Below the pieces are notes generated by a model. The model was not told the DNA's origin and did not search any database. It saw only the letters and a program-made list of their open reading frames with translations. Shown here piece after piece: positions 1-64,000 of a stretch of 64,000 nt of DNA. Numbering within the stretch: position 1 is the stretch's first letter; each line of letters opens with the position of its first letter. Made by a program: the position numbers and the translations under genes. The stretch is from contig DATKHY010000003.1 in NCBI GenBank assembly GCA_035544215.1, positions 568,501 to 632,500 of the forward strand, in the 5' to 3' direction. This stretch comes from Candidatus Binatia bacterium. GTDB lineage: Bacteria > Vulcanimicrobiota > Vulcanimicrobiia > Vulcanimicrobiales > Vulcanimicrobiaceae.

Positions 1-1
1 G

Positions 2-85
2 GAAGACGTCGAGGATCTGATCTGGGATCTCGATCAGGCGCTGCGCTCCGCCGCGCCGGTCGCGGCGCAAGCGCCCGCTTCGTGA
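2..85 (+). CDS. C-terminal end of a PLP-dependent Cys/Met-metabolism enzyme (partial)
   Basis: Only the last 27 codons are in the window; the gene begins upstream. The visible residues EDVEDLIWDLDQAL resemble the usual C-terminal helix of the cystathionine gamma-synthase / O-acetylhomoserine sulfhydrylase family, which commonly ends with a similar acidic-hydrophobic stretch. An Ala-rich tail follows before the TGA. The stop overlaps the GTG start of the next gene (GTGA), which implies translational coupling. The family call rests on this short tail and on the neighbouring CoA-binding protein, a common partner of such enzymes. Confidence 0.5.
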   Translation, partial: EDVEDLIWDLDQALRSAAPVAAQAPAS

Positions 86-555
86 TCTTGACGACGCCGT
101 CGCAGAGGCGCGACCTGTTGCGCCGCATCCACACCGTTGCGATGGTGGGCGCGTCGGCCAATCCGCTGCGCCCCAGCTACACCGTCTTCTCCTACCTGCG
201 CACGCGCTCGGACTACGACGTGACGCCGATCAATCCGACGATCCAGGAGATCGACGGCGTCCGCGCATTTCCGTCGCTTGAGGCATACGCGCGCGAGCGC
301 GGCGCGCCCGACCTGGTCGACGTGTTCCGCAAGCCGGCCGAGGCGCTCGGGGTCGTGCGCGAGGCCATCGCCCTCGGCATACCCGCCGTCTGGTTTCAGT
401 ACGGCGTCGTCAACCCGGAGGCGATCGCGCTGGCGGACGAGGCCGCCATGAGCGTCGTAGTCGACCGCTGCCTCAAGGTCGAGCACGCCCGTTTCTGCGG
501 CGGCCTCTCCATGAGCGGCCTCAACAGCGGGATCATCACGTCGCGGCGCCCTTAG
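82..555 (+). CDS. CoA-binding domain protein (YccU-like)
   Basis: This 157-residue protein is about the size of the single-domain CoA_binding family (YccU type). A Rossmann-like nucleotide-binding start is visible at residues 17-33 (VAMVGASANPLRPSY). The family's conserved W-Q-G-N pattern lies around residues 104-111 and an R-C-L-K-x-E-H segment at 129-135. The family binds CoA or a related nucleotide in the cytoplasm, but its physiological role is not well settled. The GTG start overlaps the stop of the upstream PLP enzyme, so the two are probably one operon and may share a sulfur-metabolism role (inference). Confidence 0.8.
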   Translation: MILTTPSQRRDLLRRIHTVAMVGASANPLRPSYTVFSYLRTRSDYDVTPINPTIQEIDGVRAFPSLEAYARERGAPDLVDVFRKPAEALGVVREAIALGIPAVWFQYGVVNPEAIALADEAAMSVVVDRCLKVEHARFCGGLSMSGLNSGIITSRRP

Positions 556-589
556 GAGAAAGCTGGCATCCCGGCGAAGGCTCGCCTAC

Positions 590-2506
590 ATGGACAGCCG
601 GCTTTTTATTTGGCCAGGCCTCATCGCGTTATTGGCCTGGATCGGCCTAGGCGCGCTGTCGCCCAGCGTGGCGGCGGGGGCCCGGCCCGCGCCGACGTTT
701 TGCGGCCCAACCACCGCCCCGCGTGAGCTCGTCGAGCCCCCCGACATCGACGTCGCAAAGCTCCCGCGCAACGCGAGCGGCGAGCACGAGCTGATCCTAA
801 CGGTCCACACGGACGGCCGCGGCATCGCGCAGCGCTACTGCTATACGTACGCCTGGAACGGCGCGGCGCAGACGGTCGCTCCGACGATTCGCGTGCATCG
901 AGGCGAGCATTTCGCGATCCGCATCGTGAACGACATCGCCGGCGCAAGCAAGGCGGATCACGTGGCGTCGACCGCGATTCCCGAGTGCATGCCGATGGCG
1001 ATGCCCGCGCCGGCGACGAACCACTATGTCGGCTACTTAAATCACAAGATAGATGATCGTTACATGGCGGTACCGCCGGGTGACACGAACCTGCACCTTC
1101 ACGGCTACGAGGGGCCCGAGCTTCAGGAGAACATCTTCCTCTCGACGCTGAGCAACCCGCTGCACGCGTGCGAGTATCACGTCACGATTCCGGCTACGCA
1201 GCCACCCGGGACGTACCTGTATCACCCGCACGCGCACGGCTCGTCGGACGACGAGGTAGCGGAGGGTCTCGACGGTGTGTGGATCGTCGAGCCCGGCACG
1301 CCGCAGCTGCCACGCTCCGCCGAGCACGTGATCGTCGTGCGTTATCGGATACCATTCGTCGCCGACAATCCGTTCGCGCCCGACGGCAGCGCCTTCGTGC
1401 CCGCCGGCGCCGCGTACGAGGCGTCGCGGCCGGTGGGCTCACCGGTTCCGTTCGACCCTTTCCATCCGCCGCCGTGGCCGGTGACGTATCCCATGACGGC
1501 CGGTGGGGTGGCGTCCGACCCGATCGGCTGTAACGGCATCGGCTCCGAGGTGCTCGTAACGTTGAACGGCGCGTACACCCCGGCCTCACTCGACGTGCCG
1601 GCGGGAGAGCCGCAGATCCTACGAATCGTCAACGGCACATCCGACACCGGGACCAGGCTGCAGATGCGCGACGCGTCCGGGCGGGTCGTGCCGATCAGGC
1701 TCGTCGGGCTCGACGGCGTGCCGATCTCGAGCGATCCGGAGCAGCCGCTATCGAAATACGTGGCGACCAACGAGCTCATGCTCACGTCGATGTCGCGTGC
1801 GGACATTCTCTTTACGGCCGATCCCGGCGAGAAGCTGACGCTGTCCTCCGAGCACTTTTGTGAAGGCAAAGACGCGTTCTTCGAGATGCATCACGACCTC
1901 TTGAAGATCGCGGCTGGAACGGTCACCGAGACGCCGAGAGTAACCTTGCGTTCGAGTCCCGCGGTGATCGCCGACACGCCGGCGGGCCGGCTCGTCGCCT
2001 ACGTGCACGCGCACCCGACGCTCGTTCGGCGTCGGGCATTCTCCTTTACCGAATACTCGCTTCCTAAGAACGGGAAGATCCCGGCGCACCAGGCATACTA
2101 CATCACCGAGATCACGAATCCGGACTTCCACGAGCACCCGTTCTGGCCGCAATACGCGAGCGGCGCGGTCGTACCGTCGAACCCCGACATCGTCGTCAAA
2201 CGCGGATCGGTGGAAGAGTGGTATCTGGTCAACACGACGATGGAATCGCACGCATTCCACATTCACCAGATGGCGTTCGCCCAGAGCCGCAGCGTGCCGG
2301 GAATCCCGCTGATGGCCGACACGGTCTTCGTCCCGATCGGCTCACTGCTACCGAACCGCCGCGACCCCAACTATCCGCTGGTGAAGCCGCGCGTGACGAA
2401 GATTATCCTCGACTTCCGTCGCGTACCGCCCGGGACGTTCGTGTTCCATTGCCACATGCTGTTTCACGAGGACCGCGGCATGATGGGGATTATTCGGGTC
2501 GTTTAG
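590..2506 (+). CDS. secreted multicopper oxidase
   Basis: A 638-residue cupredoxin-type multicopper oxidase. The N-terminus (about residues 1-30) has a hydrophobic signal segment ending near SVAAGA, so export is expected. All four copper-ligand motifs are visible: HLH at 169-171, YHPHAHG at 211-217, H-AFHIH near 550 and HCHMLFHEDRGMM at 620-632 (type-1 Cys 621). Such enzymes oxidise metals or phenolics and reduce oxygen to water. The substrate cannot be read from sequence. The gene starts 34 bp after the CoA-binding gene and may be read through from it. A hairpin downstream separates it from the convergent lipoprotein gene. Confidence 0.88.
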   Translation: MDSRLFIWPGLIALLAWIGLGALSPSVAAGARPAPTFCGPTTAPRELVEPPDIDVAKLPRNASGEHELILTVHTDGRGIAQRYCYTYAWNGAAQTVAPTIRVHRGEHFAIRIVNDIAGASKADHVASTAIPECMPMAMPAPATNHYVGYLNHKIDDRYMAVPPGDTNLHLHGYEGPELQENIFLSTLSNPLHACEYHVTIPATQPPGTYLYHPHAHGSSDDEVAEGLDGVWIVEPGTPQLPRSAEHVIVVRYRIPFVADNPFAPDGSAFVPAGAAYEASRPVGSPVPFDPFHPPPWPVTYPMTAGGVASDPIGCNGIGSEVLVTLNGAYTPASLDVPAGEPQILRIVNGTSDTGTRLQMRDASGRVVPIRLVGLDGVPISSDPEQPLSKYVATNELMLTSMSRADILFTADPGEKLTLSSEHFCEGKDAFFEMHHDLLKIAAGTVTETPRVTLRSSPAVIADTPAGRLVAYVHAHPTLVRRRAFSFTEYSLPKNGKIPAHQAYYITEITNPDFHEHPFWPQYASGAVVPSNPDIVVKRGSVEEWYLVNTTMESHAFHIHQMAFAQSRSVPGIPLMADTVFVPIGSLLPNRRDPNYPLVKPRVTKIILDFRRVPPGTFVFHCHMLFHEDRGMMGIIRVV

Positions 2507-2508
2507 CG

Positions 2509-2555
2509 CCCTTCGACGGAGCCCGTCCCGAGCGTAGCCGAGGGGCTCACGATGA
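2509..2555. repeat. palindromic repeat copy A (divergent)
   Basis: The CCCTTCGAC arm at 2509-2517 and a degenerate GCTCACGATGA arm at 2545-2555 match the outer arms of the dispersed repeat found elsewhere in the window. The interior differs. It begins 2 bp after the multicopper oxidase stop. Confidence 0.6.
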
Positions 2556-2561
2556 AATGGC

Positions 2562-2591
2562 GAAGGCACCACGAGCCTCCGTAGTGCCTTC
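2562..2591. terminator. hairpin between convergent genes
   Basis: The arms GAAGGCAC and GTGCCTTC close a stem of about 11 bp with one mismatch around a short loop. It lies between the convergent ends at 2506 and 2629. There is no clear T-run, so a bidirectional terminator role is inferred from position. Confidence 0.5.
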
Positions 2592-2628
2592 GCGCATCGC
2601 GTCCTTCGACTGCGCCTGTCGGGGTGGA

Positions 2629-3603
2629 CTACCTGCTCACCGCCACGCCCTGCGCGGAACACTGGCAGCTGAACGTCACGGTCGGGCCGCTCGAGCCCGG
2701 CGCGACTTCCGACACGTCACCTTCGCCGCTCGCCTGATAGAGGGCGCCGTCCGCGGTGACCCACGTCAAGCCGTACGCAGCGACGTTGGAGATCGTGCGC
2801 GACGGCTCGGTCTGCCCCGGCGCGAAGACCGAGATCGACGCGCTGCCGCTGCTCGCGGCGTAGATGTTCCCGGCCTTGTCGATGCCCATGCCCGGTCCCA
2901 TGATGTTGGTGAGGTTGAGGTTCATCGGCGTGGCGATGCTGGAGCCCGGCGCGATCTTGACCATATGGAGCGCGAGCTTAGCCTGCTCGGCGACGACGAG
3001 ATCGCCTTGCGGATCGAATGCCATGCTGCCCGGATTGAACGCGTAGCCACCGACGCCCGTGTCGATCGATCGCTCCGGCGTGCCCTTGCCCGGCGCGAAC
3101 ACTTGCACCCAGCCCTCGTCCTGCACGTTCTCGTTGACGTAAACGTTGCCGGCCTTATCGACCGCGACGCTCCCGGGATTCCCTTTGAAATCCGAGATAG
3201 TGAAGAATGGCGACGACGCGCCCGGCTTGATTTCGGTCACGCTCGCCGGCAGCAAGTTGGACTGGTTCGCGACGTAGAGCACGTTGTTCGAGTCGACCCA
3301 CAGCCCGAACGGTCTGCCGGCACCGTTGGTGATCATGCGAATCTGCTGCGGGTTCTTCATGCTCGCCGTGTAGACGTGGATCTGTCCGAGACCCGGCTGC
3401 CCGTCGATGTCCGCGATATACAGCACGCGGCCCCGGTTACGTCCCGCGGGCGCGTCCTCCCGCAGCCCAGGCGCGGCTTGGGCGACTGCGGGGGCTTGGT
3501 TCTGCGCCGTGCTCGGCGTCAACGAAGACGTCCCGGATTGCGCGCAGGCCGCAAGCAGCCCGGCCATCGCAAAGCCGGCCGTGGTGCGCCAGTGAAAGGT
3601 CAT
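2629..3603 (-). CDS. secreted beta-propeller (NHL/SMP-30-like) lipoprotein
   Basis: The 324-residue product opens with a lipoprotein signal peptide. The lipobox is LLAAC, with the Cys at residue 20, so the mature protein should be a membrane-anchored lipoprotein. The rest is a series of repeats of about 40-50 residues with blades such as GNPGSVAVDKAGNVYVN, NPGSMAFDPQGDLVV and GPGMGIDKAGNIYAA. This is the NHL/strictosidine-synthase-like six-bladed propeller pattern. Function and ligand are unknown. A similar protein lies at 49934-50899. It is downstream of the phosphoesterase on the same strand with an 80-bp gap. Confidence 0.75.
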   Translation of the reverse strand: MTFHWRTTAGFAMAGLLAACAQSGTSSLTPSTAQNQAPAVAQAAPGLREDAPAGRNRGRVLYIADIDGQPGLGQIHVYTASMKNPQQIRMITNGAGRPFGLWVDSNNVLYVANQSNLLPASVTEIKPGASSPFFTISDFKGNPGSVAVDKAGNVYVNENVQDEGWVQVFAPGKGTPERSIDTGVGGYAFNPGSMAFDPQGDLVVAEQAKLALHMVKIAPGSSIATPMNLNLTNIMGPGMGIDKAGNIYAASSGSASISVFAPGQTEPSRTISNVAAYGLTWVTADGALYQASGEGDVSEVAPGSSGPTVTFSCQCSAQGVAVSR

Positions 3604-3683
3604 AGTTTGCTCTCCTAGTTCTGAAGCTTCGGTTACGATGCGGGCAGACTACAACACGGGTGTGAAGAGTTTCTGAAGCTTGC

Positions 3684-4994
3684 CTACTCGGCGTCGGGTT
3701 CTTGCGTACCCTCGGTGCGCTCGGCGCGTAACGCGTCCTCGACCGACAACGGCCTTTCGAAGGGAAGAAATTTGCGAGGTGGCTGGCTGAAATCGAAGCA
3801 ATCCGCGGCGGGCGAGTTCGCGCGCGCGTCGCTAGCGCCGAGCCGTTGCAGGCCGAGGCGGTCCTCGATGAAGCGGAGGATGCTGCCGTGCTCGTATTGC
3901 ACGTGCGATACGTAGCCTCGTTTGGCGTACGGCGAGACGATCAGCAGCGGCACGCGGAATCCGAGTCCGTCGAAGTCCTCGTACGGGGGCTTCACGTGGT
4001 CGTACCATCCGCCCCACTCGTCCCACATGATGAAGATCGCGGTCGAGTTCCAGAACTTGCTCTCGCCGATCGCGTCGACGACGTCGGCGACCCACCCCGG
4101 GCCGGTCGCGCTGCCGCACGCGGCATGATCGGAGTGCCTGCACGACGGGGTCACCCACGTCACGTCGGCGAGCCGTCCACGGGCGACGTCGACGATTACC
4201 TGCTCCGACGAGGTCACGACGTTCTCGTCCCAATCGGGGCCGAAGCGGATGTGCCGTATCGAACGGTACGCTATCCACTGCGAGGAGCGCGAGACGGCAT
4301 AGAGCCGCCAGCTACGTCCGGCCGCGTCGAGCTCGTCGCCGAGGGTCCGATAGTCCTGACAAACGGGAATCGTCGGACCGTACGTGCGGCGATCGGTCAG
4401 CGTCGCGATTCGGTCGCCCGGGACGCTGCATCCCCATGGGCCGCTCGGGTAGTCGACTGCCCGGTTCGCCTGCCCAGCGATCATGTACTGATGCGACACG
4501 TAGCTCAGGTCGAGATTCGAAGCGAACATTCGATCCGCCAAAACGTATTCGTGCGCCATCGCGAAATAGAGCTTCGTCTGCGTGTGCGGCACATAGCCAT
4601 ACTGCGCGTGCGGCGGGCACGGCTGGTAGCAGTGCAAGACCTCGTGATTGAAACCGTCCATGCGACAGCGCGTGCCGGGAAGCTCTCCCGCACCGCGGCA
4701 AGCCTTGAAGAACGACGGGGATGAGTGCTCGATGTCGTAGCCGGCGGTGAAGGAGATCGGCGCGAGCCGGATGGCGTCCCCGTGCGAGTCTTCCCCAGAA
4801 GAGCTCGTATCCGCGCCGGGATACCCCTGGAAGAGGTTATCGAAGCTGCGGTTCTCCTGCATGATCCAGACCACGTGGGAGATCTTGGATATTCCGGCCT
4901 GCGGATCGCTCGGAAGCACCGGTACGCTCGAGCGCGCCGCGCATGCCGCGCACGCGAGAATCGACGCCATGAAGACCGCTTTGCCTTGCCACAC
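3684..4994 (-). CDS. phosphoesterase (phospholipase C / AcpA-type acid phosphatase family)
   Basis: This 436-residue secreted protein has the phosphoesterase-family signature near its N-terminus (HVVWIMQENRSFDN, residues 40-53), where the Glu-Asn pair binds metal in phospholipase C/AcpA enzymes. Further family segments follow, such as IFIMWDEWGGWYDHVKPP and RVPLLIVSPYAKRGYVSH. The GTG start at 4994 gives a basic n-region followed by a hydrophobic Cys-containing stretch, suggesting export or lipidation. An internal ATG at 4970 would remove the positive charge. The likely reaction is phosphate-ester hydrolysis of phospholipids or phosphomonoesters outside the cytoplasm. The gene starts 24 bp after the LuxE-like gene. 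Confidence 0.82.
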   Translation of the reverse strand: MWQGKAVFMASILACAACAARSSVPVLPSDPQAGISKISHVVWIMQENRSFDNLFQGYPGADTSSSGEDSHGDAIRLAPISFTAGYDIEHSSPSFFKACRGAGELPGTRCRMDGFNHEVLHCYQPCPPHAQYGYVPHTQTKLYFAMAHEYVLADRMFASNLDLSYVSHQYMIAGQANRAVDYPSGPWGCSVPGDRIATLTDRRTYGPTIPVCQDYRTLGDELDAAGRSWRLYAVSRSSQWIAYRSIRHIRFGPDWDENVVTSSEQVIVDVARGRLADVTWVTPSCRHSDHAACGSATGPGWVADVVDAIGESKFWNSTAIFIMWDEWGGWYDHVKPPYEDFDGLGFRVPLLIVSPYAKRGYVSHVQYEHGSILRFIEDRLGLQRLGASDARANSPAADCFDFSQPPRKFLPFERPLSVEDALRAERTEGTQEPDAE

Positions 4995-5018
4995 GGTAAC
5001 TTACCGTGCAGCCTATCG

Positions 5019-6113
5019 CTAGAGGATGAAGGAACTCTGAAGCTGTTCGGCGTCGAGCGAACAGCCGCGCGGCGATGCACTTTGCTCGCGCCCGAACAAC
5101 TCGAAGCCGGCGTCGCGTTGGATGCCGAGGTCCTCGGTCTGTATCGCGATGCAGGACGAGCGGTTCGCCAAGTCCACGTGCAGCAGCGCGCCGGCTTCGC
5201 CCGGGGCCACCGTGCGCCGGTCCGGCCCGACCACGCGCGCGCGCAGCCACGGCGGACCGATCTTGTGGCGCGTCGCTGGGTCGTCGTAATACTGCGACGT
5301 GAGCTCGGTCATACCGTATTCCGAAACGATCGCCGAAGGCGCAACGCCGAAGCGGGAAGACGTGCGTTCGTACAGCTCCACGCGGTCCACGACGCGAGAG
5401 CGTCCCTTGAAGCCGCCCGTCTCCATGATTCGCGAGCCGCGCGGCAGCGCGAAGCGCACGTCCGCATTTTCGATCGCATCGAGCACGTGCACGAGCGCGA
5501 ATGCGGTGGCGGCGACGAACACGGCCTGGCCCTCCGCGATCGCGTCGCGCAGGTCGCGCGCGAAGTCGTCGTAGAGCAGGTCGTTGCCGCGTAGATACCA
5601 GCCCATCCGGCCGTCGCCGCGCTGCTCGCCGATCCGCCGCATCATGTACCCCAGCGATGACGTTCGCCGCTCCTGCGGGTTCGGCACGAGATTGAAGTAA
5701 CGCAGGCGCGCGCCGCCGGAGAGAACGAGGCGGTCGAACGCGGCCAGCGACGCCGCGTCGTAGAGCGCCTGGGTCTCCATGTAGTGGCGCCCGCTCGCCG
5801 GGCCGGTCGTGCCGCTCGTCTCGAACGCCAGGGCCGCCTTCGCGGGTTCGAACGTCGTAAGAGCCGCCTCTTTGAACGCGGGCGCCGGGACCGCGGGAAT
5901 TGCCTCCCACGAATGCGGCAGCGACGCCGGCGTGACGCCGAGGCGCGCGCAGTAGCGCGCGTAGGGCGCGTTGTAGCGCAGTTGGTACGCGAACAACCGC
6001 AAGGCGAGGTCGTCGAACGCGGCATCGTCGAGCGTCTCGCCGCAACGGCGCCACCCGCCGATCACCGAGAGGATCTCCTCGTCGAGGGCGCGTGACTCCG
6101 CTTCGTAGGTCAT
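5019..6113 (-). CDS. acyl-protein synthetase, LuxE-like
   Basis: This 364-residue protein belongs to the adenylate-forming LuxE branch. An ATP-binding SGTTG loop lies at residues 100-104, and an EYGMTE motif typical of the superfamily appears later. LuxE enzymes activate a fatty acid as acyl-AMP and transfer it to a protein thiol. No luxCDAB genes are present, so bioluminescence is not implied. I chose the ATG at 6113, 17 bp after the rplQ stop; the open frame continues further upstream only inside rplQ. The position at the 3' end of the alpha operon suggests cotranscription with ribosomal genes. The acyl acceptor is unknown. Confidence 0.75.
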   Translation of the reverse strand: MTYEAESRALDEEILSVIGGWRRCGETLDDAAFDDLALRLFAYQLRYNAPYARYCARLGVTPASLPHSWEAIPAVPAPAFKEAALTTFEPAKAALAFETSGTTGPASGRHYMETQALYDAASLAAFDRLVLSGGARLRYFNLVPNPQERRTSSLGYMMRRIGEQRGDGRMGWYLRGNDLLYDDFARDLRDAIAEGQAVFVAATAFALVHVLDAIENADVRFALPRGSRIMETGGFKGRSRVVDRVELYERTSSRFGVAPSAIVSEYGMTELTSQYYDDPATRHKIGPPWLRARVVGPDRRTVAPGEAGALLHVDLANRSSCIAIQTEDLGIQRDAGFELFGREQSASPRGCSLDAEQLQSSFIL

Positions 6114-6130
6114 GCGCTTCGGGAGGTGAG

Positions 6131-6484
6131 TTACGTTAGGAGTTCGATGAGCGAGAGTTCTGCGGCGTCGCCTTGTCGCACGCGCGTCTTGGTGATGCGG
6201 GTGTAGCCGCCGGTTCGCCCCTTGAGCGCCGGCGCGATCTGCTCGACGAGCTTCTTGAGCACGGCGGGCTCGGTGATGAACTCGGCCAGGTGGCGCCGCG
6301 CAGCCAGGTCGCCTTCCATTGCGGCGGTGATGCATTTTTCGGCGACACGGCTGATCTCTTTTGCCTTGGTCGAGGTCGTCTCGATCTTGTCGTGCTTGAA
6401 GAGCGACGTGGCCAGGTTGCGCAGCAGCGCCTTGCGGTGGCCATCGGTACGCGAGAGCCGTTTGTATGCGATTGAATGCGGCAT
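6131..6484 (-). CDS. rplQ: 50S ribosomal protein L17
   Basis: The 117-residue product matches L17 over its full length: an N-terminal KRLSRTDGHRKALLRNLATS block, a central KAKEISRVAEKCI helix and a C-terminal RIKTR-like GYTRITKTRVRQGDAAE segment. It follows rpoA by 11 bp, the normal end of the alpha operon. L17 sits near the peptide exit tunnel of the large subunit. Confidence 0.97.
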   Translation of the reverse strand: MPHSIAYKRLSRTDGHRKALLRNLATSLFKHDKIETTSTKAKEISRVAEKCITAAMEGDLAARRHLAEFITEPAVLKKLVEQIAPALKGRTGGYTRITKTRVRQGDAAELSLIELLT

Positions 6485-6495
6485 TCGTATCGTCG

Positions 6496-7416
6496 CTACG
6501 CCAGGCGCAGCGTCAGCCCCCTCTCAGCTAGAACCTGCTTGATCTCGTCCAGCGATTTCTTGCCGAAGTTTCGCATCTTCATGATCTCGTCCTCGGTGAG
6601 ATCGAGCAGCTCCGAGACCTTCGAGATGCCCGCGCGCTTGAGGCAGTTGAACGACCGGACCGATAGGTTGAGCGTCTCAACCGGAATGTCCCACTCGTTC
6701 GGCGGCGTCTCCGGCAGCGGCTCGGCGCGATTCGTGAAGGACACGAATAGGTCGAGCTCCTCCTGCATGAGCGATGCCGCCAGCGAGAGCGCCTCGTCGG
6801 GCGTGACGGAACCGTTCGTTTCCACCTCGACGGTCAGGCGATCGTAGTCGACGCTCTGGCCGACGCGCGTGTCATCGACAGTGAAGTTCACCTTGCGGAT
6901 CGGCGAGAAGATCGAATCGAGCGGTATCAGGCCGATCATGTGCTCGACGTTGCGCTGCCGGTCGGCCATCACGTAGCCGCGCCCCTTCTCGACTCCGATC
7001 TCCATCGTCAGCTTGGCGTCCTTGGACGACAGCGTGCACAGCCGATAGCTCGGATCCAGAATCTCGACGTCCGCGTCGGGAACGATGTCTGCCGCGGTCA
7101 CGTCGCGCGCGCCGCTGACGGAAAGCGTCAGCACCTTGGGCTCGTCGCTGTTCAGCTTGACCGGTAGGCCCTTGAGGTTGAGCATCAGCGCGATCGTGTC
7201 CTCGACCATCCCCGGGATCGTCGAGAACTCGTGGAGCACGCCGTCGATCTTCATGTAGGTCACGGCGGCGCCCGGAATCGAGCTGAGCAGCACACGCCGC
7301 AGCGCGTTGCCAAGCGTGATACCGAAGCCGCGCTCGAGCGGCTCGATCACGAACTTCGCATAGTTGTCGCGCCGTTCGCGCACTTCGATGCTTGCGCCGA
7401 CCGGCGCTTCTAACAT
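6496..7416 (-). CDS. rpoA: RNA polymerase alpha subunit
   Basis: The product has both alpha domains. The N-terminal dimerisation domain carries LERGFGITLGNALRRVLLSS, which contacts beta and beta-prime. The C-terminal domain (about the last 65 residues) has the helix-hairpin-helix KRAGISKVSELLDLTEDEI that contacts DNA and activators. An ATG at 7416 and an in-frame GTG at 7422 are both possible; I use the ATG. It lies between rpsD and rplQ as in most bacteria, with a 94-101 bp gap after rpsD. Confidence 0.97.
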   Translation of the reverse strand: MLEAPVGASIEVRERRDNYAKFVIEPLERGFGITLGNALRRVLLSSIPGAAVTYMKIDGVLHEFSTIPGMVEDTIALMLNLKGLPVKLNSDEPKVLTLSVSGARDVTAADIVPDADVEILDPSYRLCTLSSKDAKLTMEIGVEKGRGYVMADRQRNVEHMIGLIPLDSIFSPIRKVNFTVDDTRVGQSVDYDRLTVEVETNGSVTPDEALSLAASLMQEELDLFVSFTNRAEPLPETPPNEWDIPVETLNLSVRSFNCLKRAGISKVSELLDLTEDEIMKMRNFGKKSLDEIKQVLAERGLTLRLA

Positions 7417-7516
7417 GGTCACGTGTTGTCGTTGTCCTTTATTGCTGCTTACGTTATCCGCCCGTCGCCCACGCGACGAACGATCGTACGCCTAGCAGCG
7501 GAGTGTGGTTATACTT

Positions 7517-8173
7517 TTAACGAGAGTAGTACTCGACGATCAGTTGCTCGTCGACCGGGGTGTCGATCTGCTCGCGCGGCGGCGGTTGCAGCACCTTGGC
7601 GGTCTTGTCCTGATCGTTCCATTCGAGCCACTCCGGCGGCCGGCGGCTCTGCGCGACCTCGAGGTTCGCCGCGAAGATCGTCGACTTGAGGCTGGCGGGC
7701 GCGATCGAGATCACGTCGCCGGGCCGCACGACGTACGACGGAATGTTCACGATTCGGCCGTTCACCCGGAAGTGACGATGCGTCACGAGCTGACGCGCCT
7801 GCGCGCGGCTGGACGCAAGATTCAGGCGGTAGATCACGTTGTCTAGCCGGCGTTCGAGGAGCTGCAGAAACGTGCGTCCGGTCTGGCCTGGCACGCGCGC
7901 AGCTTCGCGGAAGTAGTTCTTGAACTGCGTCTCGTGCACGCCGTAGTAGCGGCGCATCTTCTGCTTCTCACGCAACTGCCGGCCGTACTCCGAGACCTTG
8001 GTGCGCGACTTGCCCGTCGTCTTCTGCCCAGGCGCGGTCCCGCGCCGCTCGACCGCGCAGTTGCGTGACAGGCAGCGGTCGCCCTTGAGGAACAGCTTGA
8101 TTTTCTCGCCCGTCTTGCTCGCAGCGGTCTCGCGGCGGCAGAGACGGCAAACCGGACCGGTGTAACGCGACAT
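7517..8173 (-). CDS. rpsD: 30S ribosomal protein S4 (zinc-binding type)
   Basis: The 218-residue S4 begins [15 protein letters not shown] and carries four cysteines (9, 12, 34, 39), the zinc-binding form. The S4 RNA-binding domain [20 protein letters not shown] is intact. It is slightly longer than the usual 200-210 residues. S4 nucleates 16S assembly and in many bacteria autoregulates the alpha operon. It lies directly after rpsK with a 2-bp gap. Confidence 0.97.
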
Positions 8174-8175
8174 GC

Positions 8176-8571
8176 TTAGACCCGGCGCCGTTTCGGCGGG
8201 CGGCAGCCATTATGCGGAATCGGCGTCACGTCCTTGATCATCGTGATCTCGAGGCCGGCCGCTTGGAGCGACCGGATCGCCGCCTCGCGGCCTGCCCCCG
8301 GGCCCTTGACGAGGACCTCGGTGGACTTCATCCCGTGCTCCATCGCCTTGCGCGCCGCAGCCTCGGCGGCCATCTGCGCGGCGAACGGCGTGGACTTCTT
8401 CGATCCCTTGAAGCCGAGGTTGCCGGCCGACGCCCACGAGATGACGCCGCCGTGGGGGTCGCTGATCGTAACGATGGTGTTGTTGAAGGAAGCGTGAACG
8501 TGTGCGACGCCGGCTTGGACGTTCTTTACCTCACGCTTGCGGCGCGACTTGGTTTGCTTTTTGGCAGCCAA
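8176..8571 (-). CDS. rpsK: 30S ribosomal protein S11
   Basis: The 131-residue S11 is full length, with the [19 protein letters not shown] segment and the C-terminal [18 protein letters not shown] tail. S11 lines the 30S platform near the mRNA exit. Unusually, it is not next to rpsM: three accessory genes and a terminator separate them. rpsK therefore probably needs its own promoter in the interval 8572-8660. Confidence 0.97.
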
Positions 8572-8660
8572 AAAGATCTCTCCAGATACTGGGCACAGGG
8601 CAATAAGGCGCCCACGGGCGCCAAGTGAGTATCTTACCTTAGGAGGCGAAGCAAAGACAA

Positions 8661-8686
8661 GGGGCTCAGCCTGACGGCTGAGCCCC
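8661..8686 (-). terminator. intrinsic terminator after the stalk-domain gene
   Basis: A perfect 11-bp stem (GGGGCTCAGCC / GGCTGAGCCCC) with a 4-nt loop, read on the minus strand, is followed by TTGTCTTTGC. It lies 28 bp after the stop of the stalk-domain gene at 8715 and upstream of rpsK. Confidence 0.8.
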
Positions 8687-8714
8687 AGCTAGCTAGCCTC
8701 CCTGCCCGCAGAGC

Positions 8715-10046
8715 CTACGGGTAGAGAACCCGCAATCCCAGGCCCGCGAACGGGCCGTTGTAGGTGCGGTTGATCGGGGCGTTTTGCTTGTTCGACCAGT
8801 TGTCGCCCATCCAGCCGGCCTCGATGAAGACCGGGCTGTTGCCGATCACGTAGTCGACGCCGACTTGGTACTTCAGGATGTTATACGCGAGCGGTAGGTT
8901 CACCGTGATCGTTCCGCCGCCCGGCGTGTTGTGGGCGAAACTTCCGTTGCCCTTGACGTTCGGGTAGTACCACACGCTGCCGAAGAACGACAGCGCCTGG
9001 TTGAGATCCGGCAGCTTCTCGCCGCCGAAACCCACCGCGTTCATGTTCGGGTAGCCGTAGCCGTTCGAGACCCACATGTAGCCGACGCCGATGTAGACGC
9101 GCGGCTGCAGGACCCGCACGGCGAACCGCGCGTCAACGTCCTGATCGTACAGGTTGCTGGTCGTCGTTACTGGCGAGCTGCCGTTTCCACCGACGACCGT
9201 CACGTAGCAGTTTGGCTGCGGCACGCTGTTTATCGTCGTGCAGTTATGCGGATACGGCCAGCGCTCGTAGGAGCCCTCGAGCATGAACGGGATGCTCCCG
9301 AGGCTGAACTCGCCTCCGCCGCGCACGGCGTATCCGCCGTTGCCGCCGTTGGCGTGGCTTCCCGCATTGAATTCGTTGTAGACCTGTGGCGAGAAGATGT
9401 AGTCGCCGGCTACGAACGCTTCGCCCCGAAGCGGGTGCGGAGTCGGAGGTGGCGGCGGTGGCGGCGGCGGAGCGGGGGGCGGCGGTGGTGCCGGGCTCGG
9501 CGGCGGCGTCGCCGGGATGTACCGTACGACGACCAAATGCCGGTCCGGAACCCACTGAACGTACGCGCCCATGCCCTCCGAGATCACACGGACGGGAACG
9601 AGAACGACGCCTTGATAAACCATCGGCGGCACGTCCAGCGGACGCGACTCGCCGTTGATTACCACTTCCGGTTTACCAACGGTAACTTTGACCTCGGCGC
9701 CAGGCTTCGACACCGTCGCGGTCTTGCTGCCCGCATCCCACGAAACCGTCGCGCCCATCTGTTCGAACATCGAGCGCAGCGGAATCAACAGCGTGCCGCC
9801 CTTGACGAGTGCCGCCAAGACACGACCCTGTTTGAGGATGTCGGGTTTTGTGTAGACGTGGTGATCGTTATAAAGAATAGGAATCTGGCCGGACGGCGGA
9901 CTTCCGAAGTCTGCCGGCGGCGGCGAGCCTGTCTGCGCAACGCCGTTTCCATTGTTTCCTTGCGTTGCCGACGGAGCTGCGACCGCGTTCAACCCGCACA
10001 GCGCTACAATCAGCGCGGCGAGTACTCCGGTGCTCAGTCGTTTCAC
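8715..10046 (-). CDS. copper amine oxidase N-terminal (stalk) domain protein with beta-rich C-terminus
   Basis: The 443-residue exported protein starts with a signal peptide ending near AVAAPS. A stalk-type domain follows (about residues 55-175), with the hallmark GGTLLIPLRSMFEQMGATVSW and GVVLVPVRVISEGMGAYVQW repeats. Next is a pure proline/alanine linker (about 184-208), then a domain of about 230 residues rich in aromatic and glycine beta-strands that looks like an outer-membrane or surface beta-barrel (inference). The GTG start has a strong AAGGAGG Shine-Dalgarno. There is no catalytic amine-oxidase domain. It sits inside the split alpha operon and has its own terminator. Confidence 0.72.
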   Translation of the reverse strand: MKRLSTGVLAALIVALCGLNAVAAPSATQGNNGNGVAQTGSPPPADFGSPPSGQIPILYNDHHVYTKPDILKQGRVLAALVKGGTLLIPLRSMFEQMGATVSWDAGSKTATVSKPGAEVKVTVGKPEVVINGESRPLDVPPMVYQGVVLVPVRVISEGMGAYVQWVPDRHLVVVRYIPATPPPSPAPPPPPAPPPPPPPPPTPHPLRGEAFVAGDYIFSPQVYNEFNAGSHANGGNGGYAVRGGGEFSLGSIPFMLEGSYERWPYPHNCTTINSVPQPNCYVTVVGGNGSSPVTTTSNLYDQDVDARFAVRVLQPRVYIGVGYMWVSNGYGYPNMNAVGFGGEKLPDLNQALSFFGSVWYYPNVKGNGSFAHNTPGGGTITVNLPLAYNILKYQVGVDYVIGNSPVFIEAGWMGDNWSNKQNAPINRTYNGPFAGLGLRVLYP

Positions 10047-10160
10047 GAGAATGCCTCCTTATGGAACAACTCTAAACTGGCGGCGAGTTCGCTCCTCGCC
10101 AGCCTTGCAATACGAGCGGACGCCTGAAACGTTCCTGCTCGCACAAAGACACGATACCCG

Positions 10161-11369
10161 TTATTCCCCTATCGCGCAACGAGATAAACGCCACAGCCAG
10201 GCGATTCCTACCAAAGTCTCACCAAGCGCCAGGCCGAACGCCACTCGGGGGGCGTCGGGGCCGAGCGTCAGATGCAGCAGCTGCAGGACGAGCCCGGTGA
10301 ACCCGGGCGCCACGATCTGCGGCAGGACGACGGCGAGGTTCCAGATTCCCATGGCCGCTGCCATGGCGCCGGGCGGGAGAACCCGGCACGCGATGGCCCA
10401 ATCGGCCACCAGAAAGACGCCCCACCCCAGGCCAGCCAGCAGCGTGGCCGCGGCCACGCCTGCAGTCGCGTGGGAGGCGATGAAGACCGCTAATCCGGCG
10501 ATGAAGCCGGCTGCGCCCAGCGTCGCGACGAGCCGTTTGTCGACGCGATCGGTCGGGCGCGCCGCCAGTCGTGCACCGACCGCTCCGAGGACCGTAAAGG
10601 CTACGATCAGGATCCCGGTCTCCCGGCTCGCGTCTCTCAACCCCGCGACGCCGAGAACGTCCGTAACATAGAACAGCAGATAGCCAAGGAGCGTGTAGAA
10701 GCCGACGTACACGAGCGCGCGCGAGATGAAGAGGTCCACGAACGGCCGCGTGACGCGAAACGGGGGTCGCGCCTCGCCAGGGGCATCGAGCAGCGGCAGG
10801 CGCGCCGCGTGTGACACCGTGACGGCGCAAGTCGCCAGCAGGAGGCCGCCCAGCGACGCGCTGAGCACGCGCGCGTTCGTTAAAAGGGCTGCCAGCAGCG
10901 CGCCTACCGCGTTACCGATTCCCTGCAACGCCGCCATCCAGGATGACGCCCCGCCGATGCGCACGCGCTCGACGAAGTCGGGAATGATCGCCTGGTACGG
11001 CCCGATCGCGACGTTGAGGGCGGCCTGCAGAAGGATGAACGCGAGCGTCAGCGCCGCGAACGTGCGGGCGTCGTAGAATAACGCGAGCGCGGCGGCCCCG
11101 CCGAGCGCCCCGACGACGTAGAACTCAATGCGTCGGCTCTGCCGGCGGCGGCGCGCGTCCGACCAGAACCCGATCGCGACCTGCGTGATCGCGGCCACGA
11201 GCGCGCCGGTCGTCGCGAGCCGGCTGTATGCGATGAGCGCGTCGGCGGGGACGAGCTCTTTCGAGCGAGCCTGCAGGGAGATCCCCAGCAGCGCGCCCCA
11301 CACGGCCTGCACGCCAAGCCAGAAGAGCGCGAGCGCGAGCGGGTTAGCCGTGCGCGCACGCATAGCCAT
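10161..11369 (-). CDS. major facilitator superfamily transporter
   Basis: The 402-residue membrane protein has about 12 hydrophobic segments. A basic cytoplasmic loop after the second or third helix (SDARRRRQSRR) matches the MFS A-motif position. It resembles the sugar/cation-type MFS permeases (MFS_2-like), but the substrate cannot be assigned. Its start overlaps the end of the upstream nucleotidyltransferase gene by 26 bp, so both are translationally linked and probably read from the rpsM side. Confidence 0.75.
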   Translation of the reverse strand: MAMRARTANPLALALFWLGVQAVWGALLGISLQARSKELVPADALIAYSRLATTGALVAAITQVAIGFWSDARRRRQSRRIEFYVVGALGGAAALALFYDARTFAALTLAFILLQAALNVAIGPYQAIIPDFVERVRIGGASSWMAALQGIGNAVGALLAALLTNARVLSASLGGLLLATCAVTVSHAARLPLLDAPGEARPPFRVTRPFVDLFISRALVYVGFYTLLGYLLFYVTDVLGVAGLRDASRETGILIVAFTVLGAVGARLAARPTDRVDKRLVATLGAAGFIAGLAVFIASHATAGVAAATLLAGLGWGVFLVADWAIACRVLPPGAMAAAMGIWNLAVVLPQIVAPGFTGLVLQLLHLTLGPDAPRVAFGLALGETLVGIAWLWRLSRCAIGE

Positions 11370-12081
11370 ACTCAGCGAAGGTGTCCACGTCGTAGGCGAG
11401 CTCGGCCGCGCAGCCCCGAACCGCGCGCGCCGGCATCTGCAAGACGCGGACCGCCAGCGCCTCGAGATCCGCCACGCTCAGGCGGCGCAGTAGGAAACGG
11501 ATCAACACGACCGGGCTCACGAGGCCCGCCATCTGCCACGGCCGCTTGCGCGCGTCGAAGAAGCGCGCCGCGATCGCCGCGACGCGTTGCGTGCTTCCCG
11601 CGGGAAGTAGGAACACGCCGCCGTTCACGACGCGCTCGCCGGCCAGCGTGATGCCGTAGGATGGCGGCGCATCCGGAAAACGCAGCTGAAAATCGGGGAA
11701 CTCCGCGAGCGCGATGGCCAGCGCTCCGGAAGGGACGCGGGCGGCGAAAGTTTCGATCGCCCCGGGCGTCACGTAGGGCAGATCGCTGGTCGCGTAGAGC
11801 AACGTTTCGCCGTCGTCGGGCCAGGCGCGCAGCGCGCGCAGCAGGTTCTCGCTTCCGGAAACGCTTTCGTCGACGAACCGGTCGATCTGCGCGCCGCACG
11901 CCGCGCGCACCTCGTCGCCCCCGACCACTGCGATGCGGGCGGCGCCCGTCGCACGTAACGCCGCAATCATGCGCGACAGCATCGTCTGCCCGCGCACGGG
12001 CGCCAGCGCCTTCACGCGCGTGCCCGCCGCCTCCGCGAAGGGACCGTCGATCCGGCCGCCGGCGGTGATCACCGCTTTCAC
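11344..12081 (-). CDS. MobA-like NTP transferase
   Basis: The 245-residue protein begins MKAVITAGGRIDGPF, a variant of the nucleotidyltransferase glycine-rich loop. It has the TSDLPYVTPGAIETF segment expected around the catalytic Asp of MobA-like/GlmU-like NTP transferases, and a K in the TRVKALAPV element. Such enzymes join NTP to a sugar phosphate, molybdopterin or similar acceptor. The acceptor is not identifiable here. It starts 7 bp after the rpsM stop and overlaps the MFS gene, so it is an insertion in the alpha operon. Confidence 0.7.
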   Translation of the reverse strand: MKAVITAGGRIDGPFAEAAGTRVKALAPVRGQTMLSRMIAALRATGAARIAVVGGDEVRAACGAQIDRFVDESVSGSENLLRALRAWPDDGETLLYATSDLPYVTPGAIETFAARVPSGALAIALAEFPDFQLRFPDAPPSYGITLAGERVVNGGVFLLPAGSTQRVAAIAARFFDARKRPWQMAGLVSPVVLIRFLLRRLSVADLEALAVRVLQMPARAVRGCAAELAYDVDTFAEYGYACAHG

Positions 12082-12088
12082 GCGGCGG

Positions 12089-12475
12089 CTATTTCTTGGC
12101 GACCGTCTTTTTCTTGCCGGCTACAGTACGCTTGGGTCCCTTGCGCGTGCGCGCGTTGGTCTTGGTGCGCTGGCCGCGCACGGGCAGGCCGCGCCGGTGG
12201 CGCAGCCCACGATAGCATCCGATGTCCATGAGGCGCTTGATGTTGCCCTGCACCTCGCGCCGGAGGTCGCCCTCGACGCGCAACTGCAGCGAATCGATCG
12301 CGTCGCGCAGCTTCTTCTCGTCCTCTTCGGTCATCGCTTTCACGCGCACGTTCGGGTCGACTCCGGCGTGCTGCAGCAACTTGCGCGCAGACGTCGCGCC
12401 GATTCCGTAGATGTACGTCAGCGCGACTTCCACGCGCTTCTCACGCGGCAGATCGATACCAGCAATACGAGCCAT
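12089..12475 (-). CDS. rpsM: 30S ribosomal protein S13
   Basis: The 128-residue product starts [26 protein letters not shown] and ends with the [21 protein letters not shown] tail, full-length S13. I chose the ATG at 12475, preceded by AAGGAAC; the TTG one codon upstream is less likely. S13 contacts L5 across the subunit interface. It follows rpmJ as usual but is followed by a nucleotidyltransferase instead of rpsK. Confidence 0.97.
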
Positions 12476-12490
12476 CAAAAATGTTCCTTC

Positions 12491-12607
12491 TTAACCCTGA
12501 ACCTGCTTATGTTTTGGATTGACCTCACAGATCACCCGCACCCGGCCGTGCCGGCGAATGATCTTACACTTTTCACAAATTTTCTTTACTGACGGTCTGA
12601 CTTTCAT
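12491..12607 (-). CDS. rpmJ: 50S ribosomal protein L36
   Basis: A 38-residue ORF found by reading the gap between infA and rpsM. It begins [14 protein letters not shown] and ends [10 protein letters not shown]11, C14, C27 and H33 form the zinc ribbon of the C+ type L36. It starts 6 bp after infA and lies upstream of rpsM, the normal position. Confidence 0.96.
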
Positions 12608-12613
12608 ATTCTT

Positions 12614-12904
12614 CTACTTATAGCGATAGGTTATTCGGCCGTGGGTTAGGTCGTACGGCGAGAGCTCTACGAGGACGCGATCACCAGGCAGAATTCGGAT
12701 GAAATTCATCCGGATCTTTCCGGAAACGTGCGCCAGGACGCGATGCCCGTTCGTTAGCTCGACGCGGAACATCGCGTTAGGCAGGGGTTCGACGATCGTC
12801 CCCTCGACCTCGATCGCCTCTTCCTTGGGCGTCGCGGTCTTGGCGGCTTTCTCGGCGGACGCCTTTTTGGCCCGCGCCGGGCGTCCGCCTCGCCGGCGGG
12901 CCAT
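12614..12904 (-). CDS. infA: translation initiation factor IF-1 with basic N-terminal extension
   Basis: The IF-1 core (residues 28-96) is complete: [20 protein letters not shown], the [20 protein letters not shown] segment and the [12 protein letters not shown] end. The first 27 residues are an extra Arg/Lys/Ala-rich tail. IF-1 is normally about 72 residues; this one is 96. No in-frame start codon lies between the ATG and the core, so the extension is probably real. The ATG directly abuts the TAA of map. Confidence 0.94.
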
Positions 12905-13708
12905 TTAGGCAATCGCCGCCCGCGCGGGACGGTAGCGTTCGATCTCCGGGCGTTCCGCATAGTCGCGCAGGGTAAGGATCTTGGGCCCGTCCTTGGTCAC
13001 CGCGATCGTGTGCTCGAAATGCGCTGCGAGTTTACCATCTGCCGTCACGACTGTCCAGCCGTCGTTGAGGATGCGAATCCGCGGGCCCCCCTGCGTGATC
13101 ATCGGCTCGATGGCCAGCACCAAACCCGCGCGGAGCTCCATCCCCGTGCCGTACTCGCCGTAGTTGGGCACCTGCGGCTCCTCGTGCATCGAGCGGCCCA
13201 CGCCGTGGCCGACCAGCTCGCGCACCACGCCATAGCCGTGGCTCTCGGCGTGGGCCTGGATGGCGGCGCCGATGTCGCCGAGCCGTTTGCCGCACTCCAT
13301 CTGCGCGATGCCGATGGTCAGGCATTCCTGGGTGACGTCGAGGAGGCGCTGCGCCTGCGGGGAGATCGTGCCCACCGCGACGGTGACGGCGCTGTCGCTT
13401 ACGTAGCCCTCGAGCGTAGTCCCGATGTCGATCGACAGCAAGTCGCCCTCTCGCAAGACGCGCGACCCCGGAATTCCGTGCACGACCTCGTCGTTGACCG
13501 ATGCACAGATCGACGCCGGAAAGCCGTTATAGCCCTTGAAGGTCGGCTCGCCGCCCGCCCGGCGAATTTGCTCCTCGGCCATGCCGTCCAGCTCGCTGGT
13601 CGAGATGCCGGGACGCACCGCCTTCATCAGCGCGGTCAGCACGGTCGAGGTGATCTTCCCGCTGCGCCGCATCAGCTCGATCTCGCGCGAGGATTTCAGC
13701 GTGATCAT
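12905..13708 (-). CDS. map: type I methionine aminopeptidase
   Basis: The 267-residue enzyme carries all five metal ligands of type I methionine aminopeptidases: D94, D105, H168, E201 and E232, plus H77 in EVVHGIP. It removes the initiator Met from nascent proteins. The stop abuts infA, and the start is 10 bp from the adk stop, as in the conserved secY-adk-map-infA order. Confidence 0.96.
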   Translation of the reverse strand: MITLKSSREIELMRRSGKITSTVLTALMKAVRPGISTSELDGMAEEQIRRAGGEPTFKGYNGFPASICASVNDEVVHGIPGSRVLREGDLLSIDIGTTLEGYVSDSAVTVAVGTISPQAQRLLDVTQECLTIGIAQMECGKRLGDIGAAIQAHAESHGYGVVRELVGHGVGRSMHEEPQVPNYGEYGTGMELRAGLVLAIEPMITQGGPRIRILNDGWTVVTADGKLAAHFEHTIAVTKDGPKILTLRDYAERPEIERYRPARAAIA

Positions 13709-13717
13709 GCGCCCGCC

Positions 13718-14371
13718 CTAAGCGCCCGCGTGCTCGGCGCCGATCGCGCCGGCGATCCGGTCGGCCACGGCGTCCACGCTCGCGAGCGCGTCGACCTCCA
13801 GCAGCTTGCCGTTCTTGCGGTAGTACTCGGCGAGCGGCCGCGTCTGAGCGTCGTACACCTCGAGCCGCTTCGCGACCGTGTCGGCGCGATCGTCTTCGCG
13901 CTGAATCAGCTCGCCGCCGTCCTCGTCGTCGATGCCGGCGACCTTGGGCGGCTTGGTGATCGCGTTATACGTGCGCCCGTTGCGCGGGTTCGTCCAGCGC
14001 GAAGCCAGCCGCTGGATAAGAGCGGCGCGGTCTCCCGAGAAGAGCACGGCAGCGTTGAGCGGCTGACGCCGCCGTACGAGCATCGCGTCGAGCGCCTCCG
14101 CCTGCGCGACGGTGCGCGGAAAGCCGTCCATCACGAAGCCGCTTCCGGTGTGCTCGAGCTCACTCTCGATCATGTGGATCACGAGATCGTCGGGAACGAG
14201 TTCGCCGCGCCGCATGTAGCCCTCGGCCTGCTTCCCGAGCTTCGTATTACGCGCAAGATTCGCGCGCAGGATGTCGCCTGTGGAGATCTGGCGCAGTCCG
14301 AAGCGTTGCTCGAGCAGGCGCGCCTGGGTCCCTTTTCCGGCGCCGGGCGGTCCGAGGAAGACCAACCGCAT
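13718..14371 (-). CDS. adk: adenylate kinase
   Basis: The 217-residue long-form adenylate kinase has the P-loop GPPGAGKGTQA (8-18), the GFVMDGFPRTVAQ segment and a full LID region without the zinc cysteines. It interconverts ATP+AMP and 2 ADP. It lies 18 bp after secY, in the standard position. Confidence 0.96.
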   Translation of the reverse strand: MRLVFLGPPGAGKGTQARLLEQRFGLRQISTGDILRANLARNTKLGKQAEGYMRRGELVPDDLVIHMIESELEHTGSGFVMDGFPRTVAQAEALDAMLVRRRQPLNAAVLFSGDRAALIQRLASRWTNPRNGRTYNAITKPPKVAGIDDEDGGELIQREDDRADTVAKRLEVYDAQTRPLAEYYRKNGKLLEVDALASVDAVADRIAGAIGAEHAGA

Positions 14372-14388
14372 GGTGTTGCGCGCGGCCC

Positions 14389-15711
14389 TTACCGTTTGAT
14401 GAAGCCGCGGTAGTCGCGCATCGCGAGTCGCGCCTCGATCTGCGTGATCGTGTCCAGTGCTACGCCGACGACGATCAGCAGCGAAGTCGAGCCGAGATAG
14501 AAGGTCGTGACCGACAGCCCGCGCTGGACCGCTCCGGGCAGCACGGCGAGCAACCCGAGATAGATCGCGGCGGCGGTGGTGATGCGGATGAGGATCTTGT
14601 TGAGGTAGTCGACCGTCGGCTGTCCCGGGCGAATTCCGGGCACGAAGGCTCCCGTCTTCTTCAGGTTATCGGCCACGTCGCGCGTGTTGAGCACGACGGA
14701 GCTGTAGAAAAACGTGAAGACTACGACCAGCAAGAAGTAGACGATGTTGTAGAGCACGCCGTTGGGAGTGAACCAGACGTTGAGCCAGGCGGAAAAATTC
14801 TGCATCCCGTGCTGGATCGCCGCCCAGATTCCAGTACCGGTAATCGCCTGGCCGCGGCCGAACCACGAGAGCGCCTGCTGGGGCAAGAGCAGGATCGAGA
14901 TCGCGAAGATGATCGAGATCACCCCCGCGTTGTTCAGGCGCAGCGGAATGTACGTGGAGCGCCCGGCAAACATCTTGCGGCCGACGACGCGGCGCGCCTG
15001 CTGCACGGGGACGCGGCGCTGGCCCTGGTAGAGGAACACGATCGAGACGATGATCACGATTGCGATCAGGATGTACAGCACTAGGTTGAGCAGCGATTCC
15101 GCGCCCTGGCTGGCCGAGGCGTAGGTCTGGGAGACGTACTGCGGGTAGCGCAGCACGATGCCGATGAAGATGATCAGCGAGACGCCGTTGCCGATCCCCT
15201 TGTCGCTGATCTGCTCGCCGAGCCACATCAAGAAGAGCGTGCCGCCGACCATCGCGATGATCGCGTAGAGCAGATACCAGGTCGACGTATCGTAGAACAC
15301 GCCCGAGCGCTCCATCGAAATCCCCATGAACGTCGCCTGGATCGTCGCCAACACGATCGTCAGCCAGCGCGTGTACTGGCTGATCTTCTTGCGCCCTTCC
15401 TCGCCGCCTTTCTTAGCCATCTCTTCGAGCTGCGGCAAGACCACCGTCATCAGCTGCATGATGATCGACGCGTTGATGTACGGCGTGATGCCCATCGCGA
15501 TGATGGACAGCTTCTGTAGTGCGCCGCCCGACAGGAAGCCCAGCAGGTTGTAGAACGCGCCGCTTTGCAGCACGCGCTGCCACGCCTCCTGGTTCACGTT
15601 CGGAAGCTGCACGTGGATCATGAACACGAACCACGCGAACGCGAAGAACACGAACAGAATGCGCTGACGGATTTCCGGGACGAGCACCGCGGCTCGCAGG
15701 TTGTCAAACAT
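14389..15711 (-). CDS. secY: preprotein translocase subunit SecY
   Basis: The 440-residue SecY has ten hydrophobic helices, with LSGGALQKLSIIAMGITPYINASII in the plug/TM2 region and GIRPGQPTVDYLNKILIRIT in the last loops. It forms the protein-conducting channel with SecE and SecG. It begins 3 bp after the rplO stop, so it is tightly coupled to the ribosomal-protein operon. Confidence 0.97.
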   Translation of the reverse strand: MFDNLRAAVLVPEIRQRILFVFFAFAWFVFMIHVQLPNVNQEAWQRVLQSGAFYNLLGFLSGGALQKLSIIAMGITPYINASIIMQLMTVVLPQLEEMAKKGGEEGRKKISQYTRWLTIVLATIQATFMGISMERSGVFYDTSTWYLLYAIIAMVGGTLFLMWLGEQISDKGIGNGVSLIIFIGIVLRYPQYVSQTYASASQGAESLLNLVLYILIAIVIIVSIVFLYQGQRRVPVQQARRVVGRKMFAGRSTYIPLRLNNAGVISIIFAISILLLPQQALSWFGRGQAITGTGIWAAIQHGMQNFSAWLNVWFTPNGVLYNIVYFLLVVVFTFFYSSVVLNTRDVADNLKKTGAFVPGIRPGQPTVDYLNKILIRITTAAAIYLGLLAVLPGAVQRGLSVTTFYLGSTSLLIVVGVALDTITQIEARLAMRDYRGFIKR

Positions 15712-15714
15712 AAA

Positions 15715-16212
15715 TTAGTTTGATGCCAGGTCTTCGAGCTGGGCGCCGGCGGCCGAGAGTGCTTCGCGGGCTTTCTTCGAGAAGAACACGTCGCGCAGGC
15801 GCAGGCCCGCGGGGAGCGCGGCGTCGGACTCGGCGCCGAGAATTTTGACGCCGTCGAGGATCGCCTTCACGAGCCCGTAGTCGCGGAGCGACTCGGGCGT
15901 GATCTCGACGGCCGGATCCCAGTGCGCGAGCTGACGCAGGTTCACGACGGCGAACCGCGTGCCGAAGTGTCCGGTGTCGCGGGCCTTCTGCGAGTAGCCG
16001 CGCCCGTGCGGAAGCCGCCGCGACCAGGCGGTTTGACCGCCTTCGAACGCGGGTCCCTTGCCGCCGCCGGAGCGCACGGTTTGGCCCTTCCCGCCCTCGC
16101 CGCCGGTCTTCACCATGCCCGATCCGTGGCCGCGGCCGATGCGCTGCCGCTTGGGCCGGCTTCCGGGTGCGGGTTTGAGGTCACCGAGTTTGAGGAGCTG
16201 CTTCTCTGCCAT
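15715..16212 (-). CDS. rplO: 50S ribosomal protein L15
   Basis: The 165-residue L15 starts with LGDLKPAPGSRPKRQRIGRG and contains the glycine-rich GGEGGKGQTVRSGGGKGPAF stretch. It has a C-terminal extension relative to the usual 145 residues. It follows rpsE with only 2 bp between, so no rpmD lies between them. Confidence 0.96.
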   Translation of the reverse strand: MAEKQLLKLGDLKPAPGSRPKRQRIGRGHGSGMVKTGGEGGKGQTVRSGGGKGPAFEGGQTAWSRRLPHGRGYSQKARDTGHFGTRFAVVNLRQLAHWDPAVEITPESLRDYGLVKAILDGVKILGAESDAALPAGLRLRDVFFSKKAREALSAAGAQLEDLASN

Positions 16213-16214
16213 GT

Positions 16215-16739
16215 CTATGCCGTCTCACCCGTAGCAGTGTAAAGTTCCTTAACCGTTTTGCCTCGCATCGCCGCCACCTGTTCTGCCGTGCGCAGCGACC
16301 GCAGCGCCGAAACCGTCGCCATCACGACGTTAATCGGATTGGTCGTTCCGAGGCACTTCGTGAGGATGTCGTGGATGCCGGCCAGCTCGAGCACTGCGCG
16401 CATCGATCCGCCGGCGATCACACCGGTGCCGGGAGCCGCGGGCTTGAGCAACACGGTCGCGGCGCCGACCTCGTGACGCACCTCGTGCGGAATCGTCTTT
16501 TCGACCATCGCGACGGTAACCAGACTCTTGCGAGCCTGCTCGACGGCCTTGCGAATCGCCTCGGGCACCTCGCCGGCCTTGCCGATCGCAAAGCCGACCT
16601 TGCCCTTGCGGTCGCCGACGACCACGAGCGCGCTGAAGCTGAAGCGCTTGCCGCCCTTGACGACCTTGGCGACGCGATTGACGCGCACCACGGTCTCTTC
16701 CAATCCGCTCGAATCGCGTTCACGGCCACGGTACTGCAT
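16215..16739 (-). CDS. rpsE: 30S ribosomal protein S5
   Basis: The 174-residue S5 contains the double-stranded RNA-binding domain ([20 protein letters not shown]) and the C-terminal [19 protein letters not shown] segment. S5 contributes to translational fidelity and helicase activity at the mRNA entry. Its start overlaps the rplR stop by one base. Confidence 0.97.
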
Positions 16740-17095
16740 CAGAACGTCAACCCCGCTTCGCGCGCGGCGTCCGCGAGGGCACGCACGCGGCCGTGATACT
16801 TATAGCCGCCGCGATCGAACACGACTTGCGAGATGCCCGCCGCCTTGGCCTTCGCAGCGATTGCCGAGCCGATGGCCGCAGCTGCGACGAGGTTCGTGCG
16901 CGACGCCAGATCGGCCGCGAGCGACTTGTCGCGCGTCGACGCCACCGCGAGCGTGTGTCCCTTCGCATCGTCCACCAGCAACGCGTAGATGTGGTGCAGC
17001 GACCGGCGCACGCAGAGGCGCGGCCGTTCCTGCGTTCCGGCGACTTTCTTGCGCAGCCGAGCGTGACGCGCGACCCGCGCTTGCGCCTTATCCAC
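16739..17095 (-). CDS. rplR: 50S ribosomal protein L18
   Basis: The 118-residue L18 has the basic N-terminus and [20 protein letters not shown] core, and ends with [20 protein letters not shown]. It binds 5S rRNA. It overlaps rplF by one base. Confidence 0.97.
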
Positions 17096-17646
17096 TACTT
17101 CTTGGCCGCCTTTCCGGCCTTGCCGAGCTTCTTGCGAATGCGCTCGCCCTCATATCGTATGCCCTTGCCTTTGTACGGCTCCGGTTTGCGCAGCCGCCGA
17201 ATCTCCGCGGCCACCTGGCCCACGGCCTGTTTGTCGATCCCCTCGACGTGGATCTTGGTCTGGCCCTCGACGGTGAGCGCTACGCCCTTGGGCGCCGTAA
17301 ACGCCACGGGATGCGAGAAACCCAGACTCAAGTTGAGCCGCTCACCCGACTTCGCGACGCGATAGCCGACGCCGCTGATCTCCAGGCTCTTGCGAAACCC
17401 CTTGCTTACGCCTTCGACCATGTTCGCGATCAGCGTTCGCGTGAGGCCGTGCGCGCTGCGATGCTGCTTCGCGTCGCCCTTGCGATCGACGATCACCTTG
17501 CCATCGTCCAGGCGCACCTCGACCACATCCGTGAGGATACGCTGGCGCAGCTCTCCCTTCGGCCCCTTGACGAGCACTTCGCCGGACTCGACCTTAACGT
17601 CGACGCCCGACGGCACCGTCACCGGCAGCTTGCCTATGCGCGACAC
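17095..17646 (-). CDS. rplF: 50S ribosomal protein L6
   Basis: The 183-residue L6 starts [20 protein letters not shown] and contains the [20 protein letters not shown] segment and the C-terminal [19 protein letters not shown] motif. It is full length, at the base of the L7/L12 stalk near the GTPase centre. Confidence 0.97.
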
Positions 17647-17658
17647 GGTCGGACTCCC

Positions 17659-18057
17659 TTACCAAACGTACGCAAGGACCTCTCCTCCGATGCCGCGCTT
17701 GTGCGCCCTCTTGCCCGACATGATTCCCTGCGGCGTCGACATGATGACCAAACCGAGGCCGCCGAGCACGCGAGGAATCTCGGTCTTGCCCGTGTAGACG
17801 CGGAGTCCTGGGCGCGAGATGCGCCGCAGGCCCGTGATGATCTTCTCCTTCTCGGGGCCGTAACGCAGCTGAATGCGGATCGTCCCCTGCGGGCCCTCCG
17901 CGAGCCGCTCGAAGCTCTCGATGAAGCCCTCGTCTTGGAGAATCTTCGCGATCGCCTGTTTCGTACGCGACGCCGGCATATCCACCGTCTTGTGGTTCGC
18001 GGTGTTCGCGTTGCGAATGCGCGTGAGCATATCGGCGATCGGATCGGTTACTGACAT
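17659..18057 (-). CDS. rpsH: 30S ribosomal protein S8
   Basis: The 132-residue S8 starts [20 protein letters not shown] and ends [20 protein letters not shown] plus GGEVLAYVW, all hallmark segments. S8 binds 16S helix 21 and regulates the spc operon in other bacteria. Confidence 0.97.
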
Positions 18058-18070
18058 CTGCTCCTCTCCC

Positions 18071-18256
18071 TCACCACGACGCCTTCGTTACGCCCGGCAC
18101 GACGCCGGCATGCGCGTTCTCGCGAAAGCAGATGCGGCACATCGCAAACTTTCGCAGATAGCCGCGCGGACGCCCGCAGACCCTGCACCGGTTGTGGCGC
18201 CGCACTGGGAACTTCGGCGCGCGACGCGACTTGATGATCAAACTCGTCTTTGCCAT
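18071..18256 (-). CDS. rpsN: 30S ribosomal protein S14, type Z
   Basis: The 61-residue S14 is the short zinc-binding form, with C24, C27, C40 and C43 (CRVC...CRIC). It ends with the typical [11 protein letters not shown]. It lies between rplE and rpsH in the normal order. Confidence 0.97.
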
Positions 18257-18261
18257 TAAAT

Positions 18262-18831
18262 CTATCTCTGCTTCCCTGCGGTCGAGGGCGCTGGCTTCTG
18301 CAGCGGCAGGCCCATCGCCGTCAAGAATTCGGAGGCCTCCTCGTCGGTCTTGGCGCTCGTCACGATCGTGACGTCCATGCCGCGAGTCTTGTCGACCTTG
18401 TCGTAGTTGATCTCCGGAAACACGAGCTGTTCCCGCAGACCCAAATTGTAGTTGCCCCGCCCGTCGAACGACTTCGCGGGCAGGCCGCGGAAGTCGCGGA
18501 TACGCGGCAGCACGACATTGAACAGCTTGTCGACGAACACGTACATGCGGTCGCCGCGCAGCGTCACCTTGGCGCCGATGTTCATGCCCGCGCGCAGCTT
18601 AAACGCCGCGATGGACTTCTTCGCCTTCGTGACGATCGGACGCTGGCCCGTGATAGCCGCGAGCTCGCTGACCGCCGCGTCAAGGGCCTTCGGATTGACG
18701 ATCGCCTCGCCGACGCTCATATTCACCACGACCTTCTCGAGCCTCGGAATCTGGTTAACGTTCTTGTAGCCGAAGCGCTCCTGCAGCCGCGGGCGGATCT
18801 GCTTCTCGTACGTCTCTCTGAGCCGTTCCAA
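18262..18831 (-). CDS. rplE: 50S ribosomal protein L5
   Basis: The L5 core is complete ([48 protein letters not shown]). The open frame runs further upstream, but only inside rplX. Homology and spacing place the start at a TTG (18829-18831), 5 bp after the rplX stop, with purine-rich AAGGGAG and AAGGGG upstream. That gives 189 residues, near the usual 180. L5 binds 5S rRNA and contacts S13. Confidence 0.93.
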
Positions 18832-18836
18832 GCCCC

Positions 18837-19184
18837 TTATGCTCCCTTCGCCGAGTCGCGCGCGGGCTCGCCGCAGCGCGCGCAGATCCGGTGCACGGCG
18901 CCGTCGGCCGTGCGCCCGTGGCGCAGCCGCGTCGGCAGCTTGCACTTCTCGCAGACGTATTGCAGCGCAGAGATCGGCAACGGGGCCTCTTTCTCGATGA
19001 TGCCGCCGGTCTGCACGGCGCCGCCCATGTTGCCCGACTTGGCGCCCTGCTTGGCGTGCCGCTTCACGACGTTCACGCCCTCGACCGTCGCGGTGCCCGC
19101 CGCCGGGTGAGTCGCCTTGACCGTCCCGCGCTTGCCGCGTTCCTTGCCGCGGCGGATCATCACCGTGTCACCCTTGATAATCAT
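18837..19184 (-). CDS. rplX: 50S ribosomal protein L24 (zinc-ribbon form)
   Basis: The ATG at 19184 is preceded by a strong GGAGGTG and gives a 115-residue L24 beginning [20 protein letters not shown], with the KOW motif. The C-terminus carries a zinc-ribbon pattern, C78-x2-C81 and C101-x2-C104, found in some bacterial L24 proteins. The upstream extension of the frame lies inside rplN and is rejected. Confidence 0.95.
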
Positions 19185-19185
19185 C

Positions 19186-19563
19186 TCACAGCACCTCCGG
19201 AGCGAGCGAAGCGATCTTGAGGAATCCGCGCTCGCGCAGCTCGCGCATGACCGGGCCGAAGACACGCGTCCCGCGCGGATCGAGGTTGTCCTTCTCGCCC
19301 TTGATGATCACGCACGCGTTGTCGTCGCAGCGCACGACCGAACCGTCGCCGCGGCGGATCGGCGCGCTCGTCCGCACGACGACGGCCTTCACGACCTGGC
19401 CCTTCTTGACCGCCGCGCCGGGGATCGCGCTTTTCACCGTGCCGACGACCACGTCGCCGACATGCGCGTACACGTGGCGCCCGCCGCCAGTCACATGAAT
19501 GACGAGCAGCTCGCGCGCGCCGCTGTTATCGGCCACCTTCAGCCGCGTCTCTTGCTGGATCAT
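19186..19563 (-). CDS. rplN: 50S ribosomal protein L14
   Basis: The 125-residue L14 starts [20 protein letters not shown] and ends with [23 protein letters not shown], full length. It contacts L19 and the 30S at bridge B8. It overlaps rpsQ by 4 bp (ATGA). Confidence 0.97.
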
Positions 19564-19859
19564 CGAGCCCGTTCCACGATCTCGACTAGGCGCCAGCGCT
19601 TGTCACGCGAGAGCGGACGGCACTCCACGATGCGCACCAGGTCTCCCACGTTGGCCTCGTTGCGCTCGTCGTGCGCCTTGAAGCGCGCCGACTTGCGCAC
19701 TATCTTGCCATAAGCAGCGTGCGGCACGCGCGTCTCGGACACGACCACGATCGTCTTGTCCATCTTGTTCGAGGCGACGCGGCCCTGCTTCACGCGCCGC
19801 GTGCCGCGGGCTGACCCTTCGACTTCGCTCAGGACAGGCTCAGGACTAGGCTGCACCAT
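19560..19859 (-). CDS. rpsQ: 30S ribosomal protein S17 with repeat-encoded N-terminal extension
   Basis: The S17 core is complete from about residue 20 ([20 protein letters not shown]) to the end. The first 19 residues are not S17-like. Residues 8-15 read PVLSEVEG, which is the in-frame translation of a copy of the dispersed palindromic repeat (19815-19844). I chose the ATG at 19859 because GAGGGTGAGC precedes it; it overlaps the rpmC end by 14 bp. A GTG at 19793 (residue 23) could also start a normal-sized S17, leaving the repeat untranslated, but no good Shine-Dalgarno precedes it. S17 binds 16S rRNA early in assembly. Confidence 0.92.
19815..19844. repeat. palindromic repeat copy within the 5' end of rpsQ
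   Basis: The + strand reads CCCTTCGACTTCGCTCAGGA followed by CAGGCTCAGG, a short form of the dispersed repeat with a duplicated CTCAGGA arm. It begins just after the rpmC stop codon and is open in the rpsQ reading frame. Confidence 0.85.
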
Positions 19860-20067
19860 GCTCACCCTCGGCGAGACGCTTCTCGGAAATGACCGTCTGA
19901 ATTTGCGCGTAGGAACGGCGCATCGCCCGAATCTTGCTAAAGTCGGTCAGATGTCCGGTACGCAGCGCGAAGCGGAGGTTGAAGAGCTCAGCCTTCGCAT
20001 CGCGCGCCTTCTGCTGCAGCTCCTTCACGGTGAGGTCGCGCAGCCCGTCGAGCTCCTTGTGTTTCAC
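19846..20067 (-). CDS. rpmC: 50S ribosomal protein L29
   Basis: The 73-residue L29 shows the two-helix pattern ([20 protein letters not shown] and [20 protein letters not shown]). It lies at the exit tunnel and contacts SRP and trigger factor. It overlaps rplP by 4 bp. Confidence 0.96.
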
Positions 20068-20480
20068 GCTGCCTCCTCGCGAGAGATGATCTTCGTGCTG
20101 ATCGGCAGTTTAGAGGCGGCACGCTGCAGCGCTTCGCGCGCAGTGGTCGGCGCCACGCCGGACAGCTCGAAGAGCACGCGGCCCGGGCGGACGACGGCGA
20201 CCCAGAGCTCGGGATTGCCTTTGCCCGACCCCATGCGCACTTCGGCCGGCTTCTTCGTCACCGGTTTGTCGGGGAACACCTTGATCCAGACCTTGCCGCC
20301 GCGTTTGATGTGACGGGTCATCGCGATGCGAGCTGCCTCGATCTGGCGATTGGTCATCCAGCACGGCTCCATCGCCTGCAGGCCGTAGTCGCCGAAGCTC
20401 AACGAGTTACCGCGCGTTGCGGCCCCCGACATGCGGCCGCGCTGCGTCTTGCGCCATTTGACGCGCTTGGGAGTCAGCAT
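20064..20480 (-). CDS. rplP: 50S ribosomal protein L16
   Basis: The 138-residue L16 starts [20 protein letters not shown] and contains the conserved [21 protein letters not shown] stretch (first 20 residues) and [15 protein letters not shown]. It is positioned near the A-site tRNA elbow. It is flanked by rpsC and rpmC in the normal order. Confidence 0.97.
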
Positions 20481-20481
20481 C

Positions 20482-21390
20482 TTACTCCGTCACCTCGCTC
20501 GTCTCCAGCACGGGCTCAGGTGCCGGCTGCACCACCACCGGCTCGGGCGCGGGTTGCACGACAACGGGTTCCGGCGCGGGTTGCACCGCGACGGGCTCGG
20601 GTGTAGGTTGCGCGACCACCGGCTCCGGCGCGGGCTCTGCAGCCGGTGCCGGACGCGGCGGCGGAGCCATCCGCTGATCGCGCCCGCGGCCGCGGCCTCC
20701 GCGCTCGCGGCGCTCGCGGCCCCGATCGGAGCGGTCGCGCAGCGCGCCGTCCGTGCGCGGCTGATCCGGCAGCACCTCGCCGCGATAGATCCAGACCTTG
20801 ACGCCGATGCGTCCGAACGTGGTGAACGCCTCGACCTGAGCGTAGTCGATGTCGGCGCGGAGCGTATGCAGCGGCACCTTGCCGTCCGCGTTGTGCTCCG
20901 TGCGTGCGATCTCCGCGCCGCCGAGGCGGCCCGAGACCTGCACCTTGATGCCGCGGGCGCCCGCGCGCATCGTCCGCATGATCGCCTGTTTCATCGCGCG
21001 CCGGAACGCAATGCGCTTCTCGAGCTGGTCGACGATGTTCTGCGCCACGAGACGCGCGTCGAGCTCAGGGTGAGAGATCTCCATCACGTTGACCGCGACG
21101 CTCTTGCCGGTGAGCTGCTCGAGGTTCTTGCGAATGTCGTCTATGCCCACGCCGCGCTTGCCAATGATGATGCCCGGCTTCGCGGTGTTGACGATCACAC
21201 GGGCCTGGTTGGCGCGCCGCTCGATCTCGATCTTGCTGATCGACGCCGAGCGCATCCAGCGATTGAACGACTTGCGAATCGCGACGTCTTCGTGCAGCCA
21301 GTCGACGTAGTGCTTTTTCTCAAACCAGCGGCTGTCCCACGTGCGCGTGATGCCCAGGCGCATGCCGACCGGGTGAATCTTCTGCCCCAT
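20482..21390 (-). CDS. rpsC: 30S ribosomal protein S3 with long Pro/Glu/Val repeat tail
   Basis: Residues 1-214 are a full S3: [20 protein letters not shown], the KH motif [20 protein letters not shown], and the C-terminal [16 protein letters not shown]. Residues 215-302 are extra. An Arg/Gly/Asp-rich basic segment is followed by about five 9-residue units of the type QPAPEPVVV (252-294). S3 lies at the mRNA entry and has helicase activity with S4 and S5. The tail would be solvent-exposed. The start overlaps the rplV stop by one base. Confidence 0.96.
20513..20645. repeat. 27-bp tandem repeat encoding the S3 tail
   Basis: Units of 27 nt around GGCTCGGGCGCGGGTTGCAC encode the QPAPEPVVV repeats of S3. 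About 4.5 units are seen, with some substitutions. Confidence 0.75.
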
Positions 21391-21899
21391 TACGCTTCCT
21401 TAGCTTCCTTGGTCGCGCGCTTGCGCCCGGATTGCTTCTTGCGCGCCGGTTTGGCCGACGTCGCTGCCGCCGCAGCCGTCCCGCGGCGAACTTTGTCGAT
21501 CGCCTGCACGGACGCGCCGGCCTTCCTGCGTCGCTTGACGGGCGGGTTCTCGCTGACGATCACCGTGACGTGCGAGAGCCGCTTGCGCTTGAATGCGGCA
21601 CGGCCTTGCGCTCGCGGATCCAGCCGCTTCGTAAAACGGCCGCCCGGGCCGCCGTCGACGGTGATGCGCGAGATATATAAATCGTCGGCGTTCATGTCGT
21701 GGTTGTTGCCGGCGTTGGCGACCGCGCTGCGAACGAGCTTCTCGATCGGCTCCGCGGCATAGACCTGTGCAAACTTCAGCAGCACCAGCGCCTCGCGGAC
21801 GCTCTTGCCGCGAATGGCGTCGGCGACGCGCCGCAGCTTGCGCGGCGCGGTACGAACGAAGCGCAGGTGCGCGACCGCCTGTTGACTGCCCGCAGTCAC
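21390..21899 (-). CDS. rplV: 50S ribosomal protein L22 with basic C-terminal tail
   Basis: The L22 core ([22 protein letters not shown] to the [20 protein letters not shown] hairpin) is complete. I placed the start at the GTG of 21899, which overlaps the rpsS stop (GTGA); the frame upstream runs only inside rpsS. The 169-residue product has a Lys/Ala-rich tail of about 50 residues past the usual end. L22 lines the exit tunnel. Confidence 0.94.
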
Positions 21900-22174
21900 G
21901 TCTTCACCGTCGCCTTCTCGCCGCCGTGACCGCGGAAATGCCGCGTCGGAGCGAACTCGCCGAGCTTGTGCCCGACCATGTTTTCCGTGATGTACACCGG
22001 GATGTGCGTCTTGCCGTTGTGCACACCGATCGTGTGGCCGACCATCGTCGGAAGCACCGTCGAAGCGCGGCTCCACGTCTTGATCACGCGGCGCTCGCGC
22101 GTTTCGTTAAGCTTTTCGATCTTCGCGACGAGGTGGTCCGCGACGAACGGACCTTTCTTCAGAGAACGAGCCAT
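21896..22174 (-). CDS. rpsS: 30S ribosomal protein S19
   Basis: The 92-residue S19 starts [20 protein letters not shown] and ends with the [20 protein letters not shown] motif. It is full length, in the 30S head, and 1 bp from rplB. Confidence 0.97.
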
Positions 22175-22175
22175 G

Positions 22176-23003
22176 CTACTTCGAACCTCGGCGGCGAACG
22201 ATCATCTTGGTGGTGCGCTTGTTGCGGCGCGTTTTCTTGCCCATCGTCATTACGCCCCACGGCGTGGTCGGTGGCCGCCCCGACGTGGAGCGCGCCTCGC
22301 CGCCGCCGTGCGGATGATCCACCGGATTCATCGCGATGCCGCGCACGCTCGGGCGCTTGCCGAGATGGCGCGAGCGGCCGGCCTTGCCGATGACCTGATT
22401 CTCGTGCTCGACATTGCCGAGCTGGCCGATCGTCGCCCGGCACTCGATGTGGATCTTGCGCACCTCGCCCGAGGGCATGCGTACCTGCGAGTACTCGTCT
22501 TCCTTGGCCATGAGCTGCGCCGCGACGCCGGCGGAGCGCACGAGCTTGCCGCCCTGCCCGGGCCGCAGCTCGATGTTGTGGATCACCGTGCCCACCGGGA
22601 TGTTCCTTATCGGCAGCGCGTTGCCGATCTTGATGTCCGCGTTGGGACCCGACTCGACCAGCTCGCCGACCAGCAACCCGAGGGGCGCGAGGATATAGCG
22701 CTTCTCGCCGTCGCGGTAGCTCAGCAGTGCGATGCGGCACGAGCGATTCGGATCGTACTCGATCGTCGCGACCTTGGCCGGGACTCCGTCCTTGGCGCGC
22801 TTGAAGTCGATGATCCGATACAGCCGGCGCGTCCCGCCACCGCGGTGGCGCACGGTGATGTGGCCGTTGTTGTTTCGGCCGGAGTGCTTCTTGCGAACCT
22901 CAACCAGGGATCGCTCGGGGGCGACCTTGGTGAGATCCGAAAAGTCGGGCGTTGTGACGAACCGCCGGCCAGGCGAAGTCGGCCTGTATTTCTTTACTGG
23001 CAT
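22176..23003 (-). CDS. rplB: 50S ribosomal protein L2
   Basis: The 275-residue L2 starts with [20 protein letters not shown]. It contains the [20 protein letters not shown] segment and the conserved [14 protein letters not shown] loop needed for peptidyl-transferase centre assembly, and ends [19 protein letters not shown]. The order rplW-rplB-rpsS is standard. Confidence 0.98.
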
Positions 23004-23006
23004 CGC

Positions 23007-23315
23007 TTACTGCTCAAAATAGTTGACTCCGCCGAGCTCGATCTTCTGCCCGGCCTTGATCGTGATGATCGCCTTCTTGTAGTCGCTCTGCTTGCCGGTC
23101 GTGCGCATCCCACGGCGCGCGAAGTTGCGAGCCTTGCCGCGCACGTTCACGGTGTTGACGTGCAGTACGTTGACTTTGAAGATCTCCTCGATCGCGTGGC
23201 GGATCTGCGTCTTGGTCGCGCGGGGATGCACCACGAACGTGTACTGCTGGGCGAGGGCGTCGGCCATCGCCTTTTCGGTTATGCGCGGCGCTACGATCAC
23301 GTCACGCGCGTCCAT
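23007..23315 (-). CDS. rplW: 50S ribosomal protein L23
   Basis: The 102-residue L23 starts DVIVAPRITEKAMADALAQQ and contains KTQIRHAIEEIFKVNVLHVN. It is the exit-tunnel docking site for trigger factor and SRP. It overlaps the rplD end by 14 bp. Confidence 0.96.
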   Translation of the reverse strand: MDARDVIVAPRITEKAMADALAQQYTFVVHPRATKTQIRHAIEEIFKVNVLHVNTVNVRGKARNFARRGMRTTGKQSDYKKAIITIKAGQKIELGGVNYFEQ

Positions 23316-23943
23316 CGGTCTGCTCCTTTTCGCCGCCCAGCCGCTGCGAGAGCGCCTCGTGGGCCGGCACGGTAAAGACGATCCGCTCGAAGCGCAGCAC
23401 GTCCTTGACGTCGAGCGCCCCCTCGTCGGTGACGGCGACGCGCTGCAGGTTACGGCTCAAGCGCCGGATCTCGGCTGCGTTCTTCTCGACCCGGCTGCAT
23501 ACGATCAGCGTCGCCGGGCCGCGCTTCGCCGCCTTGGCGCTGCCGAAGAGTAGGGCCGCGAAGCCCGCGGTCTTCGATACGCTGAAGTTCTCGGCGTCCA
23601 AGAGCATGACTGCGCCGTTGCGGAAACGGTCGGCCAGCGCGGCGGTGAAGGCCAGCCGGCGTTCCTTCTTATTGAGGGACTCCACGTAGTCGCGCGGCTG
23701 CGGGCCGAAGACGACGCCGCCGTGCCGCCATTGTGGCGAGCGAATCGATCCCTGGCGGGCGCGGCCGGTGCCCTTCTGGCGCCACGGCTTGCGTCCGCCG
23801 CCCGCGACCTCGTCGCGTTTCTTGGTGGAGGCCGTGCCGGCGCGCCCGTTCGCGAACTCGCGATGCACCGCGCGGTAGATCACGTCGTGCTTGGCGTCGA
23901 GCTCGCGCTCGAGGAAAGCGGGCGACGGTGCCTCGCGCAGCAT
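23302..23943 (-). CDS. rplD: 50S ribosomal protein L4
   Basis: The 213-residue L4 has the GGGRKPWRQKGTGRARQGSI loop that reaches into the exit tunnel and the RSPQWRHGGVVFGP motif. In other bacteria L4 represses its own S10 operon. It overlaps rplC by one base. Confidence 0.97.
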   Translation of the reverse strand: MLREAPSPAFLERELDAKHDVIYRAVHREFANGRAGTASTKKRDEVAGGGRKPWRQKGTGRARQGSIRSPQWRHGGVVFGPQPRDYVESLNKKERRLAFTAALADRFRNGAVMLLDAENFSVSKTAGFAALLFGSAKAAKRGPATLIVCSRVEKNAAEIRRLSRNLQRVAVTDEGALDVKDVLRFERIVFTVPAHEALSQRLGGEKEQTDGRA

Positions 23944-24575
23944 TAGATATTGGCCTTACGCGTCTTGACGCTCTGGCGCACGAGCACCAGCGCGTTCTTC
24001 GCCCCGGGAACGGCACCGCGCACGAGCAATAAGTTGCGCTCGCCGTCGGCGCGGACGACCTCGAGGTTCTGCAGCGTCGTGCGGTCGACGCCGAGGTGTC
24101 CGGGGCGCCGGCTGCCCTTGGTCGTGCGGCCCGCGTTGGTATCGCCGTTGCTGGCCGGCTGCCGATGAATCATCGAGCCATGGCTCGCGCCGCCGCCGCT
24201 GAAGTTGTGCCGCTTGATGCCGCCCGCAAAGCCGTGACCCTTGGAGATGCCGACCACGTCGACGCGGTCGCCCGGCTCGAAGCCGGTGACCGTCACGCTC
24301 TGTCCCCGTTCGCCTTCGGGCTCGTCGCGGAACTCGCGCACGAAGCGCAGCGGCTCCAACCCCTGCTTCTTGAAGTGGCCCGCGAGCGGACGGGTCACGC
24401 GGCTGCGCTTGACCGGCTCGAAGCCGAGAGCGACGGCGTCGTAGCCGTGCTTCTCTTTAGTCTTGCGCTCCACGACCGTACAGGGACCCGCCGCGATCAC
24501 CGTGACCGGCACGTAGCGCCCGTCCTCAGTGAACACGCTGGTCATCCCGACTTTCCGGCCCAGAATGTTCTTCAA
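23943..24575 (-). CDS. rplC: 50S ribosomal protein L3
   Basis: The 210-residue L3 starts MKNILGRKVGMTSVFTEDGR and contains the GHGFAGGIKRHNFSGGGASHG loop (motif around Q/H near the peptidyl-transferase centre) and GHLGVDRTTLQNLEVV. It is the first gene of this operon here; rpsJ, usually just upstream, is about 7 kb away behind tuf. Confidence 0.97.
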   Translation of the reverse strand: MKNILGRKVGMTSVFTEDGRYVPVTVIAAGPCTVVERKTKEKHGYDAVALGFEPVKRSRVTRPLAGHFKKQGLEPLRFVREFRDEPEGERGQSVTVTGFEPGDRVDVVGISKGHGFAGGIKRHNFSGGGASHGSMIHRQPASNGDTNAGRTTKGSRRPGHLGVDRTTLQNLEVVRADGERNLLLVRGAVPGAKNALVLVRQSVKTRKANI

Positions 24576-24681
24576 AGCTTCTCTTCCGCGGCTTTTGCCG
24601 GGCCACTGGCCCAGGCGTATTGGTAGTTACTTCCGCCGATTCGCAAATGCATCGCGAACCGGCGTGAATCGCAACTTCGGC

Positions 24682-24710
24682 AGTGTACCAGGGCCGCCCG
24701 GTAAAATCAA
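24682..24710 (-). promoter_or_regulatory. sigma70-type promoter of the rplC operon
   Basis: On the minus strand a TTGATT box (24705-24710) and a TACACT box (24682-24687) are separated by 17 bp. They lie about 107 bp upstream of rplC and next to the divergent protease gene. This supports rplC as the first gene of its transcript. Confidence 0.7.
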
Positions 24711-24718
24711 GCGTCGTG

Positions 24719-26566
24719 ATGACCCGACGACTGACCGCCCTGCTTGGCGCCTCTTTCCTAGCCTCCTTCGTCGTCCCCACGGCCGCATCTGCCTCGTCGA
24801 AGAGCGTGCTGGACGAGCTGCGCAAGGCGATGTTGACTCGCCCACTCTCGTCGATCGAGTCGATTCACGCCGTGGGAAGCATCGAGAGCCTGGGCATATC
24901 CGGGAGGGCGCAGGAGTGGGACGACGTGCGCGGCGTGCGCTTTACCGTCGACCAGAACGCGGGCCCGCTGAGCGGAGCGTCGGGGTGGGACGGAAAGGTC
25001 GCCTGGAGCCAAGACTACGCCGGTCTCGTGACGATCGACGGCGGGGCGAGCGGGCGCATTCAGGCGATCGATCAGGCCTACCTCGACAACCTTCGGTACC
25101 TTCGGCCTGATGCGGGCGGCGCGGTCGTCGTGTATGCCGGACAACGCAACGCCGACGGCAAGCAGTACGACGCGCTCGCCGTCACACCGCCCAACGGCAG
25201 CGAGCTGCTACTCTGGATCGACCCGCGGACCCACCTCGTCGGCCAAGTAACCACGACCGTCGGGACCATGACGATCACGACCGTCTATTCAAACTACCGG
25301 CGGGTCGATGGCCTCACATACCCGTTTTCCAGCTCGACGGAGACATCGGCCGGCAACTCCTTCGCGCAGCGATTCTCTACAATCGAGCTCAACACCGACG
25401 TGGCCGAGCGAATGCGCGTGCCGGGGCGCAACGTGCACGATTATTCCATCCCCGGCGGCGGGAGTATCAATGTTCCGCTGCAGATCGTCAACAACCACAT
25501 CTATGTCGGCGTGATGCTCGACGGTCGCGGCCCTTACACGTTCGTCCTCGACAGCGGCGGCGATTACATCGTGACGCCCGACGTCGCCGCCGCGCTGCAC
25601 GCAAAGAGCGTCGGCGGCGTGAACCTGTCGGGGGTCGGCAACGCCACCGAGGGAGCTGCCTTCACGCGGGTGGAGACGATCGCCGTCGGCGGCGCGCAGG
25701 TCCGTAACCAGTATCTGCTCGTCTTGCCGATCGCGACCGGATTCGGCGTCGCTGAGGGGATGCGCATCGACGGTATGCTCGGCTATCAGTTCCTCAGCCG
25801 CTTCCTCGCGACGGTCGACTATGCCGGCGCGAAGCTCACCCTCGCGATCCCGCCTGCGATGCCGGCGGCTCTGCCCAACGCCGCGGCGATTCCATTCTTT
25901 TTCGACGGCACCATTCCGATCATTCCGATCACGATCGACGGCGTCACGGCGACGGCGGAAGTGGACACAGGGAACCGGGCGGCAATGGAGTTGCTGGGGC
26001 CCTTTCTCGCGTCGCATTCGGGTATCGCCGGCCTCGCTAAGACGCCGCCCGCCGTCACCGGCTACGGCGTCGGTGGCCCAGCATACTCGCGGCTCGGTCG
26101 CGTGCCCTCGCTGCAGATCGGACCGTACAGTCTGTCCAACGTCGTCACGTCCTTCAGCGTGCAGACCCAGGGCGCGCTCGCTGACCCGTTTACTCCGGCG
26201 AACATCGGTGGCGCCGTCTGGCGCCGCTTCGATCTGACCTTCGACTACCTGCATTCGCGGGTGTTGCTCGCGAAGAGCGCGCTCTTCGATCAACCGTTCG
26301 GTTACGATCGATCCGGGCTCTTTCTGATCGATTCCGACGGCGCGCACACGGTGCTCTCCGTACTCGCCGGATCGCCCGCAGCCGCCGCCCAGCTCGCCAA
26401 GGGCGACGTGCTGCTCAGCGTCAACGGCGCCCCCGCGGCAAATCAATCGCTCGCCGCGCTGCGCGCGCTGCTCTCGGGACCATCGGGCACGATCGTGCGG
26501 CTACGCATTCGCGGGCCGCGCGGAGTGGAACGCGACGCCACCCTCACGCTGGCGGATTACGTTTAG
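24719..26566 (+). CDS. secreted retropepsin-like aspartyl protease with PDZ domain
   Basis: The 615-residue product has a signal peptide (residues 1-24, ending PTAASAS) and an N-terminal region of about 230 residues without a clear family. Two retropepsin-like half-sites follow: VLDSGGD near residue 280 and EVDTGNRAA near 415. The last 85-90 residues form a PDZ domain (SPAAAAQLAKGDVLLSVNGA). The likely role is proteolysis or peptide binding outside the cytoplasm. The first half-site has DSG where aspartyl proteases usually show DTG, a tolerated variant. I chose the ATG at 24719 over an upstream GTG at 24683. It is convergent with the dehydrogenase at 26570, 3 bp away. Confidence 0.75.
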   Translation: MTRRLTALLGASFLASFVVPTAASASSKSVLDELRKAMLTRPLSSIESIHAVGSIESLGISGRAQEWDDVRGVRFTVDQNAGPLSGASGWDGKVAWSQDYAGLVTIDGGASGRIQAIDQAYLDNLRYLRPDAGGAVVVYAGQRNADGKQYDALAVTPPNGSELLLWIDPRTHLVGQVTTTVGTMTITTVYSNYRRVDGLTYPFSSSTETSAGNSFAQRFSTIELNTDVAERMRVPGRNVHDYSIPGGGSINVPLQIVNNHIYVGVMLDGRGPYTFVLDSGGDYIVTPDVAAALHAKSVGGVNLSGVGNATEGAAFTRVETIAVGGAQVRNQYLLVLPIATGFGVAEGMRIDGMLGYQFLSRFLATVDYAGAKLTLAIPPAMPAALPNAAAIPFFFDGTIPIIPITIDGVTATAEVDTGNRAAMELLGPFLASHSGIAGLAKTPPAVTGYGVGGPAYSRLGRVPSLQIGPYSLSNVVTSFSVQTQGALADPFTPANIGGAVWRRFDLTFDYLHSRVLLAKSALFDQPFGYDRSGLFLIDSDGAHTVLSVLAGSPAAAAQLAKGDVLLSVNGAPAANQSLAALRALLSGPSGTIVRLRIRGPRGVERDATLTLADYV

Positions 26567-26569
26567 CGC

Positions 26570-27733
26570 TCAACTAAACGCTGCGAGTCCGGTGATTTCT
26601 TTGCCGACGATCAGCGCGTGCATCTCGCTCGTGCCTTCGTAGGTCAGCACGGACTCGAGGTTGTTCATGTGCCGGATGATCGGATATTCCAGCGTCACGC
26701 CGTTGGCGCCGAGGACCGTTCGCGCCTCGCGCGCGATCGCGAGCGCCTCGCGCACGTTGTTGAGCTTTCCCAGGCTGACCTGCGATGCATGAAGCCGCCC
26801 CGCGTCCTTGGCGCGACCTAGATGCAGCGCCAGCAGCGTCCCCTTGTTGAGTTCGAGAAGCATGTCGACGAGCTTTTGTTGCGTGAGCTGGTAACCGCCG
26901 ATCGCGCGATCGAACTGCACGCGCGTCTTGGCGTAATCGAGCGCGGTCTCGTAGCAGGTACGCGCGGCACCCATTGCGCCCCAGACGATCCCGTAGCGCG
27001 CCTCGTTCAGGCACGCGAGCGGCCCGCTCAGGCCTTCGGCCAGCGGCAGCAGCGCATCGGCCGGGACGCGGCAATCGGATAGCACGAGCTCGCTCGTCAC
27101 CGATGCCCGCAGCGAGAGCTTGCGGTGGATGTCGGACGCCGCGAATCCCTTGGAATCGCGCGGCACGACGAAGCCGCGGATCCCGGCTTCGGTTTGAGCC
27201 CAAACGATTGCGAGATCGGCGATCGATCCGTTCGTGATCCACATCTTCGTGCCGTCGAGGATCCAATCGCCGCCGTCGCGCCGCGCGCGCGTTCGCATGC
27301 CCGCCGGGTTGCTGCCGAAGTCCGGCTCCGTCAGGCCGAAGCATCCGATGAGCTCCCCGCGCGCCATCCGCGGCAGCCACGTCGTCTTCTGCGCTTCGCT
27401 GCCCCAGCGATAGATCGCGTACATCGCGAGCGATCCCTGAACCGATGCGAAGCTGCGCACGCCCGAGTCGCCGGCTTCGAGCTCGAGGCACGCTATGCCG
27501 TACGCGACCGCGCTCGCGCCGGCGCACCCGAAGCCGTGGAGATGCATGCCCAGCAAGCCGAGGCGCCCGAGCTCGGGGCCCAGCTCGCGCGGAAGCGTTC
27601 CGGCCTCGAACCATTCCGCGACGTTGGGAAGCACGCGCTCACGCACGAACTCGCGCACCGTGTCGCGCACGAGGCGTTCCTCATCGGATATCAGGCTCGC
27701 GACGTCAATGAAGTCGATCGCGTCGGGGGACAC
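26570..27733 (-). CDS. acyl-CoA dehydrogenase, glutaryl-CoA dehydrogenase-like
   Basis: The 387-residue flavoenzyme has the GCFGLTEPDFGSNPAGMRTR substrate/FAD loop and the C-terminal YEGTSEMHALIVGKEITG segment. The Glu in that segment is the catalytic base position of glutaryl-CoA dehydrogenases. The early segment GYGC-like FGCAGASAVAYGIACLELEA and DSGVRSFASVQGSLAM also fit this subfamily. That enzyme converts glutaryl-CoA to crotonyl-CoA and CO2, passing electrons to ETF. It could serve lysine, tryptophan or aromatic-acid degradation. Its GTG start overlaps the stop of the SRPBCC-like gene by one base, the last gene of a minus-strand operon from 29696. Confidence 0.8.
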   Translation of the reverse strand: MSPDAIDFIDVASLISDEERLVRDTVREFVRERVLPNVAEWFEAGTLPRELGPELGRLGLLGMHLHGFGCAGASAVAYGIACLELEAGDSGVRSFASVQGSLAMYAIYRWGSEAQKTTWLPRMARGELIGCFGLTEPDFGSNPAGMRTRARRDGGDWILDGTKMWITNGSIADLAIVWAQTEAGIRGFVVPRDSKGFAASDIHRKLSLRASVTSELVLSDCRVPADALLPLAEGLSGPLACLNEARYGIVWGAMGAARTCYETALDYAKTRVQFDRAIGGYQLTQQKLVDMLLELNKGTLLALHLGRAKDAGRLHASQVSLGKLNNVREALAIAREARTVLGANGVTLEYPIIRHMNNLESVLTYEGTSEMHALIVGKEITGLAAFS

Positions 27734-28158
27734 TAGCGCTTCAGGACGCGCGCGAGCTTATCGAAAAGAGCCTCGGTCGAGCGCTCAAACTGATCTTCGA
27801 AGCGCCGCCACAGGAGCCGCCCATCGGTATCGGACAGCATCGCGTCTACCCGGTACTCGAGCAGCGTCTCCTTGCCTTCGCTCGACAGATGAAACGCGTG
27901 GGTGCCATCAAATCCGTCGTTGCGAAAGCGCCAGACGATCCGCTCCTCGGGTACGGCTTCCTCAAGCATACCGTGGATGCCGAGATGCCACTCCTCCGTG
28001 CGGCCCGGCACCAGCGGGCCCGGAGAGCGCATGAAGGGTTGCGAGGCGAACGGCCAGATCTGATCGCCTGAGGTGCCCATCTCCTCGAGCAGATGGTAGA
28101 TGCGGCGTTTCGTACCGTGGAACGAGCGCGACCGGACTTCGTGAAGGTCGATGGGCAT
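27733..28158 (-). CDS. SRPBCC/START-like small protein
   Basis: A 141-residue cytoplasmic protein with the layout of polyketide-cyclase/START-fold proteins: an N-terminal strand, a helix near 15-30, then alternating strands such as EERIVWRFRNDGFDGTHAF and LLEYRVDAMLSDTDG, and a long amphipathic C-terminal helix (FEDQFERSTEALFDKLARVL). The fold is inferred from this pattern, not from a diagnostic motif. Ligand unknown. It sits between the chromate-transporter pair and the acyl-CoA dehydrogenase. Confidence 0.5.
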   Translation of the reverse strand: MPIDLHEVRSRSFHGTKRRIYHLLEEMGTSGDQIWPFASQPFMRSPGPLVPGRTEEWHLGIHGMLEEAVPEERIVWRFRNDGFDGTHAFHLSSEGKETLLEYRVDAMLSDTDGRLLWRRFEDQFERSTEALFDKLARVLKR

Positions 28159-28172
28159 GGCCGGTCGTTCGC

Positions 28173-28712
28173 TTAGCGAAGCGCGGCGACCCCTACGACG
28201 CCCGACAGGAGGATGAGCACGGGCGCACTGAGTTTGCGGCGCAGCATCAGGACCGTCACCACCACCGCGACTGCGTACGCCACCGCGCTCACCTCAACGC
28301 CGCGCGCGATCGTCCATACGCTGGACCAGACTAGTCCGACGATCGCCGGCGCCAGGCCCTGGGAGATGATGACGCGCCACGGCGACGCCTGGAAGCGCAC
28401 CCAGAGCGCGTCGAAGACCACCATGATGGCGCTCGACGGAACGAACATCGCGATCGTCGCCACGGCGGCACCGAGCAGCGGCCGCCCGGGAGTGGCCGCA
28501 TAGCCGACGAGCGCCGCGAAGACCGTCGTAGGCCCGGGCACGAGCTTGCCGATCGTGTAGAACTGCGTGAACTGCTGCGACGTCACCCATTGGTAGCGAG
28601 TCACCGCATCGTAGTGCATCTGCGGAATGATGCCCTTGCCACCGCCGAAGCCCAGCACCGACAGCTGCGCGAAGGTCCAGAGCAGATGCAGCAGGTTGTC
28701 AACGCCGTTCAT
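28173..28712 (-). CDS. chromate transporter, half-size subunit (second)
   Basis: The 179-residue membrane protein has the chromate-transporter half-domain signature FLGFGGGKGIIP-like (SVLGFGGGKGIIPQMHYDAV), followed by the LVPGPTTVFAALVGYA motif and five or six hydrophobic segments. I chose the ATG at 28712, which overlaps the stop of the upstream half by 4 bp; the longer frame is a shadow. Paired half-size proteins are thought to form the CHR transporter. The true substrate (chromate or sulfate) is not provable here. Confidence 0.82.
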   Translation of the reverse strand: MNGVDNLLHLLWTFAQLSVLGFGGGKGIIPQMHYDAVTRYQWVTSQQFTQFYTIGKLVPGPTTVFAALVGYAATPGRPLLGAAVATIAMFVPSSAIMVVFDALWVRFQASPWRVIISQGLAPAIVGLVWSSVWTIARGVEVSAVAYAVAVVVTVLMLRRKLSAPVLILLSGVVGVAALR

Positions 28713-29263
28713 TGCTTCGGCCGACGCGTCTTGACGTATTGGTGGACGATTCCGATGCCCCCGAAGACCACGAGCACGAGCAGCAGCGGCATGTGCAGGA
28801 ACGACACGGTGAGGGCGGTCACGGCCAGCAGCACGATGCGCGCCCAATCGCCGCGTTCGTCCCACGCGAGCTCGAGCGCGTTGCCGACCGTCAGTCCGAG
28901 CGCGCCGGCCGCGCATCCGCGCAGCGCTCCTTGCACAAACGGGTTCGCCGAGTATTTGAAATAGAGCGCGCCGGCGATCAGCACGATGATGAACGGCGGA
29001 ATGCTCGCGCCCAAGAACGCCGCGACCGCGCCCGGGACGCCGCGGACGCGCTGACCGCAATACAGCGCGAGGTTCAGGATGTTCGGGCCGGGGAGGATCT
29101 GCGCGATCTCCAGGCCGTCCATAAAGCAGTCGCGGTCCATCCAGCCGCGGTTTAAGACCTGCTGTCGGACGCTCGCCTTTTGACCTCCGCCGAACGCCGT
29201 CGAGGAGATCGCCGCAAAAGTCAGCGCAATGCTGGATAGCGATGGGCGAGCATCACGAGACAT
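28709..29263 (-). CDS. chromate transporter, half-size subunit (first)
   Basis: The 184-residue partner has the same half-domain: STAFGGGQKASVRQQVLNRG, GLEIAQILPGPNILNLALYC and hydrophobic helices. Compare the GGG and PGP motifs in the second half. The ATG at 29263 overlaps the 3' end of the HIT gene by 11 bp. Together the two small genes encode one bipartite CHR-family transporter. Confidence 0.82.
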   Translation of the reverse strand: MSRDARPSLSSIALTFAAISSTAFGGGQKASVRQQVLNRGWMDRDCFMDGLEIAQILPGPNILNLALYCGQRVRGVPGAVAAFLGASIPPFIIVLIAGALYFKYSANPFVQGALRGCAAGALGLTVGNALELAWDERGDWARIVLLAVTALTVSFLHMPLLLVLVVFGGIGIVHQYVKTRRPKQ

Positions 29264-29696
29264 CGGCGAGCGGACCGTCCACCACCGGCGACGTGTGTTT
29301 GCCCGCAAGGATATGGATGTGGACGTGTTCCGTGTGCTGATACGGCGGCAGAACTCCCATGCGGATCATGAAGCCCTTGTCGTAGAGGCCTAACGCGAAC
29401 GCCACCCGCTGGATCCCGGCAATCAGGCGATGCCAGATCTTGGCGTCGCCGAGCCCCAAATCGAGGATCGTGGGAACCCACTTCTTTGGAATGATGACGA
29501 CGTGGTACTCCCACCACTCTTCCTTGCTCTTATCGATGTTGTGGCGAAACGCGAACACGTCGTCGTCTTCATAGACGACCTCGTCGGCCTTGGCGCGCGT
29601 GCCGTCGAGCCGGCCGCGGAACGTGTGCTCGGGATCGGGCTTCTCCCAGACGCGCTGCGCCGGCCCGCTGATCAATTCCGAAATCCAGAGAGCCAT
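29253..29696 (-). CDS. HIT-family hydrolase
   Basis: The 147-residue protein carries an intact histidine triad, HVHIHILAG, near residues 127-135. Upstream, DEVVYEDDDVFAFRHNIDKS and YHVVIIPKKWV fit the HIT fold. HIT proteins hydrolyse nucleotide phosphoesters such as AMP-lysine, Ap4A or related compounds. I chose the ATG at 29696. A divergently transcribed paralogue that lacks the triad starts 58 bp away at 29755. The 3' end overlaps the chromate-transporter operon. Confidence 0.82.
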   Translation of the reverse strand: MALWISELISGPAQRVWEKPDPEHTFRGRLDGTRAKADEVVYEDDDVFAFRHNIDKSKEEWWEYHVVIIPKKWVPTILDLGLGDAKIWHRLIAGIQRVAFALGLYDKGFMIRMGVLPPYQHTEHVHIHILAGKHTSPVVDGPLADVS

Positions 29697-29754
29697 TGAT
29701 GCCCCTTCATTCACCGCAGGCAGGCGTCCTCTTGGAAACGGTGAAGCTGCGCGC

Positions 29755-30195
29755 ATGAGCGCGGCGCGAAAGAGGGACATCCTCAGTCCGGCCGAGGTCT
29801 TGGGTGCGCGGCCGAACTGGACCAAGGAGCCCAAGGCGTGGGAGCACGCGGTGGGCGACAGCGAGGTCGTGTACGAAGACCGGCACGTCGTCGTCTTTCA
29901 CGATCCGGAAGACGAGGAGCACGAAACGGAGCGCATCGCCGGCGAGATTCGCCTGACGCTGCTCTCCAAGAAAGACGGCGTCGACAGCCTCATGGACCTG
30001 GGCGTCGCCGACGAGACGCTCAACGCCGCAATCCTTCACGGCATCCAACAGGCCGCGCTGCGCCTCGGCCTCGAGAAGCAAGGCTTCGAGGTGCGCGCAC
30101 ACGTGTATCCGCCGCTGCAGCACCGGCCCGAGCTCGCGTTCAAGATTCGGGCCGGCAAACCGCCGAAGAAAGCCGCCGACCCGCAAGCCTCCTGA
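29755..30195 (+). CDS. HIT-like protein lacking the histidine triad
   Basis: The 146-residue product aligns by eye along most of its length with the neighbouring HIT protein. SEVVYEDRHVVVFHDPED matches DEVVYEDDDVFAFRHNID, LDLGVADETLNAAILHGIQQ matches LDLGLGDAKIWHRLIAGIQR, and VYPPLQHRPELAFKIRAGK matches VLPPYQHTEHVHIHILAGK. The HVHIHI catalytic triad is replaced by ELAFKI, so hydrolysis by the usual mechanism is not expected. A binding or regulatory role, or a divergent substrate, is inference. Its stop overlaps the next gene. Confidence 0.7.
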   Translation: MSAARKRDILSPAEVLGARPNWTKEPKAWEHAVGDSEVVYEDRHVVVFHDPEDEEHETERIAGEIRLTLLSKKDGVDSLMDLGVADETLNAAILHGIQQAALRLGLEKQGFEVRAHVYPPLQHRPELAFKIRAGKPPKKAADPQAS

Positions 30196-30560
30196 CTATC
30201 CGGCGCATCGACCACGTGCAAATCGCGATCCCGCGCGGGAGCGAAGAGCGGGCGCGCGCGTTTTACGTCGAGCTGCTCGGATTCGACGAGGTTCCGAAGC
30301 CGCCCGAGCTCGCGGTGCGGGGCGGAGTGTGGCTGCGCGGCGGTGGGGCGAACCTGCACTTGGGAGCAGATCCGGATTTCCGCGCGGCCCGTAAGTCGCA
30401 CCCGGCGTTCGTCTGCGCCGATTACGACGCGCTGCTGCGGCATCTCAGCTCGCGCGGCGTTCCGATAGAACGCGGCGAGAATCTCTTTGAAGGGAATGCG
30501 CACTGCTACGTGACCGATCCGTTCGGCAACCGCATCGAGCTCATCGCGGAGCAGGAATGA
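30192..30560 (+). CDS. VOC-family (glyoxalase/dioxygenase fold) protein
   Basis: The 122-residue product has the VOC pattern: IRRIDHVQIAIPRGSEERAR at the start, FYVELLGFDEVPKPPEL, and the closing CYVTDPFGNRIELIAEQE. Metal-ligand candidates are the first-strand His and the final Glu. No ATG, GTG or TTG lies at the expected position. A CTG at 30192 overlaps the upstream TGA (CTGA), mimicking the ATGA couplings nearby, so a CTG start is proposed. The substrate is unknown. Confidence 0.7.
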   Translation: MTIRRIDHVQIAIPRGSEERARAFYVELLGFDEVPKPPELAVRGGVWLRGGGANLHLGADPDFRAARKSHPAFVCADYDALLRHLSSRGVPIERGENLFEGNAHCYVTDPFGNRIELIAEQE

Positions 30561-31120
30561 ATTTCGCACTCGTGCGGCCGGCGCCCGAGTATCTCCCGCC
30601 GTACGTCGCGGCTCTGCGACGCGGATATTCGCCGAGCTCGAGCCGAGCCGAGAGACGGCTGGAGGAGCTCGATGCGATCGCTGCAGACGCCGATGCGTTC
30701 CTCGCGTCGTGCGAGGACCTCGAAGCGCGCGGTGCACCGGTCGTGCTTCCCGACGGATCGCGGGTGCAGCGCCTACCGGGATTCGTGCGCTGGATGTGGG
30801 ACGGCGACTTCGCGGGCAGCATTGGGCTGCGCTGGCAACCCGGTACGCCGGAGTTACCCGCGTGGTGCCACGGGCACGTCGGTTACGGCGTGGTGGCGTG
30901 GAAGCGCCGCCGCGGATACGCCACGCAGGCGCTGCGTTTGATCCTTCCGGAGGCCCGCCGGGTCGGGCTTCCCTACGTCGAGGTCGTGACGAGCCCCGAA
31001 AACGTCGCCTCGCAGCGCGCGATTGCCGCCAACGGCGGAGTGCTGATCGAACGCTTCCCCACGGTCGCGGCGCACGGCGGCGCTGATGCGTTGCGCTACC
31101 GCATCCCGGTCCTAGGGTAG
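30557..31120 (+). CDS. GNAT-family acetyltransferase
   Basis: The 187-residue protein fits the GNAT fold. The acetyl-CoA-binding region is GYGVVAWKRRRGYATQALRL, followed by EVVTSPENVASQRAIAANGG, the usual NxxSxxxxxxxG pattern. Such enzymes acetylate amines on proteins or small molecules. The ATG overlaps the VOC stop (ATGA). It ends 1 bp from the convergent DUF5654-like gene. Confidence 0.82.
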   Translation: MNFALVRPAPEYLPPYVAALRRGYSPSSSRAERRLEELDAIAADADAFLASCEDLEARGAPVVLPDGSRVQRLPGFVRWMWDGDFAGSIGLRWQPGTPELPAWCHGHVGYGVVAWKRRRGYATQALRLILPEARRVGLPYVEVVTSPENVASQRAIAANGGVLIERFPTVAAHGGADALRYRIPVLG

Positions 31121-31121
31121 G

Positions 31122-31388
31122 CTACTCCTGCGGTTTCTTCCCGAACGGAAGGCGAGCCGTGAGGGCCGCCTCTTTTTCGGCGAGCTTCGCGAGCGACTGA
31201 ATCACGAGGATCGCGACGATGGTGATGAGGATCGCGTAGATCAGCTCGGCGAGCACGCCGTTGCCCGGTTTGAGAAATAGTGCGATCGCGTCCGAAATGA
31301 ATTTATTCCACGCGCCCGCCGCGATGAGACCGAAGGCGACGGTCGCTAGCCCAATCATGGTGCCGAGATACGACGATTTGATTTCCAT
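31122..31388 (-). CDS. small membrane protein, DUF5654-like
   Basis: An 88-residue protein with two hydrophobic segments (about residues 8-26 and 46-66) and GLIAAGAWNKFISDAIALFL between them. Size and the Trp-Asn core resemble the DUF5654 family of unknown function; this match is from memory and moderately sure. The charged C-terminus ends with LAEKEAALTARLPFGKKPQE. It lies just downstream of the rpsJ terminator. Confidence 0.55.
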   Translation of the reverse strand: MEIKSSYLGTMIGLATVAFGLIAAGAWNKFISDAIALFLKPGNGVLAELIYAILITIVAILVIQSLAKLAEKEAALTARLPFGKKPQE

Positions 31389-31404
31389 GCCGCTCTATTC
31401 AAAA

Positions 31405-31440
31405 CGAAAAGGCCGGAAGCTTGCCGCCCCGGCCCTTTGA
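31405..31440 (-). terminator. intrinsic terminator of the tuf-rpsJ transcript
   Basis: On the minus strand a GGGCCGG-rich stem closes on CCGGCC (31411-31416 with 31429-31434), followed by TTTTCGTTTT. It lies about 45 bp after the rpsJ stop, so rpsJ is not normally cotranscribed with rplC 7 kb further on. Confidence 0.75.
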
Positions 31441-31474
31441 CTGCGGCGCTCGCGCGCCGCGCTCAGGATGACAA
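31433..31474. repeat. palindromic repeat copy D
   Basis: Arms CCCTTTGAC and GCTCAGGATGAC enclose a GCGGCGC-TCGC-GCGCCGC stem-loop. It sits between the rpsJ stop and the terminator hairpin. Confidence 0.85.
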
Positions 31475-31483
31475 ACGGGGGCG

Positions 31484-31792
31484 CTAGGCTTTAAGCTCGA
31501 TGTCCACGCCCGCGGGCAGGTCGAGATGCATCAGCGCGTCCATCGTCTTGGGCGAAGCCTGCAGGATGTCGATGAGTCGCTTATGCGTCCGCATCTCGAA
31601 GTGCTCGCGCGACTTCTTGTCGTTGTTCGTGGAGCGCTGAACGCAGAACCGATTGATCTCGGTCGGAAGCGGCACGGGGCCGCTGACGAAGGCGCCGGTG
31701 CGCTTCGCCGTCTCGACGATGCGCTCCGCCGACTGATCCAGGACCTTGTGATCATACGCCTTGAGGCGTATGCGAATCATTTGCTTCGCCAT
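31484..31792 (-). CDS. rpsJ: 30S ribosomal protein S10
   Basis: The 102-residue S10 starts with [20 protein letters not shown] and has the [20 protein letters not shown] loop, full length. S10 also serves as NusE in antitermination. It follows tuf by 18 bp, as in many bacteria, but is followed by a terminator and accessory genes rather than rplC. Confidence 0.97.
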
Positions 31793-31810
31793 TACTTCTG
31801 TTCTAACGCT

Positions 31811-33010
31811 TTATTCGGCGACGGCTGTGACGACGCCCGCGCCCACGGTTCGGCCGCCCTCACGGATCGCGAAGCGCAAGCCTTCCTCGCAGGCGATCGG
31901 CGTGATGAGCTCCACGTCCATCTGAACGTTGTCCCCGGGCATGACCATCTCGACGCCGTCCGGCAGCTTGATCGTTCCCGTCACATCGGTCGTGCGGAAA
32001 TAGAACTGCGGCCGATAGTTCCCGAAGAACGGCGTGTGGCGTCCGCCCTCCTCTTTTGAGAGGACGTAGACCTCGGCCTTGAACTTCTTGTGCGGCTTCA
32101 CGGAGCCGGGCTTCGCCAGCACTTGTCCGCGCTCGATCTCGTTGCGGTCGACGCCGCGCAGCAGCACGCCGATGTTGTCACCGGCGATGCCGGCGTCTAG
32201 CAGCTTGCGGAACATCTCGATGCCCGTCACGACGGTCTTCTTCGTCTCGTCTTTGAGGCCGACGATCTCGACCTCTTCGCCGACCTTGACCTGGCCGCGC
32301 TCCACTCTTCCGGTACCGACGGTGCCGCGGCCAGTGATCGTGAAGACGTCCTCGACCGGCATCAGGAAGGGCTTGTCGACTTCGCGCTCCGGCTGCGGGA
32401 TGTAGTCGTCGATCGTGTCCATCAGCTTGAAGATGGGATCGGCTTCCGCGTCGCCGCGCTTGCCGCTCGAGTTGAGCGCCTTGAGCGCCGACCCGCGAAT
32501 GATCGGCGTGTCGTCGCCCGGGAACTCGTACTGACTGAGCAGCTCGCGAATCTCCATCTCGACCAGCTCGAGCAGCTCTTCGTCGTCTACCATGTCCACC
32601 TTATTAAGGAAGACGATGATGCGCGGCACACCGACCTGGCGCATGAGTAGGATGTGCTCGCGGGTCTGCGGCATGGGGCCATCGGTCGCGGCCACGACGA
32701 GCACTGCGCCGTCCATCTGCGCTGCGCCGGTGATCATGTTCTTGATGTAGTCGGCGTGACCGGGACAGTCCACGTGCGCGTAGTGTCGCTTGGTCGTCTC
32801 GTACTCTTGATGCGAGATGGCGATCGTAATCCCGCGCTCTTTCTCCTCGGGAGCGTTGTCGATCTGATCGACCCCGACTTTTTGCGCCAGCCCCTCGGTC
32901 GATAGGCAATGCATGATTGCCGCCGTCAGCGTCGTCTTGCCATGATCGACGTGACCAGTCGTGCCGATGTTTACGTGCGGCTTGGTGCGCTCGAACTTTT
33001 GCTTCGCCAT
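31811..33010 (-). CDS. tuf: elongation factor Tu
   Basis: The 399-residue EF-Tu has the P-loop GHVDHGKTT (19-27), DCPGHADY and NKVD. The ATG at 33010 is preceded by AGGAGAAAG. The longer frame upstream is non-coding. It delivers aminoacyl-tRNA. It is separated from fusA by two + strand genes and has its own strong promoter. Confidence 0.98.
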
Positions 33011-33102
33011 TCTTTCTCCTAATACACGGGGCCAGGCGTTCAGGTTGCGTTTGCCACCCCAACGCGGTGAACGCCCCCGGCGAGGGGGCGTACGACCACG
33101 GA

Positions 33103-33132
33103 ATAGTATCAGGCACGAGGAGCGGCTGTCAA
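33103..33132 (-). promoter_or_regulatory. strong sigma70-type promoter of tuf
   Basis: On the minus strand a perfect TTGACA (33127-33132) and a TACTAT (33103-33108) are spaced by 18 bp. The leader to tuf is about 85-90 nt and contains a GCCCCCTCGCCGGGGGCG hairpin. Confidence 0.82.
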
Positions 33133-33202
33133 CGACCGCATGAGGGGGCAACGCAGCGCCGGCCGAAGTGAATCGCTTCCTTCCTTTTGGGAGAAAGACG
33201 CA

Positions 33203-34279
33203 ATGAACATGCTATCCAAAGGCGCGACCCTTGCGGGGGCCTCGGCGTTACTGTTGGGCGGCGCTTTGGCGCTTTCGAGTGCGCAGGTGGTTTCGGGCGA
33301 AACCGCGGGCCCCGACCTGAGCAAGATCACCTGCGCCAAACCGACATATTGCTTCGAGGGAAACAATACCAAGGCTGGACCCGGCGTCGAAGGCGTATCG
33401 GCCTCGGGTGACGGCCTCGAGGGCGTTTCGGGCTCGCGTTACGGCGTCTTCGGCAAATCGGACCAGCTCAAAGGGATAGGCGTCTCAGGCGCGTCGAGTG
33501 ACGGCGTCGGCGTCGCGGGCGACTCGTCCAAAGGTATCGGCGTCACCGGGTTCTCGAAGGCCAACTATGGCGTCTTAGGTACCTCGACGAACAAGATCGG
33601 CGTTTACGGCGTCTCGACCAAGTACGTCGGCGTCGCGGGCACGTCGAACACCGGCACCGGCGTCGTCGGCGACTCAACCAACTCATACGGCGTCGACGGC
33701 TATAGCAGTAACAACGCTGCCGGCTTCTTTGAGAACGACGCCTCCTTCGCGTACACTCTTTACGCCCAGAATGACGCTGATGGTGCGCCATTGATCGCCA
33801 TGGCCTATAATGCTGGTCAGGAAGTGGGAGCATTTTGGGTCGACGCAGGCGGCAACGGTTATTTTTCCGGAAGCGTCTTCACGATGCAGGCGCCGATCAA
33901 CGACCAGCAGACGCGCCGGAGCGGGCATGTCGGGACGTTTAGCGCACAGTCCACGCGCGCTACGATCGAAGATACGGGCACTGCGCGACTCGTAAACGGC
34001 GAAAGTGCCGTACGTTTCGATCCGGCCTTTGCCGGTACGCTCGATATCTCGCGGGGATACCAGGTCTTTGTGACGCCGGACGGCGAGACGCGCGGGCTGT
34101 ATATCGCGGCCAAGTACGAAGGCGGATTCATGGTGCGCGAGAACGAGCGCGGCCGCTCTTCGGTCGACTTCGATTATCGCGTCGTCGCGCATCCGATCGG
34201 TTCGAGCGATGCGCGGTTACCGCGCTTAAATCTCAAGCCGCCGCAGGTTTCGGGGCCGCGGCCTCCACGATTGCATTAA
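33203..34279 (+). CDS. secreted repeat-rich protein, probable beta-helix
   Basis: The 358-residue product has a signal peptide (residues 1-30). Residues about 60-175 hold roughly a dozen short repeats of the pattern GVxGxSxxxxGV, for example [18 protein letters not shown] and [18 protein letters not shown], which would fold into a parallel beta-helix or similar rod (inference). The C-terminal half contains a globular domain starting [20 protein letters not shown]. No enzymatic motif is seen; a surface or fibre-like role is likely. The ATG at 33203 has GGGAGAAAG upstream. It lies between tuf and fusA. Confidence 0.65.
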
Positions 34280-34329
34280 CCCCGCGTGAGTGGCGGAAAT
34301 GCCGGCCACCACAAGGGGCGGGAGGCAAG

Positions 34330-34400
34330 GGCGCGGCCCCCTTCAGCGGAGCCGCAGCCGTGGCGGCGCCTGAAGGAGCCGACTCCGGCGTCGCGGTATG
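34330..34400 (+). other. GC-rich stem-loop in the leader of the GloVer gene
   Basis: CCTTCAG pairs with CTGAAGG and encloses a second stem, GCCGC with GCGGC. This makes a nested hairpin of about 40 nt in the 157-nt interval between 34280 and the next start. No known riboswitch consensus was recognised. It could be a leader RNA or a terminator for the upstream gene. Confidence 0.35.
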
Positions 34401-34436
34401 GCACGGACATCTGCTGTGGGCTGGAGGCTATTAAAG

Positions 34437-35612
34437 ATGCGCGTGGTTTTTGTAATTCTGGGTTGCGTGGCCCTCACGGCTTGTTCCGGCGCGATACGCT
34501 CCTTGCCGCTATCGTCCGGGGCCGATCGCGCGTCGGGACCAATCCAGCCGGCGATCAGCTACAAGTCAATCTTCTCCTTCAGCGGGAGCGACGGTGCTAT
34601 CCCATACGCCGGGCTCGTCAACGTGAAGGGCACGCTTTACGGCACGACGTCGACCGGCGACTACGGCGGTGGCGTCGTCTTTAAGATTACGCCGGCCGGA
34701 GCGGAAAAAGTGCTCTACGGTTTCAAAACTGGAGGCGCCGCAAACTCACCGTACGCGCCGCTGATCTTCGTAAACGGCGCGCTGTACGGTACGACGACCG
34801 TAGGCGGACCGGCCAACTGCGGTAGCGTCTTTAGAGTCACGCTGCGCGGCGCGGCAAAAACGCTGCACGATTTCAAAAACAACGCTGACGGCTGCCTCCC
34901 CATAGCTCCGCTGCTCGACGTGAAGGGCATCCTCTATGGCACCACACGCGACGGCGGAGCACAGACTGATGGTACCGTCTTCAAAATCACGTCGTCGGGG
35001 TCGGAGAAGGTGCTCTACGCCTTCAAGGGCAGCCGTTACGACGATGCCGGCTCTCCGGCCGCCGGCCTCACCGACGTGAAAGGCGTGCTGTACGGCGCGA
35101 CCAACGGCGGCGGGCCAAAGCAAGACGGAACCGTTTTCAGAGTTACATTTTCCGGCAGCGAAAAAGTGCTTCACGTTTTCAACGGCAGCGACGGCAACAG
35201 CCCACTCAGCAGGCTCCTCGCGGTTAACGGTACCCTTTACGGAACGACTGCCAGCGGCGGCGCAAAGAATCTTGGAACCGTCTTTTCAGTGAGCACGTCG
35301 GGTAAGGTAAAGGTGCTTCACAGTTTTCGCGGAGGCACCGACGGCGCAACCCCGCCATTCGGAGGACTCGTCGACTTGAAGGGAGCGTTCTACGGCGTGA
35401 CGAGCATTGGTGGCAAGAAAAACACCGGCACGATCTTTAGGATCACGCCCGCCGGCAAAGAGACGGTGCTCTACAGTTTCGGCACCAGCGGCAGCGGCTT
35501 CGACGGCGCCAACCCAAGTGGGACCTTAACGTACTTAGGAGGCCGGTTCTTCGGCACGACAACCGCCGGCGGAGCGAACGGGAAGGGAACTGTCTACTCG
35601 ATCCGACCGTGA
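34437..35612 (+). CDS. GloVer-type tandem-repeat lipoprotein
   Basis: The 391-residue protein has a lipoprotein signal peptide with lipobox LTAC near residue 15. It is built almost entirely of repeats of about 40-45 residues with the core GTVFKITxSGxEKVLYxF and LxxVxGxLYGTTxxGG. This matches the choice-of-anchor tandem-repeat GloVer family, named for its conserved GLV and TVF-type motifs. These form propeller-like surface proteins of unknown function. I chose the ATG at 34437, nine bases after GGAGG. Confidence 0.85.
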   Translation: MRVVFVILGCVALTACSGAIRSLPLSSGADRASGPIQPAISYKSIFSFSGSDGAIPYAGLVNVKGTLYGTTSTGDYGGGVVFKITPAGAEKVLYGFKTGGAANSPYAPLIFVNGALYGTTTVGGPANCGSVFRVTLRGAAKTLHDFKNNADGCLPIAPLLDVKGILYGTTRDGGAQTDGTVFKITSSGSEKVLYAFKGSRYDDAGSPAAGLTDVKGVLYGATNGGGPKQDGTVFRVTFSGSEKVLHVFNGSDGNSPLSRLLAVNGTLYGTTASGGAKNLGTVFSVSTSGKVKVLHSFRGGTDGATPPFGGLVDLKGAFYGVTSIGGKKNTGTIFRITPAGKETVLYSFGTSGSGFDGANPSGTLTYLGGRFFGTTTAGGANGKGTVYSIRP

Positions 35613-35650
35613 CCCTTCGACTGCGCCGCTTCGCGGCGCAGTCGGATGAC
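35613..35650. repeat. palindromic repeat copy E between convergent genes
   Basis: CCCTTCGAC arm, a perfect 10-11 bp stem (GACTGCGCCGC / GCGGCGCAGTC) with a TTCG loop, and a GGATGAC arm. It fills the 43-bp gap between the GloVer stop at 35612 and the fusA stop at 35656, and probably acts as a two-way terminator. Confidence 0.88.
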
Positions 35651-35655
35651 AGGAG

Positions 35656-37752
<2,097 letters not shown>

Positions 37753-37770
37753 GGTGTTAGTTTAAGATAG

Positions 37771-38241
37771 TTACCAACGGTAATGGGCGAAAGCTTTGTT
37801 CGCTTCCGCCATCTTGTGCGTGTCTTCACGCTTCTTGATCGTGGCGCCGGTGTTGTTGGAGGCATCCATCAGCTCGCCGGCCAGTTTCTCTTCCATCGAG
37901 CGGCCACCGCGGGCGCGCGCGAAGCCGATCAGCCAGCGCATCGCCATCGCCTGACGGCGGTCGGGCCGCACTTCCATCGGCACTTGATACGTCGCGCCGC
38001 CGACGCGCCGCGGGCGCACCTCGACCAGCGGCATCGCGTTGGATAGCGCCTGCGAGAAAATCTCCATTGGATCGCGACCGGTCTTGTCGGCGACGATGTC
38101 CAGGGCGCCATACGTGATGTGCTCGGCAGTCGACTTCTTGCCGCGCAGCATTACCTTGTTGATGAAGCGCGCCAGCACTTTGGAGTTGAAGCGCGGATCG
38201 GCCAGAATCTGGCGTTTCGGCGCGGGACCTTTTCTCGGCAT
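37771..38241 (-). CDS. rpsG: 30S ribosomal protein S7
   Basis: The 156-residue S7 starts [20 protein letters not shown] and contains [20 protein letters not shown] and the [20 protein letters not shown] helix. It organises the 30S head and in other bacteria represses the str operon. It abuts rpsL (stop and start adjacent). Confidence 0.97.
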
Positions 38242-38682
38242 TTACTTCTTCTTCTCGCGCTTGGCGCCGTACTTCGAGCGGCCTTGCTTGCGATTGGCCG
38301 TGCCGGCCGTGTCGAGCGTGCCGCGAATGATGTGATAGCGGACCCCCGGCAGATCCTTGACGCGCCCGCCGCGGACCAACACCACCGAGTGCTCCTGGAG
38401 ATTGTGGCCGATCCCCGGGATGTAGGCGGTGACCTCTTCGCCGTTGGTCAGGCGCACGCGCGCGACTTTGCGCAACGCGGAGTTCGGCTTCTTGGGCGTC
38501 ACGGTCTTGACTTGCGTGCAGACGCCCCGCCGCTGGGGATTTCCCGCGACCTCGAACGTACGCGTAGGCAGGTCCGGGTGGCCCGGCTTGGGCCCGGTGA
38601 GGATCACGCGGAACGCCCGCGTCTTGACCTTCTGCTCGGTCTTCTCGCGCCCGCGGCGCACCAGCTGGTTTATGGTAGGCAA
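38242..38682 (-). CDS. rpsL: 30S ribosomal protein S12 with N-terminal insertion, TTG start
   Basis: Homology sets the start at a TTG (38680-38682) giving (M)[13 protein letters not shown]; the frame continues upstream without support. The 146-residue S12 keeps [20 protein letters not shown] and [19 protein letters not shown], the decoding-site loops. It carries about 20 extra residues at 27-48 ([20 protein letters not shown]) compared with the E. coli length. Several Gram-positive S12 proteins have inserts at the same place. It is the first gene of the str operon. Confidence 0.95.
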
Positions 38683-38752
38683 AGCCTGAAACGGTCTCCC
38701 AAAAGCGTCATACAGAAACAACGGCCTCACCCGCAGGTGGGACCGAGACTCA

Positions 38753-38781
38753 ACTATACCAAGGGCCCTTTTTGGCGTCAA
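38753..38781 (-). promoter_or_regulatory. sigma70-type promoter of the rpsL-rpsG-fusA operon
   Basis: On the minus strand TTGACG (38776-38781) and TATAGT (38753-38758) with a 17-bp spacer. It begins 8 bp inside of repeat copy F1. Confidence 0.8.
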
Positions 38782-38789
38782 ATGCCTTG

Positions 38790-38827
38790 CCACCCTGAGC
38801 GCGGCGCGGAGCGCCGCAGTCGAAGGA
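38790..38827. repeat. palindromic repeat copy F1 (inverted relative to F2)
   Basis: Reads CCCTGAGC - GCGGCGC-GGA-GCGCCGC - AGTCGAAGGA, i.e. the opposite orientation to F2. It is just upstream of the rpsL -35 box. Confidence 0.85.
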
Positions 38828-38885
38828 CGCAAAGGCGTCGCTTGCCTGGTTTGAGGTCGCGACAGGGGCCGCCCCGGGCGGCCCG

Positions 38886-38929
38886 CCCTTCGACTCCGCT
38901 CGGCTGTGCCTCGCTTCGCTCAGGATGAC
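38886..38929. repeat. palindromic repeat copy F2
   Basis: Reads CCCTTCGACTCCGCTCGGCT to GCTCAGGATGAC. It lies 27 bp before the acyltransferase start and 58 bp from F1, forming an inverted pair like a REPIN or BIME. Confidence 0.85.
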
Positions 38930-38955
38930 AACGGCCGAAGGTCGTATTTCGCCGA

Positions 38956-40116
38956 GTGGCAGCCAGCGGCACGCTCCACGAAGACAAGCGCCTTGGGGTG
39001 CTAGACGGGTTGCGCGGCATCGCGGTGCTGCTCGTGCTGTGGTACCACGTCTGGGAGATCTCGTGGCTCGCGCCTCCGCCGTGGTTGGCTTTCGTACCGG
39101 CCACCGGCTTCATCGGCGTGCATCTCTTCTTTTTTCTGAGCGGCTTCGTTATCTCGTATCCGTTCATCCGGGCGCAGCTCAACCAAACGGCGCCGCCGAC
39201 GTGGGGACATTTCGCTTGGCGCCGCTTCATCAAGATCGTGCCGTCGTACGTGCTCTCGATCGCGGCGGCCTATGCGATCGGCTACGCGCAGGTGCAGCCG
39301 GGCGCGTCCACGATCCCGGACCTGATCACGCACCTGCTCTTCGTGCACACCTGGTTTCCCGACCGCTACGGCACGATCGACGGCGTGCTCTGGACGCTCG
39401 CGGTCGAGGTGGAGTTCTACTGCGTCTTCCCGCTGATCTGGGCGTGCTTCAAGCGGAGTCCGTGGCTGACCGCCGGCGCGATGATCGCGATCGCGTGGAT
39501 CTGGCGCATCGCGCTCGCGCGCTGCTGCTACGAGACGATCTTCGGGCAATGGGAAGAGAACCTGCCCGGATACCTCGACATCTTCGCGTTCGGGATGATC
39601 GCCGCGCTGTTGTTCGCGCGGTGCGGCGAGCGCTGGCGCAACTCGCGCGCTACGTACGCCGCGCCGATTGTCGCGATCGCCGGCGGCTTTTTCTTAGTCG
39701 AGCTCCTAGAGAACCTCTACGGCTTCAGCCTGCGGGACCAATGGGCAAGCGTTTGGCAGATCAACAACCGGCCGCTGCTCGGCGCCGCGTTCGCGGTCAT
39801 CGCGCTGGGATCACTGGCCAGCCCGCGCTGGTGGCAGGTCGTGCTCGACAACCCGCCGCTGCGTTTCGTGGCGACGATCTCATACAACCTGTACCTATAT
39901 CACCAGCTCGTGGCACGCGAACTCTTCGCGCACCACATTCCGCCGTACGGAAACGCTCCGCATTATGAGCCCGAGTGGCAGGAGCGCTATACGGCCTACG
40001 CCACCGCCCTCGCGATCGCGGTGGCGACGCTTGTGACCTACGGCTTCGAGCGCCCGCTGCTGCGGCTCAGGTTGCCGGCTCGGAGCTCCGGTGGCCCTAA
40101 GACAGCGCCGACTTGA
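38956..40116 (+). CDS. acyltransferase family 3 membrane protein
   Basis: The 386-residue protein has about ten hydrophobic segments and the acyltransferase-3 start LGVLDGLRGIAVLLVLWYHV, with the conserved R and H of the family. These enzymes O-acylate surface sugars, peptidoglycan or lipids. The GTG start at 38956 follows the repeat pair. The 3' end overlaps the convergent DUF4870 gene by 20 bp. The acceptor is unknown. Confidence 0.85.
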   Translation: MAASGTLHEDKRLGVLDGLRGIAVLLVLWYHVWEISWLAPPPWLAFVPATGFIGVHLFFFLSGFVISYPFIRAQLNQTAPPTWGHFAWRRFIKIVPSYVLSIAAAYAIGYAQVQPGASTIPDLITHLLFVHTWFPDRYGTIDGVLWTLAVEVEFYCVFPLIWACFKRSPWLTAGAMIAIAWIWRIALARCCYETIFGQWEENLPGYLDIFAFGMIAALLFARCGERWRNSRATYAAPIVAIAGGFFLVELLENLYGFSLRDQWASVWQINNRPLLGAAFAVIALGSLASPRWWQVVLDNPPLRFVATISYNLYLYHQLVARELFAHHIPPYGNAPHYEPEWQERYTAYATALAIAVATLVTYGFERPLLRLRLPARSSGGPKTAPT

Positions 40117-40447
40117 AGACGCTTTGCGTGATGCTGTCCACTCCCGGCACGCGAACTTCCTTGCCCTGGAAACCGGTAATCGTCGTCCAGATCCACACGA
40201 CGAGCGCGAGGATCCAGAGGATCGGCATCAGCAGCCAGAGGTGAATCAAGCTCAGCACGAACGAGAGAATGAAGTACAGCACCCAGATCGTGATCGACTG
40301 GGCCGCCGCCCACTTCACGAACTTGTTGGTTCCGCCTCCAACGAGCATAATGATGCCGCCGAGCAGACAGAACAAATAGGCGAGGCCCGCCGCGACGTTT
40401 GGCTCGAGTCCGAACGGCGTATCCTTCGGGGGTTGGGTTACGGACAT
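40097..40447 (-). CDS. DUF4870-family small membrane protein
   Basis: The 116-residue protein has a cytoplasmic start and three hydrophobic segments in the DUF4870 arrangement: GLAYLFCLLGGIIMLVGGG, KFVKWAAAQSITIWVLYFIL and LMPILWILALVVWIW. The family's function is unknown. I chose the ATG at 40447, seven bases after AAAGGGGC, rather than the ATG at 40453. It is divergent from the DUF3311/symporter operon. Confidence 0.75.
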   Translation of the reverse strand: MSVTQPPKDTPFGLEPNVAAGLAYLFCLLGGIIMLVGGGTNKFVKWAAAQSITIWVLYFILSFVLSLIHLWLLMPILWILALVVWIWTTITGFQGKEVRVPGVDSITQSVFKSALS

Positions 40448-40573
40448 GGTCATGCCCCTTTCGCTGTTTAAATGTGCTCCGAGCACGAGGGTTGTTGGCT
40501 CCGCAACGCGCTTCACCTCCATCGAGCGCTCGCCCCGAGAGGCCAGCGGCCAAGGTCGCGTGAACGATTCCGG

Positions 40574-40768
40574 ATGCGGCGCCGCGGGTGGTATCTACTG
40601 CTGATCCTTCCGTTTGTCGGAACGCTGCTGCCGCCGCTCTACAATCGCGCCCACCCGGCGCTCGCGGGACTGCCCTTCTTCTATTGGTATCAGCTCGCAT
40701 GGGTGGTCGTAACGCCCATCCTCCTCGGAATCGTCGTCGTTTTCACGGGGGAAGGTGATCGTGTCTAG
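40574..40768 (+). CDS. DUF3311-like small membrane subunit
   Basis: A 64-residue protein with two hydrophobic segments (WYLLLILPFVGTLLPPLYN and WYQLAWVVVTPILLGIVVVF). A small DUF3311 protein usually precedes a sodium/solute symporter gene, and this one overlaps the next symporter start by 8 bp. It is presumed to be a partner of that transporter. Confidence 0.75.
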   Translation: MRRRGWYLLLILPFVGTLLPPLYNRAHPALAGLPFFYWYQLAWVVVTPILLGIVVVFTGEGDRV

Positions 40769-42257
40769 CGCGGCCGTCATTTTGGCCCTCGCCGTTGCGG
40801 CCGTCATGATTCTCGGTTTCGTCGCCGCCCGATGGGGGCACGCGAACCTCGGCGACCTCGAGCAGTGGGCTCTCGGGGGGCGCCGTTTCGGCACGATCGT
40901 CTCGTGGTTCTTATTGGGCGGCGACCTCTACACCGCCTATACGTTCATCGCCGTGCCGGCGCTGGTCTACGGCGTCGGCGCCCTTGGCTTCTTCGCCGTG
41001 CCGTATGCGACGCTCGCCTATCCGATCGCGCTCGTTGTTTTGACGCGTTTCTGGACGGTCGCGCGAGCCCGCGGCTACGTCACCGCGGCGGACTTCATCC
41101 GCGACCGCTACGACGATCGCGGCCTCGAGATCGCTATCGCGCTCACCGGAGTGGCGGCATCGATGCCGTACGTGGCGCTGCAGCTCGTCGGCATGCGTGC
41201 CGTGCTCGGGCAGTTCGGCGTGCTCGGCGCCGCCGGCGCGATGCCCGCGTTGACCGTAGCTTTCGTGCTCCTAGCCGCCGTCACGTACGTCAGCGGTCTA
41301 CGCGCGCCTGCGCTGATCGCATTCGTCAAAGACACGCTAATCTACGTCACCGTCATCACCGCCATCGTCGTGATTCCGGCACGCCTCGGCGGCTGGTCGC
41401 ACATCTTCGCGGTTTCGGCGGCCACGCTCGCCAGTCGGCCTCGGCCGTCCTCGCTCTTGCTCGCGCCGTCGCAGTACTTCACGTACTCGACGATGGTGCT
41501 GGGATCGGCGCTGTTTCTCTTTCTGTACCCGCATTCCATCACGAGCGTCCTATCGGCGCGCAGCCGAGAGGTCATCCGGCGCAACGCCGCCTTGTTGCCC
41601 ATTTACTCGATACTCCTCGGCCTATTGGCACTGCTCGGGTACTGCGCCGTCGCCGCGGGGATTTCGGCGAAGGACACGAGCAGCATCGTGCCGCTGCTGT
41701 TCGCTCGGTATTTCCCGCAGTGGTTCTACGGCGTAGCGGGAGCGGCGATCTTCATCGGCGCGCTCGTGCCCGCGGCGGTTATGAGCATCGGCGCCGCAAA
41801 TCTCTGCGCGAGCAACGTCTTCCGCGAGTTCTCTCCGCAGCGGTCCCCCGTGGAGACCATCGTGGCGAAGGTGCTGACGCTGGTGATTTGCGCGACCGCG
41901 CTGCTCTTCGTCTTCTTCGTACCGGTACCGTACGCGATTGACTTTCAGCTGCTCGGCGGCGCGCTCATGCTTCAAGTGTTTCCGGCGTTCGTCATGGGAC
42001 TATGGACGCGCTGGTTCGAACCGAAGGCGTTGCTCGCGGGCTGGGCGTGCGGTCTCGCCGCCGCATGCGCGATGGCCTACGACGCCGGATTTACGTCGAA
42101 CTACACGCTGCACGCTTTCGGCGGGACGCTTACGGGATTTATCGCCTTCTATTCGCTCTTGATCAACTTGCTGGTAAGCGTGGGAGGCACGCTCGCGCTG
42201 CATGCCGCCGGCGTTGCCAGCGGCGGCGACCGAACTACCGCGGCGGATTTCGCATGA
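40761..42257 (+). CDS. sodium/solute symporter (SSS family)
   Basis: The roughly 498-residue protein has about a dozen hydrophobic segments and the SSS pattern in LGDLEQWALGGRRFGTIVSW and GGDLYTAYTFIAVPALVYG. It couples solute uptake to sodium. I chose the GTG at 40761, five bases after GGGGGAAGG; a GTG at 40755 is also possible. It is followed by an ATGA overlap with the RidA gene and lies next to an aryl-CoA ligase. Uptake of an aromatic acid such as anthranilate is a reasonable guess. Confidence 0.82.
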   Translation: MSSAAVILALAVAAVMILGFVAARWGHANLGDLEQWALGGRRFGTIVSWFLLGGDLYTAYTFIAVPALVYGVGALGFFAVPYATLAYPIALVVLTRFWTVARARGYVTAADFIRDRYDDRGLEIAIALTGVAASMPYVALQLVGMRAVLGQFGVLGAAGAMPALTVAFVLLAAVTYVSGLRAPALIAFVKDTLIYVTVITAIVVIPARLGGWSHIFAVSAATLASRPRPSSLLLAPSQYFTYSTMVLGSALFLFLYPHSITSVLSARSREVIRRNAALLPIYSILLGLLALLGYCAVAAGISAKDTSSIVPLLFARYFPQWFYGVAGAAIFIGALVPAAVMSIGAANLCASNVFREFSPQRSPVETIVAKVLTLVICATALLFVFFVPVPYAIDFQLLGGALMLQVFPAFVMGLWTRWFEPKALLAGWACGLAAACAMAYDAGFTSNYTLHAFGGTLTGFIAFYSLLINLLVSVGGTLALHAAGVASGGDRTTAADFA

Positions 42258-42688
42258 GCGACACCGTCAATCCGCCGGGCTGGCCGCGCCCGAGCGGATA
42301 CTCCAACGGCATAGTCGCGGAGGGGCGCTACGTCGCCGTCGCCGGTCAGATCGGATGGAACGAGCGCAATGAGCTCGTCTCGGAGGATTTCCTCGAGCAG
42401 GCGCGGCAGGCGCTGCGCAACGTCGTCGGAGTGGTTCGCGCCGCCGGGGGCGGCCCCGAACATTTGGTGCGCCTCACGTGGTACGTCACCGACAAAAACG
42501 ACTACCGCGCCGCGCTCAAGGAGCTTGGCGCATCCTATCGCGAGATCGTCGGCGAGCACTATCCCGCGATGGCCCTCGTGCAGGTCGCGGGCCTCCTCGA
42601 AGAAGGCGCCAAGGTCGAGATCGAAGCGACGGCGGTGTTGCCTGCCTCACCGGCGCCCGCTCGGCGTGACGATTCGGTGAAGGCGTAG
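42254..42688 (+). CDS. RidA-family protein
   Basis: The 144-residue protein shows the RidA/YjgF pattern: GYSNGIVAEGRYVAVAGQIG, the EQARQALRNVVGVVRAAGGG helix, and RLTWYVTDKNDYRAALKELG. Many RidA proteins hydrolyse reactive enamines or imines. An active-site Arg at the usual position is not clear. The gene overlaps the symporter stop (ATGA). The 2-aminobenzoyl-CoA pathway makes an enamine intermediate, so a link is plausible but unproven. Confidence 0.8.
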   Translation: MSDTVNPPGWPRPSGYSNGIVAEGRYVAVAGQIGWNERNELVSEDFLEQARQALRNVVGVVRAAGGGPEHLVRLTWYVTDKNDYRAALKELGASYREIVGEHYPAMALVQVAGLLEEGAKVEIEATAVLPASPAPARRDDSVKA

Positions 42689-42692
42689 CATT

Positions 42693-42714
42693 GACAGCGC
42701 CGCGCTCAGGATGA
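42693..42714. repeat. half palindromic repeat at the CoA-ligase stop
   Basis: GACAGCGCCGCGCTCAGGATGAC retains the stem remnant and the GCTCAGGATGAC arm. The complementary strand supplies the last codons and stop of the CoA ligase. Confidence 0.7.
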
Positions 42715-44310
42715 CAATTGGCGAAGTTTATAACGCTGCAGTTTCCCGGTTTCCGTGCGCGGGAGCGACGTTACGAACTCGATCTCGCGCGGCGCCTTGA
42801 ACGGCGCGATCTGCGTCTTGCAGAACTCGCGCAGCTCCTCCATTTTTGAATCGCCATCGGCGCACCCGTCCACGAGAACGACGAACGCCTTGACGTAATT
42901 CGTCTCTTTTTTCGGATCGCGCTTCGCGACGACCGCGACCTCCTTCACGTCGGCGTGCGCGACCAGCGCCTGTTCGACCTCGGGACCGGAGATGTTGTAG
43001 CCGGCCGATACGATCATGTCGTCGACGCGGGCGACGTACCAGAAGTAGCCGTCTGCGTCGCGGCGGTACGCGTCGCCTGGATAGTTCCAGCCGTTCTGCA
43101 CGTAGATCTCCTGGCGCTCGTCTTGCAGATACTTGCAACCCGTCGGCCCGCGCACCGCGAGGCGCCCGATCGTGCCGTCGGGCACGGGACGGCCGTTCTC
43201 GTCGTGAACCTCCGCGATGTAACCCGGTACCGCGCGCCCGGTCGACCCCGCGCGCACGTCGGACTCGGGCGAGCCGACGAAGATGTGCAACATCTCCGTG
43301 CTGCCGATGCCGTCGAGAATCTTCAGCCCCGTTTTCGCGCGCCATTCCTCCCACACGGCCTTGGGCAGCGTCTCCCCCGCGGACACGCAGCTGCGCAGCG
43401 TCGACACGTCGCGGTCCCCGAGCGCCCCCGCCATCGCCCGATAGGCGAGCGGCGCCGTGAATAGCGTCGTCACGCCGAACTCTTCGATCGCCGCGAGCAG
43501 CTCGCTCGGGCCGGCCTTTTCGAGCAGCAGCGTCGCGGCGCCGGCGTAGAGCGGAAAGAGCAGCTGCCCTCCAAGTCCGAACGTGAACCCGAGCGGTGGA
43601 CTGCCGCAGAACACGTCGTCGGCGCGCGGTTGGAGCACGCGCGCGCAGTACGTGTCGCAGATTGCCAGGACGTCGCGATGATAGTGCATCGCCGCCTTCG
43701 GCGTGCCCGTCGTCCCCGACGTGAACGCGATGAGCGCGACGTCTTCCGCGCTCGTCTCGACGATGTCGAAGCGCTCCGGCTTGCCGGCTGCGAGCCGCTC
43801 GAGCGAGGTCGCATCTCGGGCCGAGCCGCCGAAATACGCGATCGCAACGTCGCGGTAATGCTCGCACGCGCGCTCGAGCTCGTCGCGCAGGCGTAGATCA
43901 CAGAGCGCATGCTTGACCTGCGCCTTCTCCATCATAAAGCGCAGCTCGCCCGCGCGATAGAGCGGCATCGTCGTCACCGCCACGCCGCCGGCCTTGAGAA
44001 CGGCGAACCAGCACGCCGCCAGCATCGGGGTGTTTGGCGCGCGCAGCAATACTCGATTTCCCGGCTCAAGCGCAAGGCCGTCCACCAGCGCGTGCGCGAT
44101 GCGATTCGCGGTTTCCAACAGCCGGCCGTACGTCCACGGCTCGCCGCCGGGCGCGAGGATGCAGCGCCGCTCAGCGCCGACGGCTTCTACGCGGCGGTCG
44201 AGCAGAAAAGCGGCCGCGTTGAGCTTCTCCGGATAATCCAGCCCATCGAGGAGTAGCGCCGGCATCCGCTCGCGCGGCGGGAGCCGCTCCTCCGCGAAGC
44301 GGTCCCTCAT
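42706..44310 (-). CDS. aryl-CoA ligase, probable 2-aminobenzoate-CoA ligase
   Basis: The 534-residue enzyme has the adenylate-forming core: [40 protein letters not shown], and the C-terminal lysine segment [16 protein letters not shown]. The N-terminal [20 protein letters not shown] fits the benzoate/2-aminobenzoate-CoA ligase branch. The reaction would be aryl acid + ATP + CoA to aryl-CoA + AMP + PPi. Its start overlaps the acyl-CoA dehydrogenase stop by 4 bp. Substrate is inferred from the two-part cluster with the 2-aminobenzoyl-CoA monooxygenase/reductase-like gene. Its last three residues and stop come from a repeat. Confidence 0.72.
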
Positions 44311-45455
44311 TCTCCTAGGAGCTGTTTGGCGATTACGATCTGCTGGATCTCGTTCGCGCCCTCATAAATACGCAGCGCGCGAACGTCGCGATAGAGACGC
44401 TCCACTACCTCGCCGCGCGTCACGCCGCGGCCGCCGAACAACTGCACCGCGCGATCGCACACGCGCCCCGCCGCCTCGGTCGCGAACCACTTCGCCATGG
44501 CCGACTCGCGGCTGACGCGTCCGCGGCCCGAGTCCTTCATCCAAGCGGCGCGATGTACGAGCAGCGTGCTCGCGTCGACGTCGGTCGCCATCGCCGCGAT
44601 TGCCGCCTGCGTCAGCTGCAGCGCCGCGAGGGGCGCGCCGAAAAGCTTGCGGGATTTCGCGTGCGCCACCGATTCGTCGAGCGCGCGTCGCGCGAATCCG
44701 ACCGCTGCAGCGCCGACCGTGCTACGGAAGACGTCCAGCGTCGCCATCGCGATCTTAAAGCCCTCGCCTTCCTCACCGATCCGCCGCGAAAGCGGTACGC
44801 GCGCTCGATCGAGCCGCAGCGTCCCGAGCGGATGCGGCGAGATCGTCTCGATCCGTTTGCCCGACGAACAGCCCGGCGTCGCCGCGTCTACGGCGAACGC
44901 GGTGAGGCCCTTGGCCCCGTCGCCCCCGGTGCGCGCAAACACGACGTACAGATCGGCGATCCCGGCGTTCGAGATCCACGTCTTCTCGCCGTCGAGAACG
45001 TAGGCGTCGCCGTCGCGCCGGGCGCGCGTTGCGAGCGCCGCGACGTCCGAACCTGCCTCACGCTCGGAGAGCGCGAACCCGGCGACGCAGCGCCCGTTCG
45101 CGACCATAGGCAGGTAGCGGCGCGCGAGCTCCGCGTTACCGAACAGCGCTATCGGCGCGCTGCCCAGGCCCTGCATCGCGAACGCAAAGTCCGCGAGCGC
45201 GGAGCGATATGCGAGCGTCTCGCGCGCCAGACAGAGCGTGCGCGAATCGAGATCGGCGCGCAGCCCACCGTATGCGCCCGGCACGCAGGCCCGCAGCCAG
45301 CCACCCTCGGCCAGCGCGCGGACCCAGGCGCGACAGCTGGCATCGGCGTTGCGCTCGTCGTCGAGCACGTCGGCCTGATCCAGCCAGCGCTGCAAGCCGG
45401 CGCTGAACGCGCGGTGCTCCTCGTCGAAGAACGGCCACTCGAGTTCCGGGAGCAC
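44307..45455 (-). CDS. acyl-CoA dehydrogenase
   Basis: The 382-residue flavoenzyme has the family loops [21 protein letters not shown] and [19 protein letters not shown], and near the C-terminus [20 protein letters not shown], with the catalytic-Glu position in YEGANE. It would oxidise an acyl-CoA or cyclic acyl-CoA in ring degradation. It is translationally coupled to the ligase downstream, and its GTG start abuts the enoyl-CoA hydratase stop. Confidence 0.82.
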
Positions 45456-46244
45456 CTAGTTGCCTTCGAATTGCGGCGTGCGTTTGGCCATGAACGCCCC
45501 GTATGCGCGCCGGAAATCGTTGCTCTCCATGCAGGTCGCCTGCGCCCAGGCTTCCGCGTCAATGGCCTCGTCGAGCGGGAGCGCCCACTCGTATTTCAGC
45601 ATGCGCTTGGTCATCGCGTGTGCGAGCGTGGGGCCGCGCGCGATCGTGCGCGCGAGGTCTGTGGCACGGGCGTGCAGTTCTTGAGGCGCGCACAGCTCGT
45701 TGTAGAAACCCCACTCGTACGCCTGGGTGCCGGACATGCCGCGGCCCGTGTAGAGCAGCTCGCTCGCTCGGCCCAGCCCCACTATACGCGGCAGCATCGC
45801 GCAGGCGCCCATATCGGCCCCGGACAGCCCGACGCGCACGAACAGAAACGCCACGCGCGACCGTTCCGTACCGAAGCGCAAGTCGCTCGCCATCGCCAGG
45901 ATCGCTCCCGCTCCCGCACACGCACCATCCACCGCGGCCACGATCGGCTGCGGGCAGGCCGTCATCGCCTTGACCACGTCGCCCGTCATCTGCGTGAACT
46001 CTTGCAATCCCTTGGCGTCTGCCTCAGTCAACGGGCCGATGATCTCGCCGACGTCGCCTCCGGAGCAGAAGTCGCCGCCCGCGCCGCTCAGGACGATCGC
46101 CTTGACGCTCGCGTCGTCGCGCAACGCTCGAAACCGATCTCGCAGCTCGGCGTACAGCTCGAAGGTCAGCGCGTTCTTGTGCGCCCGCCCGTCGAGCGTG
46201 ATGGACAAGACGCCGTCCGTCGTCTCGTAACGCGCCTGGGTCAT
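45456..46244 (-). CDS. enoyl-CoA hydratase/isomerase family protein
   Basis: The 262-residue crotonase-fold protein has the two oxyanion-hole segments ([16 protein letters not shown] and [20 protein letters not shown]). The second catalytic Glu of hydratases is not clear: the region reads [20 protein letters not shown], with Asp where many have Glu. It may be a hydratase, isomerase or hydrolase in the aryl-CoA pathway. Upstream it overlaps the small lipoprotein gene by 4 bp. Confidence 0.8.
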
Positions 46245-46654
46245 CGGATCCGAAACGGCAGGTCTTCCTCGTACGTGTTGCCGGCGCTGTTGCGGGCTAT
46301 TACCCGAAGGCTGTACGAGCGTATGAAGATCGGCGGAGCATCGAACACGTAGAGCGCAAACGCGAAGCGACCGGAGCTACGATGCGGCACGTTGATCGAG
46401 AAGAGGTTCGTTCGCACTTCGACGCTGGCCACGTTCGTGCCGGTGACGAAGGCTCCCGTCCAGCGCTCACCGCGTCGAACGTCCAGCGAGGAGAAACGCA
46501 TCGCGAGAATGCGCGGCAGCGCGCTATTCGGCTCCACGCGCGGAGTCGGCAGCACGGTCGGGCCGACGCCGGCGTTGGCCGGCACGTCCGGGGGATGCGA
46601 CGCGCATCCTACGAGCACCGTCGCGAGCCCGAGCGCTCCAATGCGAAGCAGCAC
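46241..46654 (-). CDS. small lipoprotein of unknown function
   Basis: The 137-residue product has a lipoprotein signal peptide with lipobox LVGC near residue 17. A Pro/Val-rich linker leads to a beta-strand-rich domain of about 90 residues ([40 protein letters not shown]), which looks immunoglobulin-like (inference). It is the first gene of the hydratase-dehydrogenase-ligase operon on the minus strand. No family recognised. Confidence 0.55.
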
Positions 46655-46734
46655 GTCAGCACTCGTACGAAACGCGCCGGGAAGCCACCTGCTCGCGAGA
46701 AGGCGCCTCGCCCATTCCCGCGTAACGCCCCGTC

Positions 46735-47781
46735 ATGCAGCAGCACGCCGCTCCGCGAAGTCTCGTGTTCGACTACGCAATTGGCATCTGCGGCGTGTGG
46801 ATTGGCGGTGGATTCTTCCTGGACGCTTGGGCGCACGGCCACGTTCCGATCGAAAGCTTTTTTACCCCCTACCACGCAGTGTTCTATTCCGGCATGCTGG
46901 CCTTGGCGCTCGTCATCGTGGCCTTCGGGCTGCGTTATCACGCGCTCGGCTACGATTGGCCCAACGTCTTCCCCCGCCCGTACCGGTTAGCGCTGCTCGG
47001 CATCCCGATCTTCGCTCTGGGCGGCCTCGGCGACATGGTCTGGCATCGCGCGCTCGGCATCGAGGAAGGCGTCGACGCGCTCCTGTCCCCTACGCATCAG
47101 ATCCTCGGCCTCGGCATCTTCTTCTTGTCCAGCGGGCCGATCCGCTCGGTACTGTCCGACCGGGCGCACTCGACGACGCTCGCGCGTCAGCTCCCGCTCG
47201 CGCTCGGATTGGCGACGTGGTTGATCTTGGCGCATTTTGGAACGGCATACGCGTTCGACCCCGCGGCCGGCCGCATCAACGCTCCGCCGCCCATCGTGCC
47301 GTTCACCCCGAAGTACCTGACCGCACTCGGCATCGGCTATTACAAGATCGCGACCGGCGTGCTGATCGTCATCTTCCAGAGCACGCTGATCACCGGTTTC
47401 GTGCTCTGGCTCGTGTCGCGCATGCACCCGTGCCTCGGCATGCTGACCATCCTCTTAACGATCGGCAACATCCCCGCCGCGGCGGCGTTCACGAACCAGT
47501 CGCCGCTGCTGGCCGTGACCATCGCCCAGTCGCTGGTCACCGGCATCTTCGCCGATGCGTTTATCGCGCGCTACGATCCGCATCCCGCGCTCGGCTACAC
47601 CCGAGCCTTCCGAACGTTCGCCATCGCCGTGCCGATGACGTACATCGGCGCCTACCTGCTCGGGACGTTTGCGACCGAGCGCATCTGGTGGGACTGGAAC
47701 GTCGCGCTCGGCTCGTGGATCTGGTCTGGGGTCTGCGGCTTCGCGCTGAGTCTTCTGATTCTCGCACGCCGCACCGCGTGA
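46735..47781 (+). CDS. polytopic membrane protein of unknown function
   Basis: The 348-residue protein has about nine hydrophobic segments, starting LVFDYAIGICGVWIGGGFFL. Several His residues lie near membrane ends: AWAHGHVPIESFFTPYHAV, DMVWHRALGIEEGVDALLSP and SPTHQI. The pattern suggests a membrane metal or haem site, but no family is recognised. Its stop overlaps the start of the glycosyltransferase (GTGA), so the two are one unit. Confidence 0.6.
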   Translation: MQQHAAPRSLVFDYAIGICGVWIGGGFFLDAWAHGHVPIESFFTPYHAVFYSGMLALALVIVAFGLRYHALGYDWPNVFPRPYRLALLGIPIFALGGLGDMVWHRALGIEEGVDALLSPTHQILGLGIFFLSSGPIRSVLSDRAHSTTLARQLPLALGLATWLILAHFGTAYAFDPAAGRINAPPPIVPFTPKYLTALGIGYYKIATGVLIVIFQSTLITGFVLWLVSRMHPCLGMLTILLTIGNIPAAAAFTNQSPLLAVTIAQSLVTGIFADAFIARYDPHPALGYTRAFRTFAIAVPMTYIGAYLLGTFATERIWWDWNVALGSWIWSGVCGFALSLLILARRTA

Positions 47782-49304
47782 TCGGCGCCTTCCTGGCGCT
47801 GCTCGCCCTCCTGCTGCATGCCGCGACGGCGTGGCGCTACGGCTACTTCCGCGACGAGCTCTACTTCATCGCATGCTCCAAGCACTTGGCGTGGGGCTAT
47901 GTCGATCAGCCGCCGCTGGTCGCAGTTGCGGCGTGGTTCGCCGCGCCCGCCGGATATACGCTGCTCGCGCTGCGCGCGCTTCCGATTCTGGCCGCTGCGC
48001 TGACGGTGTATCTCGCGGTCCGGCTCGCGGCCGAGCTCGGCGGTGGACGCTTCGCGCAGTGGCTGTGCGGCATCGCCACGATGCTTATGCCGGCCTATCT
48101 GCTGCTCGGCAACACACTGACGACCAGCTCGTTTGAGCCCTTCTTTTGGACGCTCGCCGTTTTCGTCGCGGTTCGGATCGTGCGCTCGCGGCCGGCGGAC
48201 GCGCCGACGTTGTGGATGGCGCTCGGCATCGTCGCGGCGATCGGCGCGTACGCGAAATACTCGATGCTGCTGCCGATCGTGGGCATCGGTGCGGGGCTTC
48301 TGGCTACCTCGGAGAGGCGCGTGCTTTTTTCGGCGTTTTCCGTGTTCGCATGCGGGCTCGCGGTGCTGATGCTGTCGCCCAACATCACTTGGCAGGCGGC
48401 GCACGGCTGGCCGTTCATCGAAGTCCTGCGCGGCGACGCCGCCCACCGTCCCGCTCTGGCGGCCGGCTATGCCCTCGAGTATCGCGCGTGGCTTGCGAAC
48501 CTCGGGGCGTTCGCCGCGGAGCAGCTGCTCTATACCAACCCCGCCGCTATGCCGATCTGGTTAGCGGGCTTGGTCGCGCCGTTCCGGCTAGGCGCGTTGC
48601 GTGAGGTGCGATTCGTCCCAATCGCCTACGTCGTCGTCTTTGCGATCGCGGTTGCGTTCGGCGCGAAGGGGTATTACATCGTCGGGTTTTATGCGGCGCT
48701 GCTGGCGATCGGCGCCGTGGCTGTCGAGGGCGCTGCCGCGTTCGTGCGATCTGCGGTGTTCGCGATCGTAGCCGTGGTCGGCGTCGCGGCGCTGCCCCTC
48801 GCGCTGCCGGTTCTGCCGGTCGACGGTCTCGTTGCATATGCAAAGCTTCTCGGCTTGACTGGCCGCGAGGGCACGCCGGCGCGGCTGATTCACCCCTTGT
48901 TTGCGGAGGAGTTCGGCTGGCAGCGCCTGACGGGCGACGTAGCAGCCGTGTATTTCTCGCTTCCACCGGACCTGCGGGCCCGCACCGCGATCTACGCCGA
49001 CACCTACGGCGATGCCGGCGCACTCGATTTCTACGGGCCCCGCTTTGGTTTGCCCGGCGTCATCTCGAGCCAGAACAACTACTACCTCTGGGGCACGCGC
49101 GGCTACGACGGTCGCTCCCTCATCGCGATCGGCGCCACACGCATCGACCTGCTGCGCCGCTACTACCGTAGCGTCGTACTCGTGCGCACATCCACCGAGC
49201 CATATAAGTGGATCGTCGAGGGGCCCGCACCGATCTATCTCTGCCGCGATCCCGTTGCGCCACTTACGGCGATTTGGCCGCACCTCCGCTGGTATGGGGC
49301 GTAG
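47778..49304 (+). CDS. ArnT/PMT-like glycosyltransferase (GT39/GT83-type)
   Basis: The 508-residue protein begins with a hydrophobic helix and the ArnT/PMT-like segment YGYFRDELYFIACSKHLAWG plus VDQPPLVAVAAWF. The acidic DE pair is the proposed catalytic site. About a dozen hydrophobic segments follow, then a soluble C-terminal region of about 120 residues. Such enzymes use polyprenyl-phosphate sugars to glycosylate lipids or proteins on the outer face. The GTG start overlaps the upstream gene. The longer frame upstream is a shadow. Confidence 0.8.
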   Translation: MIGAFLALLALLLHAATAWRYGYFRDELYFIACSKHLAWGYVDQPPLVAVAAWFAAPAGYTLLALRALPILAAALTVYLAVRLAAELGGGRFAQWLCGIATMLMPAYLLLGNTLTTSSFEPFFWTLAVFVAVRIVRSRPADAPTLWMALGIVAAIGAYAKYSMLLPIVGIGAGLLATSERRVLFSAFSVFACGLAVLMLSPNITWQAAHGWPFIEVLRGDAAHRPALAAGYALEYRAWLANLGAFAAEQLLYTNPAAMPIWLAGLVAPFRLGALREVRFVPIAYVVVFAIAVAFGAKGYYIVGFYAALLAIGAVAVEGAAAFVRSAVFAIVAVVGVAALPLALPVLPVDGLVAYAKLLGLTGREGTPARLIHPLFAEEFGWQRLTGDVAAVYFSLPPDLRARTAIYADTYGDAGALDFYGPRFGLPGVISSQNNYYLWGTRGYDGRSLIAIGATRIDLLRRYYRSVVLVRTSTEPYKWIVEGPAPIYLCRDPVAPLTAIWPHLRWYGA

Positions 49305-49318
49305 ATGCACCTCCCAGT

Positions 49319-49440
49319 GTCATCCTGAGCGAAGCGAGGCGTAGCCGATGTGTCATCCTGAGCGAAGCGAGGCGTAGCCGAGCGTAGTCGAAGGGCGGTG
49401 TAGCCACGCAGTCCTGAGCGAGCGGAGCGAGCCGAAGGAC
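49319..49440 (+). repeat. left repeat array of the GIY-YIG cassette (three copies)
   Basis: Three copies in the orientation GTCATCCTGAG to GAAGG: 49319-49349, 49352-49395 and 49407-49440. The second holds 36 bp (49352-49387) that are perfectly inverted at 49891-49926. The third is inverted, with 2-3 mismatches, at 49797-49829. Confidence 0.9.
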
Positions 49441-49493
49441 GGAATAGGGGCAGCAGGTAGTCAATCGAGCCGGTCTACGCAGAGTGGCGAAGG

Positions 49494-49784
49494 GTGAAAA
49501 GTTACTTCGTCTACATGCTGCTCTGTGCGGACCGCTCGTTCTACATTGGAATTACGAACGATCCTGACGTTCGAGTGCCTCAACACCAAGAGGGCCACGA
49601 TCCTCGCAGCTACACGTTCACGCGCCGTCCGGTAAAGCTCGTCCACTGCTCCGAGTTCCACGATGTCGCCGGCGCGATCGCCTGGGAAAAGCAGCTTAAG
49701 GGATGGTCGCGAGCCAAGAAAGTCGCGTTCATCAGCGGAAACTTTGCACTGGTACACGAGCTGGCAAAAAGAACGCAAAGGTAG
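49494..49784 (+). CDS. GIY-YIG nuclease family protein
   Basis: The 96-residue single-domain protein fits the GIY-YIG fold of the UPF0213/SLX1-like small group. FVY (5-7) and YIG (17-19) mark the first two strands, R27 in DVRVPQH is the catalytic Arg position, and E65 in AIAWEKQLKGWSRAKK is the likely metal-binding Glu. GIY-YIG enzymes cut DNA, often at specific or branched sites. It has a GTG start. It is flanked on both sides by inverted copies of the dispersed palindromic repeat, hinting that the repeat is its substrate or hallmark. Confidence 0.85.
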   Translation: MKSYFVYMLLCADRSFYIGITNDPDVRVPQHQEGHDPRSYTFTRRPVKLVHCSEFHDVAGAIAWEKQLKGWSRAKKVAFISGNFALVHELAKRTQR

Positions 49785-49796
49785 ATTCCTGCACCG

Positions 49797-49926
49797 CCCT
49801 CCGGCTCGCTGCGCTCGCTCAGGACTGCGAATCTCGCCCGTCCTTCGCCCTTCGACAACGGCGCTCCGCGCCGTGCTCAGGATGACATTACTACGCTCGG
49901 CTACGCCTCGCTTCGCTCAGGATGAC
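49797..49926 (-). repeat. right repeat array of the GIY-YIG cassette (three copies)
   Basis: Three copies in the opposite orientation to the left array: 49797-49829, 49848-49886 (stem ACGGCGC-TCC-GCGCCGT) and 49891-49926. The last is a perfect 36-bp inverse of 49352-49387. Confidence 0.9.
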
Positions 49927-49933
49927 GAAAGGG

Positions 49934-50899
49934 CTATCTTGCGCGGCTCACGGTGACGCCGACGGGTTCGTGGAGCGAGTTGCTGATCGTCTTGGTAGAC
50001 GAGCCGCCCGCGGGGTAGTTAAAGTAGAGCGCGTGCGGCGCACACACATCGCTCGTGATGACGCGGCTGCCTTGGAGCCAGAACTGGAGAACGTCGCACG
50101 AATTCGATAGCGACGTCGTCCCCTTTAGCGTACCAGTGCTTCCGCTGATCGAGAACTGGTAGATCTTCGAAGGCCCGTAAATCGAGACCTGATCGCCCAC
50201 GGCGAGGTATTTGCCGTCCCACGCGATGGCACCGGGAAGGTTGATCGTTTGGTTCAGCGTGATGGCTCGAGGCGTTTGGCTGCCCGCCGGCAGCTCGGCA
50301 ATCTCGAACATGAGGTGGTAGGCGCTGCCGTCGACAAAGAGATTGCCTTTGCCGTCGTAGCCGATGAAATAGACGCGGAAGACGTTCGGCGTCACATACT
50401 CCTTGGGCTTGCCCTTCGCGTGCGTATAGATCGAGAAGCCGCCGTAGCCGCTCGTCGGCGGATCGTGCAGCACGGCGAGGTCGCCGGTCGTCGGATCGAT
50501 CGCGCAACCGTGTGTGAAACCAGGCTCGGTGTACGTTTTTATCGGCTTCGTACCGCCGTGGGCGTACTCCAGGACTTGTTTGGCGTCGCCATTGGCGATG
50601 AACACGTTGCCTGCCGCGTCGACGCACTCGTAGTGCACGGCCTGAAAGCCGGTGAGCACGCCTTCCAGTTTGCCCTGCGGATACGAGTACACGTTGACGT
50701 GATCGTCGTAGAGATCGGAGACATAAAGGAGGTCGCGGCGTTTGGCGTCGGGCGACATCCACGACGTCCGGATCGCGGCGCCTTCACCCGCGGGCGGCAG
50801 GGCGGAGACCTGTGAGCCTCCGGCGCCCCCACAGCCGGCTAGGAGCCCAAGCGCGGACAGCACGGTTAAAGCAGAAGCGGTCGAGCCTGCATTTCTCAT
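49934..50899 (-). CDS. beta-propeller lipoprotein
   Basis: The 321-residue protein has a lipoprotein signal peptide with lipobox LLAGC near residue 23. It then has propeller-type blades such as DAKRRDLLYVSDLYDDHVNV, VDAAGNVFIANGDAKQVLEY and GYDGKGNLFVDGSAYHLMFE. It resembles the lipoprotein at 2629-3603 in plan and lipobox context. Function is unknown. It is 12 bp downstream of the LuxR-type regulator on the same strand. Confidence 0.72.
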   Translation of the reverse strand: MRNAGSTASALTVLSALGLLAGCGGAGGSQVSALPPAGEGAAIRTSWMSPDAKRRDLLYVSDLYDDHVNVYSYPQGKLEGVLTGFQAVHYECVDAAGNVFIANGDAKQVLEYAHGGTKPIKTYTEPGFTHGCAIDPTTGDLAVLHDPPTSGYGGFSIYTHAKGKPKEYVTPNVFRVYFIGYDGKGNLFVDGSAYHLMFEIAELPAGSQTPRAITLNQTINLPGAIAWDGKYLAVGDQVSIYGPSKIYQFSISGSTGTLKGTTSLSNSCDVLQFWLQGSRVITSDVCAPHALYFNYPAGGSSTKTISNSLHEPVGVTVSRAR

Positions 50900-50911
50900 T
50901 GGACGATGATA

Positions 50912-52222
50912 CTAGGCGCGGCGCCGCGCCCGCGTGGGCAATTTGCCTATATCGCGCCCGAGCGCGGGCGGCAGCTGCCAGCGCGAGCGAATGCCGAGCT
51001 TCGAGAAGATCGCCTCGCAGTGGTGGTGGACCGTGCGCTCGCTGAGCCCGAGGGCAGTGGCGATCGCTCGATTCGACGCCCCGCCTGCCGCCAGCCGCGC
51101 CACCTCCGACTCACGCGCCGTGAGCGCGGTCGCGAGCCGCTTGTGGATCGGCGTTCCTCTCCACACGGCGCGCATTGCGTCGACGCGAGCGCCGCATTGT
51201 GCGCGAAGCCCTCGCGCGCGGGTCGTGAGACCGGCGGCGTCCAACGCCAGCGCCTGCAGCAACGGCCGATCCGCGCGCGCGAACTCCGCTTCCGCTCGCA
51301 ACGCCAGCTCCTTGGCACGCTCCGGCATCCGGCGACGCGCGGAGACGAAGCTTTCGAACAGGTCCTGGTGGGCGCGTAGGAATGCCGAGCTTACCACGCC
51401 GCACTGCCGCGCCATTAGCCCGCTCACGCGTGCAAGGTGCTCGGGCCGGCCGAGCCGAGCGCCGCGGATGCCGAGCAGCAGGCTGTTGTCGAGCACCGAT
51501 AGCGTTGCCAGGCTGCGATCGAGGAGCGCGTCGTGTCGCGCGCGCCAGCCGCGCTGCTCGTAGAGCGCGCAGAACGACTCGACGAGGGGGCCGAGCAGTC
51601 CCTGTTCGGGGAGCGCGAACGCGAGGTCCAGCAGGCTCGGATCACAGCTTGACTTCAACAGCGCTTCTTCGCCCAGCATCATACCCAGCGGGATCGCCGC
51701 TGCGGCCGCCACGAGCGAGGTTCGGGTCGTGCCATCGCCCGTGCTCTGCAGCTCGATCAGCAGTGCCGCGGCGCGCCGCAGTTCGCCGGCCGCTAGGAGC
51801 GCCTCCGCGAGGCTCACGAGGACAAACGGCTTAGCGACCTCCGCGCTGCGCGACATCAGCATTGCTTCCTCGAGGCACGCGACCGCAAGCGTGATGTTGC
51901 CGTCTTGCACCGAGGCCGAGCCGTAATTCAACAGCACGCGCGCGCAGAGCCCTGGCTCGGCATGCACCCGAGCCGCCCGGAGCGCGAGCTCGAACGCTTC
52001 GAATCCCTCTGCTATCGCGCGGGCTTTGATGTGCGCGATGGCACGCGCCTGAAAGTATAGCGCGTCGATTTCGCCGTTGCCCAATCCGGCTGACGGCGCG
52101 ACTTGGTCGAGCGCACGATGCGCCTGCACTGGGCCGTTTCCGATCGCCAGCTCGAGCGCCACGCGAATGCGCGCTCGCACCAACTCGAGATCCTGCGCGC
52201 TCGTCGCTCTAGCTTCTCTCAT
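50912..52222 (-). CDS. LuxR-type regulator with helical-repeat sensor region
   Basis: The roughly 436-residue protein ends with a LuxR helix-turn-helix (LTARESEVARLAAGGASNRA then IATALGLSERTVHHHCEAIF and SKLGIRSRW). The preceding 350 residues are helical, with TPR-like spacing (ALDQVAPSAGLGNGEIDALY and similar pairs). No receiver or clear ATPase motif is visible, so it looks like a truncated MalT-like or solitary LuxR regulator. I chose the ATG at 52222. It lies 25 bp downstream of the SDR gene and may report on or control the aryl-CoA genes. Confidence 0.75.
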   Translation of the reverse strand: MREARATSAQDLELVRARIRVALELAIGNGPVQAHRALDQVAPSAGLGNGEIDALYFQARAIAHIKARAIAEGFEAFELALRAARVHAEPGLCARVLLNYGSASVQDGNITLAVACLEEAMLMSRSAEVAKPFVLVSLAEALLAAGELRRAAALLIELQSTGDGTTRTSLVAAAAAIPLGMMLGEEALLKSSCDPSLLDLAFALPEQGLLGPLVESFCALYEQRGWRARHDALLDRSLATLSVLDNSLLLGIRGARLGRPEHLARVSGLMARQCGVVSSAFLRAHQDLFESFVSARRRMPERAKELALRAEAEFARADRPLLQALALDAAGLTTRARGLRAQCGARVDAMRAVWRGTPIHKRLATALTARESEVARLAAGGASNRAIATALGLSERTVHHHCEAIFSKLGIRSRWQLPPALGRDIGKLPTRARRRA

Positions 52223-52247
52223 GCGCACGCGATCAGAGGAGCTACCA

Positions 52248-52982
52248 TCACGAACGCCGCCAATTGTCCGAACCTGCAGGGAGGGGGCGGGGGATGATAA
52301 GGATTTCGCCGTTTTCTATGCCCGCGGCGAGGTCAACGATCGCTAGCGCGACTTCTTCGGCCGTGGCGATGCGGCCCGCCGGGTTGCCGCGCGCCAGCAG
52401 TTCGCGGGTTTCGGCCTCGCTTCTTCCGGTTTTCTGCGTGATGTTGGCGAGCGTGCGGCCGAGCATCTCGGTCTCGGTGTAGCCCGGACATACGGCGTTG
52501 GCCGTGATTCCCTTGCCCGCGAATTCCGCCGCGACCGCCTTGGTGAAACCAACGACGCCGTGTTTGCTCGCGCAGTATGCCGAGATGTAGGGCGCGCCCT
52601 CCAGGCCGGCGATGCTCGCGACGTTGACGATGCGTCCCCAGCCCGCCGCGAGCATGTCCGGCAGCGCCTCGCGCGTGCACAGAAACGTGCCCGTCAGGTT
52701 GATGCCGATGATCCGGTCCCACAGCGCGCGGTCGGTGCGCGTCACGGGCGCGGATTCCGCGATGCCCGCGTTGTTCACGAGGATCGCGATCGGCCCGTTG
52801 GCTTTGCGGCACTTCGCGAACGCGTCGCGCACCTGCCCCTCGTCCGTCACGTCGGCGCGCGTTCCGGCGGAGCGGCTGACGATGCTCACGCGCGCGCCGT
52901 GCCGCGTCAGGAGCTCCGCCGTCGCGCGCCCGATGCCGCGGGCGCCGCCGGTCACGAGCGCGTGCTTCCCAGCGACGCTCAC
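52248..52982 (-). CDS. short-chain dehydrogenase/reductase
   Basis: The 244-residue SDR has the nucleotide-binding TGGARGIG (11-18), NNAG, and the catalytic YCASK (Tyr-x3-Lys) with the preceding VNVASIAG serine. A role as 3-hydroxyacyl-CoA dehydrogenase in the aryl-CoA pathway is plausible. The coenzyme is not certain. It overlaps the monooxygenase stop by 4 bp. Confidence 0.85.
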
Positions 52983-55234
52983 TGCGGCTGCGCGGCCCGC
53001 GCGATGAGGCGCTCCAGTTGCTCCTTACCGGGGAGGTACTGGACCGGCCAATCCGCATCGCGATAGCCCAGCTGCGCGGCGGCGTGCAGAGTCCAAAACG
53101 GATCGGCGAGGTGCGGGCGACCGAGCGCCACGAGGTCGGCGCGGCCGCCGGCGAGGATCGCGTTGACCTGATCGACGTCGGTGATGTTGCCCACCGCCAT
53201 CGTCGCGATCCCGACCTCGTTGCGGATCTTGTCCGCGTAGGGCGTCTGAAACATGCGCCCATAGACCGGCTTAGCGTCCGGCGACGTCTGTCCGGTGGAG
53301 ACGTCGATGAGGTCCGCGCCCGCCGCCTTGAAAGCCCGCGCGATCCCGACCGCGTCGTCGCCCGAGACCCCGCCGTCGACCCAATCCGTCGCGGAGATGC
53401 GCACCGACATCGGGCGTTCCGTCGGCCACACCTCGCGCATCGCGCCGAACACCTCGAGCGGATAGCGCAACCGGTTCTCGAGCGAGCCGCCGTACTCGTC
53501 GGTGCGCCGGTTGCGCAGCGGCGTGATGAACGACGAGAGCAGGTAACCGTGGGCGCAGTGCAGCTCGAGCATGTCGAAGCCCGCCGCGAGCCCCATCTCT
53601 GCAGCGTGCACGAATGCCACCCGAATTTCTTCCATTTGTCGGCGCGTCAATTCGAGCGGCACCTGATTCGTCAGCGCGTACGGGATCGCCGACGGGCCGA
53701 CCACCGGCCAGTTGTCGCGCTCGAGCGGCTCGTCCATGCCTTCCCACATCAGTTTCGTCGAGCCCTTAGGCCCCGAATGACCGAGCTGCAAACAGATCCT
53801 CGCGCGCGACGACGCGTGCACGAAGTCTACGATACGTTTCCACGCCTCCGCGTGTTCGGGCAAATACATGCCCGTGCAGCCCGGCGAGATGCGCCCCTCG
53901 CGCGTAACGCACGTCATCTCCGTGAATACGAGCCCGGGTCCGCCCAGCGCGCGCGTCCCCAGATGCACGAGGTGGAAGTCGTTCGGCATGCCGTCGACTG
54001 CGCTGTACATGTCCATCGGCGAAACGACGATGCGGTTCTGCAGCTCGAGTCCGCGCAGGCGAAACGGCGTGAACATCGGCGGCACCGCGCGCCCGGCGAA
54101 CCAGCGCTCGATCGAGTCCACGTACGTCGTGTCGCGCAGGCGCAGGTTTTCGTGGCCGATCCGCTGGCTGCGCGTAAGGAGGCTATACGCAAACTGCTCG
54201 GGAGGCAGCGTCGCATACCGCGCGACGTTCTCGAACCACTCGGTCGAGTTCCGGGCCGCGTTCTGCAGTTTCAGGACCTCGATGCGGCGGATCTCTTCGT
54301 ACCGTTGGAGGGCCGCGGCTTTGTCCGAGCTCGCGGCGAGGGCGTCGACGAGCCCGATGGCGTCTTCCATTGCGAGCTTCGTGCCGGAGCCGACCGAGAA
54401 GTGCGCCGTGTGCGCGGCGTCGCCCATCAATACTGCGCTGCCGTTGACCCAGTGTGCGTTATTGACCTTCGTGAAGTTCAGCCAGTCGCGACCGCGCAGG
54501 TGTGCGCTGTTGGCCATCAGCCGGTGTCCGCGCAGATACGACTCGAAGAGGCGCTCGCAGAAGGCGATCGTCTCTTCGGTGCCGGCCGAGTCGAGGCCGT
54601 GCGCAAGGTAAGTCTCCTCGCGGCACTCGACGATGAACGTACTCAGCTCCTCGTCGAAGCGATATGCGTGGACGGTGAACCAGCCGTGCTCGGTGCGCTC
54701 GAAGATGAACGTGAAGGCGTCGAGCGGCAGCGTCGTGCCGAGCCAGACGAAGCGGCAACGACCGCTGTCCAGATTCGGTCGAAACGCCTCCCCGTAGGCG
54801 GCCCGGACGCGGCTGTTGACGCCGTCCGCGCCGACGAGCAGATCGCAATCCCGTCGGAGCGCATCGACGTCCGTCACATCGGCTTCGAACCGCACGTCCA
54901 CGCCGAGCTCCGCGGCGCGGCGCTGGAGGATGTGTAGGAGATGCTTGCGCGAAATGCCGCAGAAGCCGTGCCCTCCCGAGCGCATCGTGTGTCCGCGAAA
55001 GTGCACCTCGATGTCGTCCCAGTGCGCGAACGCCTGGGTGATCTCGCGATGTGTCGGTTCGTCGGCGGCGTGGAGATTCTCGAGCGTCGCGTCCGAGAAG
55101 ACGACGCCCCAGCCGAAGGTGTCGAGTGGCCGATTGCGCTCCAGAACGCGAATCGTCCAGTCCGGAAAGCGCTGCTTCGCCAGAATTCCAAAATAGAGCC
55201 CGGCGGGACCGCCTCCAATACACGCAATGCGCAT
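52979..55234 (-). CDS. fused FAD monooxygenase / old yellow enzyme, 2-aminobenzoyl-CoA monooxygenase/reductase-like
   Basis: The 751-residue protein is a fusion. The first about 380 residues are a class A flavin monooxygenase: [20 protein letters not shown] for FAD binding, [15 protein letters not shown], and [20 protein letters not shown]. The last about 360 are an old-yellow-enzyme domain: [20 protein letters not shown], the [19 protein letters not shown] segment and [18 protein letters not shown]. This domain order is known from 2-aminobenzoyl-CoA monooxygenase/reductase of Azoarcus and from bifunctional salicylyl-CoA 5-hydroxylases. It would hydroxylate and then reduce the ring of 2-aminobenzoyl-CoA. 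The SDR gene is translationally coupled downstream. Confidence 0.82.
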
Positions 55235-55315
55235 TAACGACTTACCACGAGCTTACACTTTGATGAGAGGCGCAGACGAATCCCGCTCATCTGTGGTACG
55301 CTTGCGCTCGAGTCC

Positions 55316-56266
55316 GTGATACCGTCAGCCGCGCTCCGCTCTTTCGTCATCGTCCTCTGCCTCGGCGCGGGTTTTGGCGCCATCGCGCGCGACGCGCGGC
55401 GGGCCGCCGCGTCCGCACCGACGACTATCGGGAGCAGCTTCAATTCGACGCGCACGACTATTCCGGTCACCGTCGAGGGTCAGCGGGCTACGTGCGTGTT
55501 GGACACTGGCAGCTCGGCGATATTGGTTTCGCCCGCACTCGCTGCGGCCGCGCGCCTCCAGGGACGTGCCGGCACCTTTGAGGTCGCTCCGGACGGCCGC
55601 ACGTACGTCGATCGGCAGACCGAGATCGCGAGCTTCGGCGTCGCCGGCCACGCGCTGAGCGACGTTCCCGCGTTGATCTCATCAAACCTCACCGGCTACA
55701 GCGCTCTGTGCGGCTACGACTTCTTCACGCACTTCCCGACGCTGATCGATCGCGCGCATCGTACCGTGACGCTTTACCCCAGCCAGTCGAAGCTCGCAAA
55801 GCTGCACTGCCTAACCGTCAATCTCTCGCCACACGTTCCGCTCGCGACGGTCGAGATCAACGGTACGTGGCTCAGCCACGTCGTGCTCGATTCCGGGATG
55901 GCCGGTGGAGGCGCGCTGTGGGACGGCGTGCGCACGCAATTGCGACAACCCCTCGTCGCCAGTGCCGATTACCGGTCGATGCCGCGGTCTGCGCGGGACG
56001 GCTTTGCGTGCGGAGCGGTGGCGTTGGTACGCTACGCGGCCGGCGCCCCGGCGAGCTCGATGCCAATCTGCACCGAGGCGCAGCGGCCGGACGGCTACAA
56101 TGGGATCATCGAAACGAACCTCGCGAGCGTCGCGGCCATAGCGGTCGACTACCCGCATCACAAGATGTGCTTCGACGTCGCCGGCTTCTCGGTCACCGCG
56201 GCGGGACCGCCGCCGGCCCCCGACCGCGGCGCGTGGTCGCGCTTCAACTACCTCCGACCGCCGTAG
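55316..56266 (+). CDS. secreted retropepsin-like aspartyl protease
   Basis: The 316-residue product has a hydrophobic signal segment (residues 8-30). Two half-sites are visible: CVLDTGSSAILVSPAL near residue 63 and VVLDSGMAGGGALW near residue 191. Each half is followed by strands typical of the retropepsin-like fold. It could work as a single-chain protease. It lacks the PDZ domain of the relative at 24719. It is divergent from the monooxygenase and convergent with the methyltransferase, 4 bp away. Confidence 0.72.
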   Translation: MIPSAALRSFVIVLCLGAGFGAIARDARRAAASAPTTIGSSFNSTRTTIPVTVEGQRATCVLDTGSSAILVSPALAAAARLQGRAGTFEVAPDGRTYVDRQTEIASFGVAGHALSDVPALISSNLTGYSALCGYDFFTHFPTLIDRAHRTVTLYPSQSKLAKLHCLTVNLSPHVPLATVEINGTWLSHVVLDSGMAGGGALWDGVRTQLRQPLVASADYRSMPRSARDGFACGAVALVRYAAGAPASSMPICTEAQRPDGYNGIIETNLASVAAIAVDYPHHKMCFDVAGFSVTAAGPPPAPDRGAWSRFNYLRPP

Positions 56267-56270
56267 CCGT

Positions 56271-56930
56271 TTAGCGCTTGCGGGCGACCAATAGTCCGTC
56301 GCAAACGGGCAACAGCACCGCTTCCACGCGATCGTCGCGCCCCGCGCGTAGGCTTACCTCACGCAGCGCCTGAGTGTCGGCATCGTTATCCGATGGATCG
56401 ATCACGGCGCCGCTCCATAGCACGTTGTCGACCAGTACGAGCCCGTTCGTACGAACGAGTTCCAGGCACGCCTCATAGTATGCGTTCACATTCTCCTTAT
56501 CGGCGTCGATGAACGCCATGTCGAACGGTGCGCCGTTTTTTGCGCGCACGGCTTTTAGCGTCTCGAGCGCCGGACCGATGCGCAGATCAATCTTGCTCGC
56601 GATGCCGGCCTTGTCCCAATAACGACGTGCGACAGCCGTGTACTCCTCGCTGACGTCGCACGCGAGAACGTAGCCGTCGGCAGGTAACGCGAGCGCCATG
56701 GCGAGCGAGCTGTAGCCGGTGAAGACGCCGACCTCCAGATAGCGCCGCGCGCCGATCGCGTGCGCCAGCAGCGCCATGAACTGCCCCTGCTCAGGTCCGA
56801 TCTGCATCCGCGCCTGCGGCAAACGCGACGTCTCATCCCGCAGCTCGCGCAAGAGCGGATGCTCGCGCACCGTGGACGCGATGATGTATTCCTGAATCGC
56901 TTGGTCTACGAAGGTGCTCTTTGCGGTCAT
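56271..56930 (-). CDS. O-methyltransferase (class I SAM-dependent, family 3)
   Basis: The 219-residue enzyme has the SAM-binding segments of the caffeoyl-CoA-type O-methyltransferases: ARRYLEVGVFTGYSSLAMAL, ACDVSEEYTAVARRYWDKAG, and FDMAFIDADKENVNAYYEAC with the acidic metal-binding cluster. It methylates a hydroxyl with a divalent metal. The substrate is unknown. Confidence 0.87.
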   Translation of the reverse strand: MTAKSTFVDQAIQEYIIASTVREHPLLRELRDETSRLPQARMQIGPEQGQFMALLAHAIGARRYLEVGVFTGYSSLAMALALPADGYVLACDVSEEYTAVARRYWDKAGIASKIDLRIGPALETLKAVRAKNGAPFDMAFIDADKENVNAYYEACLELVRTNGLVLVDNVLWSGAVIDPSDNDADTQALREVSLRAGRDDRVEAVLLPVCDGLLVARKR

Positions 56931-56957
56931 GGCCTCGCAGCATACACCGCTAAAAGA

Positions 56958-56985
56958 GGCTCCCCTTCCCGGGGGAAGGGGAGCG
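56958..56985 (-). terminator. intrinsic terminator of the Cys-repeat secreted protein gene
   Basis: On the minus strand, a 12-bp stem GCTCCCCTTCCC / GGGAAGGGGAGC with a short loop is followed by CTCTTTTAGC, 14 bp after the stop at 56999. Confidence 0.78.
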
Positions 56986-56998
56986 CAATCAGCTGAGG

Positions 56999-57427
56999 CT
57001 ACCCGGTCTTATGCGTTGGCACGCACAAGAGCGTGGGCGAGCCGACCGTGACTTGATCTTGCTTGAGGAACTGATTGGCATAGGGGCGCGCCGCGTTGAT
57101 CGTCGGGCCCTGGATCGCATAACAGGTCAGATGGTCCGCCGGTGAGGGTGTCCTGAAATGCGGGCCCGACAGAACTTTTTTGGCAACAGGGGTACAGAAC
57201 AGCTCGGGTGCTCCGATCTTGGTCTGATACGTCTGAAATTGGTCGGTGAGCTGAACCGCGGCGGAGGGCGACTGCCCGAATTTCGCCGTGTAGCACTCGA
57301 AATGCGAGAACGTCGTCACCATCGGCTGCATCATCGACGCGGAGGCCGCCGTCGGAGCGGTAACCCTGCCGATCAGGAAGGCCGACGCAAGCAGCACGAC
57401 GCTCAGCGCCAAACCGATAAACCGCAT
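56999..57427 (-). CDS. secreted protein with duplicated Cys repeat
   Basis: The 142-residue protein has a signal peptide (residues 1-30), then two repeats of about 50 residues. Each has a Cys-Tyr and an L-C-x-P-x-x-K end: HFECYTAKFG ... LFCTPVAKK and HLTCYAIQGP ... LLCVPTHK. The four cysteines could form two disulfides. This resembles the DUF7450-type secreted proteins, a guess from memory. The ATG at 57427 has a good AAGGAG upstream. No function known. Confidence 0.6.
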   Translation of the reverse strand: MRFIGLALSVVLLASAFLIGRVTAPTAASASMMQPMVTTFSHFECYTAKFGQSPSAAVQLTDQFQTYQTKIGAPELFCTPVAKKVLSGPHFRTPSPADHLTCYAIQGPTINAARPYANQFLKQDQVTVGSPTLLCVPTHKTG

Positions 57428-57543
57428 ATGGAACTCCTTACACGCCCGGACGCGAAGGAGCTGAGCCTTCCCTGGCGTGCAGGCCAAGCATACATCCGGC
57501 GGCAGGAAATGCCAAGGGGGCGCCGGGCTGCGCCCTACGGCAG

Positions 57544-57993
57544 CTAGCCGCGCAGGGCCTGACTGTAGATCTCGTCCAGGTCCTCGACGGTGTTAAGCGT
57601 CACGGCGTCCCTGACGGATGCGTCGCCGATCTTCGAGCTCTGACGCATGCTCTTGGCCAGGTCGTCGCCGTGGTTGTAGGCGCGGATCGCAGCGTTGTGG
57701 CGCTCGATCGTCCCCTTGTCGGTCTTCCCGTTGGCCGCTATCCACTCTTCGAATTCCATGTAGCGCGGCTTCTTTTGGCGTACGAAATCGATCGTCTTTT
57801 GGCGATCCAGACCCAGTGCGCTCAGCGTCATCGCATCGAAACCGGCCCCGCACTCATCGTAGCCGTCCGGTAGCGCGCCGATCGACGCCAGCGAGAGTTT
57901 GAGCCAGAGGCGCGGCACGTGGATCGCGCCGAGCGGTCCGGCGGTTCCGGAACTCACCAAAGGCACGATGTTCGTTTCAGGTTCGGTGGCCAT
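57544..57993 (-). CDS. DUF5069-like protein
   Basis: The 149-residue protein begins after a Ser/Thr/Pro-rich start with HVPRLWLKLSLASIGALPDG, then FDAMTLSALGLDRQKTIDFV, and a helical C-terminus. This is the layout of the DUF5069 family of unknown function. It lies 18 bp after the dehydrogenase at 58012 on the same strand, so the two may be an operon. Confidence 0.65.
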   Translation of the reverse strand: MATEPETNIVPLVSSGTAGPLGAIHVPRLWLKLSLASIGALPDGYDECGAGFDAMTLSALGLDRQKTIDFVRQKKPRYMEFEEWIAANGKTDKGTIERHNAAIRAYNHGDDLAKSMRQSSKIGDASVRDAVTLNTVEDLDEIYSQALRG

Positions 57994-58011
57994 CTGTATT
58001 CCTCCGGATGG

Positions 58012-58923
58012 TTAAGAGCTTGTCGCCGCCGAGCGGCCGTGGCGTGACTTGAACGTGAGCTCGGATACGCCCGATTTATCGAGGTCGCCGAGGCCTAGCG
58101 CCTTCATGCGCTCGTATTGTTCGAACGTCGCTCGCGTGAGGGGCAGGCTGAGGTCGACGCCGGCGGCGAGTCCGAGCGCGATCCCACTGTCTTTGGCCGC
58201 GTGCGCCGCCGAGAAATAGACGTCGTGTTCGCGATTCTGCATGTCGGCGCCGTCGGTCTCTAGCACGCGCGAGTTCGCGCCTGTCTGCGAAAAGACTTCG
58301 CGCAGCATATCGAGGTCGAGTCCCAGCGCGTCGCCGAGGCCGATCCCCTCCGCGAGCCCCGCCGTGTTGATGTTCATCACCATGTTCACCAACGCTTTGA
58401 CCTGCGCGGCCTTGCCCGCTTCGCCGATGTACTTCAGCGAAATGCTCATCTTCTCAAGGAGCGGCTTGATCCGTTCGAACGCGTCGCGGCGCCCGCCAAT
58501 CATGAGGTAGAGCGTGCCCTCGCGAGCCTGCGAGATCGAGCTCGCCATGCACGCCTCGAGCGAGTCCGCGCCGTGGGCGCGCGCCATGCGCTCGACGTCC
58601 ACGTGCACCTTGGGCGTGACCGTCGCGCAGTTGATGAAGATCTTCCCGCGAGCGCCGGTCAGCAGCGAGTCGCCTTCGGTTGCGAAAATGCGATGCATCG
58701 CTGCGTCGTCGGTTACGACGGTGATGACGACGTCGGACAGCTCCGTGACCCGCGCGAGCGATTCCGCGACCTCGCCGCCGGCGTCCGCGGCCGTCTCCTC
58801 CGCGGACTCGCGCCGAACGTCGTACAGCGCCGCGATCGGGTAGCCCACGTCGCGCAGTCGCCTGGCAATGTTCGCGCCCATCCGGCCGGTGCCGACGACG
58901 CCGACTCTTTCAAGCCCGCTCAT
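58012..58923 (-). CDS. NAD(P)-dependent 3-hydroxyisobutyrate dehydrogenase-family protein
   Basis: The 303-residue protein has the dinucleotide fold GVVGTGRMGANIARRL (8-23) and the second-half KALVNMVMN segment with the catalytic Lys of beta-hydroxyacid dehydrogenases (GKAAQVKALVNMVMNINTAG). It oxidises or reduces a small beta-hydroxy acid, possibly glyoxylate-type. The substrate is unknown. It is divergent from the secreted protein at 59059. Confidence 0.82.
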   Translation of the reverse strand: MSGLERVGVVGTGRMGANIARRLRDVGYPIAALYDVRRESAEETAADAGGEVAESLARVTELSDVVITVVTDDAAMHRIFATEGDSLLTGARGKIFINCATVTPKVHVDVERMARAHGADSLEACMASSISQAREGTLYLMIGGRRDAFERIKPLLEKMSISLKYIGEAGKAAQVKALVNMVMNINTAGLAEGIGLGDALGLDLDMLREVFSQTGANSRVLETDGADMQNREHDVYFSAAHAAKDSGIALGLAAGVDLSLPLTRATFEQYERMKALGLGDLDKSGVSELTFKSRHGRSAATSS

Positions 58924-59058
58924 GTTCGTTGCGTCGCATTACCCCAACTCACGACGAATTCTTGCCGGAGGGCAAGCTAGCAGGCATGCGGGAGCCCGCT
59001 GCCAAACGATGACGGGAAGCCGGCATTCTGCCGGACCTAGGAGGAGACAACGACTGCT

Positions 59059-59640
59059 ATGAAACGCATTTTTATTCTCGTTGCGGTCGCACTTGCGACC
59101 GTCATTCCGTCTTACGCCGTCGCGCAGGTCGAGAGCACCCCGATCCCGGCGCCGCCCAAACCGAACTTCTCGGCGATGCAATTCCTGATCGGCACCTGGA
59201 CGTGCAGCACGAAGAGCGCACGACGGCCGTCGGCATACATCACCACCACAGCGTACACGATGGACCCCAGCGGCTGGTGGATCAACCAGACGTCGACGAC
59301 AAAAGCCAACTCCTGGATTCCCACGACGACGACCGCTTACGATAAGATCACCTACGATGCAACGCCGGGCCTCCCGCCCACCCATCGCTGGGTCGACGTC
59401 AGCTACGGCGACGAAGGCGGCTACGGCCTTTCGTTCTCGAGCGGCTGGAACGGTAACAAGATGTCGTGGCACGACGTTTCCTTCGCGCCGGGCGGCGACG
59501 TCAAGAGCCAAACCGACCAGATCGTAACGAAGGTCAGTAACACCAAGATTACGTCGGCATCATCGTTCACGGAAATGAAGACCGGCCGCGTCGTCGGCGT
59601 TACCGGAGTTTGCACGAAACACCAAAGCGGACAAACATAG
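59059..59640 (+). CDS. secreted beta-rich protein (DUF1579/lipocalin-like)
   Basis: The 193-residue product has a signal peptide (residues 1-22, ending SYAVAQ) and a beta-rich domain with the FLIGTWTCSTKS-type start found in DUF1579/lipocalin-like secreted proteins. Repeated aromatic strands such as GYGLSFSSGWNGNKMSWHDV follow. The ATG is preceded by GGAGGAG. Function unknown. Confidence 0.6.
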   Translation: MKRIFILVAVALATVIPSYAVAQVESTPIPAPPKPNFSAMQFLIGTWTCSTKSARRPSAYITTTAYTMDPSGWWINQTSTTKANSWIPTTTTAYDKITYDATPGLPPTHRWVDVSYGDEGGYGLSFSSGWNGNKMSWHDVSFAPGGDVKSQTDQIVTKVSNTKITSASSFTEMKTGRVVGVTGVCTKHQSGQT

Positions 59641-59646
59641 AAGATA

Positions 59647-59676
59647 AAGGGGCCCCGCGTTTCCGCGGGGCCCCTT
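59647..59676. terminator. bidirectional intrinsic terminator
   Basis: A perfect 13-bp stem AAGGGGCCCCGCG / CGCGGGGCCCCTT with a TTTC loop, followed on + by CTCTTTCAC and on - by TATCTTC. It lies between the secreted protein stop at 59640 and the rpoB stop at 59698. Confidence 0.85.
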
Positions 59677-59697
59677 CTCTTTCACTCCTCGTTCGAG

Positions 59698-63621
<3,924 letters not shown>

Positions 63622-63932
63622 TACTCTCTTTCTTTGCGTTCGAATCTCTTAAGTAAAAAACCGTGAGGGCGCGGGCATTTCCGGGCACACCAAAAAGACG
63701 AAACACGGGCTCCGAAAAATGGAGGTGTCTCGCCCTGCTCTGTTCGGCGGCTTTCATGCGCCCCGGGGCATAGGCGACAAGTTTAGCACCCGTCGCCATG
63801 GGCGTCAAGAAACCTGCTTGGTGCCCGGTGGGCGGCTTCGGCAAGCTTCGCACTGGCTTGGCCGCCGGGCGGCCGGTGCGTAGGTCCCGCGCCGCTCTCC
63901 GTCGCAGGCATGGAAGGCTCGGAGGTGCCCTT
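63622..63932. other. intergenic region with the rpoB promoter
   Basis: This 311-bp interval separates rpoB (-) from a lipoprotein gene (+). It contains the promoter at 63780-63808. The rpoB leader is about 150 nt. No rplL or rplJ lies here on the minus strand, although rplJL often precedes rpoB. Confidence 0.6.
63780..63808 (-). promoter_or_regulatory. sigma70-type promoter of rpoB
   Basis: On the minus strand TTGACG (63803-63808) and TAAACT (63780-63785) with a 17-bp spacer. The distance to the ATG is about 160 bp. Confidence 0.8.
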
Positions 63933-64000
63933 ATGTCAAGGAGCTGCGCCCTTATCCTGCTGGCCTTACTCGCCGGCTGCGCCGCGTCCACCCAGCCGCA
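63933..64000 (+). CDS. lipoprotein, partial N-terminus
   Basis: The start of a gene cut by the window edge. ATG preceded by GGAGGTG, then MSRSCALILLALLAGCAAST, a lipoprotein signal peptide with lipobox LAGC. The mature part is not visible, so no function can be given. Confidence 0.65.
   Translation, partial: MSRSCALILLALLAGCAASTQP

Follow-up and report, generated by a model that had tools for sequence, protein, structure and literature searches.

The window analysed in this study is a stretch of 64,000 nucleotides (C3:568501-632500) from a Candidatus Eremiobacterota genome (designated G000) of 3.23 Mb in 9 contigs. In this window, a gene for a predicted GIY-YIG nuclease lies between two arrays of one short repeat. 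These features, together with the copies of the repeat in the remainder of the window and the basis of each assignment, are as follows.

31425..31472, - strand: outer repeat, solo (window repeat scan)
38791..38929, both strands (38791 +, 38927 -): inverted pair of the outer repeat, gene-less (window repeat scan)
42700..42715, - strand: outer repeat, solo, partial (window repeat scan)
49319..49348, + strand: outer repeat, left copy 1, truncated (direct match to left copy 2 over 32 nt)
49352..49398, + strand: outer repeat, left copy 2, GTCATCCTGAGCG...GTCGAAGGGCGG (36-nt inverted match to 49891-49926)
49407..49442, + strand: inner repeat, left, GCAGTCCTGAGCGAGCGGAGCGAGCCGAAGGACGG, without the GTCA tag (arm comparison)
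49494..49784, + strand: predicted GIY-YIG nuclease gene, GTG start, 96 aa, under purifying selection (Pfam profile, residue conservation, dN/dS)
49797..49831, - strand: inner repeat, right (arm comparison)
49845..49887, - strand: outer repeat, right copy, with a CGGCGCGGAGCGCCG hairpin at its centre (repeat comparison, folding)
49891..49926, - strand: outer repeat, outermost right copy (36-nt inverted match to left copy 2)

The first-pass annotation of this DNA had placed the gene between two three-copy arrays of opposite orientation, and this arrangement was borne out, with the three left copies all on the + strand and the three right copies all on the - strand. The outer arms (49352-49387 and 49891-49926), claimed to be a perfect 36-bp inverted repeat, showed 0 mismatches once reverse-complemented, and the inner arms (49407-49440 and 49797-49829) differed at three positions over 33 nt, as had been stated. 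Moreover, left copy 1 formed a perfect 30-nt inverted match with 49897-49926. The outer repeat of the window reads TGTCATCCTGAGCG...GTCGAAGGGCGG, and the inner repeat retains the TGAGC/CCGAA core. Further copies, said to be dispersed through the window, were indeed found at 38791(+)/38927(-), 42713(-) and 31470(-), and degenerate copies lay near 19834 and 2526.

The enzyme

In a Pfam profile search, the window protein matched PF01541 (GIY-YIG) with 55.6 bits against a cut-off of 22.6. When 21 diverse members of its clade were compared (A1), V6, Y7, G19, R27 and E65, all at positions expected in GIY-YIG catalysis, were invariant, and H31 was nearly invariant. The predicted GIY-YIG fold is settled by the Pfam match and these conserved catalytic residues, and the protein is a small stand-alone domain of this type. 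The dN/dS of the clade gene was 0.09-0.16 where dS was measurable. Among proteins of solved structure, the best relatives were the UPF0213/YhbQ-like proteins 1zg2 and 1ywl, whose fold matches the window protein by sequence. No match to the protein was found in PHROGs or PADLOC, and phage and plasmid homologues were weak and distant; a phage or defence family was accordingly rejected.

Association of the gene with the repeat

A protein search of 98 relatives separated a patchily distributed clade near the window protein (>50 bits) from a near-universal paralogue (~20-43 bits). Within the family, the clade gene was present in 31 genomes, a number that includes G000 itself and genes in split pieces, and the paralogue, a YhbQ-like housekeeping gene, was used as the control group. 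For loci with at least 200 bp on either side, the flanks were examined for the motif GTCANNN(C/T)GAG facing inward. The motif was found inward at both flanks of 23/25 clade genes and at 0/12 paralogue loci (Fisher p=5e-8), and the remaining two clade genes had it at one flank; unlike the clade gene, the paralogue is thus not flanked in this way. Inverted arms around clade genes also scored far above shuffles. Conservation of the flanking copies around orthologues had been set in advance as a test able to refute the proposed link, and the link held. Beyond the family, clade-type genes with flanks of the same kind were found in other families of the phylum, and a scan of a genome collection showed that 55/77 loci with flank data, mostly from Bacteroidota, were flanked as well. 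Plasmid-borne copies in Methylobacterium, Sphingomonas and Planktothrix also had flanks of this kind. On plasmid p1 of Planktothrix agardhii (L252), a related GIY-YIG gene flanked by TGTCATTCTGAG repeats has an MmeI-like type IIL restriction-modification gene on one side and the DISARM gene drmA on the other, and on Methylobacterium megaplasmids (L247, L253) GIY-YIG relatives carry CCTCATCCTGAGG...CCTCGAAGGAGG hairpins on their flanks.

The abundance of the repeat was assessed by counting GTCAYSCYGAGNND in family members outside the genus that were at least 90% complete; these were mostly single representatives of separate genera, and genomes were treated as independent. At least 60 copies were present in 14/14 genomes with the gene, compared with 1/18 genomes without it, in agreement with the earlier expectation that the repeat would not be equally common where the gene is lacking. 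The reversed pattern occurred at ~4 copies on average. Among the exceptions in the comparison of gene and abundance, G006 and G018 are incomplete assemblies. G045 had the gene and only 17 repeat copies, and two well-assembled genomes, G060 (152 copies) and the in-genus G008 (72 copies), had the paralogue only. Because clade genes lie in repeats, often at contig ends, draft genomes may lose the gene; it is just as possible that the repeats outlasted a lost gene. There are 1-2 copies of the gene itself and tens to hundreds of copies of the cognate repeat, which also stands beside the gene.

The sites compared for the gene copies of the genus all lie between convergent genes, and convergent intergenic space is a common place of REP-like repeats. 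It might thus be argued that the repeats merely gather in such spaces and that an ordinary GIY-YIG gene came to lie among them. However, chance neighbourhood was refuted by the paralogue control, in which 0/12 loci were flanked as opposed to 23/25 clade genes. The abundance association, the co-divergence described below and the similar arrangement in other phyla also speak against coincidence, to which we give practically no chance. The gene and the repeat are partners, not chance neighbours.

The architecture of the locus is also that of RAYT and REP elements, and RAYTs are present elsewhere in the phylum. A conventional RAYT or IS200-type Y1 transposase could accordingly be imagined to mobilise the repeats, with the GIY-YIG gene as a passenger. 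However, the PF01797 (Y1/RAYT) domain was absent from the window's genome and from all 31/31 genomes with the clade gene, in a search that detected it in 5/14 control genomes and in 21 relatives. With PF01797 absent, a RAYT/IS200 transposase as the mobiliser is refuted for this family, and we regard the passenger explanation as extremely improbable.

Co-divergence of repeat variants

Repeat variants were genome-specific and matched those beside the resident gene. The gene of G025 is flanked by GTCACGCTGAGC...GTCGAAGCG, and GTCACGCTGAGCYTGTCGAAGC, which flanks this genome's own gene, occurred in 57 copies in G025 and in at most 2 copies in each of 61 other genomes. Similarly, GTCAYSCCGAGTAG lies beside the gene of G041 and is abundant in that genome, and none of 62 other genomes had more than one copy of it (G041 being outside that set). 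In G025, the copies of GTCACGCTGAGCYTGTCGAAGC are arranged as inverted doublets that are uniform, ~75-120 nt long and held apart by a short spacer, and one such doublet adjoins the gene; uniform inverted doublets are termed REPIN in the RAYT field (PMC3116915).

A co-varying hairpin

The consensus of the repeat is GTCA-NNN-TGAG...TCGAA-N'N'N', in which the N triplets co-vary across phyla. When 109 loci from several phyla were compared, the triplets after GTCA and after TCGAA were complementary in 152/239 locus-distinct pairs, as against a mean of 24 and a maximum of 42 in the shuffle control, and 19 different complementary triplet types were seen among the co-varying pairs. Because this complementarity is far above that of shuffles, the stem has been kept by compensating change. 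TGAG opposite CGAA could continue the stem by pairing as T-A, tandem sheared G.A/A.G and G-C; tandem G.A pairs in a TGAG/CGAA context are stable in DNA. The description of the repeat as palindromic nonetheless needs qualification: the stem is seen as co-variation between genomes, whereas single window copies were predicted to fold no better than shuffled DNA. The argument for a stem therefore rests on co-variation and makes no use of stability. The co-varying hairpin probably defines the recognition site of the enzyme.

A co-varying stem located between convergent genes would also suit transcription terminators or mRNA stabilisers, and the nuclease might then trim hairpins in RNA or DNA. No Rfam match was found for the repeat, which led us to reject a structured-RNA family, and the folding of single copies is weak. 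Moreover, such a role would leave both the bracketing of the gene and the genome-specific variants unexplained, and we consider it very unlikely.

Repeat units elsewhere in the genome

Genome-wide, TCATCCTGAGCGNAG occurred 43 times in G000, compared with 0 occurrences of the reversed pattern, and the inner repeat was identical or near-identical at four loci (L035, L037, L039 and L042). A second GIY-YIG copy, on contig C6 (L035, 1921-2211), has the same ends and is a frameshifted pseudogene; at the orthologous site in G005 (L072), the GIY-YIG gene has an internal deletion. At L037, L039 and L040, the outer and inner ends are as at the gene-bearing unit, and only a short spacer separates them in place of the gene; L041 consists of tandem solo repeats. 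This range of units corresponds to an autonomous element accompanied by non-autonomous derivatives.

Three further observations were made in this genome. L042 and L039 are the ends of contigs C5 and C9; these contigs break inside near-identical gene-less copies, so that assembly gaps probably coincide with the element. At L038 (1100-1857; C7:1285099-1285856), a segment of ~0.76 kb with a hypothetical ORF of 192 aa on the - strand is bracketed by an inverted pair of the outer repeat, and the orthologous site in G009 and G016 is without the segment, which is possibly a cargo-carrying composite of the outer repeat. At L036 (C7:693116-693340), the end of the YhbQ-like paralogue adjoins a solo repeat, CTGTCCTGAGCGAGCGGAGCGAGTCGAAGGG, without the GTCA tag.

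Insertion polymorphism

When orthologous sites were compared between relatives, sites empty or reduced in some and filled in others were found; whether empty sites exist was a check proposed in the first-pass annotation. At the first site, the gene-bearing element is present in G003 and G010, a gene-less unit in G016 and a solo repeat in G014, and the site is empty in G007 and G015. At the second, the gene is present in G001 and G004 and, inverted, in G013; G011 has a gene-less array, G009 has the scar CTGTCATCAGGATGACAG, and G008 is empty. The array in G011 (L108, C1:2233280-2234450) is dense and mixes two variants, GTCATGC...GCATG and GTCATCC...GGATG. Occupancy also differed between relatives at S57, M37 and M40, as at the first site: M37 is filled in G000, and most of the relatives checked lack it or retain a short remnant resembling a scar, and M40 is occupied in G000 and G005 and vacant in G011. 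Presence or size also differed between relatives at five further sites of G000. Across the genus, the 15 gene copies were distributed over 8 sites, and at three sites occupied in more than one genome the orientations were opposite.

Inverted ends, gene-less derivatives and both filled and empty sites, features expected of an IS element or MITE with terminal inverted repeats, were thus found, and the filled as opposed to reduced or empty sites suggest movement. No clean target-site duplication was seen, and such a duplication was not definable because the nearest relatives are only ~85-90% identical at these sites. Given that short repeat-like scars remain at some near-empty sites, loss rather than gain is possible there, and gain and loss of units cannot always be distinguished.

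Discussion

The gene is bracketed by the repeat, repeat abundance and repeat variant both track the gene, units with and without the gene share their ends, and insertions are polymorphic. On this basis, we think it probable that the locus is a two-part unit in which a stand-alone, Ssn-type GIY-YIG nuclease is paired with its cognate GTCA-tagged imperfect hairpin repeat, and which would spread as an element.

Ssn, reportedly described by Chenal et al. in Nature Communications in 2025, is said to be a GIY-YIG site-specific single-stranded nuclease of Neisseria meningitidis, with homologues elsewhere, that acts on the repeat NTS/dRS3 and modulates natural transformation in Neisseria. The repeat dRS3 begins CGTCATTCC. 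As in that system, the window pair comprises a small stand-alone GIY-YIG enzyme and a short palindromic repeat that starts with a GTCA tag and is present many times in the genome. The window pair differs in that its hairpin is a co-varying triplet around a conserved TGAG/TCGAA pair, tandem inverted arrays enclose its gene, paired units without the gene and insertion polymorphism are seen, and its host belongs to Candidatus Eremiobacterota.

In RAYT/REP/REPIN systems, the enzyme is a Y1 tyrosine transposase and the REPs carry a GTAG tag (PMC2817692, PMC3116915, PMC3733652). The likeness to them is considerable: a low-copy gene is flanked by inverted, tagged hairpin repeats, repeat abundance is tied to the gene, and dispersed inverted pairs of uniform spacing, of the REPIN doublet type, are found (G025). 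However, the window enzyme is of another fold, the Y1 (HUH) domain that defines membership is absent, and the tag is (T/C)GTC instead of GTAG. The first-pass interpretation is thus partly supported: the RAYT/REP-like architecture with a nuclease of another fold is confirmed by the inverted flanks, the abundance link, the empty or reduced sites and the absence of a Y1 domain, whereas dispersal or processing of the repeat by the enzyme is a putative role. The first-pass annotation made no link to Ssn/NTS. Since the Ssn/NTS features open to comparison were found and RAYT/REP membership failed, the pair probably belongs to the Ssn/NTS kind, as judged from the reported features of Ssn.

The main rival to a spreading two-part unit is a policing role, in which an Ssn-type nuclease would modulate transformation or recombination by cutting single-stranded DNA, whether incoming or exposed, at the repeats, the repeats themselves multiplying by slippage, gene conversion or transfer. 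The role reported for Ssn in Neisseria, the persistence of repeats without the gene in G060 and G008, and the presence of 1-2 genes for tens to hundreds of repeats all speak for policing. On the other hand, units lacking the gene end on both sides as the gene-bearing unit does, each genome has repeat variants of its own that agree with those next to its gene, and the gene occupies many sites. An element with an autonomous form fits these common ends, matching variants and many gene sites more simply, and we judge policing to be rather unlikely.

If the two-part unit does spread, its repeat might become single-stranded at a replication fork, during conjugation or DNA uptake, or by cruciform extrusion. 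The enzyme would then recognise the tag and hairpin and nick one strand. When the host repaired or recombined the nicked segment between its bounding hairpins, a unit as a whole, be it the gene, an inverted pair or a single repeat, could be copied or lost, and likewise inverted or exchanged. In this scheme, the form with the gene would be the autonomous element, inverted pairs (REPIN-like or MITE-like) would be its non-autonomous derivatives, and solo repeats and short scars would be decay products. Both cleavage of the repeat by the enzyme and spreading, as opposed to mere cutting, are inferred here from sequence patterns. GIY-YIG enzymes cut DNA and are not known to join it.

The repeat also bears on the CGTC-tagged REP superfamily, which has the tag CGTC (often TGTC or CCTC), an A(T)-starting stem and head-to-head dimers, and which includes dRS3 (Di Nocera et al. 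2013, PMC3733652). The TGTCA/CGTCA tag and the co-varying stem found here, and the CCTC form in Methylobacterium, agree with this superfamily. In contrast to its four described families, which have an 8-9 bp stem and a 4-5 nt loop (PMC3733652), the stem here is interrupted by the conserved TGAG/TCGAA and has a long variable centre, and an 8-9 bp stem with a 4-5 nt loop and a CCA tail was not found. Among the papers covered by a literature search, which did not include that on Ssn, none connected GIY-YIG enzymes with REP-like repeats.

Di Nocera et al. did not find a dedicated transposase for CGTC-tagged REPs and left open which enzyme serves them (PMC3733652); the link between gene and repeat described here makes that question testable. 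Tentatively, and with more doubt than confidence, we propose that the dedicated enzymes so far lacking for the CGTC/TGTC-tagged REP superfamily may be supplied by this GIY-YIG clade. Nuclease and GTCA-tagged hairpins would then make up a class of mobile element that spreads in many phyla through single-strand nicking and host repair, with no DDE or HUH transposase. Across dozens of genera, the gene, the abundance of the repeat and its exact variant are tied together. Should the enzyme indeed spread its repeat, it would be an example of a mobile-element nuclease for which no joining activity is known.
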